Position numbers and translations under genes: made by a program
The notes under the pieces: model-generated
Database searches by the model: none
Told to the model about the DNA's origin: nothing
The model's input: the letters and a program-made list of their open reading frames with translations, nothing else
Shown here: positions 1-64,000 of the stretch, piece by piece
Numbering within the stretch: position 1 is the first letter of the stretch
How the letters are laid out: every line of letters begins with the position of its first letter
NCBI RefSeq assembly: GCF_027922305.1
Contig: NZ_BSFK01000007.1
Location: 1 to 64,000, forward strand
Length of the DNA: 64,000 nt
Reading direction: 5' to 3'
From: Methylopila jiangsuensis
GTDB lineage: Bacteria > Pseudomonadota > Alphaproteobacteria > Rhizobiales > Methylopilaceae

Positions 1-84
1 GCGATGGAGGAGAAGCTGCGCTTCGCCATCCGCGAAGGCGGCCGCACCGTCGGCGCCGGCGTCGTCGCTTCCATCATCGAGTGA
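1..84 (+). CDS. tuf: Elongation factor Tu, 3' end only
   Basis: Only the last 27 codons are in the window. The translated tail (ending VGAGVVASIIE, then TGA) is the C-terminal beta-barrel end of EF-Tu, the GTPase that delivers aminoacyl-tRNA to the ribosome. Its position directly before rpsJ is the usual junction between the str and S10 operons. The N-terminal part, including the GTPase domain, lies outside the window. Confidence 0.93.
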   Translation, partial: AMEEKLRFAIREGGRTVGAGVVASIIE

Positions 85-174
85 TCTGAGCTCGTCGTTT
101 CAAGCTGCCGGGGCGGGCGCGCCCTGATCTCGTAGACAGGGCGCCGCCCTTACCTCCGTGGAGACCGAAGTAAA

Positions 175-483
175 ATGAACGGTCAGAACATCCGGATCCG
201 CCTCAAGGCGTTCGACCACCGCATCCTCGACAGCTCGACCCGCGAAATCGTGTCGACGGCGAAGCGGACGGGCGCGCAGGTGCGTGGTCCGATCCCGCTC
301 CCGACGCGCATCGAGAAGTTCACCGTGAACCGCTCGCCCCACGTCGACAAGAAGAGCCGTGAGCAGTTCGAGATCCGGACGCACAAGCGTCTGCTCGACA
401 TCGTTGATCCGACCCCGCAGACCGTGGACGCGCTGATGAAGCTCGACCTCGCGGCCGGCGTGGACGTCGAGATCAAGCTCTGA
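175..483 (+). CDS. rpsJ: 30S ribosomal protein S10 (NusE)
   Basis: Full-length S10 of 102 residues, the usual family length. It begins [15 protein letters not shown] and contains the conserved [16 protein letters not shown] block. S10 sits in the head of the 30S subunit, and as NusE it also joins the Nus antitermination complex. It is the first gene of the S10 operon, 90 bp after tuf. The start is the ATG preceded by a purine-rich GAGACCGAAG stretch. Confidence 0.97.
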
Positions 484-508
484 TCGGCTGAGGAGAAGGA
501 CGACGCTC

Positions 509-1249
509 ATGCGGTCCGGAGTTATTGCACAGAAACTGGGCATGACCCGCATCTTCACGGATGCCGGCGAACATGTTCCGGTCACCGTCCTGAAGGTCGA
601 GCAGTGCCAGGTCGTGGCGCATCGCACCCTCGAGGGCAACGGTTACGTGGCGCTGCAGCTGGGCGCCGGCGTCCGCAAGGCGAAGAACGCGACGCGCGCC
701 GAGCGCGGCCACTTCGCCAAGGCGGAAGTGGAGCCCAAGCGCAAGGTGGTCGAGTTCCGGGTCTCGCCCGACGCGGTGATCCCCGTCGGCGCCGAGATCA
801 CGGCCGACCACTTCGTGGCGGGCCAGCGGGTCGACGTGACCGGCACCTCCACGGGTAAGGGCTTCGCCGGCGCCATGAAGCGCTGGAACTTCGGCGGTCT
901 GCGCGCCACCCACGGCGTGTCGATCTCCCACCGTTCGCACGGCTCCACCGGCGGTCGCCAGGATCCGGGCAAGGTGTTCAAGAACAAGAAGATGGCCGGT
1001 CATCTCGGCGCGGAGCGGGTCACGACGCAGAACCTGCGCGTGGTCTCCACCGACGTGGAGCGCGGCCTGATCCTGGTCGAGGGCGCGGTTCCCGGCGTGA
1101 AGGGCGGCTGGATCCTGGTCCGCGACGCGGTCAAGACCAAGCTGCCGGACGGCCTGCCGCTGCCGGGCGCGTTCCGCGAGCGCGGCGCCAATGGCGCGAC
1201 GCCGGCCGAGACCGCTCCCGAGGCCGCCGCTGAGACGGAGAACGCGTGA
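509..1249 (+). CDS. rplC: 50S ribosomal protein L3
   Basis: A 246-residue L3 that starts [18 protein letters not shown] and carries the signature block around [21 protein letters not shown]3 binds 23S rRNA early in assembly and reaches toward the peptidyl transferase centre. The last 20 or so residues are an Ala/Glu-rich tail, longer than the E. coli protein (about 209 residues); longer L3 tails are common in alphaproteobacteria. A GAGGAGAAGG ribosome binding site precedes the start. The stop TGA overlaps the rplD start by one base. Confidence 0.97.
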
Positions 1250-1872
1250 TGGTCGACATCGCAATCACCACCGCCGACGGCGCCGCGGGCGAGAAGATCT
1301 CGCTCTCCGACGACATCTTCGGCCTGGAGCCGCGCGCGGACATCCTGCACCGGGTGGTGCGCTGGCAGCTCGCCCGCCGTCAGGCCGGCACGCACCAGAC
1401 GCTCGGCCGCTCGGACATCGCCCGCACGGGCAAGAAGATGTATAAGCAGAAGGGCACGGGCCGCGCCCGTCACGCCCAGGCTTCCGCCCCGCAGTTCCGC
1501 GGCGGCGGGCGCGCCTTCGGTCCGGTCGTGCGCTCCCATGCGCATGAGCTGAACAAGAAGTTCCGCGCGCTCGGCCTGAAGCACGCCCTCTCGGCCAAGC
1601 TGAAGGACCAGCAGATCGTCGTGCTCGAGAGCTTCTCGCTCGCCGAGCCGAAGACCAAGGCCCTGAAGGAGCGGATCGAGAAGCTCGGCTTCGTCAACGC
1701 CCTGATCGTGGACGGCGCCGAGGTCGAGAACAACGTCAAGCTCGCGGTCCGCAGCGTGCCGTATGTGGATGTGCTGCCGGTCCAGGGCATCAACGTCTAT
1801 GACATCCTTCGCCGCGACACCCTCGTGCTGACGAAGGCCGCCATCGATGCGCTGGAGGCGCGCTTCAAATGA
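1249..1872 (+). CDS. rplD: 50S ribosomal protein L4
   Basis: L4 of 207 residues, with the conserved basic loop ([16 protein letters not shown] and RGGGRAFGP) that extends into the exit tunnel. I chose the ATG at 1249, which overlaps the rplC stop as TGATG. A GTG one codon upstream is possible but would lie inside the rplC stop region. In E. coli L4 also represses its own operon; nothing here shows whether that holds in this organism. rplW follows with a 4-bp ATGA overlap, so the genes are probably translationally coupled. Confidence 0.96.
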
Positions 1873-2162
1873 CCGACGTGCGCCACTTCGACGTCATTCG
1901 TTCGCCGGTGATCACCGAGAAGGCGACGTTCGCGTCCGAGCAGAACAAGGTGGTCTTCCGCGTCGCGGACACGGCCACCAAGCCGCAGATCAAGGCGGCG
2001 ATCGAGAAGCTCTTCGACGTCAAGGTCGTGAGCGTCAACACGCTTGTCCGCAAGGGCAAGGAGAAGCGTTTCCGCGGTCGCATCGGCCGCCAGAGCGACG
2101 TCAAGCGCGCGATCGTGACCCTCGAAGAGGGCCACTCGATCGACGTGACGACGGGTCTCTGA
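1869..2162 (+). CDS. rplW: 50S ribosomal protein L23
   Basis: A 97-residue L23 that includes the [19 protein letters not shown] basic loop. L23 lies at the mouth of the exit tunnel and is the docking point for trigger factor and SRP. The start ATG overlaps the rplD stop by four bases. Confidence 0.96.
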
Positions 2163-2188
2163 GCCGGACCGGGGAGGGAGCCTGAACC

Positions 2189-3025
2189 ATGGCGCTCAAG
2201 ACATTTAACCCGATCACCCCTGGCCTGCGCCAGCTCGTGATCGTCGACCGGTCGGCCCTCTACAAGGGCAAGCCGGTCAAGCAGCTGACCGAGGGCCTGT
2301 CGTCCTCGGGCGGCCGCAACAACTACGGCCGCGTCACGGTGCGTTTCCGCGGCGGCGGCCACAAGCGGACCTACCGCCTGATCGATTTCAAGCGGCGCAA
2401 GCTCGACGTGCCGGCGACGGTGGAGCGGATCGAGTACGATCCGAACCGCACCGCCTTCATCGCGCTGATCCGCTATGAGGACGGCGAGCTCAGCTACATC
2501 CTGGCCCCGCAGCGCCTCGCGGTCGGCGACACCGTCGTCGCCGGCGCCCAGGTGGACGTGAAGCCCGGCAACGCCATGCCTCTCGGCGCGGCGCCGGTCG
2601 GCACCATCGTCCACAATGTGGAGCTGAAGATCGGCCGCGGCGGCCAGATCGCGCGTTCGGCGGGCGCCTACGCGCAGATCGTCGGCCGCGACCAGGGCTA
2701 CGTGACGCTGCGCCTGAACTCGGGCGAGCAGCGCATGGTGCATGGCCAGTGCTTCGCCACCGTGGGCGCGGTGTCGAACCCCGACCACGGCAACATCAGC
2801 CTGGGCAAGGCGGGCCGCTCGCGCTGGCTCGGCCGTCGCCCGCACAATCGTGGCGTGACCATGAACCCGGTCGACCATCCGCACGGCGGCGGCGAAGGCC
2901 GCACCTCGGGCGGCCGTCACCCGGTCACCCCGTGGGGCAAGCCGACCAAGGGCAAGCGGACCCGTTCCAACAAGGCGACCGACAAGTTCATCGTGTCGAG
3001 CCGCCACGCCCGTAAGAAGAAGTAA
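2189..3025 (+). CDS. rplB: 50S ribosomal protein L2
   Basis: L2 of 278 residues, close to the family norm of about 275. The strongly conserved loop near residue 230 ([14 protein letters not shown]) is present; it contains the histidine equivalent to E. coli His229, which lies near the peptidyl transferase centre. L2 also bridges the two ribosomal subunits. A GGGGAGGGAG ribosome binding site lies just upstream of the ATG. Confidence 0.97.
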
Positions 3026-3039
3026 GCGGAGAGCGGACA

Positions 3040-3318
3040 ATGGCGCGTTCTGTTTGGAAGGGTCCGTTCGTCGACGGCTATCTGCTGAAGAAGGCGGACG
3101 CTGCGCGGTCCTCGACCCGCAATGAAATCATCAAGATCTGGAGCCGTCGCTCCACGATCCTCCCGCAGTTCGTGGGCCTCACCTTTGGGGTCTACAACGG
3201 CCAGAAGCACGTCCCGGTCAGCATCTCGGAAGAGATGATCGGCCACAAGTTCGGCGAGTTCGCCCCGACGCGCACCTTCTACGGCCACGCGGCGGACAAG
3301 AAGTCGAAGAGGAAGTAA
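3040..3318 (+). CDS. rpsS: 30S ribosomal protein S19
   Basis: S19 of 92 residues, starting [18 protein letters not shown] and ending in a lysine/arginine-rich tail. It binds 16S rRNA in the head of the 30S subunit as a dimer with S13, which is encoded at 11920. It starts 14 bp after rplB with a GCGGAGAG binding site. Confidence 0.97.
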
Positions 3319-3320
3319 TC

Positions 3321-3710
3321 ATGGGCAAGCAGTCCGCTCCCCGCGCGCTTCCCGACAACGAGGCGAAGGCCGTGCTCCGCATGGTCCGGATCTCGCCGCA
3401 GAAGCTGAATCTGGTCGCGCAGCTGATCCGCGGCAAGAAGGTCGAGACGGCGCTTGCCGACCTGACCTTCTCGCGCAAGCGCATCGCCGGCCAGGTCAAG
3501 AAGACGCTCGAAAGCGCCATCGCCAACGCCGAGAACAACCACGACCTGGACGTGGACGATCTCGTGGTCGCGCAGGCCTATGTGGGCAAGTCGATCGTCA
3601 TGAAGCGGTTCTCCCCCCGCGCCCGCGGCCGGGTGGGAACCATTCAGAAGCCGTTCTCGCACCTGACGATCATCGTTCGCCAGGTCGAGCGCGACGCGGC
3701 CAAGGCCTGA
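3321..3710 (+). CDS. rplV: 50S ribosomal protein L22
   Basis: L22 of 129 residues with the typical core ([20 protein letters not shown]) and the beta-hairpin sequence [20 protein letters not shown], which lines the exit tunnel and is where macrolide-resistance changes arise in other bacteria. It starts two bases after the rpsS stop, so the pair is tightly coupled. Confidence 0.96.
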
Positions 3711-3720
3711 GGAGGAGACG

Positions 3721-4431
3721 ATGGGTCACAAAGTCAACCCGATCGGGCTTCGGCTCGGCATCAACCGCACGTGGGACTCGCGCTGGTTCGCCGGCAAGGG
3801 CGAGTACGGCAAGCTGCTGCACGAGGACATCAAGATCCGCGACGCTCTGCTGAAGGACCTGAAGCAGGCGGCCGTCTCGAAGATCGTCATCGAGCGCCCC
3901 CACAAGAAGTGCCGCGTGTCGATCTACTCCGCCCGTCCGGGCATCGTGATCGGCAAGAAGGGCGCGGACATCGACAAGCTGCGCAAGAAGGTCGCCTCCA
4001 TGACCTCCTCGGAGGTGCACATCAACATCGTTGAGGTGCGCAAGCCCGAGATCGACGCGACCCTGGTCGCCGATTCGATCGCGCAGCAGCTCGAGCGCCG
4101 CGTGGCGTTCCGCCGCGCCATGAAGCGCGCCGTCCAGTCGGCGATGCGTCTGGGCGCCGAGGGCATCCGCATCAACTGCGCCGGCCGTCTCGGCGGCGCG
4201 GAGATCGCCCGCACCGAGTGGTACCGCGAAGGTCGCGTGCCGCTTCACACGCTGCGCGCCGACGTCGATTACGGCGTCGCCACGGCCAAGACGGCCATGG
4301 GCACCTGCGGCGTGAAGGTGTGGATCTTCAAGGGCGAGGTCATGGAGCACGATCCCATGGCCCAGGACCGTCGTCTGGCCGAAGAATCGGCTGGCGGCGG
4401 CGGCCGTCCGAACCGCCGCGACGCGGCGTGA
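3721..4431 (+). CDS. rpsC: 30S ribosomal protein S3
   Basis: S3 of 236 residues. The N-terminus [13 protein letters not shown] is invariant in the family. The KH type 2 domain is visible at [17 protein letters not shown] (about residues 64-80), followed by the C-terminal S3 domain. S3 forms part of the mRNA entry channel of the 30S subunit. An AGGAGGAGACG binding site precedes the ATG. Confidence 0.97.
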
Positions 4432-4454
4432 TCGGGGGGCGTGGAGACTAAGTC

Positions 4455-4868
4455 ATGCTGCAACCGAAGCGCACCAAGTTCCGCAAACAGTTCAAGGGCC
4501 GCATCAGCGGCGCCGCCAAGGGCGGATTTGACTTGAACTTTGGAGCCTATGGCCTTAAGGCCCTCGAACCCGAGCGAGTCACCGCGCGTCAGATCGAGGC
4601 GGCCCGTCGGGCGCTCACCCGTCATATGAAGCGCGCCGGCCGCGTCTGGATCCGAGTGTTCCCGGACGTGCCCGTCTCGTCGAAGCCGGCGGAAGTTCGA
4701 ATGGGTAAAGGCAAGGGCGCGCCCGAGTTCTGGGCCGCCAAGGTCAAGCCCGGCCGTATCATGTTCGAGATCGACGGCGTTCCCGCCGAACTCGCCCGCG
4801 AAGCTCTGTCCCTGGCGGCCGCCAAGCTGCCGATCCGGACCCGCTTCGTCCAGCGCATCGCTGAGTGA
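4455..4868 (+). CDS. rplP: 50S ribosomal protein L16
   Basis: L16 of 137 residues ([16 protein letters not shown]), the standard length. The [12 protein letters not shown] motif near residue 80 marks the family; in E. coli the equivalent Arg81 is hydroxylated by YcfD/RoxA. L16 organises the A-site side of the 50S subunit. It lies 23 bp downstream of rpsC. Confidence 0.97.
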
Positions 4869-4879
4869 GGGAGGACGTC

Positions 4880-5080
4880 ATGGCGAAGGCTCAAGACCTT
4901 AAGACGCTGTCCGTCGACCAGCTCGACGACGAACTCGTGAAGCTGAAGAAGCAGCAGTTCAACCTGCGCTTCCAGAAGGCCACGGGTCAGCTGGAGAACA
5001 CTGCGCAGGTGCGCCAGGCGCGTCGCGACATCGCGCGCATCCGCACCGTGGCTTCCGCCAAGCGGGCGGAAGCCAAGTAA
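4880..5080 (+). CDS. rpmC: 50S ribosomal protein L29
   Basis: A 66-residue L29 ([15 protein letters not shown] and then a helical hairpin with [11 protein letters not shown]). The ATG at 4880 is preferred over one five codons upstream because GAGGGAGGACG sits at the right distance and the family starts here. L29 lies beside L23 at the tunnel exit. Confidence 0.95.
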
Positions 5081-5097
5081 GGCCTGAGGAGGACATC

Positions 5098-5361
5098 ATG
5101 CCGAAACGCGTCCTTCTGGGGACTGTCATTTCCGACAAGAACGCCAAGACCGTCGTGGTCAAGGTGGAGCGTCGGTTCACGCACCCGCTTCTCAAGAAGA
5201 CGGTGCGCCGGACCAAGCACTACCACGCCCATGACGAGAACGGCCTGTTCAAGGTCGGCGACCTCGTGTGGATCGAGGAGAGCCGTCCGATTTCCAAGCT
5301 GAAGCGCTGGGTCGTCCGTCCCGACGCTGCGGTCGACGCGGCTCCCACGCCGGCCGAATGA
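5098..5361 (+). CDS. rpsQ: 30S ribosomal protein S17
   Basis: S17 of 87 residues, an OB-fold 16S rRNA-binding protein needed for early 30S assembly. [25 protein letters not shown] is the recognisable N-terminal strand region (25 residues, read in two halves: [10 protein letters not shown] and [11 protein letters not shown]). GAGGAGGACATC precedes the start. It is the last gene before an 89-bp gap that separates it from rplN. Confidence 0.95.
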
Positions 5362-5450
5362 ATTTCATCTGAAGACCAAGGCCCGCCGGGCGAGGTCCGC
5401 TCCTTCGCGAGAGGATACCGGTCCGGGCGTTACGTGAAAGGCTCAAGGCC

Positions 5451-5819
5451 ATGATTCAGATGCAGAGCAACCTCGACGTCGCTGACAACAGCGGCGCCAA
5501 GCGCGTGATGTGCATCAAGGTTCTGGGCGGCGCAGGCCGCCGCTACGCCGGCGTGGGCGACATCATCGTGGTGTCGGTCAAGGAAGCGATTCCACGCGGC
5601 CGCGTGAAGAAGGGCGACGTCATGAAGGCGGTCGTCGTTCGCACCGCCAAGGACATCCGCCGCCTCGACGGTTCGGTGATCCGTTTCGACCGCAACGCGG
5701 CCGTGCTGATCAACAACCAGAAGGAGCCGGTGGGCACCCGTATTTTCGGGCCGGTCCCGCGCGAGCTGCGCGCCAAGAACCACATGAAGATCATTTCGCT
5801 CGCGCCGGAGGTGCTGTGA
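5451..5819 (+). CDS. rplN: 50S ribosomal protein L14
   Basis: L14 of 122 residues, exactly the usual length ([20 protein letters not shown]). It contacts L19 and helix 14 of 16S rRNA across the subunit interface, and is the binding site of the silencing factor RsfS. As first gene of the classical spc operon it is preceded by an 89-bp non-coding gap, the longest between rpsJ and rplF, but I see no convincing promoter there. Its stop overlaps the rplX start. Confidence 0.97.
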
Positions 5820-6136
5820 TGGCCGCGAAGATCAAGAAGGGCGACAAGGTCGTCGTTCTCGCCGGCCGCGACAAGGGCAAGACCGGCGAAGTGCTGCAGG
5901 TGCTCCCGCAGGACGAGCGCGCCGTGGTGCGCGGCGTCAACGTGGTGAAGCGCCACCAGCGCCAGAGCCAGACCCAGGACGGCGGCATCATCGCCAAGGA
6001 AGCCGCCATCCACCTGTCCAACATCGCGCTCGCCGATCCGAAGGACGGCAAGGCCACGCGCGTGAGCTTCAAGGTCCTGGACGACGGCCGCAAGGTGCGC
6101 GTCGCGGCCCGTTCGGGGGAGCAGATCGATGGCTGA
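5819..6136 (+). CDS. rplX: 50S ribosomal protein L24
   Basis: L24 of 105 residues with an N-terminal KOW motif ([20 protein letters not shown]). It is an early assembly initiator on 23S rRNA near the exit tunnel. The start ATG shares its first base with the rplN stop (TGATG). It ends inside the first codons of rplE, overlapping by eight bases. Confidence 0.96.
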
Positions 6137-6686
6137 GGCCGCTTACACGCCCCGCATGAAGGCGCATTACGCCGAAGTCGTGCGCCCGAAGCTCCTGGAG
6201 GAGTTCGGCTACAAGAACCCGTTCGAGGTGCCCGCGGTCGAGAAGATCGTGATCAACATGGGCATCGGCGAAGGCGTGGCCGACTCCAAGAAGGTGACCA
6301 ACGCGGTCGCCGAGCTCGCCAAGATCGCCGGCCAGAAGCCGGTGGTGACCAAGGCGCGCAATTCGATCGCGACCTTCAAGCTGCGCGAAGGCCAGTCGGT
6401 CGGCGCCAAGGTCACCCTGCGCCGCGAGCGCATGTTCGAGTTCATGGATCGTCTGGTCACGATCGCGCTGCCGCGCGTCCGCGACTTCCGCGGCCTGAAC
6501 CCGAAGAGCTTCGACGGCCGTGGCAACTTCGCCATGGGCATCAAGGAGCACATCGTGTTCCCCGAGATCGAGTACGACAAGATCGATCAGGTGTGGGGCA
6601 TGGACGTCATCGTCTGCACGACGGCGAAGTCTGACGACGAGGCCCGCGCTCTGCTGCGCGCCTTCAACTTCCCCTTCAGGCAGTGA
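6129..6686 (+). CDS. rplE: 50S ribosomal protein L5
   Basis: L5 of 185 residues with both conserved halves visible: [18 protein letters not shown] and [17 protein letters not shown]5 binds 5S rRNA and touches the P-site tRNA. It overlaps the end of rplX by eight bases. Confidence 0.97.
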
Positions 6687-6698
6687 CGGGAGGATCGC

Positions 6699-7004
6699 AT
6701 GGCTAAGAAGAGCGCGATCGAAAAGAACAACCGCCGTCGGCAGCTCGTCGACCGCTTCGCCGCGAAGCGGGCCGAGCTGAAGGCCATCGCCAAGAACGAG
6801 AGCCTCGAGCTCGAGGAGCGCTTCGCGGCGCGCCTCAAGCTGGCCGAGCTTCCGCGCAACGGCTCCAAGACCCGCATCCGCAACCGGTGCGAAGTCACGG
6901 GACGTCCGCGCGCGTACTACCGCAAGCTCGGCATCTCCCGCATCGCCATCCGTGACCTGGGCTCCAAGGGCCTGGTCCCGGGGCTCCTGAAGTCCAGCTG
7001 GTGA
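6699..7004 (+). CDS. rpsN: 30S ribosomal protein S14, zinc-free type
   Basis: S14 of 101 residues. This is the long form without CxxC zinc pairs (only one cysteine, in [15 protein letters not shown]), as is usual in proteobacteria. It sits in the head of the 30S subunit close to S3 and S10. The start has a GGGAGGATCGC binding site. Confidence 0.96.
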
Positions 7005-7017
7005 GGAGGACGGATCC

Positions 7018-7416
7018 ATGTCTCTGATCGATCCCCTCGGCGATATGCTGACCCGCATCCGCAACGCGCACATGCGGAGCAAGTCGTCCGTCTCGACGCC
7101 GGGCTCGCGCCTGCGCCAGCACGTCCTCGACGTGCTGCAGGCCGAAGGCTACATCCGCGGCTACACGCAGACGGAGCTGGCCAACGGCCGCACCGAGTTC
7201 GAAATCGAACTCAAGTACTATGACGGCGCTCCGGTCATCCGTGAGATCCAGCGCGTGTCGAAGCCGGGCCGTCGTGTGTACGCCTCGGTGAAGAACCTTC
7301 CGCGCGTGGCCAACGGCCTCGGCATCTCGATCCTCTCCACGCCGAAGGGCGTGATGGCGGATCACGACGCCCGCGACAACAACGTGGGCGGGGAGATCCT
7401 CTGCCGCGTCTTCTGA
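7018..7416 (+). CDS. rpsH: 30S ribosomal protein S8
   Basis: S8 of 132 residues, beginning [17 protein letters not shown] and ending GGEILCRVF, both family signatures. It binds the central domain of 16S rRNA. In E. coli it represses the spc operon by binding its mRNA near rplE; I did not identify an S8-binding hairpin here. Confidence 0.97.
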
Positions 7417-7458
7417 CGCTGGCGGAGGTTCTTTCCCAACGGATAACGGAGAGCGATT

Positions 7459-7992
7459 ATGTCGCGCATCGGCAAGAAGCCGGTCGACGTGCCGTCGGGC
7501 GTGACCGCGACGGTCAACGGCCAGGACGTCAACGTGAAGGGACCCAAGGGCGAGCTCGCCTTCCGGGTTCATGACGAAGTCGTCGTCGAGTTCAAGGACG
7601 GCAAGGTGTCGGTTCAGCCGCGCACCGAGAGCAAGGGCGCACGCTCCAAGTGGGGCATGTCCCGCACCATGGTGTCGAACCTCGTCGAGGGCGTCACCAA
7701 GGGCTTCGAGAAGAAGCTCGAGATCAGCGGCGTGGGTTACCGCGCGGCGGTGCAGGGCAAGGAGCTCGTGCTCGCGCTCGGCTACAGCCACGACGTGAAG
7801 TACCCGATCCCCGAGGGGATCGAGATCAAGTGCGCCAAGCCGACCGAGATCCTGATCTCGGGCATCGACAAGCAGCGCGTGGGTCAGGTCGCGGCCGAGA
7901 TCCGCGAGTTCCGCGGCCCCGAGCCCTACAAGGGCAAGGGCGTCAAGTACGCCAACGAGTTCATCTTCCGCAAGGAAGGGAAGAAGAAGTAA
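7459..7992 (+). CDS. rplF: 50S ribosomal protein L6
   Basis: L6 of 177 residues ([21 protein letters not shown]) with the C-terminal block [14 protein letters not shown]. It lies at the base of the L7/L12 stalk, near the sarcin-ricin loop. A GGAGAGCG binding site precedes the ATG. Confidence 0.97.
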
Positions 7993-8004
7993 GGGCCCGG
8001 AACC

Positions 8005-8364
8005 ATGGCGAAAAATCTCGCGTCTGAAGCGCGCCGCAAGGCGCGTGTCCGCCGGAGCCTTCTCGCGGCCGCCAACGGTCGTCCGCGTCTGTCGGTGTTC
8101 CGGTCCTCGAAGCACATCTACGCCCAGGTCATCGACGACTCCAAGGGCGTCACCCTGGCTGCGGCGTCGACCCTGGACAAGGGCCTGCGCGGCGAGCGCA
8201 CCGGCGCCGACATCGAGGCGGCGACCGCGGTCGGCAAGCTGGTGGCCGAGCGCGCGGCGGCGGCCGGCGTCAAGGACGTCGTGTTCGATCGCGGCGCCTA
8301 CATCTATCACGGTCGGGTCAAGGCCCTGGCCGAGGCCGCCCGCGAGGGCGGGCTCAACTTCTGA
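8005..8364 (+). CDS. rplR: 50S ribosomal protein L18
   Basis: L18 of 119 residues, a 5S rRNA-binding protein. The family ending ([20 protein letters not shown]) and the N-terminal basic segment are both present. It starts 12 bp after rplF. Confidence 0.96.
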
Positions 8365-8391
8365 CGCCCGCTCGGCTGGAGGATATTCGAT

Positions 8392-8961
8392 ATGGCTCGT
8401 GAGCCCCGAGACAACCGCAGGAACGATCGCGAAGAGCGCGACAGCGAGTTCGTCGACAAGCTCGTTCACATCAACCGCGTCGCCAAGGTGGTGAAGGGCG
8501 GCCGTCGCTTCGGCTTCGCCGCTCTCGTCGTCGTGGGCGACCAGAAGGGCCGCGTCGGCTACGGTCACGGCAAGGCCCGTGAAGTGCCGGAGGCGATCCG
8601 CAAGGCCACCGAGTCGGCGAAGCGCGGCCTGATCCGCGTTCCGCTGCGCGAGGGCCGCACCCTGCATCACGACGTCGACGGTCGCCACGGCGCCGGCCGC
8701 GTCGTGCTGCGCGCCGCTCCGGCGGGCACCGGCATCATCGCCGGCGGCCCGATGCGCGCGGTGTTCGAGACGCTCGGCGTGCATGACGTGGTCGCCAAGT
8801 CGCTCGGCTCGTCGAACCCCTACAACATGGTTCGCGCCACCTTCGACGCCCTGAAGCACGAGGACAGCCCGCGCTCCGTCGCGGCGCGTCGCGGCCTCAA
8901 GGTCTCCACGCTGCAGTCCCGCCGTCGCGACGTCGACGCGGACGCTGTGGCCGAAGGCTGA
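8392..8961 (+). CDS. rpsE: 30S ribosomal protein S5
   Basis: S5 of 189 residues. It has an acidic/basic N-terminal leader, then the double-stranded RNA-binding-like domain ([16 protein letters not shown]), then the S5 C-terminal domain. S5 governs decoding accuracy together with S4 and takes part in mRNA unwinding at the entry site. Its start has a GGAGGATATTCGAT leader. Confidence 0.97.
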
Positions 8962-8984
8962 CGGCGGGACAGAGGAGCTCTACC

Positions 8985-9203
8985 ATGGCAGACGCCGCTC
9001 AGAAGACATCCGGCAGCGTGACGGTGGTGCAGACCGGCTCGTCCACCCGCCGACCGGCCGACCAGCACGCAACGCTCGTCGGCCTCGGCCTCGGCCGCAT
9101 CGGCAAGCGCCGCACCCTGGAGGACACCGCCTCCGTCCGCGGCATGATCGCGAAGGTCGCGCATCTCGTGCGCGTCGAAGACGCCTCCGCGGGAGGGAAG
9201 TGA
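8985..9203 (+). CDS. rpmD: 50S ribosomal protein L30
   Basis: L30 of 72 residues. The core ([20 protein letters not shown], about residues 12-31) matches the family. It has an N-terminal extension of about ten residues compared with the 59-residue E. coli protein. The stop overlaps the rplO start as TGATG. AGAGGAGC lies upstream of the start. Confidence 0.93.
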
Positions 9204-9688
9204 TGGTCAAGCTTAACGATCTCCGGGACAACCCGGGCGCCACCAAGGACCGGATCCGCGTCGGACGCGGCATCGGCTCCGGCAAGGGCAAGACCGGCGG
9301 CCGCGGCGTGAAGGGTCAGAAGTCCCGCACCGGCGTGGCGATCAAGGCGTTCGAAGGCGGCCAGATGCCGCTCTATCGCCGCCTGCCCAAGCGCGGCTTC
9401 CACAACCTGTTCTCGACCAACCTCAACGAGGTCAACCTCGGCCGCCTGCAGCAGGCGGTGGAGGCGGGCAAGCTCGACGCGTCGAAGCCGGTGACGGAAG
9501 CGGCCCTGATCGAGGCCGGCGTGCTGTCCAAGAAGAAGGACGGCGTGAAGGTGCTCGGCCGCGGCGAACTCACCACCAAGCTCGACCTGGAGGTCTACGC
9601 GGTCTCCAAGTCGGTCGCGGACGTGATCGAGAAGCTCGGCGGCAAGGTGACGCTTCTGGCGCCCAAGGCGGATGCGGACGCCGCCTGA
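9203..9688 (+). CDS. rplO: 50S ribosomal protein L15
   Basis: L15 of 161 residues with the glycine/arginine-rich N-terminal extension ([20 protein letters not shown]) that threads into 23S rRNA. I use the ATG at 9203, which overlaps the rpmD stop; a GTG one codon upstream is possible. The secY gene follows after a 105-bp gap. Confidence 0.95.
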
Positions 9689-9793
9689 CATCCTTATCTG
9701 AGGATTGCTCCCCCGCGCGGACGGGCCCTACCATCGTGGGGCGCCGTCCGCGCGGGTCTTGGCGTATAGCCAGACCAACAGACGAGGCGATCT

Positions 9794-11131
9794 ATGGCGT
9801 CGGCGGCCGAGCAGCTTGCTGCGAACCTTAATTTCTCCGCCTTCTCGAAGGCGGACGAGCTCAAGAAGCGCATCTGGTTCACGCTCGGCGCGCTGCTGAT
9901 CTACCGGCTCGGCACCTACATCCCGCTGCCGGGCATCAACCCGGCCGCGCTGGCCCAGGTGTTCCAGCAGCAGCAGACCGGCATCATCGGCCTGTTCAAC
10001 ATGTTCTCGGGCGGCGCGGTCGGCCGCATGGCGATCTTCGCGCTCGCCATCATGCCCTATATCTCGGCCTCCATCATCGTGCAGCTGATGACCACGGTCT
10101 CGCCGCACCTTGAAGCCCTCAAGAAGGAGGGCGAGCAGGGCCGCAAGATCATCAACCAGTACACCCGCTACGGCACCGTGCTGCTGGCGGTGGTCCAGGC
10201 CTACGGCATCGCGGTCGGCCTTGAAGGCCAGCCCAACGTGGTGGTCGACCCGGGCGTGTTCTTCCGCATCGCCACGGTGATCACGCTGACCGGCGGCACC
10301 ATGTTCCTGATGTGGCTGGGCGAGCAGATCACCGCCCGCGGCATCGGCAACGGCATCTCGCTGATCATCTTCGCCGGCATCGTGGCCGAGCTTCCGGCCG
10401 CCGTCGCCGGCACGCTGGAGCTGAGCCGCACCGGCGCGATCTCCACCGCCATCATCCTCGGCGTCGCCGTGATGGCGGTCGCGGTCATCGCCTTCATCGT
10501 CTACATGGAGCGCGCCCAGCGCCGGCTGCTGATCCAGTATCCGAAGCGCCAGGTGTCCCAGAACCGCATGACCGGCGGCGAGAGCTCGCATCTGCCGCTC
10601 AAGCTCAACACCGCCGGCGTCATTCCGCCGATCTTCGCGTCGTCGCTGCTGCTGCTGCCGACCACGATCGCCAACTTCTCGGCCGCGGGCGCGGGCGGGG
10701 GCTGGCTCTCCACGATCACCACGCACCTGGCCCATGGGCGCCCGCTCTACATGGTGCTTTATGTGGCGCTGATCGTGTTCTTCTGCTTCTTCTACACCGC
10801 GATCGTGTTCAATCCGACCGAGACCGCGGACAACCTGAAGAAGTACGGCGGCTTCATCCCCGGCATCCGTCCGGGCGAGCGCACCGCGGAGTACATCGAT
10901 TACGTGCTGACCCGCATCACCGTGGTCGGCGCCGCCTACATGGCCCTCGTCTGCCTTCTGCCCGAAATCCTGATCTCCTATGCGGCCGTGCCGTTCTACT
11001 TCGGCGGCACCTCGCTTCTGATCGTGGTTTCGGTCACCATGGACACGGTCGCGCAGGTGCAGGGGCACCTCTACGCCGCGCAGTACGAGGGTCTCATCAA
11101 GAAGGCCAAGCTCAGGGGGAAGCGTCGATGA
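9794..11131 (+). CDS. secY: Protein translocase channel subunit SecY
   Basis: SecY of 445 residues, the usual size for the ten-helix channel of the SecYEG translocon in the inner membrane. The N-terminal amphipathic segment and TM1 ([20 protein letters not shown]), the plug region and the C-terminal cytoplasmic tail [13 protein letters not shown] are recognisable. It is co-transcribed with ribosomal protein genes as in most bacteria and overlaps adk by four bases (ATGA). Confidence 0.97.
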
Positions 11132-11727
11132 GACTGATCCTGCTCGGACCGCCCGGCGCCGGCAAAGGCACGCAGTCGGAGCGTCTTGTCGGAGCCCATG
11201 GCATCGTTCAGCTCTCCACCGGCGACATGCTGCGCGCGGCGGTGGCCGCCGGCACGCCGGTCGGGCTCAAGGCCAAGGATCTGATGGCGCGCGGCGAGCT
11301 TGTGCCGGATGAGGTGGTGGTCCAGATCGTGGCCGACCGCGTCGAGGAGCCGGACGCCCGCGAGGGCTTCATCCTCGACGGCTTCCCGCGCACCCTGGCC
11401 CAGGCCCAGGCGCTCGAGGCGATGCTGGAGCAGAAGGGGCTGAAGCTCGATTCGGTGATCGAGCTCGCCGTGGACGAGAACGCGCTGGTGGAGCGCGTGG
11501 AGCGCCGCGCCCGCGAGGCCGCCGCCGCCGGCAAGCCCACCCGCAGCGACGACGCGCCGGACGTGGTGCGCAAGCGCATCGCCGACTACAAGGCGGTGAC
11601 GGCGCAGCTCAAGCCGTTCTACACCGAGCGCGGCCTGTTCGCCGCCGTCGACGGCATGGCCCCGATCGAACAGGTCACCGGCCAGATCGACGACGTTCTG
11701 GCCCGTGTCGGCGCCCAGGCGGCCTGA
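11128..11727 (+). CDS. adk: Adenylate kinase
   Basis: A 199-residue adenylate kinase, interconverting ATP and AMP with two ADP in the cytosol. The P-loop [10 protein letters not shown] is at residues 7-16, the AMP-binding STGDMLR follows, and the DGFPRT motif is in the middle. It has the short LID (no CxxC zinc pairs), typical of alphaproteobacteria. It starts inside the secY stop (ATGA). Adenylate kinase downstream of secY is a conserved order in this class. Confidence 0.97.
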
Positions 11728-11796
11728 GCGTTCGCTAAAAAAGACTTGACGCGCAGCGCCTGAGGCGCTACGCGCAACCCCTCACTGAGAACAAGC

Positions 11797-11829
11797 CGCG
11801 GAGCGAGGCGTTTTCACGCCCGCTCCGCG
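11797..11829 (+). terminator. Stem-loop between adk and rpsM
   Basis: A strong inverted repeat: the arm CGCGGAGCG and its complement CGCTCCGCG flank a shorter inner pairing around TTTTCA. It is followed by a T-containing stretch (TGTCTTTGTC) rather than a clean T run. It may be a weak terminator or attenuator dividing the spc and alpha transcription units. Confidence 0.5.
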
Positions 11830-11919
11830 TGTCTTTGTCTATCCCGCGCAGGGGCCGGCCTCCACCGGACGCGCGCTGACCCTTTCCCGGCCTCGGGCCG
11901 GACATATGGAGATCTGAAC

Positions 11920-12288
11920 GTGGCACGTATCGCCGGCGTAAACATTCCGACCAACAAGCGCGTCGTCATCGCGCTGCAGTACATCCACGGCATCGGCGCC
12001 AAGAAGGCCGAGGAGATCTGCACCAAGGTGTCGATCCCGGCCGAGCGCCGCGTGAACCAGCTCACCGACGCCGAAGTGATCCAGATCCGCGAGACCATCG
12101 ACCGCGACTACATGGTCGAAGGCGACCTCCGCCGCGACGTGGCGATGAACATCAAGCGTCTGATGGACCTCGGCTGCTACCGCGGCCTGCGCCATCGGCG
12201 CGGCCTGCCGGTCCACGGCCAGCGCACGCACACCAACGCGCGCACCCGCAAGGGCAAGCCGAAGGCGATCGCCGGCAAGAAGAAGTGA
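11920..12288 (+). CDS. rpsM: 30S ribosomal protein S13
   Basis: S13 of 122 residues ([26 protein letters not shown], whose HGIG helix-hairpin-helix is diagnostic), ending in the lysine-rich tail [11 protein letters not shown] that reaches the P-site tRNA. It opens the alpha operon after a 192-bp gap containing a stem-loop. rpmJ (L36), which often sits just before rpsM, is absent here. Confidence 0.97.
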
Positions 12289-12293
12289 TTTTG

Positions 12294-12320
12294 AACCGGG
12301 CTCCTTCGGGCGGCCCGGTT
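12294..12320 (+). other. Hairpin in the rpsM-rpsK gap
   Basis: AACCGGGC and GCCCGGTT are perfect 8-bp complementary arms around an 11-base loop, six bases after the rpsM stop. The following bases are pyrimidine-rich but not a T run. The whole 190-bp gap between two genes of the same operon is long; the hairpin could be an attenuator, a processing site or a ribosomal-protein target. Confidence 0.45.
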
Positions 12321-12478
12321 TCCGTTCTCGGTCGAGAGCGGTTCTGATTTCGGCCCGGGCTTTGGCGTCCGGGCCCGACGGTTTCGCAGGTATCCCGGTT
12401 CGGCGCCGCGCCGGCCGGGATGACGAATATCTCCCGAGCGCCTGGAAGAACGGGCGCGCCTGAAGGATAAAGAGCCAC

Positions 12479-12868
12479 ATGGCCAAGGAAGCCCAGCGCA
12501 TTCGCCGCCGCGAACGCAAGAACATCGCGTCCGGCGTCGCGCATGTGAACGCCACGTTCAACAACACCATGATCACCATCACCGACGCGCAGGGCAACAC
12601 CGTGTCCTGGTCGTCGGCGGGCGCGCAGGGCTTCAAGGGCTCGCGCAAGTCGACCCCGTACGCCGCGCAGGTCGCGGCCGAGGACGCCGCCAAGAAGGCG
12701 GCCGAGCACGGCATGCGCACCCTCGAGGTCGAGGTTCGCGGTCCCGGTTCGGGGCGTGAGTCGGCGCTGCGCGCGCTGCAGGCCGCCGGCTTCATGGTGA
12801 CCTCGATCCGCGACGTGACGCCGATCCCGCACAACGGCTGCCGGCCGCGGAAGCGCCGGCGCGTCTGA
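12479..12868 (+). CDS. rpsK: 30S ribosomal protein S11
   Basis: S11 of 129 residues. The signature [18 protein letters not shown] and the ending [12 protein letters not shown] are both family hallmarks. It lies on the platform of the 30S subunit near the E site. It follows rpsM after a 190-bp gap. Confidence 0.97.
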
Positions 12869-12883
12869 CGCGTTTTCGTCGCC

Positions 12884-12908
12884 TGCGCCCCGGCATGGTC
12901 GGGGCGCA
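12884..12908 (+). other. Hairpin between rpsK and rpoA
   Basis: Perfect 9-bp arms TGCGCCCCG and CGGGGCGCA around a 7-base loop. No T run follows, so it is more likely a processing or attenuation structure in the alpha operon transcript than a full terminator. Confidence 0.4.
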
Positions 12909-12988
12909 TGTTCGTTTCGGGCCGCGCCTCGCCGGCGCGCCCCCGCGGGACCAGCGGACCCCGCGGCAGACTGACGAAGGGTGCAGTC

Positions 12989-14005
12989 GTGATCCAGAAG
13001 AACTGGCAAGATCTGATCAAGCCGAACAAGCTTGAGGTCGCCCCGAGCGGCGACGGCAAGCGCATCGCGACCATGGTCGCCGAGCCGCTGGAGCGCGGCT
13101 TCGGTCTGACGCTCGGCAACGCGCTGCGCCGCATTCTGCTGTCCTCGCTCCAGGGCGCGGCGGTGACCTCGGTGCACATCGACGGCGTGCTGCACGAGTT
13201 CTCGTCGATCCCGGGCGTGCGCGAGGACGTGACCGACATCGTCCTCAACATCAAGGACGTCGCCATCAAGATGCAGGGCGAAGGCCCGAAGCGGATGGTG
13301 CTGCGCAAGCAGGGCCCCGGCCAGGTGGTCGCGGGCGACATCCAGGTGGTGGGCGACGTTCAGGTGCTGAACCCGGACCTCGCGCTCTGCACCCTCGACG
13401 AGGGCGCGGAAATCCGCATGGAGTTCACGGTCGACACCGGCAAGGGCTATGTCCCGGCGGACCGCAACCGCCCCGAGGACGCGCCGATCGGGCTCATTCC
13501 GGTCGACAGCCTGTACTCGCCGGTGAAGAAGGTCTCCTACCGGGTCGAGAACACCCGTGAGGGCCAGATCCTCGATTACGACAAGCTGACGCTGACCGTC
13601 GAGACCAACGGCTCGATCACGCCGGACGACGCGGTGGCCTACGCCGCCCGCATCCTGCAGGATCAGCTCGAGGTGTTCGTCAACTTCGAGGAGCCGAAGA
13701 AGGAGACCGCCCAGGCCGCCATCCCGGAGCTCGCCTTCAACCCGGCGCTGCTCAAGAAGGTGGACGAGCTGGAGCTGTCGGTCCGTTCGGCCAACTGCCT
13801 GAAGAACGACAACATCGTCTACATCGGCGACCTGATCCAGAAGACCGAGGCGGAGATGCTGCGCACGCCGAACTTCGGTCGCAAGTCGCTGAACGAGATC
13901 AAGGAGGTCCTCGCGCAGATGGGCCTTCACCTCGGGATGGAAGTCGGCGGCTGGCCGCCGGACAACATCGACGAGCTCGCCAAGCGTTTCGAAGAACACT
14001 ACTGA
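12989..14005 (+). CDS. rpoA: RNA polymerase alpha subunit
   Basis: Alpha subunit of 338 residues if translation starts at the GTG at 12989, giving the family N-terminus (M)[16 protein letters not shown] behind a CGAAGG binding site. An ATG at 12908 in the same frame would add 27 residues unlike any alpha subunit. The N-terminal dimerisation domain (residues 1 to about 235) contains [20 protein letters not shown]. The C-terminal domain (from about 260) contains [13 protein letters not shown] and [14 protein letters not shown], which contact UP elements and activators. Confidence 0.96.
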
Positions 14006-14056
14006 GGGTTCGGCCTCGTCCGCCTTTCGGGGCGCGGGCCTGAAGGAGACTAAACC

Positions 14057-14479
14057 ATGTCCATGCACGGCAAGCGGGGCCGCCGTTTCAACCGGCTGCA
14101 GAGCCACCGCAAGGCGATGTTCGCCAACCTCGCCATCTCGCTCATCGAGCACGAGCAGATCGTCACCACCCTGCCCAAGGCCAAGGACCTGCGTCCCGTG
14201 GTCGAGAAGCTGGTGACGCTCGCCAAGCGCGGCGACCTGCACGCCCGCCGCCAGGCCATCGCCGAGCTGCGTCACGTCCCGACGGTGCAGAAGCTGTTCA
14301 GCGCCATCGGCCCGCGCTACAGCGAGCGCAACGGCGGCTACCTGCGCATCCTGAAGGCGGGCTTCCGCCACGGCGACAACGCGCCGGTCGCGGTCATCGA
14401 GTTCGTGGACCGCGACGTCAGCGCCAAGGGCGCCGGCGACCGCGCCCGCGCCGAGGCCGAGGAGAGCGCCGCGGCCTGA
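14057..14479 (+). CDS. rplQ: 50S ribosomal protein L17
   Basis: L17 of 140 residues ([20 protein letters not shown]), with the family motif [21 protein letters not shown] short Ala/Glu-rich tail follows the core. It is the last gene of the alpha operon and is followed directly by an intrinsic terminator. Confidence 0.97.
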
Positions 14480-14510
14480 TCCGCGTCGCCGTCCTGATCG
14501 CGATTGAGGA

Positions 14511-14537
14511 AAGCGGCCGGCGACGGCCGCTTTTTTC
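14511..14537 (+). terminator. Intrinsic terminator of the alpha operon
   Basis: Perfect 7-bp arms GCGGCCG and CGGCCGC with a 4-base loop, followed by six T residues (14531-14536). It begins 32 bp after the rplQ stop and closes the ribosomal protein cluster. Confidence 0.9.
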
Positions 14538-14610
14538 GTTTCGCCGTCATTCCGCCGCCCGTTGCGCGCTATGTCTCGGGCGATCCTTCGGTTCGAGACT
14601 GGAGCCCGCC

Positions 14611-16020
14611 ATGAAGCCTGGCCGCGTGGTCGCCGCCATCGTCCTGTCCCTCGCCGCGCTGGCGCCGATCGGCGGCGCGAGCGCCCAGGAGCGACGGCCG
14701 CCGGACAGCGCCGCGGAGATGAAGCTGTCCTTCGCGCCCGTGGTGCGGCGGGTGACGCCGGCGGTCGTCAACATCTACGCCACCCGCACCGAGCGCCGCC
14801 GCTCCGCCTTCCTGGACGATCCGTTCTTCCGCCAGTTCTTCGGCGAGGGCAGGGGGCTCGGGCGCGAGCGTGTGCAGCGCTCGCTCGGCTCCGGCGCGAT
14901 CGTGGGCGAGGACGGCCTCGTCGTCACCAACAACCACGTCATCGAGGGCATGACGGAGGTGAAGGTGGCGCTGTCGGACAAGCGGGAGTTCGAGGCCAGG
15001 ATCCTGATCAAGGACCCGCGCACCGACCTCGCGGTGCTGAAGATCGGCGACGGCGCCGAAAAATTTCCGACGCTCGGCTTCGCGGATTCCGACGCGCTCA
15101 TGGTCGGCGATCTGGTGCTGGCGGTGGGCAACCCGTTCGGCGTTGGGCAGACGGTGACCTCGGGCATCGTGTCGGCGGTGGCGCGCACGCAGGTGGGGGT
15201 GAGCGACTACCAGTCCTTCATCCAGACCGACGCCGCCATCAACCCCGGCAACTCCGGCGGCGCGCTGGTCGATCTGGATGGCAAGCTGGTGGGCATCAAC
15301 ACCGCCATCTTCTCCCAGTCCGGCGGTTCGGTCGGCATCGGCTTCGCCATTCCCGCCAACATGGTGCGGGTGGTGCTGGCCTCCGCCCGTTCGGGCGCCA
15401 AGGCGGTGACGCGGCCGTGGTTCGGCGCCTCGCTGCAGGCGGTGACGCCGGAGATCGCGGACAGCCTCGGCCTGAAGCATCCCGGCGGCGCCCTGATCGC
15501 CAATGTGGCGGAAGGCTCGCCCGCCGCCGCCGCGGGGCTGAAGGCCGGCGACCTGATCACCGCCGTGGACGGCCGGCCGGTCGACGACGTGGAGAGCTTC
15601 CACTACCGCTTCGCCACCCGTCCGCTCGGCGGGCTCGCGGAGGTGACGGCGAGCCGCGACGGCCGCGACCGGGCGGTGAAAGTGGCGCTGCAGGCGGCCC
15701 CGGAGACGCCGGCGCGCGACGTGCGCCGGATCACGGGCTATTCGCCCTTCGGCGGCGCCTCGGTCGCGAATCTCTCGCCGGCTCTGGCGGAGGAGCTGTC
15801 CATGGACGGCGCCGCCCGCGGCGTGGTGGTGATGGAGACCGAGGACGGCTCGCCCGCTCAGCAGCTCGGCTTCCAGAAGGGCGACGTGGTGCGCGAGGTG
15901 AACGACGCCAGGGTGGCGAGTTCGGCCGATCTCGCCCGGGTCGCCCGCGCCAATCCGCGCTACTGGAAAGTGACGATCGAGCGCGGCGGGCGCACCTTCA
16001 CCACCGTGTTCGGCGGCTGA
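14611..16020 (+). CDS. Periplasmic Do-family serine protease (DegP/DegQ type)
   Basis: A 469-residue HtrA-family protease that degrades misfolded envelope proteins. The N-terminal 25 residues (basic MKPGR, hydrophobic core, ending GASA) form a signal peptide. The catalytic triad is visible: His in TNNHVIEG (about 108), Asp in DLAVLKI (about 139) and Ser in NPGNSGGAL (about 213). Two PDZ domains follow (about 265-355 and 375-465), the second starting near GYSPFGGASVANLSP. It begins 74 bp after the ribosomal terminator, so it probably has its own promoter. DegP and DegQ cannot be told apart from sequence alone. Confidence 0.94.
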   Translation: MKPGRVVAAIVLSLAALAPIGGASAQERRPPDSAAEMKLSFAPVVRRVTPAVVNIYATRTERRRSAFLDDPFFRQFFGEGRGLGRERVQRSLGSGAIVGEDGLVVTNNHVIEGMTEVKVALSDKREFEARILIKDPRTDLAVLKIGDGAEKFPTLGFADSDALMVGDLVLAVGNPFGVGQTVTSGIVSAVARTQVGVSDYQSFIQTDAAINPGNSGGALVDLDGKLVGINTAIFSQSGGSVGIGFAIPANMVRVVLASARSGAKAVTRPWFGASLQAVTPEIADSLGLKHPGGALIANVAEGSPAAAAGLKAGDLITAVDGRPVDDVESFHYRFATRPLGGLAEVTASRDGRDRAVKVALQAAPETPARDVRRITGYSPFGGASVANLSPALAEELSMDGAARGVVVMETEDGSPAQQLGFQKGDVVREVNDARVASSADLARVARANPRYWKVTIERGGRTFTTVFGG

Positions 16021-16113
16021 GGCGCGCTCGAACCGTTCGACCGTGTGGAAAAGACGGCATAGGAACGGGCCATAAGGCCGAGGGTCCTTCGCCGGACGGA
16101 GATCGCAAGCGTC

Positions 16114-17427
16114 ATGAGCAACCTGTTCGAGGCGGCCGGGCTCGAACGCGAGGCCCCGCGGCCGCTCGCCGACCGTCTGCGGCCGCAGACGCTCGACGAG
16201 GTGATCGGGCAGGACCACCTGCTCGGCGCCGACGGCGCGCTGGGCCGTCTGGTGGCGGCGGGGTCGGTGGGCAGCCTGATCTTCTGGGGCCCGCCCGGCA
16301 CCGGCAAGACCACCGTCGGCCGGCTGCTGGCGAAGGCGACCGATCTCGCCTTCGAGCCGATCTCGGCCATTTTCTCCGGCGTCGCGGACCTGAAGAAGGC
16401 GTTCGACGCCGCCCGCGGCCGCCGGGCCATGGGCCGGGGCACGCTGCTGTTCGTGGATGAGATCCACCGCTTCAACCGCGCCCAGCAGGACAGTTTCCTG
16501 CCGGTGATGGAGGACGGCACGGTGACGCTGGTGGGGGCGACCACCGAGAACCCGTCCTTCGCGCTCAACGCCGCGCTGCTGTCCCGCTCCCGGGTGCTGG
16601 TGTTCCGCTCGCTCGATTCGGACGCCATCGGGAAGCTGCTGGCGCGAGCCGAGGCGATCGAGGCCCGGCCGCTGCCGCTGGACGAGGAGGCGCGGCTGGC
16701 GCTGATCCGCATGGCGGACGGCGACGGCCGCGCGGCTCTGACGCTCGCCGAAGAGCTCTGGCGCGCCGCCCGGCCGGGCGAGGTGTTCGACGCCGCCCGC
16801 GCGCAGGACGTGGTGCAGCGCCGGGCGCCGATCTACGACAAGTCCGCGGACGGGCACTACAATCTGATCTCCGCGCTGCACAAGTCGGTGCGCGGCTCGG
16901 ACCCGGACGCGGCGCTGTACTGGTTCGCGCGCATGCTGGACGGCGGGGAGGACCCGCTGTTCCTGGCGCGGCGGCTGATCCGCATGGCCTCCGAGGACAT
17001 CGGCCTCGCCGACCCGCAGGCGCTGACGCTCGCCATCGCCGCCCGCGACGCCTATGAGCAGTTGGGATCGCCCGAGGGCGAACTGGCGCTCGCCGAATGC
17101 GTGGTGCATCTCGCCACCGCGCCCAAGTCCAACGCGGTCTATGTGGCCTACAAGCAGGCCCGCGCGGCGGCGAAGGAGCACGGCTCGCTGCCGCCGCCCA
17201 AGCACATCCTCAACGCGCCGACCAGGCTGATGAAGTCGGAGGGCTACGGCGCGGGCTACGCCTACGACCACGACGCGCCGGACGCGTTTTCGGGGCAGGA
17301 TTATTTCCCGGAAGCCATGGGCCGGCGGCGGTTCTACGATCCGCCCGAGCGCGGCTTCGAGCGCGAGCTGCGCAAGCGGCTGGACTACTGGGCCAGGCTG
17401 CGGGCCGAGCGCGCCGGCGAGGACTGA
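16114..17427 (+). CDS. rarA: Replication-associated recombination protein A (AAA+ ATPase)
   Basis: A 437-residue RarA/MgsA, a clamp-loader-like AAA+ ATPase acting at stalled forks. The family opening (RPLADRLRPQTLDEVIGQDH) is followed by Walker A GPPGTGKTT (about residue 58), Walker B LLFVDEIHRFN (about 112) and sensor TTENPSF. The C-terminal half holds the tetramerisation and MgsA_C region (NLISALHKSVRGSDPDAALYW). A degP-rarA order is common in Hyphomicrobiales. The gap before it is 93 bp. Confidence 0.95.
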   Translation: MSNLFEAAGLEREAPRPLADRLRPQTLDEVIGQDHLLGADGALGRLVAAGSVGSLIFWGPPGTGKTTVGRLLAKATDLAFEPISAIFSGVADLKKAFDAARGRRAMGRGTLLFVDEIHRFNRAQQDSFLPVMEDGTVTLVGATTENPSFALNAALLSRSRVLVFRSLDSDAIGKLLARAEAIEARPLPLDEEARLALIRMADGDGRAALTLAEELWRAARPGEVFDAARAQDVVQRRAPIYDKSADGHYNLISALHKSVRGSDPDAALYWFARMLDGGEDPLFLARRLIRMASEDIGLADPQALTLAIAARDAYEQLGSPEGELALAECVVHLATAPKSNAVYVAYKQARAAAKEHGSLPPPKHILNAPTRLMKSEGYGAGYAYDHDAPDAFSGQDYFPEAMGRRRFYDPPERGFERELRKRLDYWARLRAERAGED

Positions 17428-17835
17428 GCGCCGACGGGGCGACGACGCCGTCGTCCGATCACGGATCGGGCGGCCTCATCGCCCGCCTGGACGAGGCGTT
17501 CGCCACCGCCGGGGACGCGGCGGGCGTTGGCGGTCGGCGCCGGCATCGAAAACCTCGCGGGCGCGGACTTCCGTCGACACGCTCCATGGCGACGAGGCGA
17601 GCACCGTGCCTGCGGGAAACGCCGGCGCGGACGCTCGGTCTGCGCTGGCGGCGTCAGGACGTCGCAGCCGGGGCGCGCGCCACAAGTTCGATGGCTATTG
17701 TCCACAGCGTTTGGGAGAAAGAACGGCCGGTCCCTCTTGCCCCGCCGCGCCGGAACGGCTAAACGGGCGCTCACGCAAGCGAACGCCGCGTTCGGTCGCT
17801 GTGCGCGGGAGCCCGAAGAATGGCTCCTCCCCTGC
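17428..17835. other. Gene-free stretch before tRNA-Gln
   Basis: About 400 bp between rarA and the tRNA. Several reading frames stay open on both strands, as expected at this GC content, but none gives a protein-like composition or a ribosome binding site. I see no terminator hairpin with a T run. Confidence 0.5.
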
Positions 17836-17909
17836 TGGGGGATAGTTTAACGGTAGAACCGCGGACTCTGACTCCGCTAGTCCTGGTTCGAATCCAGGTC
17901 CCCCAGCCA
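17836..17909 (+). tRNA. tRNA-Gln (anticodon CUG), island integration site
   Basis: Complete cloverleaf: acceptor arms TGGGGGA and TCCCCCA, D-arm TAGTTTAACGGTAGAAC, anticodon stem GCGGA/TCCGC around loop CTCTGAC (anticodon CTG), T-arm CCTGG-TTCGAAT-CCAGG, discriminator G and an encoded CCA. The last 19 bases are repeated at 33490-33508 and form the left attachment site of the genomic island. The tRNA stays intact after integration. Confidence 0.96.
17891..17909 (+). repeat. attL: 19-bp direct repeat at the tRNA-Gln 3' end
   Basis: The 19 bases aatccaggtcccccagcca, from the T-arm to the CCA end of tRNA-Gln, occur again in the same orientation at 33490-33508. Repeats of a tRNA 3' end on both sides of an element with a tyrosine integrase are the standard mark of site-specific integration. 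Confidence 0.93.
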
Positions 17910-18021
17910 TCTCCAAATTCTTGCTCATTCTCTTGGGATTCCAGCCTCCGCGCGGACTGCTCATGGCAGCAAACCATGGCAGCGCCAGCCGGCAGCAGGT
18001 TTCCGCTAGAGACCCCGGCGC

Positions 18022-18240
18022 CTACCTCGTTTGAGGCTTGAGCGCGATGGCGCAGGCTCGGGCCTTGTCGTCGACGCCGAGGGCGCGCATGGCGTGGTAG
18101 ATGGCGAAGTTACCGACAACGGGCTGGTGAGCTGAAGACGGCGGCGGCGGCGTCAGCGCGACCGCGACGGCCATCGCCTTGTCGTCCGGTATACCGACCT
18201 CGATCAGCACGTCGTAGATCTCGGTGTTGAACAAGGTCAT
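18022..18240 (-). CDS. Small hypothetical protein with an internal repeat
   Basis: A 72-residue protein from the ATG at 18240, which has a GGGGAAGG binding site; an upstream in-frame start exists but lacks one. Two similar stretches are visible: VLIEVGIPDDKAMAVAVAL near the N-terminus and AMRALGVDDKARACAIAL near the C-terminus, joined by a proline-rich linker. The N-terminal pattern (short helix, then 'G-x-D/P-D-x-x-A') recalls the start of some phage-associated DUF1640-type proteins, but this is only a resemblance. It is the outermost gene at the left end of the island, 20 bp after the gene at 18260-18514, and probably co-transcribed with it. No function can be assigned. Confidence 0.6.
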   Translation of the reverse strand: MTLFNTEIYDVLIEVGIPDDKAMAVAVALTPPPPSSAHQPVVGNFAIYHAMRALGVDDKARACAIALKPQTR

Positions 18241-18259
18241 GGACCTTCCCCTTCGGATT

Positions 18260-18514
18260 TCAGTCAAGGTCTCGATAAAGCGAGGCAGGCCAGATCCGGC
18301 CGATGACGCCAAGCACGAGCATGACCCTGGTCACGTCCGGACCGCCGATCAGGATGCAGGTGGCGGCGGCAGCCTTCAACAAAGCGTCCACCAGCTCGGA
18401 AAATGGCTCTCGACCGATATCGACCAGCGCGACCTCGATCTCGTTCGGCAGCTCGCATACGATCTGCGCGCGAAGATGAAAGCAAGACGCGTCGGATAAA
18501 TACATTTCGCGCAT
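18260..18514 (-). CDS. Hypothetical protein, island left end
   Basis: An 84-codon open frame whose product looks protein-like: a mixed N-terminal half (MREMYLSDASCFHLRAQIVC) and a hydrophobic C-terminal segment (TRVMLVLGVIGRIW) that could be a membrane helix. Two other frames are open over the same stretch, so the call rests on composition and on its tight spacing with the gene at 18022-18240. It reads away from the AT-rich region that also lies before hsdM. I do not recognise a family. Confidence 0.4.
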   Translation of the reverse strand: MREMYLSDASCFHLRAQIVCELPNEIEVALVDIGREPFSELVDALLKAAAATCILIGGPDVTRVMLVLGVIGRIWPASLYRDLD

Positions 18515-18979
18515 GGGCGAATATCACTAAATGGCTAACACTGCACTAACAAATGCTTCAGTCGCTTGTAATTTCAGATGTATTAGGCCGAAGATTCAAA
18601 ATAGTAAGTCATTATTTATTTGTGTTTATCGTCAATTAGCGCTTGCGTTATTTCGCTACCGCTGGACCGCTTGATGACGAACGTTGCCCCGCGGCATGCG
18701 GTTGGGGTGACATCGACACGTGGGGCTGGTTGCTCCCGATCCGCTTCCTTCAGACCGCATCTCCGGCGCCTGTGACCCTTCTAGCGCACCGCCGAACGAT
18801 CGGCCCTGCGGCTCGCTGTGAGGAGTTCCGCTCTACCTCCCCGCTATCTAGACTTGCACCCGCAGGGGAATCTGCTTGCGGAAGGCGTCGCCGCGTTGGC
18901 TGGCGGCCATCGTAGATTTTTTGATCGGGGTAAGACGCTCCACGGCCGTTCCTCGGGCCGCCGGGGCGACGGGTGAAGC
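18515..18979. other. AT-rich regulatory gap upstream of hsdM
   Basis: A 465-bp gap between the divergent small genes and hsdM. Bases 18520-18660 are clearly AT-rich (for example TTATTTATTTGTGTTTATCG), in contrast with the GC-rich surroundings, and this is the likely promoter region for both directions. An open frame at 18643-18915 lacks a binding site and protein-like composition. I could not settle on specific -35/-10 boxes. Confidence 0.5.
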
Positions 18980-20815
18980 ATGAATCATCAAGCGCTGGCG
19001 TCGTTCATCTGGTCGGTCGCGGACCTTCTCCGCGGCGACTACAAGCAGTCTGAATACGGCCGAGTGATTCTGCCGTTCACGGTTCTGCGGCGCCTCGACT
19101 GCGTGCTCGAGCCCACCAAAGCCGCGGTGCTGGCCGAGCACAAGGCGAAGATCGCGCTCGGCGTCAACCCCGAGCCGTTCCTGCTGCGCGCCGCTAAGGC
19201 CGGCTTCTACAACGCCGATCCGCTCGACCTGCCCAAGCTGATGGGCGATCAGGACAACATCCGCGCCAATCTCAGCCGCTACGTCGAGGGCTTCTCGCCG
19301 GCGGTGCGCGACATCTTCGAGCAGTTCGACTTCCACACCCAGATCGACCGGCTCGCCAAAACCGGGCTGCTCTATCAGGTGACGGAGAAGTTCACGCGCG
19401 TCGACCTTCACCCCGACAAGGTCGACAACGCCGCGATGGGCGTCGCCTTCGAGGAACTGATCCGCAAGTTCGCGGAGGTCTCGAATGAAACGGCTGGCGA
19501 CCATTTCACGCCGCGCGAGGTGATCCGGCTCATGGTTAACCTGCTGTTCGTAGAGGACGACGAGGCGCTGACCAGGCCGGGCGTCGTGCGCACTATCTAC
19601 GACCCCACCGCTGGCACCGGCGGCATGCTGTCGATCGCGGGCGAGTATCTCGCCGAGCACAATCCGCAGGGCCATCTGACCATGTTCGGCCAGGAGCTGA
19701 ACCCGGAGTCCTATGCGATCTGCAAGGCGGACATGCTCATCAAGGGGCAGGACATCGCCAACATCGCGCCGGGCAACACCCTGTCGGAAGATGGCCACCA
19801 CGGGCGCCGGTTCGACTACATGCTCTCGAACCCGCCCTTCGGCGTCGAATGGAAGAAGGTCGAGAAGCAGGTCCGCGCCGAGCACGAGCAGCGCGGCTTC
19901 GAAGGGCGCTTCGGACCCGGCCTGCCGCGCGTGTCGGACGGCTCGCTGCTGTTCCTCATGCACCTCCTGTCGAAGATGCGCCTGCGCGAGGAAGGCGGCT
20001 GTCGCTTCGGCATCGTGCTCAACGGCTCACCGCTGTTCACGGGCGGCGCCGGCAGCGGCGAGAGCGAGATCCGTCGCTACGTGCTCGAGAACGATCTGGT
20101 CGAGGCGATCGTCGCTCTGCCGACCGACATGTTCTACAACACCGGCATCTCCACCTATGTCTGGATCCTCAGCAACAAGAAGCCTGAAGGACGCCGCGGC
20201 AAGGTCCAGCTGATCGACGCCAGCACCTTTTGGCGCAAAATGCGCAAGTCGCTCGGCTCGAAGCGCAAGGAGATGTCGGCCGAGCAGATTGACACCGTGA
20301 CGCGGCTGTTTGGCGGGTTCGTCGAGGCGCGGCTCGCGACGCTATTCGACGCCGAGGGCAAGGAGGTCGGCCGTGAGGTCTTGCTCGAGGGCGCGGCCGA
20401 ACCTGCGGCGCCCGATGGCGGCAAGGTCAAGCTTGCGCCTATCTCCCGCATCTTCCCGAACAGCGCCTTCGGCTATCGCACCATCACGGTCGAGCGGCCA
20501 CTGCTCGATGAGGCTGGCAAACCGGTGCTCGGCCAGCGCGGCAAGGCGAAGGGTAAGCCGCAGGCGGACTCGAGCCTGCGCGATACCGAGAACGTGCCGC
20601 TCGACGAGGACGTCGAAACCTACTTCGAGCGCGAGGTGCTGCCGCACGCGGGCGACGCCTGGATTGACCAAGAGAAGACGAGGACGGGCTACGAGATCCC
20701 CTTCACGCGGCACTTCTACGTGTTCGAGCCGCCGCGGCCGCTTGCCGAGATTGATGCCGATCTCGAGGCGGTGACGACGCGCATCAAGGCGATGCTCGAG
20801 GGGCTGGCGGCGTGA
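18980..20815 (+). CDS. hsdM: Type I restriction-modification methyltransferase subunit
   Basis: A 611-residue HsdM, the adenine-N6 methyltransferase subunit that acts with HsdS to modify the recognition site. The N-terminal HsdM domain begins [27 protein letters not shown] (about 174), the AdoMet motif DPTAGTGGM (about 207) and the catalytic NPPF (about 283) are all present. [16 protein letters not shown] is typical of the family. It is the first gene of a four-gene operon in which each junction overlaps by four bases. Confidence 0.96.
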
Positions 20816-22698
20816 GCTTCCCACCCTACTGCCACTACAAGCACAGCGGCATCGAATGGCTCGGAGAGCTACCAGTTTCTTGGCAGGCATATCCCGGACG
20901 TCGCATTTTCCGCCAAACGCGAATGCCTCGCGCAGACGAAGACGAGCAGCTGTCTGCGTCGCAGAAGTATGGCGTCTTGCCGCAAACTTTGTTGATGCGG
21001 TTAGACGACCAGAAAGTCGTCCTCGCCCTCGAGGGCATCGACAATTTTAAGCATGTCGATGAAGATGACTTTGTTATCAGTCTTCGGAGCTTTCAGGGAG
21101 GAATAGAAAGATCAAAATACAGTGGATGCGTTAGCCCGGCGTATACTGTTTTGAAATCTAGAATTCCGATACACTCGAGCTTCTTTGCGTATGCTCTCAA
21201 ATGCAAGCCTTATATCGGCGCCCTTCAGAGCGTTACCGACGGCATCCGCGACGGTAAAAATATTAGCTACGACCAGTTCGGAATAGTCGGACTGCCCTTG
21301 CCACCGCTCGAAGAGCAGGCGGTCATCGCCGCCTTCCTCGACCGCGAGACGGCCAAGATCGACGCGCTGGTGGAAGAGCAGCGGCGGCTGATTGCGCTGC
21401 TGAAGGAGAAGCGGCAGGCCGTCATCTCCGACGCCGTCACCAAGGGCTTGAACCCCAACGCCCCGATGAAGGACAGCGGCGTCGAGTGGCTCGGCGAGGT
21501 GCCGGCGCATTGGGAGGTCGGCCCACTAAAACGATACGTTAAAAACTTCGATGGCCGGCGCATTCCCCTTAGTTCTGAGGAGCGCGGTCATCGAACCGGG
21601 TCCGTTCCTTACTATGGAGCATCGGGAATTATCGATTACATCGATGAGCACATCTTTGATGAGGACCTTGTGCTCGTTTCAGAGGACGGCGCCAACCTTG
21701 TTACTAGGTCAACACCGATAGCGTTTGTTGCAACTGGACGTTATTGGGTCAACAATCACGCGCATATTCTGAAGCCTCAGGACGGGAGAAATTTATTTTG
21801 GGCGGAACGGATTGAGGCGATCAATTTGACGTCAGTAATCACCGGATCCGCCCAGCCGAAACTTACAGCGGACGCCTTGGCTAACCTTCGCGTTGCGGTT
21901 CCACCATCAGTGGACGAACGTGAGCAGATTGAAGCTGCAATTGATGGCTGCAGGAACGCTTCTGATCCGCTGTTGGCAGAAGCGCAGCGTGCGATCCTGC
22001 TGTTAACCGAGCGGAGATCGACGCTCATATCGCTTGCCGTGACCGGCAAGATCGACGTGCGCGGCACCGCCAACGTGCTGCCGCTCCCCGTCGATCGCGC
22101 TCGCGCCCGCGGGCTGATCGCCACCGAGATCATCGAGCGTTCGGCGCATCAGGCGACCTTCGGCCGCGTGAAGCTGCAGAAGATCGTCTACCTCGCGGAA
22201 GCCCATGCCGGAGTTTCCGAGGTCGAGGGCGCCTATCTTCGTGAAGCAGCAGGCCCTCTCGATCGCGAGATGATCCGCGACATGGAGCGAGAGGCAGGCG
22301 CGCTCGCTGGCGTTCGTGTTGAGCAGCCCGACGGCGTTGGCTCCGCCGTCACCTACCGACTCGGAGATCGACGCGGCACCCGCCGACAGGAACTCGCTGC
22401 GCTGCTCGGAGATCGCGCCGCCAAGTTCGACAAGCTGATCGAAGACATCGGCACGATCGGGACCAAGGGCGCTGAGGCGGTCGCGACGCTCTACGCCGTG
22501 TGGAACGATGCGCTGATCGACGGCGACACGCCTGCGGACATGGAGATCAAGCTCGCCGTCCTGTCCGAGTGGCACCCTGAGAAGGCCGAGAAGTTCACCA
22601 TCAACGACCTGCAGATCTGGCTCGACTGGATGCGCCGCCATGGCCTCGTGCCGACAGGCGCAGGTCCGAAGACCACCACCGGCAGGCTGTTCGCATGA
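20812..22698 (+). CDS. hsdS: Type I specificity subunit with extra C-terminal domain
   Basis: A 628-residue HsdS starting at a GTG that overlaps the hsdM stop. Two target recognition domains are visible, each opened by an [20 protein letters not shown] motif (about residues 11 and 221). Each closes with a coiled-coil spacer ([20 protein letters not shown] near 160; [15 protein letters not shown] near 361). The domains are lower in GC than the rest. After about residue 420 comes an extra domain of roughly 200 residues ([15 protein letters not shown], then [12 protein letters not shown], then EWHPEK and GLVPTG), absent from standard HsdS of 400-450 residues. It resembles the KLQKLLY core of Panacea/SocA-type domains. 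The fusion is clear; its role is unknown. Confidence 0.93.
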
Positions 22699-23609
22699 GC
22701 CAGACAGTCGGCCAGTCGCTGGAGCTCTACTACGTCGATGGTCGGCCGGACGGCATGGTCACGGCGGAGATGTTCAACTGGACGGGGCACGTGCTCACGG
22801 CGCCGCGCACCCAGATCCAGGCGGCGCTTGGGCGCACCGAGGCGGCATATACCGGCGTCTACCTGCTGCTTGGCGAGACGGAGGAAGGCCAGCCGCTCGC
22901 CTATGTGGGGGAAGGCGAGGACATCAGCAGCCGCATTCGGAGCCACGACGTCAAGCGCGACTGGTGGACGACGGCCGTTTTGGTCACGGCGACCGCGAAC
23001 CGTCTGAACAAGGCGCACGCGAAGTATCTCGAGTCGCGGCTGATAGAGGTGGCCCGCCGCATCGGCCGCACGCCGCTCGAGAACGGCCCGCAGCCTGCTC
23101 GGCCCAGTCTCTCGGAGGCCGATATCGCCAAGATGGAGGCGTTCCTTGAGAACCTCCTGATGGTCCTCCCTGCCGTTCGGGTCGACCTGTTCGTGCAGAG
23201 CGCCCGTCCTCCGGCTAAGCCGAGATCGGCGCCCGCGGCAGATCACAAGCCGGAAGCCGTGCGTTTCACCCTCGACCTTAAGAAGCACGGCATCACGGCG
23301 ACCGCCGTCTATCTCGACGGTGAGTTGGTCGTAGAAAGTGGATCACGGGCGCGCATACGCTGGACGGGGCAGCCCAACAGTTCCTACGAAAAGCTCCACA
23401 ACGAGCTTGTTCGCGCCGGCGTGCTGGTCCCTGAAGGAGAGCACTGCGTGTTCGCCCAGAACTACGCGTTCAAGAGCCCGAGCGCCGCGGCGGCGGTCAT
23501 CAAGGGCCGCAACTCCAACGGCCTGACCTCTTGGCGGTTGGAGGGCGCCGACCTGACCTACAAGGAGTGGGAAGCGCAGCAACTTGGCGAGGCGGACGCG
23601 CCCCGATGA
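22695..23609 (+). CDS. GIY-YIG nuclease family protein with DUF4357
   Basis: A 304-residue protein between hsdS and hsdR, overlapping both by four bases (ATGA). The N-terminal part has a GIY-YIG-like core: GVYLLLGE, then YVGEGEDISSRIRSH with the conserved arginine, and a downstream ESRLIE glutamate, so the nuclease fold may be active. The C-terminal part (FKSPSAAAAVIKGRNSNGLT, about residues 264-283) matches the DUF4357 pattern. Such genes recur in type I restriction operons, but their role in restriction is not established as far as I know. Translational coupling implies a stoichiometric or regulatory link to HsdS and HsdR. Confidence 0.85.
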   Translation: MSQTVGQSLELYYVDGRPDGMVTAEMFNWTGHVLTAPRTQIQAALGRTEAAYTGVYLLLGETEEGQPLAYVGEGEDISSRIRSHDVKRDWWTTAVLVTATANRLNKAHAKYLESRLIEVARRIGRTPLENGPQPARPSLSEADIAKMEAFLENLLMVLPAVRVDLFVQSARPPAKPRSAPAADHKPEAVRFTLDLKKHGITATAVYLDGELVVESGSRARIRWTGQPNSSYEKLHNELVRAGVLVPEGEHCVFAQNYAFKSPSAAAAVIKGRNSNGLTSWRLEGADLTYKEWEAQQLGEADAPR

Positions 23610-26600
23610 GCCTGCACAAGGAGATTAGCTTCGAGGAAGAGATCTGCACGCACCTCGCGGCGCATGGCTGGATCTACGAGCCGGGCGCCGCCGCGCATTA
23701 CGACCGCCAGCGGGCGCTGTTCCCGGCCGATCTCGTCGCATGGGTGCAGCAGACCCAGCCGAAGGCGTGGGAGGCTCTCGGCCGCAGCCACGGCGCTGGC
23801 GCCGCGGCGGCGCTGCTGGACCGCGTCCGCAAGCAGATCGAGGATCGCGGCGCTCTCGACGTCATCCGTCACGGCGTCGACATGGTGGGCGTGAAGGGTC
23901 GTATCGAGCTCGCGCAGTTCCGCCCCGCCTTCGGAACGAACCCCGACATCATCGCGGCCTATCACGCGAACCGTCTGCGCGTCGTCCGGCAGCTCCGCTA
24001 CTCCGCGGCGAACGAGAACTCGATCGACGTCGCGCTGTTCCTGAACGGCGTTCCGGTCGCGACCCTCGAGCTCAAGACCGACTTCACCCAGTCGATCTCC
24101 GACGCCATCGACCAGTATCGCTTCGACCGGCTGCCGCAGCCAAAGGGACAGGCGCGCGAGCCCCTACTGTCGTTCCCCGGCGGCGCGCTGGTGCACTTCG
24201 CGGTGAGCAACAGCGAAGTGCACATGACGACCAAGCTCGCCGGCCCGGCGACGCGGTTCCTGCCGTTCAACAAGGGCGACCATGGCGGCGCCGGCAATCC
24301 GACCAACCCGCACGGTCACCGGACCGCCTATCTTTGGGAGGAGGTGCTTGAGCGCGAGAGCTGGCTCGAGATCGTCGGCCGCTATCTCGTCGCCCAGCGG
24401 AACGCCAAGAACGCGATCACAGGTCTGATCTTTCCGCGCTATCACCAGCTCGACGCGACCCGCAAGCTTGCGGCGGCGGTGCGCGCAGAAGGACCGGGCG
24501 GCAAATACCTGATCCAACACTCGGCCGGCTCCGGCAAGACGAACTCGATCGCGTGGGCCGCGCACTTCCTCGCCGACCTGCACGACGAGGCAGACAGGAA
24601 GCTGTTCTCTACGGTGATCGTCGTCTCCGACCGCAACGTCATCGACTCCCAGCTGCAGGACGCGCTGTTCGGCTTCGAGCGCACCACCGGCGTCGTGGCG
24701 ACAATCCGCAGCGAGGGCGGCGCCAAAAGCGGCCAGCTCGCCGAGGCGCTGGCGCAGGGCAAGAAGATCATAGTCTGCACGATCCAGACCTTTCCTTTCG
24801 CGCTCGACGCCGTGCGGGAGCTCGCGGCCACGGAGGGCAAGCGGTTTGCCGTGATCGCCGACGAGGCGCACAGCTCCCAGACCGGCGAGGCCGCGAAGAA
24901 GCTCAAGCAGCTGCTGTCGCCGCAGGAGATCGCCGACCTGCAGGACGGCGGCGAAATGAGCGCCGAGGACATCCTCGCCGCCCAAATGGCCGCGCGAGCC
25001 GGCGAGACCGGCGTGACCTACGTCGCCTTCACCGCGACCCCCAAGGCCAAGACGCTCGAGCTGTTCGGGCGTCGGCCGAATCCAGACCAGCCGCCCGGAC
25101 CCGCGAACCTGCCGGCGGCGTTCCACGTCTACTCGATGCGCCAGGCCATCGAGGAGGGCTTCATCCTCGACGTGCTGAAGAACTACACGCCCTACAAGCT
25201 GGCCTTCCGGCTAGCGAACGACGGGCAGGACTGGGAGCAGCAGGAGGTCGAGCGCGGCGCTGCGCTAAAGGGCATCATGCGCTGGGTGCGGCTCCACCCC
25301 TACAACATCGCCAAGAAGGTCGAGATCGTCGTCGAGCACTACCGCGAGAACGTCCAGCCGCTGCTCGAGGGTAAGGCGAAGGCGATGGTCGTGCTCGGAA
25401 GCCGGGTCGAGGCAGTGCGGTGGAAGCTGGCGATCGACAGCTACATAAAATCGAATGGCTACGGGCTCGGCACTCTAGCGGCGTTCTCGGGCGAGGTGAA
25501 CGACCCGGAGTCGAGCGGAGAGCCGTTCACGGAGGCGAGCGCGACGCTGAACCCCGGCCTCAAGGGACGGGACATCCGCGAGGCCTTCGCCGGCGCCGAC
25601 TTCCACCTGTTGCTGGTCGCCAACAAGTTCCAGACCGGGTTCGATCAGCCCCTGCTCTGCGGGATGTATGTCGATCGGCGGCTTGCAGGGATACAGGCGG
25701 TCCAGACCCTCTCGCGCCTCAACCGCGCCCATCCCGGCAAGGACACCACCTACGTCCTCGACTTCGTGAACTCGTCCGAGGAGATCCTGAACGCCTTCCG
25801 CACCTACTACGACACGGCGGAACTCGAAGGCGTCACGGATCCGAACATCGTCCTCGACCTCAAGGCCAAGCTCGACGCCAGCGGTCACTATGACGAGTTC
25901 GAGGTGGACCGTGTCGCCGCCGTCGAGATGAACCCGAAGTCCAAGCAAGGCGACCTGATCGCAGCGATCGAGCCGGTGGCGGATCGCCTTCTCAAACGCT
26001 TCAAGGCCGCGCAAGAACGTCTGCTGCGCGCCACCGAGCAGGAGGACGTCGTCGGCGCCGGCGAGGCCAAGGACGAGCTCGACGCGCTCCTGCTGTTCAG
26101 AGCCGACATGGTCGCCTACCAGAGCGCCTACAGCTTCCTGTCCCAGATTTTCGATTACGCGAACACGGCCGTCGAGAAGCGCTTCCTGTTCTACAAGCGC
26201 CTCGTGCCGCTCCTCGAGTTCGGCCGCGAGCGTGAAGGCGTCGACCTCTCGAAGGTGACGCTGACCCACCACAACCTCAAGAACGAGGGCGAGCGCCGCC
26301 TAGACGTTTCAGGACGCGACGAGACCAAACTGACGCCCATGACGGGGATGGGGTCGGGCTCCGTGCAGGAAAAGGAGAAGGCGCTCCTCGCCGAGATCAT
26401 CGCGAAGGTGAACGACCTTTTCGGCGGCGACACCACCGACGGCGACCAACTGAGCTACGTGACGACGCTGCGGGAAAAGATGCTCGAGTCCGAGATCCTG
26501 GTGACGCAGGCGGCCAATAACACCAAGGCCCAGTTCGACAACTCGCCGACCCTGACGGCCGAGTTGATGAACGCCATCATCGACGCCTTCGAGGCGCACT

Positions 26601-26728
26601 CGTCGCTCAGCAAGCAGGCCCTCGACTCATCGAAGGTGCGCGAAGGGCTGAAGGACGTGCTGTTGGGACCGGCGCAGCTTTACGAGGCGTTGCGCGCTCG
26701 TGCTGACCAAATGACCGCGGGCGCATGA
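23606..26728 (+). CDS. hsdR: Type I restriction endonuclease/translocase subunit
   Basis: A 1040-residue HsdR, which adds ATP-driven translocation and cleavage to the HsdM-HsdS methyltransferase. The N-terminal nuclease core is seen as DVALFLNGVPVATLELK (about 140-157), with the PD-(D/E)xK-type ELK. The SF2 motor has Walker A SAGSGKT (about 306), DEAH (VIADEAHSSQ, about 418) and TGFDQPLLCGMYVDR (motif VI region). I chose the ATG at 23606, which overlaps the preceding stop; an upstream in-frame start would run inside that gene. Length and motifs are intact, so it should be functional. Confidence 0.95.
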   Translation: MSLHKEISFEEEICTHLAAHGWIYEPGAAAHYDRQRALFPADLVAWVQQTQPKAWEALGRSHGAGAAAALLDRVRKQIEDRGALDVIRHGVDMVGVKGRIELAQFRPAFGTNPDIIAAYHANRLRVVRQLRYSAANENSIDVALFLNGVPVATLELKTDFTQSISDAIDQYRFDRLPQPKGQAREPLLSFPGGALVHFAVSNSEVHMTTKLAGPATRFLPFNKGDHGGAGNPTNPHGHRTAYLWEEVLERESWLEIVGRYLVAQRNAKNAITGLIFPRYHQLDATRKLAAAVRAEGPGGKYLIQHSAGSGKTNSIAWAAHFLADLHDEADRKLFSTVIVVSDRNVIDSQLQDALFGFERTTGVVATIRSEGGAKSGQLAEALAQGKKIIVCTIQTFPFALDAVRELAATEGKRFAVIADEAHSSQTGEAAKKLKQLLSPQEIADLQDGGEMSAEDILAAQMAARAGETGVTYVAFTATPKAKTLELFGRRPNPDQPPGPANLPAAFHVYSMRQAIEEGFILDVLKNYTPYKLAFRLANDGQDWEQQEVERGAALKGIMRWVRLHPYNIAKKVEIVVEHYRENVQPLLEGKAKAMVVLGSRVEAVRWKLAIDSYIKSNGYGLGTLAAFSGEVNDPESSGEPFTEASATLNPGLKGRDIREAFAGADFHLLLVANKFQTGFDQPLLCGMYVDRRLAGIQAVQTLSRLNRAHPGKDTTYVLDFVNSSEEILNAFRTYYDTAELEGVTDPNIVLDLKAKLDASGHYDEFEVDRVAAVEMNPKSKQGDLIAAIEPVADRLLKRFKAAQERLLRATEQEDVVGAGEAKDELDALLLFRADMVAYQSAYSFLSQIFDYANTAVEKRFLFYKRLVPLLEFGREREGVDLSKVTLTHHNLKNEGERRLDVSGRDETKLTPMTGMGSGSVQEKEKALLAEIIAKVNDLFGGDTTDGDQLSYVTTLREKMLESEILVTQAANNTKAQFDNSPTLTAELMNAIIDAFEAHSSLSKQALDSSKVREGLKDVLLGPAQLYEALRARADQMTAGA

Positions 26729-26883
26729 TCGTCTGCTGCTCGGTGCTGCGACTCGCTCACAGACTCACCAGCAGCCGGCGCGACCGGGAGCTGTAGGGTG
26801 GGCCCTCGATGTCGAGATTGCGGCCAGCGGCGGCCTGAGCGCGCTGGCGCCTGCCTCGGTGCGTGCAGCTCACCGGCTGAGCG

Positions 26884-27651
26884 TCACCACATGCCCCAGT
26901 TCGGGTTTTTCAGGTTTTCTTCAAGCGTCAGCGCCACCTCCTGGCGCCGGCGGTCTTCCTCGCGCGCGGCTATGATCTCGTCCACCCGCGCCAGAGGCCG
27001 ACGCAAGGCCGCAGCTGTCCAGCTGTCACCGCGAGCCGGGCGATGCCCGCGCGCATTGAGGAAGTCCGCGATCTTCGAGACCGCGGTGATGTTCTGCGAC
27101 CGCGCCTCCTCGACCAGCGGCACCAATTCCTCGGCCCGGCCGTCGGCCTTGCGCGCAGTAGCCGCGGCGCCGATCTTCTGCGCCTCGGAGATCTTCGGAT
27201 TGCCCAGGACGACGCCCTCGGCCTTCTTGCGGGCGAGCGCCTCCTTGGTCAGCCGGCCGATCTCCTCGCCCTCGAACTGGGCCCTACGCGCCTGGGTCTG
27301 CACCACGACCGGGTCCGCATCCTCACCGAGCGAGACGTCGATGATGGGGCGGCCCGTGAAGCGGGCCAACTTGGCGATGGTCTCCGCGTGGCGCGAGGCC
27401 CGGTCGAGATTCGACACGAGCACCGGGTAGCCCTTCGTCTTCGAGAGCTCGATCGCCTTCCGGAACTCCGGCCGCTTCTGGTCGCTGTCCTCGCCCATGG
27501 CCGAGATCCCGGCGTCCTCGAACCGCTGGACGATCCTGTAGCCCGAAGCCTTAGCGAACGCGTCGATCGCCTCCTTCTGAGCCCGCAGTCCGAACCCGCT
27601 GTCGGCCTGTGCCTGTGTCGAAACCCTCGTGTAAGCGATCACCCGCTGCAT
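26884..27651 (-). CDS. Serine recombinase (resolvase/invertase family)
   Basis: A 255-residue serine recombinase. The catalytic serine lies in AYTRVST at the N-terminus, followed by the FEDAGISAM segment and NLDRASRH with conserved arginines. A C-terminal DNA-binding part contains KIADFLNARGHRPARGDSWT, a helix-turn-helix of the Recombinase type. It converges on hsdR from the opposite strand, 155 bp away. With the second recombinase at 29797 it brackets chrA, which suggests that this stretch entered the island as a unit; no inverted terminal repeats were identified. Confidence 0.9.
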   Translation of the reverse strand: MQRVIAYTRVSTQAQADSGFGLRAQKEAIDAFAKASGYRIVQRFEDAGISAMGEDSDQKRPEFRKAIELSKTKGYPVLVSNLDRASRHAETIAKLARFTGRPIIDVSLGEDADPVVVQTQARRAQFEGEEIGRLTKEALARKKAEGVVLGNPKISEAQKIGAAATARKADGRAEELVPLVEEARSQNITAVSKIADFLNARGHRPARGDSWTAAALRRPLARVDEIIAAREEDRRRQEVALTLEENLKNPNWGMW

Positions 27652-27730
27652 ATGTCTACCTGTTGCTCCTCTTAGGGTGTGATGTGATCAGTTCTAAATG
27701 ACCCCTGTTAGCTATGATAACATCGCCGAC

Positions 27731-27746
27731 GCATTGTGTGCAATGC
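27731..27746. repeat. Short inverted repeat upstream of the serine recombinase
   Basis: GCATTG, TGTG, CAATGC: perfect 6-bp arms 80 bp upstream of the recombinase start and inside a locally AT-rich gap. Its position suits an operator or a recombination half-site pair, but this is inference. Confidence 0.35.
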
Positions 27747-27826
27747 TAATTGGGGTTTAGTTGTGCGCATCTCGCCAACTGCTCGACATATGACCGCGTG
27801 CTCGCACTGACGCACGTTTTCGGCGG

Positions 27827-28066
27827 ATGCGGATGCTGACGATCCCCAACCAGTCCTCGGTCGCGAAGGTCCTTAGGGAGATCGACGATGGCGGCCAGAT
27901 GAAGCCGTCGCCCTACTATGAGCCCGTGGTCGACGGGATGGAGGAGCTGACGAAGTTCACGCCGCTCACGCGCGACGTCTCCTACTACCTGACCGACCGC
28001 TACAGCACGCGGAGGAAGAGCGTCGCGGCGCCGACCGAGCGCGTCGACCTCAAGCGCGCGGACTGA
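27827..28066 (+). CDS. Small hypothetical protein before chrA
   Basis: A 79-codon open frame (a second ATG two codons in is equally possible). The product is protein-like, with [20 protein letters not shown] in its middle and many charged residues, but the ribosome binding site is poor and I recognise no family. It precedes chrA by 84 bp on the same strand and may be a remnant. Confidence 0.35.
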
Positions 28067-28150
28067 CGCGTGCTTGTATTGCGTGCAGCCTAGAAGCTGG
28101 CAGGAAGCGCTCGTTCGTCGCCATGATGGGGCAGGCGTCGGGGGGGCGGC

Positions 28151-29374
28151 ATGAGTCAGACGAGTGTTGTCGAGCGGACTGGTAGCCGAGGGTCGGTTTC
28201 CGAGGTCGCGTGCGTGTTCTTGAAGCTCGGCCTTACCTCGTTCGGTGGGCCGATCGCGCATTTGGGATACTTCCGCGACGAGCTGGTCGTCAGACGCCGC
28301 TGGATCGATGATGCCGGATATGCCGACATCGTCGCGCTCTGCCAGTTCCTACCGGGGCCCGCCTCGAGTCAGGTCGGCTTCGCGCTCGGCATGATGCGTG
28401 CCGGCGCCCTCGGGGCGTTCGCGGCATGGGCCGCCTTCACGCTGCCCTCCGCGGCCCTGATGGTCGCCATCGCATATGGAGCCGAGGCATTCTCCGGTCC
28501 GCTCGGATCGGCAGTCGCCCACGGCCTGAAGCTGGTTGCTGTCGCGATCGTCGCACAGGCAGTCCTCGGTATGGCGCGGTCGCTGCTTCCGGATCGGACG
28601 ACCGCGACCATCGCTGTGGTCGCCATCGCGGCGATCGTCTTCGGCGGGCCTTGGGGCCAGCTCGCCGCCATCGCCATCGGCGCAGTGGTGGGGCTGATGT
28701 TGCGGGACGAAGCCGCCGCGGCGCCCATAGGGTCTTCACCTTCGTTCGGTATAGGCCGCGGCCTCGGGATCGCGTGCGCGATCGCGTTCGTCGTGCTGAT
28801 GTTCGGTCTACCGCTTTTGCGCGCCTCGACGGACGCGCATTCGATGGCGCTCTTCGACTCCTTCTACCGATCCGGGGCGCTGGTCTTCGGCGGCGGTCAC
28901 GTCGTCCTTCCGCTCCTACAGGCCGAGACGGTTCCGCCGGGATGGATCGACGCCAGCACTTTCCTGACAGGCTATGGCGCCGCGCAGGCGATGCCCGGCC
29001 CGCTATTCACCTTCGCGGCCTTCCTCGGAGCTGCGATGGGCCCTGAGCCGAACGGCGTCGTCGGTGCGACGATCGCGCTCGTTGCAGTGTTCCTGCCTGG
29101 GCTCCTCGTGCTCGTCGCTGCGCTGCCTTTCTGGGGCGCCATCCGGGAGCGCCCGACCGCGCGGGCCGCGCTCAGAGGCGCAAACGCTGCGGTCGTGGGC
29201 GTTCTCGCTGCAGCGCTATACGACCCCGTCTGGATAAGCGCTGTGCTGTCGCCGAGGGACTTCCTGATCGCGGCGGCTGGCTTCGCAGCGCTCGTCGCTT
29301 GGCGGGCCGCGCCCTGGACGGTAGTCGTGGGGATCGTCGCAGCGACCGTCTCGCTGTCGTTGGCGCTAGGTTGA
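28151..29374 (+). CDS. chrA: Chromate transporter, long-chain ChrA
   Basis: A 407-residue CHR-family transporter with two homologous halves, the long-chain form that exports chromate across the inner membrane. The first half carries TSFGGPIAHLGYFRDELV (about residue 31) and QFLPGPASSQVG (about 75). The second half repeats them as LVFGGGHVVLPLLQAE (about 245) and AQAMPGPLFTFAAFLG (about 280). About ten hydrophobic segments are visible. No chrB regulator is adjacent. It is the main metal-resistance cargo of the island. Confidence 0.94.
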   Translation: MSQTSVVERTGSRGSVSEVACVFLKLGLTSFGGPIAHLGYFRDELVVRRRWIDDAGYADIVALCQFLPGPASSQVGFALGMMRAGALGAFAAWAAFTLPSAALMVAIAYGAEAFSGPLGSAVAHGLKLVAVAIVAQAVLGMARSLLPDRTTATIAVVAIAAIVFGGPWGQLAAIAIGAVVGLMLRDEAAAAPIGSSPSFGIGRGLGIACAIAFVVLMFGLPLLRASTDAHSMALFDSFYRSGALVFGGGHVVLPLLQAETVPPGWIDASTFLTGYGAAQAMPGPLFTFAAFLGAAMGPEPNGVVGATIALVAVFLPGLLVLVAALPFWGAIRERPTARAALRGANAAVVGVLAAALYDPVWISAVLSPRDFLIAAAGFAALVAWRAAPWTVVVGIVAATVSLSLALG

Positions 29375-29796
29375 CGCCCATCCTGATGCGCCTCCCCAAG
29401 GATGCGTGACATAGGCGACTCAGAGAGAGCGAAGTTCCGCACCCGGGAAAGTATCGCGGGCGAGCGAGAACTATTTTTGCCCAAGAAGATCAGCAGATCC
29501 GACCCGACGCGCTGGCGGTCGCTTCTCGAAAAACACCGTTTTCGATGATACTCGCATGATACTCGACCTACACTCGGCACATACCAGAATGGTCGACGAC
29601 AAGATCCAAGGATGAACTCCGGGGCGACAGAACCCATACTCGAACCCCTTCAAGCATGTTGACTTCTTCTAGGACTTCGACCGCCACGTCGTTGGTCCGG
29701 CCCTCTCCTACCAATGTCAAAAGGAATACCTTCCGCAATTAAAAATCGGGACGTGTTAGATCAGCGTCTTACGATTTGCAGAAGGGTCATTTCAAA
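29375..29796. other. Gene-free gap with repeats upstream of the resolvase
   Basis: About 420 bp, more AT-rich than its surroundings from about 29460 on. It contains an inverted repeat CGAAAA-(6)-TTTTCG at 29527-29544, followed at once by two direct copies of ATGATACTCG at 29545-29554 and 29556-29565 (11-bp period). No convincing gene is present. These repeats are candidate recombinase or regulator sites. Confidence 0.5.
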
Positions 29797-30384
29797 ATGG
29801 GGCGCCTCGTTGGCTACATGCGCGTGTCTACCTCCGAGCAGGATCTCGCGCTCCAGAAGCACGACCTCGAGAAGATGAGCGTGGACGCGATCTTTCACGA
29901 CGTGACGTCGGGCGCCAATCCGAAGCGACCGGGGCTCAGAGACGCCCTGAACGCTTTGCAGCAGGGCGACACGCTGGTCGTGTGGCGTCTCGACCGGCTC
30001 GGGCGCTCGATGCGTCAGTTGATCGACACCGTCGAGGAGATCCAGAAGCAGGGAGCCCACCTCAAGAGCGTGAACGAGGCGATCGATACAGGCACAGCCA
30101 CGGGACGTATGCTGCTCCACGTTCTGGGTGCTCTTGCCGAGTTCGAGCGTGAGACGATCCGCGAGCGCGTCACCGCCGGCATGGCGGCGGCCAAGCGCGA
30201 CGGGCGGCATGTGGGGCACCCCCAATCGATGAGGCCGGACACGGTGGCGGTGGCGCGCGGGATGCTCGACGAGGGCAAGAGCTGGCAGGAGGTCTCCCGC
30301 ATCTTCAACGTGTCGCCCTCGACCTTGTCGCGTGCGTTGCGGCGGCAGACCGGCCCCGCCATACAAACCCAGAACGTCGGATGA
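29797..30384 (+). CDS. Serine recombinase, Tn3-resolvase/Hin type
   Basis: A 195-residue resolvase/invertase of the usual length. The catalytic serine is in GYMRVSTSEQDLALQ; conserved arginines occur in WRLDRLGRSMRQL; GRMLLHVLGALAEFERETI is the long E-helix. The C-terminal helix-turn-helix contains SWQEVSRIFNVSPSTLSRAL. The ATG at 29797 is preferred over an upstream TTG because GAAGGG lies ten bases before it. It probably resolves or inverts DNA within the island. Confidence 0.93.
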   Translation: MGRLVGYMRVSTSEQDLALQKHDLEKMSVDAIFHDVTSGANPKRPGLRDALNALQQGDTLVVWRLDRLGRSMRQLIDTVEEIQKQGAHLKSVNEAIDTGTATGRMLLHVLGALAEFERETIRERVTAGMAAAKRDGRHVGHPQSMRPDTVAVARGMLDEGKSWQEVSRIFNVSPSTLSRALRRQTGPAIQTQNVG

Positions 30385-30414
30385 TGTGATTTCTGGGGAT
30401 AGAGCACATCTGGT

Positions 30415-30447
30415 GTGTCGACACGCTTTCCACCCAACATATTGGGT
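30415..30447. promoter_or_regulatory. Two palindromes upstream of the cysteine-rich gene
   Basis: GTGTCGACAC (30415-30424) is a perfect 10-bp palindrome. ACCCAA-CATA-TTGGGT (30432-30447) is a perfect inverted repeat. Both lie in the 136-bp gap between the resolvase and the 30521 gene and look like operators or recombinase sites. No matching regulator is identified. Confidence 0.4.
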
Positions 30448-30520
30448 TGCATATTTCGCGTCATAGTTGGTTCGATGAGAACGAAGCGGCACTTTCCCGT
30501 TTCGTTCGCGTGGAGGCCAC

Positions 30521-31564
30521 ATGCCGCAGCAGGACGACGCGTTCGCTCGGTTCTCGACGCTTCCGCACGATGATCTCGTGCGGAAGGTTGAGGCTCACGT
30601 AAAGGCGACTGGAGAGCCTGAGACGCTGGCGGACCTCTTCCACGGGAGGATCTCGAAGGACGAGAAGTTCGTCATCTTGGCGAAGGTCAACGTCCCGCAG
30701 AGCCGGCGCCCCAACCGCGACTACGCACCGTGTCCGATGTGCGTCCCGAACAAGTTCCTCGAAGGCCGCCTCTGCTGGTTCCCGAGGCTCGAATGCGTGG
30801 CGCTCATCGGGCATGACTGCGCCAACAAGGAGAACTCGCAAGACGCCGAGAGCGAGTGGCAGCGGAGGCGGCGAGAGAAGGAGGAGACGGACTTCCTCCT
30901 CGACCACCTACTGCTGGTGCAGGACATGGTCGCCGTGCTCGAAGACTTCCGCCCCGTCGCGATCGCCGCGCGCGACTTGTTCCGCCATTTCAGGTCGAAG
31001 GCCGGATCAGTCCATCGAGAGCTACGTCATGTAGCAAAGACCGGTGCCCAGTTGTCTGTCGCGGAGAAGGTCTGGGGACAACTCCAAGCCGTTGGCCCTT
31101 CGGGGTTCGGCGGCGCCGCAGGACACACGCGGACGATCACCTTCGGGCCCCTACACGGGGTCACCGCGGTCCAGCGCGACTTCGACCCGGTTCGGAGGGT
31201 CGATGCTGCATACGAGCGCCTGAAGCCCCTGCTCTGCGACGACGACGACGCGGTTCTTGCGATGATCGAGGGCCTCGATGAAAAGGAGCGGCACACCGCC
31301 GTGGTCTTCATCAAGGAAGCCGAACGTGAGTTCGGCAAGGTCCTCGCCATGATCAAGGACATGCGGAACTTCTTCGCGGCCGACAACCTGAAGCGGATTG
31401 ATGCGTGGGGAACTCACGAGGACAACCCACATCAGATCCGGGTCGATGACCGGCGGATCATTGGGAAGAACGAGATCTACATCACCGGCGACGGCGCCCG
31501 GGCGCTTCTAAGTCCGGACCCGGTCCTCTGGAGCTTTCAGGCCGCCTGGCCGAAAGCAGCCTGA
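30521..31564 (+). CDS. Cysteine-rich protein of unknown function, island cargo
   Basis: A 347-residue soluble protein that I do not recognise. Residues of about 70 to 105 hold a CPMC pair and further cysteines (RLCWF, LECVA, GHDCA), a likely zinc-binding module flanked by a basic stretch. A highly charged helical segment follows (EWQRRRREKEETDFLL). The C-terminal half has coiled-coil character (AVVFIKEAEREFGKVLAMIKDM is 22 residues; its core is KEAEREFGKV). It has no signal peptide or membrane segment. It lies between the resolvase and the integrase, converging on the latter with only 46 bp between, the usual place for accessory or defence cargo. Confidence 0.75.
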   Translation: MPQQDDAFARFSTLPHDDLVRKVEAHVKATGEPETLADLFHGRISKDEKFVILAKVNVPQSRRPNRDYAPCPMCVPNKFLEGRLCWFPRLECVALIGHDCANKENSQDAESEWQRRRREKEETDFLLDHLLLVQDMVAVLEDFRPVAIAARDLFRHFRSKAGSVHRELRHVAKTGAQLSVAEKVWGQLQAVGPSGFGGAAGHTRTITFGPLHGVTAVQRDFDPVRRVDAAYERLKPLLCDDDDAVLAMIEGLDEKERHTAVVFIKEAEREFGKVLAMIKDMRNFFAADNLKRIDAWGTHEDNPHQIRVDDRRIIGKNEIYITGDGARALLSPDPVLWSFQAAWPKAA

Positions 31565-31610
31565 CCAACGCGGTGCCAGCGACGCGCGAGGACGACGCCG
31601 TAAGCGCCAC

Positions 31611-33374
31611 CTAGCCGACCCGGAGATGCGACAGGTCGAGATCGCCGTAGGTGATGGAGTCGATCACCGGCGCGTCACGGCGGACGCGATCCTCGGGCAC
31701 CTTTCCATAGCCAGACGTCTGGAGCTTCGTCATCGCGTGGCCGACGATCGGCGCGATCTCCTCGTCGAGGTATCCACCGCCTCGCATCGCGTCGATCGCG
31801 GTGTGCCGGAACGAGTGCGACGACAGCCCGGGCCCGTCCTTCACGCCGATGCGCGCAAGATGGCGCGAGAACTCGCGGCTGTAGTCCGCGATCCACTGGC
31901 CGCGCGAGTTCTTCGCCGCAGCCGGGAACAACCTCTCGGCACCCGCGGCCTTCATCGCCTCGACGTGGCGGATGAAGCCCAGTCGCACGAGTTCGGGATG
32001 AACCACGACCACCCGCTCGCTCGACACCGTCTTGAGCGACTTCCCGCCGCCCCCACGCTTTGTCACGAAGATCGTGTGGCGGTCGTGCTGCTCGAACACA
32101 TCCTTGACGAGTAGCTGGGCGACTTCGCCCTGGCGCATGCCCGTGAACATCTGGACGAGCGACGTCCAGAACCAGTGGTCCCGCGTCACGTCGCCGGCGA
32201 ACATGTCCGAGGAGAAGATGGTCTGGAGCTGCTCCGGCGTGAACGTCTCCGGCGGGCGTTCCTCGACGTTGAGATATAGGCCGTGACACGGGTTCACCTC
32301 CCGGTCGAGGTGCCCTTGATTGATCGCCCACTTGCAGAACGCCCCTACGGCGCTCAGCCAGCGATTGATGGTCTTCGCGGACACGAACGGCTTCAAGTCC
32401 TCCTCGAGGTTCCGGTTGGCCTCAATGACGTCCTCCATCGACTTCAACCCCTTGAAGGCCTTCGTGTCGGAGGCCCGCCGAGGATACTCACGGCACAGAT
32501 CCACCCAATCCCGCACGCTGGCCTTGGTGATGGCGTCGATCGTCGCCCGGTCCGGCAGCGTCGAAGCGAAGAGTCGGAACGCGTATTTCGACTGCGCCAG
32601 CGTGTCGGCGTTGCAGTTCTCGGGGTTGTGCTTCTCGAACTTGTCGAAGACCTCGAGGATCCCCTCGCCCGGCTTGGCCCGCGGCGTCCGCGGCGCCGAG
32701 ACCAGCGGGTCCTTGACCGCGCCCGTGAAGTCGCCGTCATCAAGTTCGTCGCCGCGCCGAAAGGCCTCGATCATGCCACGCTGGACGGCGCTCGCGATCT
32801 TCTTCCGGGCGACAGTTCCCGGTTTGGCGTCCAGATGCTTCTCGCGGATAAAGTTCTCGACGTCCTCCCGAACCGTGCTTTCGCCGAAGCGCCCCGCCTC
32901 GGCACGCATCGCCGCGTTCAGCTCGGCGCGCACGGTGGCGTGATAGGCGACCTCCCGCTCGGCCTCCAGCATGATGCCGTGAGCCTCGTCCTCGTCGTGC
33001 TCACGGCGGAGGAACGCCCACATCGCAGCTCGATCGGCATCTGTTACGACCCCCATCCGCAACCACGTGTCGAGAGCGATCCTCTCGTTGTAGGCACCTA
33101 GCGCGGCCTCATGGAGGTCGTCCTCGGTCAGTGCGACACGAGCAGGAAGCCCTTCCAGCTGGGCCTTGAAAATCCTGTCGTAGCGCGCTCCAGCCGGCTT
33201 CATCGCGATCTTCGCCGCGCGTAGGTCGGTGGTGTTCAGCGACACCCAGATCCTCTCCTTCGGCAGCTTGCCGCTCGAGGGATAGAGGTGGCGCAGCTCC
33301 TTCGGGATCACGATCCGGAGGTAGTAGTGGCCATTGCGGTTCACGAGACCGGCAGGGAGGGTCGACACGGGCAC
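31611..33374 (-). CDS. Tyrosine site-specific integrase of the island
   Basis: A tyrosine recombinase of 587 residues from the GTG at 33374, which has GGAG nine bases before it; an upstream GTG at 33392 would add six residues. An N-terminal arm-binding region (VNRNGHYYLRIVIPKELR) and a core-binding domain precede the catalytic part. That part holds Arg in FTGMRQGE (about 410), Lys near LKTVSSERVV, HSFRHT (about 520), His in IVGHAMTK, and the nucleophilic Tyr in TSGYGK (about 556). It belongs to the large-integrase type with a DUF6538-like N-terminus. It sits 116 bp from attR and reads inward, as expected for the enzyme that inserted the island at tRNA-Gln. Confidence 0.95.
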   Translation of the reverse strand: MPVSTLPAGLVNRNGHYYLRIVIPKELRHLYPSSGKLPKERIWVSLNTTDLRAAKIAMKPAGARYDRIFKAQLEGLPARVALTEDDLHEAALGAYNERIALDTWLRMGVVTDADRAAMWAFLRREHDEDEAHGIMLEAEREVAYHATVRAELNAAMRAEAGRFGESTVREDVENFIREKHLDAKPGTVARKKIASAVQRGMIEAFRRGDELDDGDFTGAVKDPLVSAPRTPRAKPGEGILEVFDKFEKHNPENCNADTLAQSKYAFRLFASTLPDRATIDAITKASVRDWVDLCREYPRRASDTKAFKGLKSMEDVIEANRNLEEDLKPFVSAKTINRWLSAVGAFCKWAINQGHLDREVNPCHGLYLNVEERPPETFTPEQLQTIFSSDMFAGDVTRDHWFWTSLVQMFTGMRQGEVAQLLVKDVFEQHDRHTIFVTKRGGGGKSLKTVSSERVVVVHPELVRLGFIRHVEAMKAAGAERLFPAAAKNSRGQWIADYSREFSRHLARIGVKDGPGLSSHSFRHTAIDAMRGGGYLDEEIAPIVGHAMTKLQTSGYGKVPEDRVRRDAPVIDSITYGDLDLSHLRVG

Positions 33375-33489
33375 AGCGCGACTCCACAACACGTTGATGG
33401 CAGCACTTTATGGCAGCAAAAACCGCAGATCAAGATAGAGACGACGCTCTTTCTCTCGGGTTTCAAGGATTTCGTCCCGTATAGATTAT

Positions 33490-33508
33490 AATCCAGGTCC
33501 CCCAGCCA
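33490..33508 (+). repeat. attR: second copy of the tRNA-Gln 3' end
   Basis: Identical over 19 bases to 17891-17909 and in the same orientation. Identity stops at both edges (preceded by GATTAT here, by GGTTCG in the tRNA), so this is a copied attachment core and not a second tRNA gene. Confidence 0.93.
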
Positions 33509-33974
33509 GCTTTCTCCTAAGATATTAAAGCGTGACGGTTTTTTACCTGCGTGTTCGCGCGTGGTCGTAACGCGTTGTCAGGCGTCATGATCTGGGCCTC
33601 GCTCGGTCGACTAAGGCCGCGTGCCCGCTACGATCGCGGCCCGGAGCATCTGCCTCAGGTCGGCCCGCGCATGGAGTCGATCCTGACGCTGGCGGGCAGC
33701 GCGACGAAGCCGGATGGAGTCCGGACCTTCGTGCGTCTCGGCGACGCGCGCGGCGCGACGAAGACGATCGGCATACGCCCTCAAACGCGTCTCACCGCAT
33801 TGGCGCGTCGCGCTCGACGAGCAAGGCCGCGGTCGGAAGCTGTCGCCTGCGGGTTTGGCGAAGCGCCCGCGCATTGGAGCCCGGTCCGCGCGCCCCACGC
33901 GGAGACGGCCGGAAACACTGAGGCCCATGTCCGCGACGACTCGCGTTGACTCTTGTGCAAGCGGAGATATTTTA
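33509..33974. other. Gene-free gap between attR and imuA
   Basis: About 470 bp. Overlapping frames are open on both strands but none has a binding site or protein-like composition. The first 40 bases are AT-rich. The imuA promoter lies at the end: TTGACT at 33946-33951, a 16-base spacer and TATTTT at 33968-33973, just before the LexA box. Confidence 0.5.
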
Positions 33975-33989
33975 GAACAAAATAGGAAC
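33946..33989 (+). promoter_or_regulatory. SOS promoter of imuA with LexA box
   Basis: GAAC-AAAATAG-GAAC at 33975-33989 fits the alphaproteobacterial LexA site, a direct repeat GTTC-N7-GTTC read on the other strand. It lies immediately downstream of a candidate promoter (TTGACT, 16 bp, TATTTT) and overlaps the imuA ribosome binding site AGGA, so LexA bound there would block transcription. Confidence 0.85.
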
Positions 33990-33995
33990 ATGAAG

Positions 33996-34787
33996 ATGGC
34001 GGCGCATGAAACCACATTGGGGGAGTTGAGGGCCGCCATCGCAGGGTGCGAGCAGGGCGGCGCGCTTCGTGGCGTGCGCCTGTTCGAGCTTGGAGCGCCG
34101 GAACTCGACGCGGGTCTTGGCGGGGGTCTCGCGCGCGGCGCGCTGCACGAGGTCTATGCGCGGGGCGCAGGGGACGCCGCAGCGGCGGCGGGCTTCGGAC
34201 TGGGGATCGCGTCGAGGGCCGCTGGGGGGCGCGCGCTGGCATGGGTTCGACAGGACCTCGTCGACGTCGAGACCGGCGAGCTCTATGGCGGCGGTCTTGC
34301 GGCCTTCGGCCTTGATCCCGGACGGGTTGTTCTCGTCAGGACAAGAAACGCGGTCGAGACGCTCCGCGCGTTGGAGGAGGCGGCCCGATGCGCGGCTCTG
34401 GGCGCCGCTGCGGTCGAGCTGTGGGGCGAGCCGGGGGCGCTGGACCTGAGGGCGAGCCGTCGCCTGTCGCTTGCGGCCAGGGCCTCGGGCGTCACCGTCG
34501 TCATGATCCGGCTGAACGCCAGCCCCGCTCCGAGCGCCGCAGCGAGCCGCTGGAGCGTCGCCGCGTCCGCATCCGCGCCGCTGGAGGCCGACGCTCCCGG
34601 CGGACCCGCATTCGAAGCCGTCCTGCTGCGCCACCGCGCCGGGCTCGCCGCCCGAAGCTGGCGACTGGAGTGGAACCGTGACCGCGCATCCTTCATCGCC
34701 CCGCCGCTATCTCGCTCTCTGGTTTCCGTTCCTGCCTACGGACAGAGAGCGGCGGACAGCGACGGAGCGTGGCGACGCGCCGGCTGA
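33996..34787 (+). CDS. imuA: ImuA, RecA/SulA-like mutagenesis accessory protein
   Basis: A 263-residue ImuA. Family features include the ELGAPELDAGLGGGLARGALHEV opening (23 residues; its core is GGGLARGALHEV), GRALAWVRQD and the SWRLEWNRD ending. ImuA is a RecA-related protein that helps load ImuB and DnaE2 for damage-induced mutagenesis. I prefer the ATG at 33996 because AGGA lies eight bases upstream; an ATG at 33990 would be too close to it. The 3' end overlaps imuB by 110 bases in a different frame. Confidence 0.92.
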   Translation: MAAHETTLGELRAAIAGCEQGGALRGVRLFELGAPELDAGLGGGLARGALHEVYARGAGDAAAAAGFGLGIASRAAGGRALAWVRQDLVDVETGELYGGGLAAFGLDPGRVVLVRTRNAVETLRALEEAARCAALGAAAVELWGEPGALDLRASRRLSLAARASGVTVVMIRLNASPAPSAAASRWSVAASASAPLEADAPGGPAFEAVLLRHRAGLAARSWRLEWNRDRASFIAPPLSRSLVSVPAYGQRAADSDGAWRRAG

Positions 34788-36231
34788 GCCCTTCGCCCTC
34801 ATAAAGCCGGTGAAGGGCGCGCTCAGGCTCGTGGCGTCGAGCCGCGACGCGCTGGCGCTTGGCCTTGCGCCGGGCGTCACCCTCGCCGACGCCCGCGCGC
34901 GGACGCCGAATCTGGTGGTCGCGGATCACGACCCCGCGGCGGACGCGGCGCAGCTCGCCCGTATGGCTGAGGCCTGCGACCGCTGGACGCCGTCCGTCGC
35001 GCTCGATCCGCCTCACGGCCTGATCCTCGACGTGACCGGCTGCAGCCATCTGTTCCGCGGCGAGGGCGCCATGCGCGCGCAAATCGTCGGGCGGTTCCGC
35101 CGGGGCGGCTTCGCCGTGCGCGCTTCGCTGGCCGGCACGCCGGACGCGGCGCGCGCGCTCGCGCGCTTCGGCCAGGCCGCGGTCGTCGCCCCGGGCGAAG
35201 AGGCGGCGGCCGTCCGGCCCCTGCCGGTCGCAGCGCTCGGACTGGATGGCGACGCCTGCCGCGCGCTTGCGCTCGCCGGATTGAAAACGATCTCCGACCT
35301 TGCGGACAGGCCGAGCCGTCCGCTCGCGGCCCGTTTCGGCGAGGATCTGATCACCCGGCTGCGGCGGACCTTGGGTCTGGAGGATCGGCGCATCGACCCG
35401 CTGCGGCCACGTCCGGCGATCGTCGTCGAGCGGCGCTTCGCCGAACCGATCGCCCATACGGACGCGGTCGAGGACGCGCTCCGGACGCTCATCGCGGAAG
35501 CCGCAGCACGGCTGGAGGCGCAAGGCCTTGGCGGGCGGAGCTTCGAGGCGGGCTTTTTTCGCGCCGACGGCGCGGTGCGCCGGGTCAGCGTCGGGACCGG
35601 CCGTCCGTCGCGCGATCCGGTCTCCGTGTTCCGCCTATTCGCGACCCGTCTCGACACGCTGACAGATCCGCTCGACCCAGGCTTCGGGTTCGACCTGGTC
35701 CGGCTCGTCGTTCCGGTCGCGGAGACGCTGGCCGAGGTCGAGCCGCGGTTCGACGGCGGCGAGAGGGCGCATGACGAGGTGTCCGATCTCGTCGACCGGC
35801 TGGTCGCGCGCTATGGCCCCGCGCGGGTGCTCGGCTTCCAGAGCGCCGACACGAACGACCCCGCGCGCGCCTCGCGTCTCGTGCCGGCGGCTTCGGCCGC
35901 CGCGCCGGCGCTCTGGCCGGTCTCGGAGAGCGGGGAGCCGCCGCTCAGGCCGCTGCGTCTGTTCGACCGTCCACAGCCGATCGACACGATCGCGGAGACG
36001 CCGGACGGCCCGCCGCTGCGGTTCCGCTGGCGGCGCGTCCTGCACAGAATCGCCCGCGCCGAAGGGCCGGAACGCATCGCGCCGGAGTGGTGGCGGGCGC
36101 CCGATGCCCCGACGCGCGACTACTACCGGGTCGAGGATGCGGAGGGCCGCCGGTTCTGGGTGTTCCGGGAGGGGCTTTACGGGCGCGAGACCGCCGAGCC
36201 GCGCTGGTATCTGCACGGGCTGTTCGCATGA
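34678..36231 (+). CDS. imuB: ImuB, Y-family polymerase-like mutagenesis protein
   Basis: A 517-residue ImuB starting at a GTG (M-TAHPSSPRRYLALWFPFLPTD). It resembles Y-family polymerases (little finger region around RRFAEPI and RRVSVGTGRPSRDP) but, as known for the family, the catalytic acidic residues of the palm are not evident. ImuB acts as the hub joining ImuA, DnaE2 and the beta clamp. It overlaps imuA by 110 bp and dnaE2 by four, so the three are one translationally coupled unit under the LexA box at 33975. Confidence 0.95.
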   Translation: MTAHPSSPRRYLALWFPFLPTDRERRTATERGDAPAEPFALIKPVKGALRLVASSRDALALGLAPGVTLADARARTPNLVVADHDPAADAAQLARMAEACDRWTPSVALDPPHGLILDVTGCSHLFRGEGAMRAQIVGRFRRGGFAVRASLAGTPDAARALARFGQAAVVAPGEEAAAVRPLPVAALGLDGDACRALALAGLKTISDLADRPSRPLAARFGEDLITRLRRTLGLEDRRIDPLRPRPAIVVERRFAEPIAHTDAVEDALRTLIAEAAARLEAQGLGGRSFEAGFFRADGAVRRVSVGTGRPSRDPVSVFRLFATRLDTLTDPLDPGFGFDLVRLVVPVAETLAEVEPRFDGGERAHDEVSDLVDRLVARYGPARVLGFQSADTNDPARASRLVPAASAAAPALWPVSESGEPPLRPLRLFDRPQPIDTIAETPDGPPLRFRWRRVLHRIARAEGPERIAPEWWRAPDAPTRDYYRVEDAEGRRFWVFREGLYGRETAEPRWYLHGLFA

Positions 36232-39200
36232 GCGCTCCGAACACGGCTTACGCGGAGCTCGCCGCGTCGACGAATTTCTCGTTTCTGCACGGCGCGTCGC
36301 ATCCCCAGCATATGGTGCTGACCGCCCTGCTGCTTGGCCAGACCGGGATCGGCGTCGCCGACCGCAACACGCTGGCCGGCGTGGTGCGCGCCCACAGCGC
36401 GCTGAAGCAGTTGCGCGCCGAGGGCGCGCCGCCGCCGGAGAAGACCCGGCAGGGCTCGGGGCCCGGCGAAGTGGTCTTGGTCGAAGCGCCCTGGGCGCCC
36501 GACGCGCCGTTCTCGCGCGCGGAGCTGAAACGGCGGGCGGAGGCGTTCCGGCTTGTGGTGGGAGCGCGGCTGGTCTTTGCGGACGGCGCGCCGGACGTGA
36601 TCGCCTATCCCGTCGACCGCGCGGGCTGGGGCCGGCTTTGCCGCCTGCTCACGCGGGGCAATCTCCGCGCCGGCAAGGGCGCGTGCGTCCTCCGCCTCGA
36701 CGATCTTCTGGCGGACGCCGGGAGCCTTCTGCTGATCGTCGTGCCGGGGCGCTCTCTCGACGGCCTTGGTCCGGCGCTGGCCGGAATCGCGGAAGCGGCC
36801 CCCGGCGCGACCTGGCTCGCCGCCGCCATGCACCGCCGCGGCGACGATCGCCGACGGCTGGCGCGGCTGCAGGCGACCGCGCGTAACGCGGGCGTTCCGC
36901 TCATCGCGGTGAACGACGCGCTGTATGACGAGCCCGGCGCGCGCGACCTTCAGGACGTCCTCACCTGCATCCGCGAGGGCCGCACGGTCGAGACCGCGGG
37001 CCGGCTGCTGGAGACGAACGCCGAGCGCCACCTGAAATCCCCGGAGGAGATGGCGCGGCTGTTCCGCGAGGCGCCCGAGGCGATCGCCGAGACGCAGAAT
37101 CTGCTCGTGCGCATCGACTTCACGCTCGACGACCTGAAATACGATTATCCGGACGAACCCGTTCCGCCGGGATGGGAGCCGCAGGACTGGCTTGAGGAGC
37201 AGACCTGGCGCCGCGCCGCGATCCGTTACCCGGACGGGGTTCCGCCCAAGGTCGCGGCGCTGCTGCGCGACGAGTTCGCGCTCATCAGGAAGCTCGATTA
37301 CGCCCGCTACTTCCTGACCATCCTCGACATCGTGCGGGCGGCCGAGGACCGGGGCATCCTCTGTCAGGGGCGCGGATCGGCGGCCAACTCCGCCGTCTGC
37401 TACGCCCTCGGCATCACCGCCGTCGACCCGGCGGAGCATGATCTGCTGTTCGCCCGCTTCCTGTCGGAGGAGCGGCGGGAGCCGCCGGACATCGACGTGG
37501 ATTTCGAGCATGAACGGCGCGAGGAGATCATCCAGCACATCTACGAACGCTACGGACGGCACCGCGCGGGCATCGCCGCGGCCGTCATCCGCTATCGGCC
37601 GCGCAGCGCCATGCGCGAGGTGGGCAAGGCTCTGGGCCTGACCGAGGACGTCACCGCCCGTCTCGCCTCGACCCAGTGGGGGAGCTGGGGCGCCGAAATC
37701 AGGGACGAGCACATCCGCCAGACCGGGATCGACCCGGCGAACCCCGCCATCCGCCGCGCGCTCGGCCTCGCCCGAAGGCTGCTGGGGTTTCCCCGCCACC
37801 TTTCGCAGCACGTGGGCGGCTTCGTGCTGACCCGCGGCCGGCTCGACGAGACCGTGCCGATCGGCAACGCCGCGATGGCGGACCGCACCTTCATCGAATG
37901 GGACAAGGACGACATCGACGAACTCGGCCTGATGAAGGTCGACGTGCTCGCGCTCGGCATGCTGACCTGCATCCGCAAGGCGTTCGACCTCATCCAGCAG
38001 CATGAGGGACAGCGGCCCGATCTCGCCGCGATCCCGAAGGACGACCCCGAAACCTACGCCATGCTGCAGCGGGCGGATTCGATCGGCGTGTTCCAGGTCG
38101 AGAGCCGCGCGCAGATGAACATGCTTCCGCGGCTGAAGCCGGCGGCGTTCTACGATCTCGTCGTCCAGGTGGCGATCGTGCGGCCCGGCCCCATCCAGGG
38201 CGGCATGGTGCATCCCTATCTCCGCCGGCGCATGGGACTCGAGGAGGTGCGCTTTCCCGCCCCGGCGCCCGAGCACGGACCCGCGGACGAGCTTCGGCAG
38301 GTGCTCGCCCGAACGCTCGGCGTGCCGCTGTTCCAGGAGCAGGCCATGCGGCTCGCCATGGTCGCGGCCAGGTTTTCCGACGTGGAGGCGAACCAGTTGC
38401 GCCGCGCGATGGCGACCTTCCGCAACGTGGGCACGATCCAGAATTTCGAGACGCTGATGGTCGAGCGCATGGCGGCGCGCGGCTACGACCGGGCCTTCGC
38501 CCAGCGCTGTTTCGAGCAGATCAAGGGCTTCGGCTCTTACGGCTTCCCGGAAAGCCACGCGGCCTCCTTCGCCAAGCTGGTCTACATCTCCTCATGGATC
38601 AAACGTCATCACCCGGCGGTCTTCGCCTGCGCGCTGCTCAACTCCCAGCCCATGGGCTTCTACGCCCCGGCCCAGATCGTGCGTGACGCGCAGGAGCACG
38701 GCGTGGAGGTGCGCGCGGTCGACGTCAACTCCAGCGCCTACGACAACGCGCTGGAGCGGAACGGCGACGCGCTCGCCCTGCGGATCGGGCTCCGGCAGGT
38801 GGCGGGACTGGCGGAGAGCGATGCGCTGCGCCTGACGGAGGCGCGTGGCGAAGGCTTCCCCGACATGGAGACGCTCGCCGCCCGGAGCGGCCTTTCCGGA
38901 CGGGCGCTGCGGCTGCTGGCGGCGGCCGATGCGTTCCGCTCCCTCGGCCTCGACCGACGCGCCGCGCTCTGGGCCGTGCGCCGTCTGCCGGACGACCGGC
39001 CCTTGCCGCTGTTCGCCGCCGCCGCCGCCCGTGAGTTGGGGGACGAACCTGCGGTGGCGCTGCCGGACATGCCGCTGGCCGCGCATGTGGCGGCGGACTA
39101 CCAGTCGATGCGCCTGTCGCTGAAGGCGCATCCGATGGCGATCCTGCGGCCGGCCTTCGCCCGGGACCGCATCGCGACCTGCGCGGAAACCATCGGACGT

Positions 39201-39593
39201 GGGGATGGCGCCGTCTGCCGCACCGCCGGGGTGGTGCTGGTGCGCCAGCGTCCCGGCGCGGGGAACGCCATCTTCGTCACGCTGGAGGACGAAACCGGCG
39301 TGGTCAATGTCGTCATCTGGGCGCGCGTCTTCGAGCGCTTTCGCCGCGAGGTGATGGGGGCCCGCCTGCTGCTGGTCGAAGGCCGCGTGCAGAAAAGTCC
39401 GGAGGGCGTCGCCCATCTGCTGGCGAGCCGCCTCGTGGACCGTTCGGCAGAACTGCGCCGGCTGTCGGACGAGACGGATGTCATGGCCGAACGCGCCCGC
39501 GCCGATGCGTTCGCCCAGCCCCACCCGCCGCCCGGCGCCTCAGGTCATCCCCGCGACGTTCGCATCCTGCCGCGTTCCCGTGATTTTCACTGA
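36228..39593 (+). CDS. dnaE2: Error-prone DNA polymerase DnaE2
   Basis: A 1121-residue C-family polymerase alpha subunit that does mutagenic translesion synthesis after DNA damage. The PHP domain opens with [11 protein letters not shown]; the catalytic aspartates are in [14 protein letters not shown] (about residue 420); [20 protein letters not shown] and [15 protein letters not shown] are conserved palm and finger segments; an OB fold lies near the C-terminus ([17 protein letters not shown], about 1014). The ATG overlaps the imuB stop (ATGA). The length fits DnaE2 and is shorter than replicative DnaE1. Confidence 0.96.
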
Positions 39594-39689
39594 CGATGCG
39601 AACGCCCGATCGAGACTTGCGGCGCGGTCGGCGACGCCAAGCGCCATTCCGATCACCTCGCGCAAGCTCGACATGCCGCTGACGATGAA

Positions 39690-40440
39690 GATCGATCTCA
39701 GCGGTTCGTCTCGCTGGAGACATGGCAGGCCGCGCAGGATCGCCGGACGGGCGGCGCGAAGGCGCCCGTCCGCAAGGATTTGCGAGAGGATTGCCCGCTG
39801 CGCGGTTTCATGATCTGCGCCTTTTGCGGCAGAGCCTTCGCCGCGTGCCGGTCGAAAGGCCCAGCCCGATCTACGCCTGCCACCTTTGCGGCGCCAAGGG
39901 CTGGCGTGAGTGTCGGAAGTCCGTGCGCAAGGAGCGGATCGAAGCTGACTTCGAAGCGCTGCGACCAGCCTCGTCCTTGCACAAAGACTGTTCGGTCCCG
40001 CGCTCGCGATTCTGCGCGATCTGCGGGATGCGCGGCTGACATCCGGCAAGGAGCGGATCGCGGCGGTTCAGGACGAGCTGCGCGCCATCGACCATAAGGT
40101 TGATCAGTTGCTCGACCGCATCGTTGACGCGAGCGGTGATTCCGTCGTCGCGACTTACGGGAAGCGCGTGCGCGAACGGGAGGCGCAGAAGGCCGTCACG
40201 AAGGAGAAGATCGCCTCCTGCGGTCGGCCGCTCGCGTCGTTCGCCAACACGTATCGAACCGCCTGCGACGTCCTTGCAAACCCTTGGAAGCTGTGGCGTT
40301 CCGAGCGCCTCGAAGACCGTCGCGCGGTGCTCAGGCTCGTGTTTGCTGATCGTCTCGCCTACGCGCGGAACGAAGGCTATCGAACCGTCAGAATATCAAT
40401 GACGTTCAAAATGATAGGAGACTTCAAAATGCGCAAAAGG
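39690..40440 (+). pseudogene. Remnant of a large serine recombinase (C-terminal part)
   Basis: Three adjoining frames read as one protein. First LETWQAAQDRRTGGAKAPVR and CAFCGRAFAACRSKG, then YACHLCGAKGWRECRKSVRK, then LTSGKERIAAVQDELRAIDHK through LVFADRLAYARNEGY. Together they match the recombinase zinc-ribbon, coiled-coil and C-terminal domains of large serine recombinases. At least two frameshifts separate the pieces, and the N-terminal catalytic domain with RVST is absent, so it is inactive. It lies between dnaE2 and tRNA-Ala, ending four bases before the tRNA, and marks an older integration event. Edges are approximate. Confidence 0.8.
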
Positions 40441-40444
40441 GACG

Positions 40445-40520
40445 TGGTGGAGCCGAGGGGATTCGAACCCCTGACCTCTGCAGTGCGATTGCAGCGCTCT
40501 CCCAACTGAGCTACGGCCCC
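40445..40520 (-). tRNA. tRNA-Ala (anticodon CGC)
   Basis: On the minus strand: acceptor GGGGCCG paired with CGGCTCC (one G-U), D-arm TAGCTCAGTTGGGAGAGC, anticodon stem CTGCA/TGCAG around loop ATCGCAC (anticodon CGC), T-arm AGGGG-TTCGAAT-CCCCT, discriminator A and encoded CCA. The plus-strand frame of the recombinase remnant runs into it, but this is accidental. Confidence 0.95.
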
Positions 40521-40679
40521 GCGTCCCGAAGGCGCGTCATTTACCGGGGGGCGCCTGGCGGTGTCAAGCGGGCGGCGGCGGTTTTGGCGCCGCAGCGCGG
40601 CGGTCTTGCCCGGCCGTGAGGCGGTCGCTACATCTCGAAGCCCGCCGGCTTCCGATCCCGCTTCCCAGGACAGACACCC

Positions 40680-40970
40680 ATGCGCGCGCTGCTCGACGTC
40701 GTTCTGCTCGCTTTGCAGCTCTACACGTGGCTGCTGATCGCGGCGGCGATCCTGTCCTGGCTGGTGGCGTTCAACGTGGTCAACACCCGCAACGGCGTGG
40801 TGGCCGCCATCGGCGACTTCCTCTACCGCATCACCGAGCCGCTGCTGCGGCCGATCCGCAACGTCATGCCGAATCTCGGCGGGATCGACCTGTCGCCGGT
40901 GGTGCTGCTGCTCATCATCTTCCTGATCGAGCGCGTCATCGTGCTCTATCTCTATCCTAACGTGTTCTGA
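40680..40970 (+). CDS. YggT family membrane protein
   Basis: A 96-residue protein with two hydrophobic helices ([18 protein letters not shown] and [18 protein letters not shown]). Between them is the YggT signature region [24 protein letters not shown]. YggT proteins are small inner-membrane proteins linked with osmotic tolerance or cell-division/photosystem assembly in various bacteria; the exact job is unsettled. It is followed after 13 bp by a DUF167 gene, the conserved yggT-yggU order. Confidence 0.92.
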
Positions 40971-40983
40971 CGCCCTTAATCCC

Positions 40984-41292
40984 GTGTCTCCGTTTCAGGC
41001 GGGCGACGGCGTTCTGTCCGTGCGGGTGCGGCTGACGCCCCATGGCGGCCGCGATTCGATCGACGGGATCGAGACGCTCGCCGACGGGACCGCCGTGCTG
41101 CTCGCCCGGGTGCGGGCCGCGGCGCAGAACGGCGAGGCCAACGACGCGCTGCGCGCCCTGCTCGCCAAGGCGGCCGGCGCGCCGCGCTCCCGGGTCGCGC
41201 TGAAGCGCGGCGCCTCAAGCCGCATCAAGCTGTTCGAAATCGACGGCGAGCCCGCGGCGATCGAAGCCCGGCTGAGGGCCGCGACGGGCTGA
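40984..41292 (+). CDS. DUF167 (YggU) family protein
   Basis: A 102-residue DUF167 protein starting at a GTG. The family core is visible: VRLTPHGGRDSIDG, then RVRAAAQNGEANDALRALLA and the SRVALKRGASSRIK segment with its conserved glycine-serine turn. The function of the family is not known. It is 13 bp downstream of the YggT gene and probably in the same transcript. Confidence 0.9.
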   Translation: MSPFQAGDGVLSVRVRLTPHGGRDSIDGIETLADGTAVLLARVRAAAQNGEANDALRALLAKAAGAPRSRVALKRGASSRIKLFEIDGEPAAIEARLRAATG

Positions 41293-41335
41293 CGGGCCCT
41301 TGAAGACCGGGACCTCACGCGTAGACTTGCGGCCC

Positions 41336-41632
41336 ATGAGCCAAGCCTCGCCCGCCCTTGAAGCCTTCACCGACGAGATGATCCGTCTCTGCGCGAAAAA
41401 GGGCTATCACCCCACCGCGTTCAAAGGCATGCGGGAGCGTCACGGCACGCTGGAGGCCATGAGGCGGCTGGTCCGGAACGGCGATGTCCAGAGCGGGTTT
41501 CTCCGACTGACCGAGCTCGGCCTGCAGGACTGGACGATCGAGGCCGCCATCCTCAGGTTCAAGCCGGAGTTTGATCGAACGGATATCGAGTGCGCCCGCT
41601 GGCGGCTCGCGCAAGCGAGCAGGGCTGTGTGA
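41336..41632 (+). CDS. Conserved hypothetical protein (about 98 residues)
   Basis: Starts at [18 protein letters not shown]; a further in-frame ATG at 41300 lacks support. The pattern '[26 protein letters not shown]... [17 protein letters not shown]... FKPEF' recalls small uncharacterised proteins found as stand-alone genes or attached to other domains in many bacteria. It is soluble and has no catalytic motif. It lies 44 bp after the DUF167 gene. Confidence 0.7.
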
Positions 41633-41670
41633 CGCGTGCGGCGAGGACGCCGCGGAAAGATCCCGCTTTC

Positions 41671-41699
41671 TTGACGGCGGCGGCCCTGCGGTCTATAGG
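41671..41699 (+). promoter_or_regulatory. Sigma-70 type promoter of rpmB
   Basis: TTGACG at 41671-41676, a 17-base spacer, and TATAGG at 41694-41699. The spacing is ideal and the boxes match the housekeeping promoter pattern seen in alphaproteobacteria. The rpmB start lies about 100 bp downstream. Confidence 0.75.
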
Positions 41700-41801
41700 G
41701 GCGCCTTCTCATTCAGGCGCGCTTTCGCGTGGCCGCGGGCCTTCACGGTCCGATGCGCCGGGCGGTTCGCGGGCCAGACGCCATCATCCAGGAGTTCTGC
41801 C

Positions 41802-42110
41802 ATGTCGCGGCGTTGCGAACTGACCGGCAAGGCCGTGCTGAGCGGTCACAAGGTCAGCCACTCGAACCACAAGACCAAGCGCACCTTCCGTCCCAACCTC
41901 GTGCAGGTCTCCCTGCTCTCCGAGACGCTGGGCAAGCCGGTGCGTCTGCGCGTCTCCGCCCACGCCCTGCGCTCGGTGGAGCATCGCGGCGGTCTGGACG
42001 CGTTCCTCGCCAAGGCCTCCGAGCTGGAGCTCAGCCAGAACGCCCGCGAGCTGAAGCGCAAGATCGCTAAGGCCTCCGAGGCGCCGGCCGAGCAGGCCGC
42101 CGCCTCCTGA
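41802..42110 (+). CDS. rpmB: 50S ribosomal protein L28
   Basis: L28 of 102 residues ([20 protein letters not shown]), the longer alphaproteobacterial form; E. coli L28 has 78. [20 protein letters not shown] is the rRNA-binding core. AGGAG lies ten bases before the ATG. It has its own promoter at 41671 and is followed after seven bases by the VUT transporter gene. Confidence 0.96.
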
Positions 42111-42117
42111 TCCTTTC

Positions 42118-42744
42118 ATGAGCGGGCGGGCCTCGTCGCGCTTCTCGGCCGCCGCGCGTGATCTGACGCTGCCTGTCGCCGCGATGACCCTGGTCGTCGC
42201 GGCGTCGAACGTTCTGCTGCAGCATCCGGTTCAGGTCGCCGGGCTGGACGACAAGCTGACCTGGGGCGCCTTCACTTATCCGGTCGCCTTTCTGGTCACG
42301 GACCTCACCAACCGCCGCTTCGGCCCGGACGCCGCCCGGCGCGTGGTCTATGTGAGCTTCGCGCTCGCCGTGGCGCTGTCGATCGGGCTCGCCACGCCCC
42401 GAATCGCGCTGGCGTCGGGCGCGGCCTTTCTCGTCGGTCAGTTGCTGGATGTGAGCGTGTTCGCGCGCCTGCGCCGGCTCGCCTGGTGGCGGGCGCCGCT
42501 GGCGGCGAGCCTCTTGGGCTCGGCCGTGGACACCGCCCTGTTCTTCACGCTGGCTTTCGCCGGAGATGCGGGCATGTCCGCGCCGGTGTCGCTGGCGGGA
42601 ACCGGCGTGATGACGCCGCTGTGGGGCAGCCTCGCAACGTTCGATTTCCTGGTGAAGGTCGCCGGCGCGCTGGTTCTGCTCGCGCCCTACGCCGCGCTGA
42701 TGGCGAGCGTGCGTCCCTTCGAGTCCGTAGCGCCCGCCCGCTGA
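42118..42744 (+). CDS. VUT family (YhhQ) queuosine precursor transporter
   Basis: A 208-residue inner-membrane protein with about six hydrophobic segments. LTWGAFTYPVAFLVTDLTNR is the VUT/YhhQ signature, and FLVGQLLDVSVFARLRR follows. In E. coli YhhQ imports queuosine precursors (preQ0/preQ1) for tRNA modification; the same substrate is inferred here. It starts seven bases after rpmB and probably shares its transcript. Confidence 0.88.
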   Translation: MSGRASSRFSAAARDLTLPVAAMTLVVAASNVLLQHPVQVAGLDDKLTWGAFTYPVAFLVTDLTNRRFGPDAARRVVYVSFALAVALSIGLATPRIALASGAAFLVGQLLDVSVFARLRRLAWWRAPLAASLLGSAVDTALFFTLAFAGDAGMSAPVSLAGTGVMTPLWGSLATFDFLVKVAGALVLLAPYAALMASVRPFESVAPAR

Positions 42745-42957
42745 GCGCGGGAGATTCCATCGGCGCCCGTCGCGCCATATCCAAATGTGGTCTCAGAGCC
42801 CGTTTGGAACATGCGGAAGCATGCGATTCAAGCTCCCGTCACGCTCGCCGAAGGCGGGCGTCCACGATCTTCCGCCACGAAATTTTTAAGCGTTCACGTC
42901 GTGGAGGCCCGAGACACGCTCGGGAACGACGCCAAACGCAAGTTTCCGAACAGGCTC

Positions 42958-43803
42958 TCAGAGATCCGCGCCTCGGGCGGTCCTGTCCGCCGGCGCGCCG
43001 ACCACGAAGGACGAGGCCTGGATCACCGCCAGCCCCACTTCCGTGCGCACCGCGATCTTCCACGGCAGCAGCGCGCGGGTTCCGGCCACGGGCGCGAGCC
43101 AGATCTCCATGTCCCTGTTGCTTTCGAGGAACGTCACCTGCTTGCGGCCGGGCTTGTGGCCGGCGATGGCCTTGTAGCTCGCCTTGCACACCACCGCCTT
43201 GCCGGAATACTGCCCGGCGCCGGATTTGGCGGCCTTCACGTCCTCGGTGCGGTCGTAGCGCAGCGTCACGTCGAAGCGCTGGCGGCCGTCGAACACGGGC
43301 AGCACCCGGTCGCAGGCGGCGGACGTCAGCGGATCGGCGCCGGCGGGGGCCGGCATCATCAGCGCGCTGACGGGATCGACGATTCCCTTCTTGTCGGCCT
43401 CCGTCAACGGCACGATCCCGTTGGTCTTCGACGGCGGCTCCACCGAGAGCTGGCTCACGGCGTCGGAGGCGAGCGCGAAGCGGATGACCTGACCCTTGTC
43501 GCCGGATTTGGTGTTGATGGCGTAGGCGCTGGGGACGGGCCGCGCGGCCTCCAGCACGCCGCGGGAGGTGGCCGCGCCCCGGCCGCCGGTGAGGAAGCGC
43601 GCGAGGCCCGTAAGCCGCACGCTGACGTTCATGTCATAGGCCTTGCCGTCCACGCCGGCCTGCATCGAGGCGGCGCCGATGCTGAAGCCCGCCAGCGTCA
43701 GGTCATAGCGGGCCCGCACCCGCGTCTCCTCGGCGGAGGCGGCGGTGGCGCTCATCAGGAGCGCGGCGGCGGAGACGGCGGCGATGCGGGAGACCACGAA
43801 CAT
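42958..43803 (-). CDS. DUF3108 domain-containing exported protein
   Basis: A 281-residue protein with a signal peptide (MFVVSRIAAVSAAALLMSAT, cleavage near ASA-EE). DUF3108 features follow: a beta-rich body with RYDLTLAGFSIGAASMQAG and DPVSALMMP, and two cysteines (AACDRV, VVCKAS) that may form a disulfide. It is periplasmic by prediction, with function unknown. It is divergent from gph and converges on the VUT gene. Confidence 0.85.
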   Translation of the reverse strand: MFVVSRIAAVSAAALLMSATAASAEETRVRARYDLTLAGFSIGAASMQAGVDGKAYDMNVSVRLTGLARFLTGGRGAATSRGVLEAARPVPSAYAINTKSGDKGQVIRFALASDAVSQLSVEPPSKTNGIVPLTEADKKGIVDPVSALMMPAPAGADPLTSAACDRVLPVFDGRQRFDVTLRYDRTEDVKAAKSGAGQYSGKAVVCKASYKAIAGHKPGRKQVTFLESNRDMEIWLAPVAGTRALLPWKIAVRTEVGLAVIQASSFVVGAPADRTARGADL

Positions 43804-43977
43804 CCTCGGACAGATGGGTGCGGCGCGGGCGACATCAGAATCGGTTCAGGGCCCACGCGTCTGCCTGAAGGCTAGGGCAGAAGCGGGCTTTTGTGAGGCC
43901 CGTCGCGCTTGCCGGGCCGGGGAGGATGGCTTTAAGCCCTCAGGCGAGCCGATCCCGCCCGCCAAGGACGTTCGCCC

Positions 43978-44655
43978 ATGACCTCTCCCGCCCCGACCGT
44001 GGTGTTCGACCTGGACGGCACATTGGTGGAGTCCGCGCCGGATCTGGTGGGCGCGCTGACCGCCGCGCTCGCCGCCGAGAACCTGCCGCCCATCCCCGAA
44101 TCCGAGGTGCGGGCCATGCTGGGCGCGGGCGCCCGGGCGCTGGTGGAGCGGGGCCTGAAGGCGGCGGGCGTCACCCTGCCGGAGCCGCGCGTGCTGGAGC
44201 TCTACCGGGTGTTCCTCGATCATTACGATGCCCACATGGCCGACCGCAGCCACCTGTTTCCCGGCGCGGAAGGAGCGCTCGACCGGCTGGCGGGGAGGGG
44301 CGCGCGGCTTGCGGTCTGCACCAACAAGCTGGAGCGCTTCGCGGTGAAGCTGCTGGGCGAACTCGGCGCCGCGGAGCGCTTCGGCGCCATCGTCGGCGGC
44401 GACACCTTCGGCGTGGCGAAGCCCGACGCGGCGCCGGTGCTGGGCGCGATCCGGGCGGTGGGCGGCGATCCGGCCCGCGCCGTGATGATCGGCGACAGCA
44501 TGACCGACGTCGCCGCCGCCAGGGCGGCCGGAATCCCTTGCGTCGTCATGAGCTTCGGCTACACGCCCGTGCCCGCCCGCGAGCTCGGCGGCGACGTGAC
44601 GATCGACCGTTTCGACGAACTGGACGCGGCGCTGGCCGGGCTCGGCCTGCTCTGA
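43978..44655 (+). CDS. gph: Phosphoglycolate phosphatase (HAD family)
   Basis: A 225-residue HAD hydrolase. Motif I DLDGTLV gives nucleophile Asp11 and Asp13; VCTNK is motif II; VAKPDAAP holds the motif III lysine; GDSMTDVAAA is motif IV. The cap domain and size match Gph, which clears 2-phosphoglycolate (from oxygenation reactions or from DNA repair ends). Other HAD phosphatases of this subfamily cannot be fully excluded. Confidence 0.88.
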   Translation: MTSPAPTVVFDLDGTLVESAPDLVGALTAALAAENLPPIPESEVRAMLGAGARALVERGLKAAGVTLPEPRVLELYRVFLDHYDAHMADRSHLFPGAEGALDRLAGRGARLAVCTNKLERFAVKLLGELGAAERFGAIVGGDTFGVAKPDAAPVLGAIRAVGGDPARAVMIGDSMTDVAAARAAGIPCVVMSFGYTPVPARELGGDVTIDRFDELDAALAGLGLL

Positions 44656-44747
44656 TCCTGTGGACAGGGGAGGCGGCGACGGATTTTTCGCGCGCGGACG
44701 ATTGAAATCCGCGCCGAACCGTCGTAATGAGCCCTCCTCGCAACGGA

Positions 44748-44822
44748 GCCCGAATAGCTCAGCGGGAGAGCACACCCTTCACACGGGTGGGGTCACAGGT
44801 TCGATCCCTGTTTCGGGCACCA
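44748..44822 (+). tRNA. tRNA-Val (anticodon CAC)
   Basis: Acceptor GCCCGAA/TTCGGGC, D-arm TAGCTCAGCGGGAGAGC, anticodon stem CACCC/GGGTG around loop TTCACAC (anticodon CAC), T-arm ACAGG-TTCGATC-CCTGT, discriminator A and encoded CCA. A short T-rich run (ATTTTTCC) follows. The 3' end is not repeated elsewhere in the window. Confidence 0.96.
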
Positions 44823-45006
44823 TTTTTCCTAAAAAAATCACGTCGCGCGTTCCGCAAGCGAGCCGTGCGCCCTCGTCTTGGCGACAGGTTCGGCTGCGCG
44901 TGAAGCGTTCGCTCCGGTTCGAGCGCGGTCGTCAACGCCGTCCAGACATGGACCCGCGCTCATGCGCCGCCCGGTGCGGGCGGGGCGTAAGCGCGGGGGC
45001 GCACGG

Positions 45007-45753
45007 TCAGCGGATGCCGCCGCTTACGGTGATGTTTTCGCCGGTCACCCAACGGGCGTCATCGGATGCGAGGAACGTGACGACACTGGCGATGTCGTCG
45101 GGCCGGCCGGCCCGACCGAGCGGGGTCTGAGCCACCAGTCCGGCTTCCATCTCCGAGCCCGCAATGCCGGCGCTCTGCGTGCCTTCCGTCACCACGTATC
45201 CCGGGCTGACCACATTCACCCGGATTTTGCGGGGGGCCAGTTCGTTCGCAAGCACGCCCGAAATGGCGTTCACCGCGCCTTTGGTCCCGGCATAGGCCGC
45301 CGCGTTCGGCGAGTTCACATGCGTGATGGCCGAGGAAATGGTGATGACGCTCGCGCCCTCTCCCAGATGCGGCGACGCGGCCTGAGTGGCCAGCAGGACG
45401 CCGAGCACGTTGACGTCGAACTGGCGCCGGTAGTGCTCCTCCGTCAGTTCCTCGATCGACGCGAACTCGTAGACGCCTGAGTTGTTGACCAGCACATCGA
45501 GTCGGCCGAACCGCTCCACCGCCGCATGGATCAGCGCCTGCGCGTCGGCGACCTTGGACACGTCGCCCTTAACGGCGACGGCCTTTCCGCCCGCTGCGGC
45601 GATGGCGCCCACGACCGCGTCCGCCCCCGCCTTGCTCGACGCGTAGTTGACGATGACGGAAGCGCCGTCGTCCGCCAGAGCTTTGGCGATCGCCGCTCCA
45701 ATGCCCTTGGATGCTCCGGTCACCACCGCGACCTTGCCTTTGAGCTTCGACAT
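45007..45753 (-). CDS. SDR family oxidoreductase (FabG-like)
   Basis: A 248-residue classical short-chain dehydrogenase. The cofactor motif TGASKGIG is at residues 12-19, NNSG at about 90, catalytic Ser140 or Ser141 in ISSAI, and YxxxK at Tyr154-Lys158 (YAGTK). An Asn-Tyr pair after strand 2 (VNYASS) hints at NADP preference. The substrate is unknown. It is divergent from an ArsR-type regulator 106 bp away, which probably controls it. Confidence 0.9.
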   Translation of the reverse strand: MSKLKGKVAVVTGASKGIGAAIAKALADDGASVIVNYASSKAGADAVVGAIAAAGGKAVAVKGDVSKVADAQALIHAAVERFGRLDVLVNNSGVYEFASIEELTEEHYRRQFDVNVLGVLLATQAASPHLGEGASVITISSAITHVNSPNAAAYAGTKGAVNAISGVLANELAPRKIRVNVVSPGYVVTEGTQSAGIAGSEMEAGLVAQTPLGRAGRPDDIASVVTFLASDDARWVTGENITVSGGIR

Positions 45754-45806
45754 AATCTCACATCTCCGATGTGGGCGACCGTCGGCCTGACGGCCTTTGT
45801 CCCATT

Positions 45807-45823
45807 GTTCGGAAATATGGAAC
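45807..45823. promoter_or_regulatory. Candidate operator between the SDR and regulator genes
   Basis: GTTC and GAAC form a small inverted repeat with a 9-base spacer in the AT-richer 106-bp divergent region. It may be the binding site of the ArsR-type regulator at 45860. It is not a LexA box, because the half-sites are inverted rather than direct. Confidence 0.35.
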
Positions 45824-45859
45824 TATGATCCGTCGATCAAGGCCCTATATGATGAAAAC

Positions 45860-46225
45860 ATGAGGCCCCTGATTCACCCGGCGATCGAAGATGTGCGCCC
45901 GGAAGCGATCATCCACGCGCTGTCCGACCCCAACCGCGCCGCGATCTTCGCGAAGATCATGCGGGCCGGCTGCGTGCAGGCCTGCTCCGCCGTGGCGGCG
46001 TTGGGCGATCGGGTGATCCCCAAGTCGTCGCTCTCCAATCATTTCAAGGTGCTGCGCGAGGCCGGCCTGATCCGCAGCGAACGTCACGGGGTCGAACTGC
46101 GGAACCATTCGCGCTGGGCGGAAGTGGAGGAGCGCTTTCCCGGTCTCCTGCCAGCCATCATCAACGCCTACGCGTCGAACGCCCCGAGCGGCGCGCAGGG
46201 AGCCGGTCCGTCCAAGGGCGAGTGA
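45860..46225 (+). CDS. ArsR-type HTH transcriptional regulator
   Basis: A 121-residue winged-helix protein. ALSDPNRAAIFAKIM and the recognition helix SSLSNHFKVLREAGLI are typical of ArsR-family repressors that do not sense metals. Cysteines at RAGCVQACSAV are close together but no metal site is evident. The ATG at 45860 is chosen over an upstream TTG. It is divergent from the SDR gene at 45007-45753, its probable target. Confidence 0.85.
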   Translation: MRPLIHPAIEDVRPEAIIHALSDPNRAAIFAKIMRAGCVQACSAVAALGDRVIPKSSLSNHFKVLREAGLIRSERHGVELRNHSRWAEVEERFPGLLPAIINAYASNAPSGAQGAGPSKGE

Positions 46226-46352
46226 TCTGACAGTGAGAACGGCGGTCGCCGTTGCGCCGCGCGCCGCCTCCGCCAAACGATGTCCGGCGGGAGGACGTTT
46301 GGTTGGAACTTTCGCGGCGGTGGATCGCTTCCTTCGTAAACAGGAGGAAACC

Positions 46353-46586
46353 ATGGACCGCACGCAGGACATCCGTGATCGCGCCTACCAGATCTGGATC
46401 GAGGAAGGGCAGCCCAGCGGTCGCGAGCGCGAGCACTGGGAGCAGGCCAGCCGGGAATTGGGCGACGACGGCGGCGAGGCCGCCTCCAAGCGGCAGGCGG
46501 CGCCGGGCACGGCGGTCGGCGGCGGCGAAAAGGCGGCCGCTGCGCTGTCTGGGAGCGATGCTCCTCCGCGTCGCAAGCCGGCCTAA
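46353..46586 (+). CDS. DUF2934 domain-containing small protein
   Basis: A 77-residue protein with the DUF2934 motif near the N-terminus (DRAYQIWIEEGQPSGREREH), followed by a low-complexity Gly/Ala tail and a basic end. A GGAGGAAACC binding site decides the start. Such proteins are common in alphaproteobacteria, often stress-linked; no function is known. Confidence 0.85.
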   Translation: MDRTQDIRDRAYQIWIEEGQPSGREREHWEQASRELGDDGGEAASKRQAAPGTAVGGGEKAAAALSGSDAPPRRKPA

Positions 46587-46691
46587 TTTCACGGTTGTCG
46601 CCGCGCCGACGGGATCGGATCGGCGCGGCGGAGACCGGGGCGCAAACCCGGCGATTGAACCGCGCCGGAGCCCGGAGCGACTAAGCGGTCG

Positions 46692-46946
46692 TCAATGCGG
46701 CTGGGTCGGGAGGGTGTACCCGCCGGTGCGGATGCGTTCGGGCAGGCGCTCCACGAAGCTCGCGGTCGCTTCCTCGCCGAAAAACAGCACGAACTCCTTC
46801 AGCGCCGCGAACAGCGCGGCGTGGGCCACGCAATCGGGCGCGAGGCCGTCGAGCAGCGCTTCCTCCCAGGCCTCGTCCAGATAGACCAGAGCCGCGCGGC
46901 GGTCGTCGGTCACCGCGTCGTCAGTCTTCGAATCGTTCTGCGCCAT
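46692..46946 (-). CDS. Hypothetical protein (84 residues)
   Basis: A small acidic protein starting MAQNDSKTDDAVTDD, with a helical middle (DEAWEEALLDGLAPDCVAHA) and VLFFGEEATASFVERLPERI near the end. It is soluble and has no recognised motif. Composition and an isolated position between DUF2934 and TIGR02301 support a real gene. Confidence 0.65.
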   Translation of the reverse strand: MAQNDSKTDDAVTDDRRAALVYLDEAWEEALLDGLAPDCVAHAALFAALKEFVLFFGEEATASFVERLPERIRTGGYTLPTQPH

Positions 46947-47055
46947 TCCATGTCCTTCCGTCCCACCCTGAATCTAGCGGAACGCGGCGCAAAGTGGATC
47001 GATTCTGGAAGAAACGGTTAACGCCGAAGGGACAATTCGACAGGTTTCCCGGCTT

Positions 47056-47505
47056 TCACGGCCCGTAGCGCTCGCTGACGTCGGTCGCCACCGCCTTCGC
47101 CTCGGCCAGGAACCGGCGCGCGGCGAGCTCCGCCGCCGGCGTGCAGGCGCGGTAGCTGCGGGCCCAGGCGCGGTAGCTGTCGTTGAAGGCGCCGGCCAGG
47201 CGGTCCCGCCGCTCGGGCGATGCGCCTTCCGCCAGCACCAGGCTCGCCATGCGCTCGCGCCAGACGCCCGCGTCCGAGGCCCCGCACACGGCGCGCAGGT
47301 GGTGAAGCCCGCCCAGCACCTGAGCCAGCCGGATGAGCTGCGGCTCGTAGGGCGGCGCGGACGCGGGCGCAGGGGAGGGGGCGTTCGCGGCCGGCGGGGC
47401 CTTGGGCGGCGTCCTGCGCTCGCCCGCGCCCGATTGCGCCGCGGCCTCGCCTGAGGCGGCCAGCGCGAACACGAACAGGAGAAGGAAGCGCGCGGCCGTC
47501 GTCAC
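47056..47505 (-). CDS. TIGR02301 family exported protein
   Basis: About 149 residues from the GTG at 47505, which gives a clean signal peptide (MTTAARFLLLFVFALAASGE, ending AAAQ); a TTG at 47541 would add 12 residues in front. The mature part has YEPQLIRLAQVLGGLHHLRA, an AVCG cysteine, and the FNDSYRAWARSYRACTPAAE block typical of TIGR02301, a family found in Hyphomicrobiales. The function is unknown. It follows the NUDIX gene closely, a recurrent pairing. Confidence 0.82.
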   Translation of the reverse strand: MTTAARFLLLFVFALAASGEAAAQSGAGERRTPPKAPPAANAPSPAPASAPPYEPQLIRLAQVLGGLHHLRAVCGASDAGVWRERMASLVLAEGASPERRDRLAGAFNDSYRAWARSYRACTPAAELAARRFLAEAKAVATDVSERYGP

Positions 47506-47546
47506 GGGCGCGACTGTGCCGCGAGGCTCTGGCCGTGACAAGCGCG

Positions 47547-47990
47547 TCAGCCCGCCCTCTCCACCGCCGCGGCCACCAGCGGCCCGAGCCGTGGCGTGGT
47601 CTCGAGCGCCGCGAGCGCGTCCGGCGCGAACCAGCCGACCTCAAGCGCCTCGGGGCCGGGAACGCCGTCGCCCGCGCGCCAGCGGCCGGCGAAGGCCAGG
47701 ATCGTCACATGTCGCTCCACCGCGCCGTCGTCCGCCTTCAGGATCACGTCCACCACGTCGATCAGCCCGGCGATGTGGGCCGAGACCCCGGTCTCCTCGG
47801 TCAATTCGCGCAGCGCCGCCTCGGCGGCGGTCTCGCCCAGCTCGATCATGCCGCCCGGCGCGGACCAGACGCCGCGCATGGGAGCCGCCCCCCGGCGCGC
47901 CAGCAGCGCCCGGCCGTCGCGCACGCAGATCAGGCTCGCGGCGACGAACGGGCGCGACGGCCGGGTCCGCAGGGTGTCGTCTCCGCTCAT
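47547..47990 (-). CDS. NUDIX hydrolase
   Basis: A 147-residue NUDIX protein. The nudix box occupies about residues 47-69 (GGMIELGETAAEAALRE, then LTEETGV) with all metal-binding glutamates present. The substrate (nucleoside diphosphate derivative, ADP-ribose or similar) cannot be read from sequence. The start overlaps the stop of the upstream gene at 47987 (ATGA). Confidence 0.92.
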   Translation of the reverse strand: MSGDDTLRTRPSRPFVAASLICVRDGRALLARRGAAPMRGVWSAPGGMIELGETAAEAALRELTEETGVSAHIAGLIDVVDVILKADDGAVERHVTILAFAGRWRAGDGVPGPEALEVGWFAPDALAALETTPRLGPLVAAAVERAG

Positions 47991-48451
47991 GCCCGGGACA
48001 GATCGCCGTGGATGACCGCGTCCGCGCGCGCGAGCAGCGGCCGCGTCTCGGCCGCGAATCCCGGGGCAAGCCGCGGAACGGCGTCCGCCGGCGCGTCGCG
48101 CAGCCGGCCCTGCGCCGCTGAAAGCCAGCCGTTCAGGTCGGCGATGGCGGCGTCGAAGGCGGCGCGAATCCGCGGATCGGCGGCCTCGTAGGCGGCGATC
48201 GCCACATGGCGGCCGCTGAGCGCCGAACGTTCGAAATGCGCCCGGTAGGACAGCGGCGCCCAGTCGAGCACGTCGTCGACCAGTTCCGGCATGTCGCCGA
48301 GCAGTTCGAGCAGCATGATCATTTCATTGAAATGGTTGAGGTAATCCGTCGCGAGCCCGGTGTCTGGGTCCACGTTGGCCTGGATCATCTCCTCCCGCGA
48401 GGGCGCGGCGGGAGGGGCAAGCGTCTCGATTTCGGATGCGACGGCGGACAT
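47987..48451 (-). CDS. Conserved hypothetical protein upstream of NUDIX
   Basis: A 154-residue acidic, helical protein (LNHFNEMIMLLELLGDMPEL, then APLSYRAHFERSALSGRH). It has no signal peptide or cofactor motif. It is the first gene of a three-gene minus-strand run with NUDIX and TIGR02301 and is coupled to NUDIX by a four-base overlap. I do not know a function; it looks like a lineage-conserved alphaproteobacterial protein. Confidence 0.72.
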   Translation of the reverse strand: MSAVASEIETLAPPAAPSREEMIQANVDPDTGLATDYLNHFNEMIMLLELLGDMPELVDDVLDWAPLSYRAHFERSALSGRHVAIAAYEAADPRIRAAFDAAIADLNGWLSAAQGRLRDAPADAVPRLAPGFAAETRPLLARADAVIHGDLSRA

Positions 48452-48559
48452 AGACGAACGTTCCAGAGGCGCCTCGGTCGAGGGGCGCCAAGATCATCCT
48501 AGGCATCCGCTTTCGCGGGCGTTAAGCCTAAGGCCACGGTCGGGTCAGGAAAACTTCGT

Positions 48560-49267
48560 ATGTGTGGACGTTTCGCGCAGACGAGCGGCAGAAAGGCCAT
48601 CGAAGCCCTCGTCGGATCGATGGAGGGCGACGATCTACCCTCCCGCTACAACATCGCGCCCACCCAGCCCGTGGCGGCGGTTCTGGCGGAGAACGGCGTC
48701 CGGACGCTCGCGGCCCATCGCTGGGGGCTGGTGCCGAGCTTCGCCGCCGACGAACGCGCGCTGCCGGTGATGTTCAACGCCCGCGCCGAGACGCTGGCGC
48801 AGAAGGCGGTGTTCCGCTCGGCGCTGCAGCGCCGGCGCTGCCTCGTGCCGGCGGACGGCTGGTACGAATGGAAATCGGTCGGCCGATTCAAGCAGCCCTA
48901 TCTGATCCGGCGGCCGGACCGGCGCCCGTTCCTGTTCGCCGGCCTGTGGGAGAGCTGGACCCGCCCGGACGGCTCCGAACTGCGCTCGGTCGCGATCGTC
49001 ACCGTCACCGCGAGCCCGGACCTCGCCGGCATCCACGAGCGCATGCCGGCGGCGCTGCCGGAGGAGATGTTCGAAGCCTGGCTCGACACGCGGGTGGACG
49101 GCCGCAGCCTTGCGCTGCGGGGCTTGCACCCGGCACCGGTCGGCGCCTTCGAGGCGGTCGCGGTCGGCGCCCGGGTCAACCAGGCCTCCAACGACGATCC
49201 GGAGGTGCAGCGGCCGGTCTATCCGCCCAAAGAGCCGCTGGAGCTGGCGCAGCCGCGGCTGATCTGA
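48560..49267 (+). CDS. SRAP domain protein (YedK/HMCES family)
   Basis: A 235-residue SRAP protein. Cys2, exposed after Met removal (MCGRFAQ), is the residue that forms a thiazolidine crosslink with abasic sites in single-stranded DNA. The conserved NARAET, CLVPADGWYEW and HERMP blocks are all present. The family shields abasic sites at forks. It is divergent from the minus-strand run before it. No LexA box is seen upstream. Confidence 0.94.
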   Translation: MCGRFAQTSGRKAIEALVGSMEGDDLPSRYNIAPTQPVAAVLAENGVRTLAAHRWGLVPSFAADERALPVMFNARAETLAQKAVFRSALQRRRCLVPADGWYEWKSVGRFKQPYLIRRPDRRPFLFAGLWESWTRPDGSELRSVAIVTVTASPDLAGIHERMPAALPEEMFEAWLDTRVDGRSLALRGLHPAPVGAFEAVAVGARVNQASNDDPEVQRPVYPPKEPLELAQPRLI

Positions 49268-49277
49268 GACCGGAGCG

Positions 49278-49568
49278 TCAGCCCTTGGTGGAGAGCGCCC
49301 GGCCGCGGGGCGAAATGCGCTCGGCGTCCTCGTAGAGCACGGGCCGCACGCATTCGCTGGGGACGCGCACCACATAGGTGCGCTTGATCCAGCGGCAGGC
49401 GGCGTAGCCGTAATCGCCCGCGTAGCAGACCTGCTCCTTGTAGGGCGTCTTGAACACGCGGACGGGCTCGCAGCGGCGCGCCGCCTCGTGCCCGGCCTGG
49501 GCCGCGCCGCCGGTGACGAGCAACTGCAGGGCGAGCGCGAACATCAGACGTCCGGCCAGACGGGTCAT
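49278..49568 (-). CDS. Small exported hypothetical protein
   Basis: A 96-residue protein from the ATG at 49568, giving a signal peptide (MTRLAGRLMFALALQLLVTG, ending AQA). The mature part has four cysteines (RRCEP, QVCYA, AACRW, SECVR), suggesting two disulfides in the periplasm. I do not recognise the family. It converges on the SRAP gene, ten bases away. Confidence 0.72.
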   Translation of the reverse strand: MTRLAGRLMFALALQLLVTGGAAQAGHEAARRCEPVRVFKTPYKEQVCYAGDYGYAACRWIKRTYVVRVPSECVRPVLYEDAERISPRGRALSTKG

Positions 49569-49625
49569 CGGGGCTACTCCATACACAAACCCACGCAAAC
49601 GCCGCCCACCTTCGCGCCTGCGGCG

Positions 49626-51044
49626 TTAAGGGCGGGTTTCCGACAGGATCGCGCCGGGGTTGAGCAGGCCCTTGGGGTCGAGCGCCCGCTTCACCGCCCG
49701 CATCAGGTCGAGCTCCACGTCGGACTTCACCTCCGCCAGCAGCCCGCGCTTCAGCCGGCCGACGCCGTGCTCGGCGGCGACCGAGCCGCCGTAGCGGGCG
49801 ACCACCGCATGCACCACCCGGTTCATGGCGTCCCAGCCGGCGAGATAGGCCGCCTTGTCGGCCCCCACGGGCTGGGACACGTTGAAGTGGATGTTGCCGT
49901 CGCCGATGTGGCCGAACGCCACCACCCGCGCGTCCGGCGCGTGGTCCGCCACCGCCGCCGTCGCCTCCGTCACGAACTCCGCGACCGAGGACAGCGGCAC
50001 GGACACGTCGTGCTTGATGGAGCCGCCTTCGTGGCCCTGCACCTCCGACAGCCCATGCCTTATGCGCCAGAACGCCTGCGCCTGCTCGCCCGAGGCCGCG
50101 ATCGCCGCGTCCTCCACCACGCCGGCCTCGAACGCCTCGCCGAGGATGGTCTCCAGGGTCTCGGCGAGGCCGCCCTCCAGCGGGGAGGACAGCTCCAGCA
50201 GGATGTACCAGGGGTGCGGGCCCTCCAGCGGATCGCGGGTTCCGGCCATGTGGCGGAAGGTGAAGTCGAGCCCGATGCGCGGCATCAGCTCGCAGCCGGT
50301 GAGCGTCGGCCCCGCATGGGCGCGGGCGATGCGGAACAGCTCCACCGCCGCCTGGGGCGAGGCGAGGCCCGCCAGCGCGGTCGCGGTCTCCCGCGGCGCC
50401 GGATAGAGCTTCAGCACCGCGGCGGTGACGACGCCCAGCGTGCCCTCCGAACCGATGAACAGGTGCTTCAGGTCGTAGCCGGTGTTGTCCTTGCGCAGCC
50501 GTCGCAGCCCGTTCCAGATCCGCCCGTCCGGCAGCACCGCCTCCACGCCCAGCACCAGATCGCGCATGTTGCCATAGGCCAGCACCGCGGTGCCGCCGGC
50601 GTTGGTGGCGATGTTGCCGCCGATGGTGCAGCTGCCTTCCGAGCCGAGGCTCAAGGGGAACAGCCGCCCGGCCTCCGCCGCCGCCTCCTGCGCCCGCTGC
50701 AGCGTGACGCCCGCCTCCGCCACCATAAGCGCGCCGCCGGCGTCCACCTCGCGGATGCGGTCGAGCTTCGCGGTGGAGAGCAGGATCTGCGCGCCGTCGG
50801 GGGAGGGGGTCTGGCCGCCCACCAGCCCGGTGTTGCCGCCCTGGGGCACCACCGCCACGTCGTTGTCGTAAGCGAGCGCAAGGATGGCGGACACCTGCTC
50901 CACCGTGCGCGGCGTGAGCGCCAGCGCCGCCTTGCCGCGATAGAGGCCGCGCGGCTCCACGAGCTTGGGGGCGGCGGCGTCCCCGTCCAGCGCGTCGCGG
51001 TCGGCCACCAGGGCGCGGAAGCGGGCTTCGAGTTCGGGCGTCAT
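49626..51044 (-). CDS. FAD-linked oxidase (D-2-hydroxyacid dehydrogenase type)
   Basis: About 472 residues of the GlcD/vanillyl-alcohol-oxidase fold. The FAD-binding PCMH domain has VVPQGGNTGLVGGQTPS and LGSEGSCTIGGNIATNAGG. The C-terminal domain has FGHIGDGNIHFNVSQP and AEHGVGRLKRGLL. This pattern fits the D-lactate/D-2-hydroxyglutarate dehydrogenase branch; which acid it oxidises is open. It starts 19 bp after tsaC and is probably in the same transcript. Confidence 0.9.
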   Translation of the reverse strand: MTPELEARFRALVADRDALDGDAAAPKLVEPRGLYRGKAALALTPRTVEQVSAILALAYDNDVAVVPQGGNTGLVGGQTPSPDGAQILLSTAKLDRIREVDAGGALMVAEAGVTLQRAQEAAAEAGRLFPLSLGSEGSCTIGGNIATNAGGTAVLAYGNMRDLVLGVEAVLPDGRIWNGLRRLRKDNTGYDLKHLFIGSEGTLGVVTAAVLKLYPAPRETATALAGLASPQAAVELFRIARAHAGPTLTGCELMPRIGLDFTFRHMAGTRDPLEGPHPWYILLELSSPLEGGLAETLETILGEAFEAGVVEDAAIAASGEQAQAFWRIRHGLSEVQGHEGGSIKHDVSVPLSSVAEFVTEATAAVADHAPDARVVAFGHIGDGNIHFNVSQPVGADKAAYLAGWDAMNRVVHAVVARYGGSVAAEHGVGRLKRGLLAEVKSDVELDLMRAVKRALDPKGLLNPGAILSETRP

Positions 51045-51063
51045 CACAGGCTCGCGTAAGGCG

Positions 51064-52059
51064 TCAGGGGCGGGGGGCGGCGGCGCGGGCGAGCCGGTCG
51101 CGGATCGCTTCGCCGAGGCCGGCGGCGGGAATGGGCGCGACCGCGATCACGGCCGCGCGGCGATCGAGGGCGCGCAGGGCGCCGAACAGGCGGGCCGCGG
51201 CTTCCGCGGCGTCCCCGCGTGGCGACAGGTTGATCACGGCCACGGCGTCGCCCTCGCCGGGCAGGGGCTCGGGCCCGAAGGCGAGCAGCGCCTCGCCGGG
51301 CCTCACGCTTTCGGCGTCGAGCCGCAGCGCCGCATCGGGCGCGTAGTGGGAGGCGAGGGCGCCGGGGGCCATGGGCGCCTGCGCCGGTGCGGAGCCGGCG
51401 TCCAGCGGGCGCCCCAGCGCGCGTTCGATCTCGTCGCGGGCGATCCCGCCCGGCCGCAGCAGCCGCACCCGGCCGTCGAGGCAGGCGAGAATGGTGGACT
51501 CCACCCCCACCGAGGCGGCGCCGCCGTCGAGCACCGCGTCGATGCGACCGTCGAGGTCGCCGAGCACATGCTCCGCCGTGGTGGGGCTCACCCGGCCGGA
51601 GCGGTTGGCGGAGGGCGCGGCGATGGGGCGACCCGCCGCCTCGATCACGGCGCGGGCGATCGGATGGCCGGGAACCCGGAGCGCGAGCGTGGGCAGCCCG
51701 GACCGCGCGAGATCGCTCACCGCGCAGCCGTCCAGGGCTGGCACCACCAGCGTCAGCGGGCCCGGCCAGAACGCGCGCGCCAGCCGGTCCGCGTCGGCGT
51801 CGAACGCGCCGAAGCGGCGCGCTTCGGAGAGAGAAGACGCATGCGCGATCAGGGGGTTGAACGCCGGCCGCCCCTTGGCGGCGTAGAGCGAGGCCACCGC
51901 GCGCGGGTCGGTGGCGTCGGCGCCGAGGCCGTAGACGGTCTCCGTGGGGAAAGCCACCAGCCCGCCCTGCGCCAGCAGCCGGCCGGCCTCCGCCGTCTCC
52001 GCCGGGCCGAGGCGGCGGGTGACGCGAAGCGGGGTCTGCGGCGCTGCGGTCTGGGTCAC
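51064..52059 (-). CDS. tsaC: L-threonylcarbamoyladenylate synthase, Sua5 type
   Basis: A 331-residue protein starting at a GTG. The YrdC domain (residues 20 to about 205) has LVAFPTETVYGLGADATDP, KGRPAFNPLIAH and SANRSGRVSPTTAEHV. The Sua5 C-terminal domain (about 230-330) follows a linker containing GALASHYAPDA. It makes the threonylcarbamoyl-AMP used for t6A modification of ANN-decoding tRNAs. The two-domain form distinguishes it from short E. coli TsaC. Confidence 0.94.
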   Translation of the reverse strand: MTQTAAPQTPLRVTRRLGPAETAEAGRLLAQGGLVAFPTETVYGLGADATDPRAVASLYAAKGRPAFNPLIAHASSLSEARRFGAFDADADRLARAFWPGPLTLVVPALDGCAVSDLARSGLPTLALRVPGHPIARAVIEAAGRPIAAPSANRSGRVSPTTAEHVLGDLDGRIDAVLDGGAASVGVESTILACLDGRVRLLRPGGIARDEIERALGRPLDAGSAPAQAPMAPGALASHYAPDAALRLDAESVRPGEALLAFGPEPLPGEGDAVAVINLSPRGDAAEAAARLFGALRALDRRAAVIAVAPIPAAGLGEAIRDRLARAAAPRP

Positions 52060-52544
52060 GTCCTGACGGATCTCAAAAGGCTGAACGGCAGGTTCTTGTG
52101 CGCTCCGGGGCTTCCGCGCGCAAGCGGAGAGGGCGGCGCCCGGACGGCGTGGAGCGAGACGACCCCTTCAGTGAGCCCAAGCCGATCTGCTCGACCGCGG
52201 GCGTTCGGCTTTCGGCGCCGGCGAGCCCTGAGGGGCGTCGCATTGAGCTTATCCGGACGTCGTCGATCCATGGTCGTGTTGTGGAACGCTTTCACATGAT
52301 GTTTCGTTGTAAAAACACATCGTCGGATGTCGATGAGCGAATATTCGCCTAAAGATGTCCAACCAAAGTCGTGCAGGAGTTTTAATCATGCACCCTCTGT
52401 CTGGCACCCCGTTCGCGTTCTGGATGACCGCCATGTCCTGGTGGCTCCACGCGCAGAGCCGATAAAGCAGGTCGAGAAGACCTTCCGGCGCCGGGTGCGG
52501 CGAGAAAAGGGCGTCCCATGGGGCGCCCTTTTCTTATGCGCGGT
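52060..52544. other. Gene-free gap with a bidirectional terminator
   Basis: About 485 bp between the divergently starting tsaC and the end of the 52545 gene, which both read on the minus strand. Bases 52290-52400 are AT-richer and may hold the tsaC promoter. No convincing gene is present. The only clear element is the hairpin at 52504-52534. Confidence 0.5.
52504..52534. terminator. Bidirectional intrinsic terminator
   Basis: GAAAAGGGCG and CGCCCTTTTC are perfect 10-bp arms, with an A run on one side and a T run on the other, so it can act in both directions. It lies 11 bp after the stop of the minus-strand gene at 52545 and most likely terminates that gene. Confidence 0.85.
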
Positions 52545-53312
52545 TCACGACAGCCAGATCTCCAGCGTGCCGCGCCTTGGCGCCGTGGAGCGCCTGCGGA
52601 AGTCCTGCGTGAGCGGCGCGGCGCCGTCCATCTGCTTCAGCGCGCTTTCGAGCTTCGCCGCGGCGGCCTCGTCGCCGTCGTAGAAGAACCGCACCAGATC
52701 GCGCCGCACCGCACGGGGCACGCCGCGCACGGCGGCGACGTCCACGCCCTGCTCGCGCAACGCGTGGGCCAAGCTCGCCGCCCGGCGCCGCGCTTCCGGA
52801 TCGTTCGCGCGCACATGGATGAACACCCGCACGCCTGTGGCCTCAGAGGCGGAGGCCGCGCTTTCCGCAGGAGGACGGCCGGAGGTCTCGTCCGTCTGCG
52901 CTGACGCCAGCTCCTCCTTCGCGTCAGAGGGCGAAAGCGGCGCCGTGAGCTCGGAAATCTCGCGCTGCAGCGCCTCCCGTTTCGCGGTCAGATCGCGCAG
53001 GCGCGCTTCCTCCGCCTCGGCGGCTTCCGTCGCGGCGCGGAGGCGGCGTTCGATCGCCGCAAGCTCGGTCCCGGAGGGTGCGGCCGCAACCGCGCCGGCG
53101 GTCGCGGCCGCAGGGCGCGATTCGTCGCGGGGCGCTTCAGACGCCGGTTCGCCGGACCCGGCGGCCCAGGCCGCGAGCGCGACCGTCGCCAGTCCAAGAG
53201 CCAGAAGCATTGGACGTTTTGGCCACTTGGCCGCTTTCGCCTCCCGCTGCATGAAGGCGGAAGCGCCGGTGAGCGGCGTGCGGTCCTGTGACTTCGCCCT
53301 GTCGGCCGTCAT
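52545..53312 (-). CDS. Membrane-anchored coiled-coil protein of unknown function
   Basis: A 255-residue protein. A cytoplasmic N-terminus of about 33 residues is followed by one transmembrane segment (MLLALGLATVALAAWAAGSG), an Ala/Pro-rich linker, a coiled coil (LAAIERRLRAATEAAEAEEA region, about 85-125) and a C-terminal alpha/beta domain (VRVFIHVRANDPEARRRAAS to FFYDGDEAAAAKLESAL). That domain resembles small periplasmic LytR-C-like folds. It is probably an envelope protein; no function is assigned. Confidence 0.72.
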   Translation of the reverse strand: MTADRAKSQDRTPLTGASAFMQREAKAAKWPKRPMLLALGLATVALAAWAAGSGEPASEAPRDESRPAAATAGAVAAAPSGTELAAIERRLRAATEAAEAEEARLRDLTAKREALQREISELTAPLSPSDAKEELASAQTDETSGRPPAESAASASEATGVRVFIHVRANDPEARRRAASLAHALREQGVDVAAVRGVPRAVRRDLVRFFYDGDEAAAAKLESALKQMDGAAPLTQDFRRRSTAPRRGTLEIWLS

Positions 53313-53523
53313 GGATTGCTCCTCTCCCGCTCCTCAATGGTCATAGCGCTCTTCCGTGGCCGATCCAGCATCGGCGACCGGAAGTGCGGCTGTCGCGCGG
53401 CCATATTGCGACGCAATATCGCCGTCATTGCGTGCAGATGCACGACAAAATCCCGAGCATTTCAGATGTTCCCGGCGAGGTGTGGCACCGGGTAAACGCA
53501 TGACAGCAATGCGCTGGGTTGCG

Positions 53524-53552
53524 TTGCAGCATGGCGGGCGGCCCGGTATACC
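53524..53552 (+). promoter_or_regulatory. Candidate promoter of the MmgR-like sRNA
   Basis: TTGCAG at 53524-53529, a 17-base spacer, and TATACC at 53547-53552. The spacing is ideal, and a start site near 53559 would give a transcript of about 80 nt ending at the terminator T run at 53639. Confidence 0.6.
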
Positions 53553-53558
53553 CAGTCT

Positions 53559-53639
53559 TGTGTCTGGCTCTGGTCGGACGCAGCCCTCCTTGGGCGTTTC
53601 CTCCCTAGACTTTGGGCCGGCTTGCCGGCCCTTTTTTTT
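53559..53639 (+). ncRNA. mmgR: MmgR-like (alpha-r8 family) small RNA
   Basis: The stretch carries the 10-base motif TTTCCTCCCT at 53598-53607, an anti-Shine-Dalgarno-like single-stranded stretch known as the invariant feature of MmgR/alpha-r8 sRNAs in alphaproteobacteria. A strong intrinsic terminator (GGGCCGG-CTTG-CCGGCCC, then eight T) follows a few bases later. A promoter with ideal spacing lies upstream, and the predicted length of about 80 nt matches MmgR (about 77 nt). In Sinorhizobium meliloti MmgR limits polyhydroxybutyrate accumulation under nitrogen limitation. The gap between 53313 and 53654 otherwise has no gene. Confidence 0.75.
53614..53639 (+). terminator. Intrinsic terminator of the MmgR-like sRNA
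   Basis: GGGCCGGC and GCCGGCCC are separated by two bases (effectively a 7-bp stem with a CTTG loop) and followed by eight T residues. It ends 15 bp before the start of the MFS gene, so it also shields that gene from upstream transcription. Confidence 0.88.
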
Positions 53640-53654
53640 GGCCGGAGCCGATCC

Positions 53655-54911
53655 ATGACGAGCGCGTGCATGACCGCCGAAGCGTCTGGTCCAGACGAGA
53701 CGTCGCGCGAGGCGGCTGCTCCGGTCTCCGCCCCCTATGGCGCGGCGGCGGGCCAGATCGCGCTCGCGGTCGGCGGGCTCGCCATCGGCACCGGCGAATT
53801 CGCCGCCATGGGCGTGCTGCCGGAGGTGGCGAAGGACATCGGCGTCTCCATTCCCGAAGCCGGCCATCTGATCAGCGCCTATGCGCTCGGCGTGGTGGTC
53901 GGCGCGCCGCTGTTCGCGATCGCGCTGTCGTCCGCGCCGCGCCGCGCGCTGCTGATCGGACTCATGCTGTTCTTCGCGCTCGGCAATCTTGCGAGCGCGC
54001 TCGCGCCCGGCTACCTCGCCGTGAACGCGGGCCGGTTCGTCGCCGGCCTGCCGCACGGCGCTTATTTCGGCGTCGCGTCGCTGGTCGCCGCCTCGCTCGC
54101 GCCGCCGCACCGCCGCGCCCAGGCGGTCGGCAACGTGCTGCTCGGCCTCAGCGTCGCGAATGTGGTCGGCGTGCCGCTGGCCACATGGCTCGGACAGGCT
54201 TTCGGCTGGCGCGCCACCTTCGTGGCGGTGGCGGCGCTCGGGCTGCTGACGGCGCTCGCGGTCCGGATCTGCCTGCCGCGCATCGCCGCGCCGCAGGGCG
54301 CGAGCCCGGCGCGGGAGCTGACCGCCTTCCTGAAGCCTCAGGTCTGGCTGACGCTGGGCATCGCCGCCATCGGCTTCGGAGGCATGTTCGCGGTCTACAG
54401 CTATCTTGCTCCCACGCTGACCCACGTCACCGGCCTCGCTCCGGGGGCCGTGCCGGTGATGCTGGCGGTGCTCGGGTGCGGCATGATCGTGGGCAACATC
54501 GCCGGCGGCTACTTCGCCGACCGCGCGCTCAAGGCGACGATTCTCGGCGTGCTGGTGTGGAACGCGCTTGCGCTTGCGGCCTTCTCGGTCGCCTCGTCCT
54601 GGGTCTGGCTTGCGGCGCCGAACCTGTTTCTGATCGGCGGCTGCCTCGCCATCGGCCCTGCGCTGCAGACGCGTTTGATGGATGTGGCCGCCGACGCCCA
54701 GACGCTGGCCGCGGCGCTGAACCACTCCGCCTTCAATCTCGCCAACGCGCTCGGCGCCTGGCTTGGCGGACTGGCGCTGCTGTTCGGCTATGGCTGGACG
54801 GCTCCGTCCTGGGTGGGGGCCGCGCTGGCGCTCGGCGGCCTCGTGGTGGCGCTGGCCTCGTTCGGGCTGGAGCGCCGCGACGCGCATCGCCGTCAGGCCG
54901 CGTCCAGATAG
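53655..54911 (+). CDS. MFS transporter, DHA1 family (AraJ-like exporter)
   Basis: A 418-residue major facilitator with about 12 transmembrane segments. The first helix has GGLAIGTGEFAAMGVLPEVA (the DHA1 'GTGEF' motif). FVAGLPHGAYFGVASLVAA and RRAQAVGNVLLGLSVANVVG are typical of the AraJ/sugar-efflux branch. The start ATG at 53655 has CCGGAG upstream. The substrate is unknown. The end overlaps the 3' end of the minus-strand UdgX gene by 19 bases. Confidence 0.92.
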   Translation: MTSACMTAEASGPDETSREAAAPVSAPYGAAAGQIALAVGGLAIGTGEFAAMGVLPEVAKDIGVSIPEAGHLISAYALGVVVGAPLFAIALSSAPRRALLIGLMLFFALGNLASALAPGYLAVNAGRFVAGLPHGAYFGVASLVAASLAPPHRRAQAVGNVLLGLSVANVVGVPLATWLGQAFGWRATFVAVAALGLLTALAVRICLPRIAAPQGASPARELTAFLKPQVWLTLGIAAIGFGGMFAVYSYLAPTLTHVTGLAPGAVPVMLAVLGCGMIVGNIAGGYFADRALKATILGVLVWNALALAAFSVASSWVWLAAPNLFLIGGCLAIGPALQTRLMDVAADAQTLAAALNHSAFNLANALGAWLGGLALLFGYGWTAPSWVGAALALGGLVVALASFGLERRDAHRRQAASR

Positions 54912-56332
54912 GCGGCCGCCAGCCGCAGGTCGTCCACGAACCGGCCATACTCCCGCGCCTGCGCTTCCCGGTCCGGCAGGCGCAGCAGATAGGCGGGATG
55001 CACCGTGACCAGCGCCACGGAGCCATCCGGCAGCGTCTCCACGCGGCCGCGTCGCTCGCCAACCGTCACCGGCGCCCCGAGCACGGCGCGCGCGGCGGTG
55101 GCGCCCATGGCCACCACCAGCTTCGGCCGCACCAGCGCCCGCTCCCGGGCGAGCCAGGGCGCGCAGGCCCGAACCTCGTCGACCTTCGGCGAGCGATGCA
55201 GTCTGAACTTGCCGCGCGGCTCGAACTTGAAATGCTTGACCGCATTGGTGAGGTACAGCCGGTCGCGCGTCAGGCCCGCCTCCGCCGCGGCCCTGTCGAA
55301 CAGGGCGCCCGCGGGGCCGACGAAGGGGCGTCCCGCGATGTCCTCCCGGTCGCCGGGCTGCTCGCCCACCACCATGATGGACGCGTCCTTCGGCCCTTCG
55401 CCCGGCACCGCCTGGGTCGCGGGCGCCCACAACGGACAGGCGCGGCAGCCGTCGATCTCCTCATGCAGCACGGCGAGCGAGTCCGGCTGGCCCACAGGGG
55501 CCGGCGCTCCCTCAGGCGTTCGCAGGCGGGTCGGATTGCGTTTCGCCGGGGTCGGGGCCGCCTGGGTCATCGCTTCGGTCGCCTGTCCGGCCTTGGCGAT
55601 GAGAGACGGAATGAGCGCGGCCTCGGGCAGGTTGCGCCAGTACTTGCGCGGCATTTCCGACCGCATGGCGGCCACCTTCAGCCGCGCGGGATTGAAGATG
55701 CTGGCGTAATAGGCGCGCCACACATCCTCCATGGCGTCGTCGGCCTGCGCGGCGGCGCGTCGGGCGCCGGCGCCGAAGGTCAGCTCCCGGCCGTCCCAGA
55801 ACGCGGAGCGCTCCGGCGTCAGAATGGCCCACCGCATGGCGGCGAAGCGGCGGACGAAGAACGGCGCGGTCGCTTCCAGAATGTGATGCTCGGGTTCGAA
55901 CCAGGACGCGAAGCTGCCGTCGCCCGCGGCCCGAAACCGCACGAAGGCGGTCATCTTGTGGGCGTCGCGCCGCACCGCCTTGGCCAAGGCGGTGGCTCTG
56001 GCCACGTCGGGATCAGCCGCGTCGTCCAGCGCCGATCGTTCGGCTGCCACGCGCCGCAGCAGCCGGTAGCAGAGATCGAACCGGGTGGCATCGGAATGCA
56101 GCAGCGCGCGCTCCGCAAGCTCCACGAACGCGCGGGGGATGGCGCGCGTGGGCGCCGGATCCTCACAACTTTCCACGTCCTCGCCCGCGTCCGCGAACAG
56201 ATCGCCCGCCTCGCGCCCAACGCGCCAGATGACGTCCGCAGGCTCCACCTCGCGCGCGAGCAGCGACCGCGCCGCCGCGCGCCAGCCGGCGACGTCGGCG
56301 TCGTGGGCGAGCGTCACGCGCCGGGGCGTCAC
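54893..56332 (-). CDS. DUF4130-UdgX fusion, uracil-DNA binding repair protein
   Basis: A 479-residue two-domain protein starting at a GTG. The first 260 residues match the TIGR03915/DUF4130 type of putative DNA repair protein (LAKAVRRDAHKMTAFVRFRA, FNPARLKVAAMRSEMPRKYW). The C-terminal part is a family 4-like uracil-DNA glycosylase of UdgX type: a Cys pair near CRACPLW, GEQPGDREDIAGRPFVGPAG (about 320) and TNAVKHFKFEPRG. The R-loop reads KFRLHRSP where UdgX has KRRIHKRP; the histidine that bonds covalently to the abasic site is kept. It overlaps the upstream radical SAM gene by four bases and shares its LexA-controlled promoter. Confidence 0.93.
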   Translation of the reverse strand: MTPRRVTLAHDADVAGWRAAARSLLAREVEPADVIWRVGREAGDLFADAGEDVESCEDPAPTRAIPRAFVELAERALLHSDATRFDLCYRLLRRVAAERSALDDAADPDVARATALAKAVRRDAHKMTAFVRFRAAGDGSFASWFEPEHHILEATAPFFVRRFAAMRWAILTPERSAFWDGRELTFGAGARRAAAQADDAMEDVWRAYYASIFNPARLKVAAMRSEMPRKYWRNLPEAALIPSLIAKAGQATEAMTQAAPTPAKRNPTRLRTPEGAPAPVGQPDSLAVLHEEIDGCRACPLWAPATQAVPGEGPKDASIMVVGEQPGDREDIAGRPFVGPAGALFDRAAAEAGLTRDRLYLTNAVKHFKFEPRGKFRLHRSPKVDEVRACAPWLARERALVRPKLVVAMGATAARAVLGAPVTVGERRGRVETLPDGSVALVTVHPAYLLRLPDREAQAREYGRFVDDLRLAAAYLDAA

Positions 56333-57561
56333 AGGCCGAGCGCCAGCTGGCGCGGCGGCGGAACCAGCCGGTCGCGCAGGTTGGCGGCGTCGAGGACGCT
56401 GACGCGCGGGCGATGGTCGATGGTCGCCAGAAACGGCAGAGCCTTGCCAAGCGGCGCCCGCATCCGCTTCAGATCCTCGACGCGCAGCGCCCGGAACCTG
56501 CGGGCGCTGAGGATGCGCTCCACGGTGGTGCGCCCAAGTCCGGGCGTCCGCAGCAGCTCCTCGCGGGAGGCGCGGTTGACGTCGAGCGGAAACAGGCCGC
56601 GATGGCGCAGCGCCCAGGCGAGCTTGGGATCGAGCGCGAGGTCGAGCATGCCGTCAGCTTCGGTGATCTCGTGAACCGAGAAGCCATAGAACCGCATCAG
56701 CCAGTCGGCCTGGTAGAGCCGATGCTCGCGCATGAGCGGCGGGGCTTTGGACGGCAGCCGGGAACTGGCGTCCGGGATGGGGCTGAAGGCGGAGTAGTAG
56801 ACCCGCTTCAGCCGGTAGGACCCGTAGAGGTTGGCGCTGGTCTCAAGCGTCGCGCGATCGTCGCTGTCGTCCGCGCCGATAATCATCTGCGTGCTCTGGC
56901 CGGCGGGCGAGAACCGGGGCGCGCGCGCCTCCGCCTTCGCCTCCTCGATGCGTCCGCGCAGCTGCGCCATGGTCCGGCGCACCGCGCGGGCGTCCTTCTC
57001 CGGCGCCAGCTGGGACAGTCCGGCTTCCGTCGGCAGCTCCAGATTGATCGAGAGGCGGTCCGCGTAGAGCCCGGCCTCGGCGAGCAGCGCGGGATCGGCG
57101 TCCGGGATGGTCTTCAGATGGATGTAGCCGCGAAAGCCATGGTCCAGCCGCAGGGATTTCGCCACCCGAACCACCTGCTCCATGGTGTAGTCCGCGCTGC
57201 GGACGATGCCGGACGAAAGGAAGAGGCCCTCGATGTAGTTGCGGCGGTAGAAATCGAGCGTGAGGTCGACCACCTCCTTCACCGTGAAACGGGCCCGGCG
57301 CACGTTGCTCGAGGCGCGGTTGACGCAATACAGGCAGTCGAAGGCGCAGGCGTTGGTCAGCAAAATCTTGAGCAGCGAGATGCAGCGCCCGTCCGGCGCG
57401 TAGGAATGGCAGATCCCGGCGCCTTCGGTGGAGCCCAGGCCCTGCGCCTGGCCGCCGGGGCGGGCCGGGCCGGAATGACGGCGATCCGTCCCGCTCGACG
57501 CGCAGGACGCATCGTATTTCGCGGCGTCGGCGAGAATCGACAGCTTGACGGCGAGGTCCAC
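56329..57561 (-). CDS. Putative DNA repair radical SAM protein (TIGR03916)
   Basis: A 410-residue radical SAM enzyme starting at a GTG behind GGGGGAG. The iron-sulfur motif CxxxCxxC is at Cys72, Cys76 and Cys79 (NACAFDCLYC), with extra cysteines at 51 and 60. RGYIHLKTIPDADPALL and DRLSINLELPTE lie in the barrel. The C-terminal region holds a helix-hairpin-helix (RASREELLRTPGLGRTTVER), a DNA-binding fold. The family travels with DUF4130/UdgX and is predicted to act on DNA, but its chemistry is unknown. It is the first gene of the SOS operon. Confidence 0.92.
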   Translation of the reverse strand: MDLAVKLSILADAAKYDASCASSGTDRRHSGPARPGGQAQGLGSTEGAGICHSYAPDGRCISLLKILLTNACAFDCLYCVNRASSNVRRARFTVKEVVDLTLDFYRRNYIEGLFLSSGIVRSADYTMEQVVRVAKSLRLDHGFRGYIHLKTIPDADPALLAEAGLYADRLSINLELPTEAGLSQLAPEKDARAVRRTMAQLRGRIEEAKAEARAPRFSPAGQSTQMIIGADDSDDRATLETSANLYGSYRLKRVYYSAFSPIPDASSRLPSKAPPLMREHRLYQADWLMRFYGFSVHEITEADGMLDLALDPKLAWALRHRGLFPLDVNRASREELLRTPGLGRTTVERILSARRFRALRVEDLKRMRAPLGKALPFLATIDHRPRVSVLDAANLRDRLVPPPRQLALGL

Positions 57562-57589
57562 GATCGCTCCCCCTCATTAGCGTTATGTA

Positions 57590-57620
57590 TTTCGTATGTT
57601 CATTAAATGTTCTTGTCAAC
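57590..57620 (-). promoter_or_regulatory. SOS promoter of the radical SAM-UdgX operon with LexA box
   Basis: GTTC-ATTAAAT-GTTC at 57598-57612 is a textbook alphaproteobacterial LexA box (GTTC-N7-GTTC). On the minus strand it lies between a TTGACA -35 box (57613-57618) and a TACGAA -10 region 17 bp away, so LexA would sit on the promoter. The start codon is 37 bp downstream. Confidence 0.88.
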
Positions 57621-57812
57621 GTCCGCGATGTGTGATGGATTGCCGAGGCTTTGGTGGGCTGGATGGACGGAGAACGCCGGCGCGGAAGGGGCTTGGGCGG
57701 CGCGTCTCGTCGCCTGACGCCGGGGAAGGCGAGGAAAACATCGGCAGATTTTGACGTCGGCTTCGGGAAGGGCCTAATCTGCGTCGGGCGGTGATTCCTT
57801 GCGGAGTTTGCA

Positions 57813-58001
57813 ATGTACAAGTTCCAGATTTACAAGGATAAGGCTGGCGAATACCGGTTTCGGTTCATTGCATCCAACGGGCAGACGCTGTTCGGTTCCG
57901 AGGGCTACAAGTCCAAAGCCTCGGCCGTGAGCGCCATCGAGTCGATCAAGAAGAATGCGCCCGGCGCGGCGACGGACGACACCACCACGGCGGTGGCCTG
58001 A
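57813..58001 (+). CDS. YegP family (DUF1508) protein
   Basis: A 62-residue protein with one DUF1508 repeat (MYKFQIYKDKAGEYRFRFIA, then SEGYKSKASAVSAIESIKKN). E. coli YegP has two such repeats. It is small, soluble and of unknown function. GCGGAG lies upstream of the ATG. It precedes dcm by 23 bp on the same strand and may be co-transcribed. Confidence 0.92.
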   Translation: MYKFQIYKDKAGEYRFRFIASNGQTLFGSEGYKSKASAVSAIESIKKNAPGAATDDTTTAVA

Positions 58002-58024
58002 CGTTCCGACGTGTTTGGGCGGAT

Positions 58025-59185
58025 ATGACGCCGGCGATGGACGACTTCACGTTTTACGAGTTCTTCGCCGGCGGCGGCATGGCGCGCGCCGGGCTCGGGG
58101 TCGGCTGGCGCTGTTTGTTCGCGAACGACCTCAGCCCGAAGAAGGCTGCGGCCTACCGCGCCAACTGGGGCGATGCGGATCTCCACGTGGGCGACGTGCA
58201 TGCGCTGCGTCCGGACCAGGTGCCCGGACAGGCGGATGTGGCCTGGGGGTCGTTCCCTTGCCAGGATCTGTCGCTCGCCGGCGCCGGCGCTGGGCTTGAC
58301 GGCGCGCGATCGGGCGCGTTCTGGGGCTTCTGGGCTCTGATCGAGGCGCTGGGCGTCGAGGGACGGGCGCCGCGGGCGCTGGTGCTGGAGAATGTCTGCG
58401 GCGCGCTGACCTCGCGCGGAGGCCGTGATTTCGCGGCCATCGGCGAGGCGCTCGCCGGCGCCGGCTACCGCTTCGGCGCGCTGGTGATCGACGCGGCGCT
58501 GTTCGTGCCCCAGTCGCGGCCGCGGCTGTTCATCGTCGCGTTCCATGAGGCGGCGGGCGTGGGGAGCGTCGCTTCGGGGGTCTCGCCCCGGGAGCCATGG
58601 CATCCGAAGGCGCTGGTGGTCGCCCGGGAGCGCCTGAGCGACGAGGCCAAGCGCCGCTGGCTCTGGCTCGAGCCCGCGGCGCCGCGGGCCAATGTCGCCC
58701 GCCTCGACGATATGATCGAGGACGCGCCGACGGGGGTGCGCTGGCGGTCGGCGGAGCAGACGGAGGCGCTTCTTGCGTTGATGGCGCCGCTGCATCGGGC
58801 GCGGGTGGCGGCCGCGGTGTCGTCCGGCGAGCGGCGCGTGGGCACGGTCTATCGGCGCATGAGGCTGGACGCGTCCGGCGCCCGGGTCCAGCGGGCCGAG
58901 GCGCGCTTCGACGGCGTCGCCGGCTGTCTCCGCACCCCCGCGGGCGGGTCCAGCCGGCAGACGCTGCTGGTGATCGAGAACGGCGTCGTGCGCAGCCGGC
59001 TGCTCTCGGCGCGGGAGGCGGCGCGGCTCATGGGCTTGCCGGACGATTATGTTTTGCCGGCGAAGTACAACGACGCTTACAAGCTCGCCGGCGACGGCGT
59101 GGCGGCGCCGGTGGTGCGGTTCCTGGCGGAGCAGGTGCTGGAGCCGGCGCTTGGGCGGCCGACGCCGGCGCGGGCTGCGGGGTGA
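58025..59185 (+). CDS. dcm: DNA cytosine-5 methyltransferase
   Basis: A 386-residue C5-methyltransferase. Motif I is FFAGGGMARAGL; motif IV is FPCQDLSLAG with catalytic Cys79; motif VI is ENV at 122-124; motif VIII is PQSRPR with Arg165 and Arg167; motifs IX and X (AARLMGLPDDYVLP and GDGVAAPV) are intact. The target recognition region lies between about 220 and 310; the site cannot be read from sequence. The stop overlaps vsr (GTGA). No restriction enzyme is adjacent, so it looks like an orphan, regulatory or housekeeping methylase. Confidence 0.94.
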   Translation: MTPAMDDFTFYEFFAGGGMARAGLGVGWRCLFANDLSPKKAAAYRANWGDADLHVGDVHALRPDQVPGQADVAWGSFPCQDLSLAGAGAGLDGARSGAFWGFWALIEALGVEGRAPRALVLENVCGALTSRGGRDFAAIGEALAGAGYRFGALVIDAALFVPQSRPRLFIVAFHEAAGVGSVASGVSPREPWHPKALVVARERLSDEAKRRWLWLEPAAPRANVARLDDMIEDAPTGVRWRSAEQTEALLALMAPLHRARVAAAVSSGERRVGTVYRRMRLDASGARVQRAEARFDGVAGCLRTPAGGSSRQTLLVIENGVVRSRLLSAREAARLMGLPDDYVLPAKYNDAYKLAGDGVAAPVVRFLAEQVLEPALGRPTPARAAG

Positions 59186-59634
59186 CGACGGAGGCCCCGG
59201 AGCGCCGCTCGGCCATCATGCGCGCGGTGAGGGCGCGCGACACCCGGCCCGAAATGCTGGTGCGCCGCGCCGCGCATGGCCTCGGCTACCGGTTTCGACT
59301 GCAGGCGAAGCATCTGCCCGGGCGGCCCGATCTGGCGTTCCCGTCCCGGAAGAAGGTGATCTTCGTGCACGGCTGCTTCTGGCACGGGCACGACTGCGCG
59401 CGCGGCGCGCGGGCGCCCAAGACCAACGCCGAGTACTGGCGGCGGAAGATCGCCCGCAACATGGTCAGGGACGCGCACGCGCTCGCGGCGCTGGCCGATC
59501 TCGGCTGGGACGCGCTCGTGCTGTGGGAATGCGAGCTCAAGCCGCCCGCGGCGCTTGCGGAGCGCCTCGTCGCCTTTCTGGGGAAACGCGGAGCGCCGTC
59601 GTCGCAGGACGACAGCGCCCCTTCCGGCATGTGA
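59182..59634 (+). CDS. vsr: Very short patch repair endonuclease
   Basis: A 150-residue Vsr starting at a GTG within the dcm stop. SAIMRAVRARDTRPEMLVRR opens the family fold; LPGRPDLAFP holds the catalytic aspartate; HGCFWHGHDC gives zinc-binding and active-site residues; LGWDALVLWECEL closes it. Vsr nicks T:G mismatches formed when 5-methylcytosine deaminates, starting repair back to C:G. Translational coupling to dcm ties repair to the methylase that creates the risk. Confidence 0.94.
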   Translation: MTTEAPERRSAIMRAVRARDTRPEMLVRRAAHGLGYRFRLQAKHLPGRPDLAFPSRKKVIFVHGCFWHGHDCARGARAPKTNAEYWRRKIARNMVRDAHALAALADLGWDALVLWECELKPPAALAERLVAFLGKRGAPSSQDDSAPSGM

Positions 59635-59761
59635 CGCCCGTGGTCGTTGTGTCGCAGGCCGCGCGCGCGGTGGTCGAACGACCGAAATGCGCCCTATAAA
59701 GCGAATGCGCCGCGGATGGAGACGCCATCCGCACCCGCTGGTTCAAGGGAGAAGCGCCCCC

Positions 59762-60832
59762 ATGGCATCTCGCCTTCGCCCGGATGACGCGCGGCCCGCG
59801 CTGATGTCCTGCCGTCTTTCGCCCGAGCGCGAGGACGCCCGTCTCGCGACGCTGCGCTCCTACGATCTGCTCGACACGCCGCAGGAGGAGAGCTTCGATC
59901 GGCTGACGCGGCTCGGTCAGCGGCTGTTCGACACGCCGGTCGTGCTGATCTCGCTGATCGATCGGGACCGGCAATGGTTCAAGTCGCGGCAAGGGTTCGA
60001 GGCGCAGGAGACGCCGCGCGAGCCGGCCTTCTGCAACATCACCATTCAGCGGGATGAACCGCTGGTGGTGTTGGACGCCACGCGCGACCTGCGCTTTGCG
60101 GACAATCCCTTCGTGGTGAGCGCGCCGCACATCCGGTTCTACGCCGGCGCGCCGCTGCGCACGGCGGAAGGGGTCGCGCTCGGGGCGCTGTGCGTCATCG
60201 ACACGAAGCCCCGCGCCTTCGCGCGGAAAGATGTGGCGGCGCTGAACGATCTCGCAGGCGTGGTGATGGACGCTTTCGATCTCCGGCGGCAGGCGACGAC
60301 CGACGCGCTGACCGGCGTCCTGTCGCGCCGCGCCTTTCGGGTCGAGGCGGAGCGGGGGCTGGATCACGCCGCGCTGCGCGGAGGCCCGTTCAGCCTCGTG
60401 ACGTTCGATCTCGACCGCTTCAAGTCGGTCAACGACACCCACGGCCACATGACGGGCGATCTGGTGCTGCGCCGCGCGAGCGCGGCCTGCCAGGCGGAGC
60501 TCAGGGCCGGCGATCCCCTCGGCCGTCTCGGCGGTGAGGAGTTCGCGGTGGCGCTGCCCGTGGGAGAGGCCGAGGCGCTGGAGGTGGCGCGCCGGCTGCA
60601 GCATGCGATCGCGGCCGAAACGTTCGAGAGCGCGAACGGCCCGTTCCAGGTCACCGCCAGCTTCGGCGTGGCGTCATGGCCGGAGGCGGGCGCTGGCCTG
60701 GACGACCTGATGGCGTCCGCGGACGCTGCGCTCTACGCCGCCAAGGCGCAGGGACGCGACCGCTGCGTGTCGGCCGCGCCGGCGTCCCGCGCCAGCCCTT
60801 TCGCCGCGCGGGGCCGGGAGGAGCGCGCCTGA
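59762..60832 (+). CDS. GAF-GGDEF diguanylate cyclase
   Basis: A 356-residue soluble signalling protein. An N-terminal GAF domain (residues about 25-170, with LRSYDLLDTPQEESFDRLTR and DRDRQWFKSRQG) precedes a GGDEF domain (about 180-340). The active site reads GGEEF (about residue 256) and is preceded by the RxxD inhibitory site (RAGD, five residues before GGEEF), so it should make cyclic di-GMP under product inhibition. The GAF ligand is unknown. The ATG at 59762 is chosen over upstream in-frame starts inside vsr. Confidence 0.92.
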   Translation: MASRLRPDDARPALMSCRLSPEREDARLATLRSYDLLDTPQEESFDRLTRLGQRLFDTPVVLISLIDRDRQWFKSRQGFEAQETPREPAFCNITIQRDEPLVVLDATRDLRFADNPFVVSAPHIRFYAGAPLRTAEGVALGALCVIDTKPRAFARKDVAALNDLAGVVMDAFDLRRQATTDALTGVLSRRAFRVEAERGLDHAALRGGPFSLVTFDLDRFKSVNDTHGHMTGDLVLRRASAACQAELRAGDPLGRLGGEEFAVALPVGEAEALEVARRLQHAIAAETFESANGPFQVTASFGVASWPEAGAGLDDLMASADAALYAAKAQGRDRCVSAAPASRASPFAARGREERA

Positions 60833-60860
60833 CGGGCGCAGCCGATGGCGGCCGCCGCTC

Positions 60861-62666
<1,806 letters not shown>

Positions 62667-62724
62667 GGCCGCGCGGATAGCAGGGACCGCGCGACTCGGC
62701 AAGGAGATCAGGGGCCGCGGCGTC

Positions 62725-64000
62725 TCACAGCGGCGCGCAGGCGGCCTCCAGCCAGCGCGCGGTCGCCGGATCGACCAGCGGGGCGACCTCGGCGAGAACG
62801 CGGGCGTGGTAGGCGTCGAGCCAGGCGCGCTCCTCCGGCGTCAGCAGGGCGGGCAGGACGGCGCGGCGGTCGATCGGGGCCAGCGTCAGGGTCTCGAAGC
62901 CCAGCATCGGCCGTTCGGCGCCCAAGATCTCCCGCGGCTCCACCAGCACCAGCGTCTCGGTGCGGATGCCGTAATGGCCCTCCCGGTAGTAGCCGGGCTC
63001 GTTGGACAGGATCATGCCCGGTTCCAGCGGCGTGGTTCCGAGCTTGGAGATGCGCTGCGGCCCTTCGTGCACCGAAAGATAGGAGCCGACGCCGTGGCCG
63101 GTGCCGTGGTCGAAGTCGAGCCCGGCCTCCCACAACGGCCGCCGCGCGAAGGCGTCGATCTGGGCGCCGGAGACGCCGCGCGGGAACACCGCGGTGGAGA
63201 TGGCGATGTGGCCCTTCAGCACGCGGGTGAAGCGGTCCTTCATTTCGTCCGAGGCTGCGCCGATCACCACGGTGCGGGTGACGTCGGTGGTGCCGTCCTC
63301 GTACTGGGCGCCGGAATCGATCAGGTAGAAGCCGGGGGTGAGCGGGGCGTCGCTGACGCGGGTGACCCGGTAGTGGGGCAGAGCGGCGTTGGCGCCCGCG
63401 GCGGAGATGGACGGGAAAGACACGTCCTTCAGCTTGCCCGTCTCCCGCCGGAAGCTCTCCAGCGCTTCGGCGCTTGAGATTTCGGTCAGGCCGCCCTCCG
63501 GCGCCTCGGCGTCGAGCCAGGCGAGGAAGCGGCAGAGCGCGGCCGCGTCGCGCCGGTGGGCGGCCCGGGCGCCGGCGATCTCGACCGCGTTCTTCACCGC
63601 CTTCAGCCTGGCGACGGGATCGGCGCCCCGCTGCAGCGTCGCGCCCGCGGCTTCCAGCCGGCGCGCGAAGGACGCCGCGGTGGCGCCGGCGTCGAGCCGC
63701 ACGGTCGCGCCCGCCGCGCCGAGCGCGTCGAGGCCCGCGGGCAGGGCGTTGGGCTCGGCCACGTCCGCCAGCGTCTCCAGAACCACGCGCACGGCGTTGG
63801 AGAGTTTTCGACCGTTGATGTACACGGTCGGCCGTCCTTCGGCCGGGATCACCGCGAAGCCCAGCGGCAGCGGCGTGTGCGCCACGTCCGCGCCTCGGAT
63901 GTTGAAGGTCCAGGCCAGCGCATGGGCGTCGGCGGTGAACAGCGCGTCGGCGCGGGAATCCTTTAGCTCGGAGCGAAGGCGATCCAGCTTGGAGGCGGCG
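62725..64000 (-). CDS. pepP: Aminopeptidase P (Xaa-Pro aminopeptidase), N-terminus outside the window
   Basis: The frame stays open to the end of the window, so this is the C-terminal 424 residues of a protein that is usually about 600 long. The pita-bread metallopeptidase fold is clear: metal-binding aspartates in [18 protein letters not shown], His in [11 protein letters not shown], Glu in SNEPGYY and Glu in GFETLTL. It removes N-terminal residues preceding proline. The family N-terminal domains are only partly seen. It lies upstream of lepA on the same strand, 58 bp apart. Confidence 0.94.

Follow-up and report, generated by a model that had tools for sequence, protein, structure and literature searches.

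A figure legend in PMC3765255 gives an association of DUF4130 with an SplB-like radical SAM protein and a UDG. LexA-type control has been reported for a two-gene UDG/COG4277 operon in Bacteroidetes (PMC8565304), and that paper cites work on the COG1573-COG4277 operon in Verrucomicrobia and Alphaproteobacteria (Caulobacter crescentus) and views this operon as a uracil base-excision system. The locus analysed here lies in a 64,000-nucleotide stretch of Methylopila jiangsuensis DNA, which we call the window. We take COG4277 to be TIGR03916. The window locus resembles the COG1573-COG4277 operon in that a UDG gene shares one LexA-controlled operon with a partner. It has all three members of the TIGR03916/TIGR03915/TIGR03914 set, far above their cut-offs, and beside the set of PMC3765255 its proteins show no distinguishing feature. 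Its radical SAM protein is like SplB in being tied by context to SOS repair, and differs from SplB in having an extra Cys set and a helix-hairpin-helix (HhH) tail, the latter a sub-gathering match. The gene trio and its LexA control are already in print and are not new; what this work describes is a further Cys set, the optional nature of UdgX and operators of several types. Among open-licence papers we found none joining UdgX with radical SAM, and PMC10776899, on UDGX, makes no mention of radical, operon, fusion, DUF or SOS.

Layout of the operon and its proteins

The features of the operon in the window are as follows.

54893-56332, minus strand: DUF4130-UdgX fusion gene, 479 aa (ORF and profile searches)
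54920-55615, minus strand: UdgX domain, TIGR03914, residues 240-471 (profile; among solved structures, M. smegmatis-type UdgX entries come nearest)
55196-55210, minus strand: R-loop KFRLH, the UdgX signature, in which H379 corresponds to M. smegmatis H109 (alignment)
55613-56332, minus strand: TIGR03915/DUF4130 region, fusion residues 1-240 (TIGR03915 and Pfam DUF4130)
56329-56332, minus strand: 4-nt stop/start overlap, GTGA (sequence)
56329-57561, minus strand: radical SAM gene, TIGR03916, 410 aa (profile score and Radical_SAM Pfam)
56494-56586, minus strand: helix-hairpin-helix, radical SAM protein residues 326-356 (HHH_3, E 0.00039, sub-gathering)
57325-57348, minus strand: CX3CX2C motif, C72/C76/C79 (123 of 123 aligned rows)
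57382-57504, minus strand: N-terminal Cys set C20...C51-H52...C60, candidate auxiliary Fe-S ligands (123 of 123 rows)
57598-57612, minus strand: LexA box GAACATTTAATGAAC, alphaproteobacterial GAAC-N7-GAAC type (pattern match)
57614-57619, minus strand: TTGACA, candidate -35 hexamer (sequence)

An earlier note on this DNA had placed the operon at 54893-57620, its two genes coupled by overlap, and had named their families; both ORFs were found there, sharing the 4 nt GTGA, and all three families score above the curated cut-offs. TIGR03916 reaches 556.8 bits against 343.5, the adjoining TIGR03915 230.6 against 112.25 (Pfam DUF4130, 145.3 against 27) and TIGR03914 315.2 against 189.95, with Pfam UDG also matched. 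Both the DUF4130 and UdgX profiles match the 479-aa ORF, the fusion described in that note. At the level of sequence, the family assignments, the overlap, the UdgX residues and the Cys set are established. Translational coupling through GTGA is likely; among 80 relatives (the best 80 of 587 loci, with start codons picked by script), 52 have overlapping radical SAM and DUF4130 genes. A cytosine-5 methyltransferase gene and a Vsr endonuclease gene adjoin the operon in the window.

The radical SAM assignment stood, while the HhH tail that had been read into the same protein scores 20.9 against a Pfam gathering threshold of 27. Both Cys motifs are invariant in an alignment that includes the window and excludes one divergent protein (L211, below). 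The set C20/C51/C60 probably holds an auxiliary Fe-S cluster; the structure model has a pLDDT of 83 overall and falls below 50 at residues 22-32 and 37-47 of the Cys loop, and the second cluster therefore stays a candidate. The 50 PDB fold matches listed, of 1294, include HydE, MiaB, HydG, viperin, BioB and lipoyl synthase, and MiaB, BioB and lipoyl synthase possess auxiliary clusters. Spore photoproduct lyase is absent both from those 50 and from the sequence search, which gave one weak HydG-type match, and we reject a plain spore photoproduct lyase on these grounds. The divergent protein, from Gemmatirosa, is without the N-terminal Cys set, and no DUF4130 was found in the 9 kb of sequence around it by a search that picks up the DUF4130 of distant relatives only at low identity. 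No second such case appeared in the class search or among the 12 plasmid records listed of 158; any tie between the Cys set and DUF4130 is therefore based on this single example.

In the DUF4130 alignment (49 of the best 80 of 587 loci, plus the window) 23 columns are invariant across the 50 rows, including D107, H125, R132, W144, E146, H149, R162, W168, T172, N214 and R217. The domain is modelled with a pLDDT of 88 and a pTM of 0.82. A fold search gave no matches at E 0.001, the best having an E of 0.016 and the printed TM-scores reaching at most 0.35. By title and class, 29 of the 50 PDB matches listed are presumably DHH-type phosphoesterases (such as RecJ, NrnA and family II pyrophosphatase), and none of 50 DUF4130 members has a DHH Pfam match. 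With neither a significant fold nor a profile match, identity with a DHH phosphoesterase is rejected as a claim and kept as a hint.

Read against the mechanism given in PMC10359453, the UdgX domain has equivalents of M. smegmatis E52, Q53, N91, R107, H109, H178 and R184: E324, Q325, N363, R377 and H379 occur in 68 of 68 rows, and H445 and R451 in 67, with one gap. Motif A, GEQPGD at 323, is accompanied by an R-loop with the nucleophilic His, H379. The window domain differs from M. smegmatis UdgX in being fused behind DUF4130, in motif B (HPAYLLR for HPSSLLR) and in its R-loop, where KFRLH replaces the exact KRRIH and keeps K, R and H; the second position of the loop varies, being R in 46 of 68 rows. 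Because R107 and H109 are the conserved R-loop residues of UdgX in that same paper, KFRLH is no bar to membership, and the domain is predicted to become covalently fixed to DNA that contains uracil.

Operators at the operon and its relatives

The earlier note had seen a textbook LexA box inside a TTGACA promoter and had proposed LexA control. The box fits GAAC-N7-GAAC and starts 1 nt past TTGACA, but a consensus scan found no sigma-70-like promoter at the operon, so that the promoter part of the claim is only half supported. Within the window the pattern turns up at least as often as chance predicts (2 matches against 1.56 expected), which taken by itself would allow a fortuitous box. Among related loci, however, the exact alphaproteobacterial box stands at the operon in 59 of the 65 named alphaproteobacterial relatives drawn from the best 80 of 587 loci; of the other six, five are one mismatch away and one is two. 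Three of the 80 loci are without class assignment and lie outside the 65, and all three have the box; the backwards control gave 0 of 80. In a class-level test of 37 loci with long matches (the window and 36 others, which may share species with the 80), 28 of the 29 class loci, with the window counted among the 29, have the box at most 150 bp upstream, compared with 0 of 29 for the gene's own first 1000 bp and 1 of 29 for the backwards pattern. This test left out L062 (cut off), L063-L072 (weak, below cut-off) and G368 (a full match without a locus). The compared loci are related rather than independent, and the spacers of their boxes differ. The same class of box precedes lexA, ssb/uvrA and recA in the window's genome. 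Position, this shared class and conservation in relatives argue that the box is real; we reject a chance origin, which has a vanishingly small probability in our estimate. With a clade-specific box at the promoter kept in orthologues, as expected of an SOS-regulon member, LexA control of the operon is strongly supported. An imuA-like gene lies within a flank of at most 4 kb in 12 of the 80 loci (best 80 of 587), divergent and adjacent in 8.

Many non-alphaproteobacterial relatives have other palindromic operators. Outside the class, a perfect CTGT-N8-ACAG was found in 6 of 8 loci, and among the best 80 of 587 loci both Verrucomicrobiota have TGTTC-N4-GAACA; two Rhodanobacteraceae and one of three Betaproteobacteria matched none of the damage-operator types that were tried. 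In Lysobacteraceae the operon sits behind a rare palindrome, GTCTCA-N5-TGAGAC, in place of the alphaproteobacterial box; in some genomes this palindrome also precedes uvrA and a YprA/HRQ1-like helicase (assigned from its DEAD and Helicase_C domains, together with an HRQ1 winged-helix match, below threshold, on a truncated protein), and once recA. The Lysobacteraceae helicase is similar in type to the YprA/MrfA branch of DNA repair (PMC12458937), and the common operator is the only tie between that branch and the radical SAM operon. A thin search of open-licence papers by title found none on this palindrome.

The core pair and the optional UdgX

The radical SAM family is patchy, exceeding its cut-off in 12 of 240 class genomes; a family search also gave a match in Caulobacter crescentus, at a score that may lie below the cut-off. 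In a set of 200 genomes the radical SAM protein exceeds its cut-off in 31, and DUF4130 is present in all 31 and in one further genome with a 35-residue remnant; in all 80 loci compared (best 80 of 587) DUF4130 lies downstream of the radical SAM gene and shares its strand. UdgX is above cut-off in 23 of the 31 pair genomes but not in the other 8, and it also exceeds the cut-off in 6 genomes that lack the pair, three of which keep UdgX with a DUF4130 tail of 15-35 residues, the radical SAM gene and most of DUF4130 being gone. Neither annotation nor tblastn found UdgX beside the Bacteroidota and Bacillota pairs. On a quick tree with long branches, which excludes L109, L130 and L132 (two off contig, one with an odd end), UdgX changes 11 times, 8 of these forced by starred branches, and the label is hardly clustered, 32 of 500 shuffles needing equally few changes; L171 is labelled fused there, yet its two parts are in different frames. 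Comparison of sequences thereby establishes the pairing and the optional UdgX, as it does the damage-type operators in several clades. The parts had earlier been taken as a single unit: radical SAM and DUF4130 do form a core, and UdgX is optional. On one virus-collection contig (L215) the radical SAM gene adjoins a hemerythrin gene, with no DUF4130 in the 6 kb of sequence covered. An 'Acinetobacter phage' record with the pair also has glyS and glyQ and is likely a mislabelled chromosome contig, and is therefore no evidence for phage carriage.

Proposed mechanism and its alternatives

Regulation and context make damage repair by the operon a fair inference. Our preferred reading, to which we give an even chance, is of a radical DNA-repair pair that LexA represses and damage induces, joined by a detachable module for capping uracil or abasic sites. 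RecA-driven LexA cleavage would free the box, and the two overlapping genes would be expressed together. The radical SAM protein would be a DNA-directed enzyme with its CX3CX2C cluster, a probable auxiliary Fe-S cluster and the HhH tail, and DUF4130 would assist it by handling the DNA or the lesion. Between them the two might act on damaged DNA by radical chemistry, either reversing the damage directly or trimming a base or sugar that has been damaged. UdgX would excise uracil and then bond through H379 to the abasic site, and this bond may cap the site and keep the pair there through SOS translesion synthesis.

The radical SAM protein could instead be a maturase that modifies DUF4130 or builds its cofactor, the matured DUF4130 being the repair enzyme, perhaps a phosphoesterase-like one. 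We consider this unlikely: one-to-one pairing, mostly overlapping genes, the invariant D, H, E, R and N residues and the DHH-type hint are in its favour, but DUF4130 has neither a significant fold match nor a DHH Pfam match, and the sub-threshold HhH tail suggests that the radical SAM protein itself contacts DNA. Distinctly less probable is that UdgX is the purpose of the system, capping uracil-derived abasic sites, and that the role of the pair is limited to resolving or processing the His-DNA cross-link. Invariant chemistry residues, a fusion that would tether DUF4130 to the cross-link and the imuA-like neighbours would suit such a role, which is difficult to reconcile with pairs that lack UdgX above the cut-off in 8 of 31 genomes, with those of Bacteroidota and Bacillota, which show none beside them, and with UdgX persisting without the pair.

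A shade more improbable still is a task other than genome repair, such as DNA base modification or anti-phage defence, that is merely SOS-timed. The adjoining methyltransferase and Vsr genes and the patchy family are what such a task might leave, whereas damage-type operators recur and no recurrent methyltransferase was recognised in 25 printed neighbour clusters (best 80 of 587 loci), a weak test since the clusters were labelled by eye and hold many spurious frames. PADLOC matched neither the radical SAM nor the fusion protein, and an anti-phage system is unsupported.

Beyond the repair pair that we prefer, we tentatively raise the possibility, itself rather doubtful, that radical SAM-DUF4130 is a DNA-lesion enzyme of a type not yet described, in which a further Fe-S site is held by three Cys and the enzyme has a partner of its own, spread over several phyla and repeatedly placed under each lineage's own damage operator. 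In Lysobacteraceae a putative repressor would govern a small GTCTCA-N5-TGAGAC regulon to which it belongs along with uvrA, the YprA/HRQ1-type helicase and recA, the last in at least one genome. If true, this regulon would put the pair beside nucleotide-excision or mitomycin-type rather than uracil repair. The palindrome gives a fresh way into the damage response of the Lysobacteraceae. Through these comparisons a loosely defined triad becomes a design that can be tested, which predicts one phenotype common to radical SAM and DUF4130, a separate and dispensable UdgX phenotype, and a second cluster held by the three cysteines. To our knowledge very few radical SAM enzymes repair DNA, spore photoproduct lyase being the standard example; if the pair repairs DNA, it would be a second, widespread such enzyme, in plain sight under 'putative' names.

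The operon and its two products

The operon consists of two minus-strand genes behind a candidate LexA box:

54893–56332, minus strand: 479-aa protein matching TIGR03915 and TIGR03914, profile scores well above the cut-offs
56329–57561, minus strand: 410-aa radical SAM protein (rSAM) matching TIGR03916, profile score well above the cut-off
57598–57612, minus strand: candidate LexA box

These matches, the Pfam DUF4130 and UDG domains of the 479-aa protein, and the 4-nt overlap (GTGA) between the rSAM gene and the gene downstream confirm the earlier note's description of a TIGR03916 enzyme coupled by overlap to a DUF4130–UdgX fusion. The closest named rSAM relatives are from Methylopilaceae, with Hansschlegelia at 82% identity. 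The upstream order is TTGACA, one base and then GAACATTTAATGAAC, the candidate box; of the proposed LexA box inside a TTGACA promoter, the hexamer one base before the box thus stands, but a consensus scan returned no sigma-70-like promoter at the operon. A cytosine-5 DNA methyltransferase and a Vsr mismatch endonuclease, in overlapping frames at 58025–59634, adjoin the operon.

Beside its CX3CX2C motif, the rSAM carries C20, C51, H52 and C60, which are identical in 123/123 aligned sequences (the window's included), a set that covers Bacteroidota and Bacillota and in which some rows are possibly from the same species. One divergent homologue, in which DUF4130 was not detected, is without these residues. 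The extra cysteine set likely forms an auxiliary Fe-S site. The predicted rSAM structure is good as a whole (pLDDT 83) but poor in the C20–C60 loop; the 50 fold matches listed, of 1294, include HydE, MiaB, HydG, viperin, BioB, lipoyl synthase and others, and spore photoproduct lyase is absent among those 50. The DUF4130 model, of good quality (pLDDT 88, pTM 0.82), found no significant match in the PDB and none among viral models at E 0.001. Among the 50 matches listed for the PDB, with E-values no better than 0.016, 29 are to proteins that are, by title and protein class, DHH phosphoesterase-like. Across 50 DUF4130 sequences 23 columns are invariant, many of them polar. We consider the chances of a radical action of rSAM–DUF4130 on DNA to be evenly balanced.

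Operators upstream of the operon

By pattern alone the LexA box is unremarkable, with two matches in the window against 1.56 expected; genome-wide it occurs 96 times, versus 30 occurrences of the backwards pattern. When 20 box regions of the host genome were inspected, chosen mainly for AT-rich spacers, a repair or replication gene was assigned downstream of the box in seven: lexA, ssb with a divergent uvrA, a DNA polymerase III alpha gene (234 bp from the box), a weak RmuC match, a PA0069-family radical SAM gene and two ImuA-like genes, one at window 33990, both under the ImuA cut-off. The host recA match has another box 113 bp ahead. The ImuA-like gene of the window spans 33975–34787; it and the second, at C7:279038, each have a box of this type. 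The PA0069-family protein, a second radical SAM protein of the host (locus L043, G000:C10:426996), starts at an alphaproteobacterial LexA-type box.

Within the class, a box lies no more than 150 bp upstream of the rSAM gene in 28/29 loci (window counted), further upstream in 2/29 and within the gene's first 1000 bp in 0/29. Close upstream, spacers of 5, 6 and 8 gave 0/29, and a spacer of 9 and the backwards pattern 1/29 each. Among the 80 named loci (the best 80 of 587), the box is carried by 59 of 65 Alphaproteobacteria and by 3/3 loci without a class label; of the six alphaproteobacterial loci missing the exact box, five differ from it by one mismatch and the sixth by two. The LexA box is therefore borne out by both locus sets, with controls near zero, and the operon is almost certainly under LexA control.

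Outside the class, six of eight loci in the first locus set have a perfect CTGT-N8-ACAG, which we take to be the E. coli-type box, and both Verrucomicrobiota loci have TGTTC-N4-GAACA, presumably the Verrucomicrobia LexA motif. Three betaproteobacterial loci comprise one with a perfect CTGT-N8-ACAG, one a mismatch off and one with none; two Rhodanobacteraceae loci have none of the operator types tried.

A different palindrome, GTCTCA-N5-TGAGAC, is found instead just upstream of the rSAM operon in 5/7 gammaproteobacterial loci, all five from Lysobacteraceae. Four genomes (those of loci L113, L150 and L170, and genome G320) hold nine sites, with none for the backwards control, ahead of the rSAM gene in 4/4, a helicase in three and uvrA in two. 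In the family of G320 it is present in 41/60 genomes (76 sites summed; control 0), and 30 loci taken from this set, one per genome, lie ahead of a helicase (11), the rSAM gene (5), uvrA (0) or something else (14), the last including recA in one genome, a CRISPR csy1 gene and dnaB at a distance of 194 bp. Since sites also precede dnaB and csy1, not every site marks a damage gene. Domain matches in the linked helicase are DEAD, Helicase_C and, below threshold, the HRQ1 winged helix; YprA/MrfA helicases function in mitomycin-related excision repair, according to an excerpt of PMC12458937. Standing ahead of the rSAM operon, of uvrA, of a YprA/HRQ1-like helicase and, in one genome, of recA, the palindrome possibly defines a small damage regulon, whose regulator may be an unusual LexA. 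This reading draws on loci L217–L225, which have the site at position 1501, and on the 60 family genomes.

A probable core pair and an optional glycosylase

In a 200-genome sample, apparently the same one for each family as judged by shared genome labels, the rSAM is over cut-off in 31 genomes, DUF4130 in the same 31 plus one 35-residue remnant, and UdgX in 29, made up of 23/31 pair genomes and six without the pair. In three of these six that were inspected, the rSAM and the bulk of DUF4130 have been lost, and the standalone UdgX genes (L204, L206, L208) keep a DUF4130 tail of 15–35 residues; such tails are footprints of rSAM and DUF4130 loss. DUF4130 lies downstream of the rSAM on the same strand in 80/80 loci (the best 80 of 587), overlapping in 52, separated by up to 60 bp in 16 and by more in 12 (largest gap ~1.3 kb; start codons script-picked). 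No UdgX was detected at 13 of the 80. An exception to pairing is virus-collection contig L215 (3848–5788), where a hemerythrin gene adjoins the rSAM and no DUF4130 was found in the 6 kb covered.

On a tree of 82 rSAMs, with three doubtful loci dropped and four far-relative pairs added (two plasmid and two phage-collection records; UdgX match in 0/4), the UdgX label changes 11 times, eight of them forced by starred branches; 32 of 500 label shuffles need as few changes, on a quick tree with long branches. Because of the co-occurrence counts and these changes, we regard rSAM–DUF4130 as a unit, very probably the core pair, and UdgX is an add-on with many gains or losses.

On the gut phage-collection contig L213 (3983–8475), the rSAM and a confirmed DUF4130 are followed after 12 bp by an XPD/DinG-type helicase (Helicase_C_2, DEAD_2), an arrangement hinting that a helicase of the excision-repair type can move together with the pair. 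In L212, a record named Acinetobacter phage MD-2021a, the pair has glyS, glyQ and further housekeeping genes as neighbours; the record looks like a chromosome contig.

The nearest solved structures to the UdgX domain are UdgX entries. Equivalents of E52, Q53, N91, R107 and H109 are present in 68/68 aligned rows and those of H178 and R184 in 67/68, with one gap. As H109, activated by E52, bonds C1' of the abasic sugar (excerpt of PMC10359453) and these residues are conserved, the domain very probably retains the capacity to cross-link. In nine of 67 relatives (L111, L112, L116, L135, L147, L149, L153, L156 and L174), UdgX is without all three aligned Fe-S cysteines, with Tyr at the third, and keeps the cross-linking residues; these are perhaps UdgX proteins without their cluster.

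Relation to known SOS genes

Excerpts of earlier work predict that DUF4130 is an enzyme related to mutagenesis and associate it with SplB-like rSAM and UDG (PMC3765255), and place COG1573–COG4277 under LexA-type control in Bacteroidetes, citing the same for Verrucomicrobia and Alphaproteobacteria (PMC8565304). The Streptomyces venezuelae LexA regulon table includes a radical SAM gene, of this or another family (excerpt of PMC9380542). For Caulobacter, the box is GTTC-N7-GTTC and the main text of the same source is silent on radical SAM, uracil and splB (PMC12700426); an excerpt of PMC1839093 gives four UDG-family genes. The operon is an unexceptional example of a gene set that, like its SOS control, is already known; our analysis adds the separation of the core pair from its add-on, the rSAM cysteine set and the Lysobacteraceae operator.
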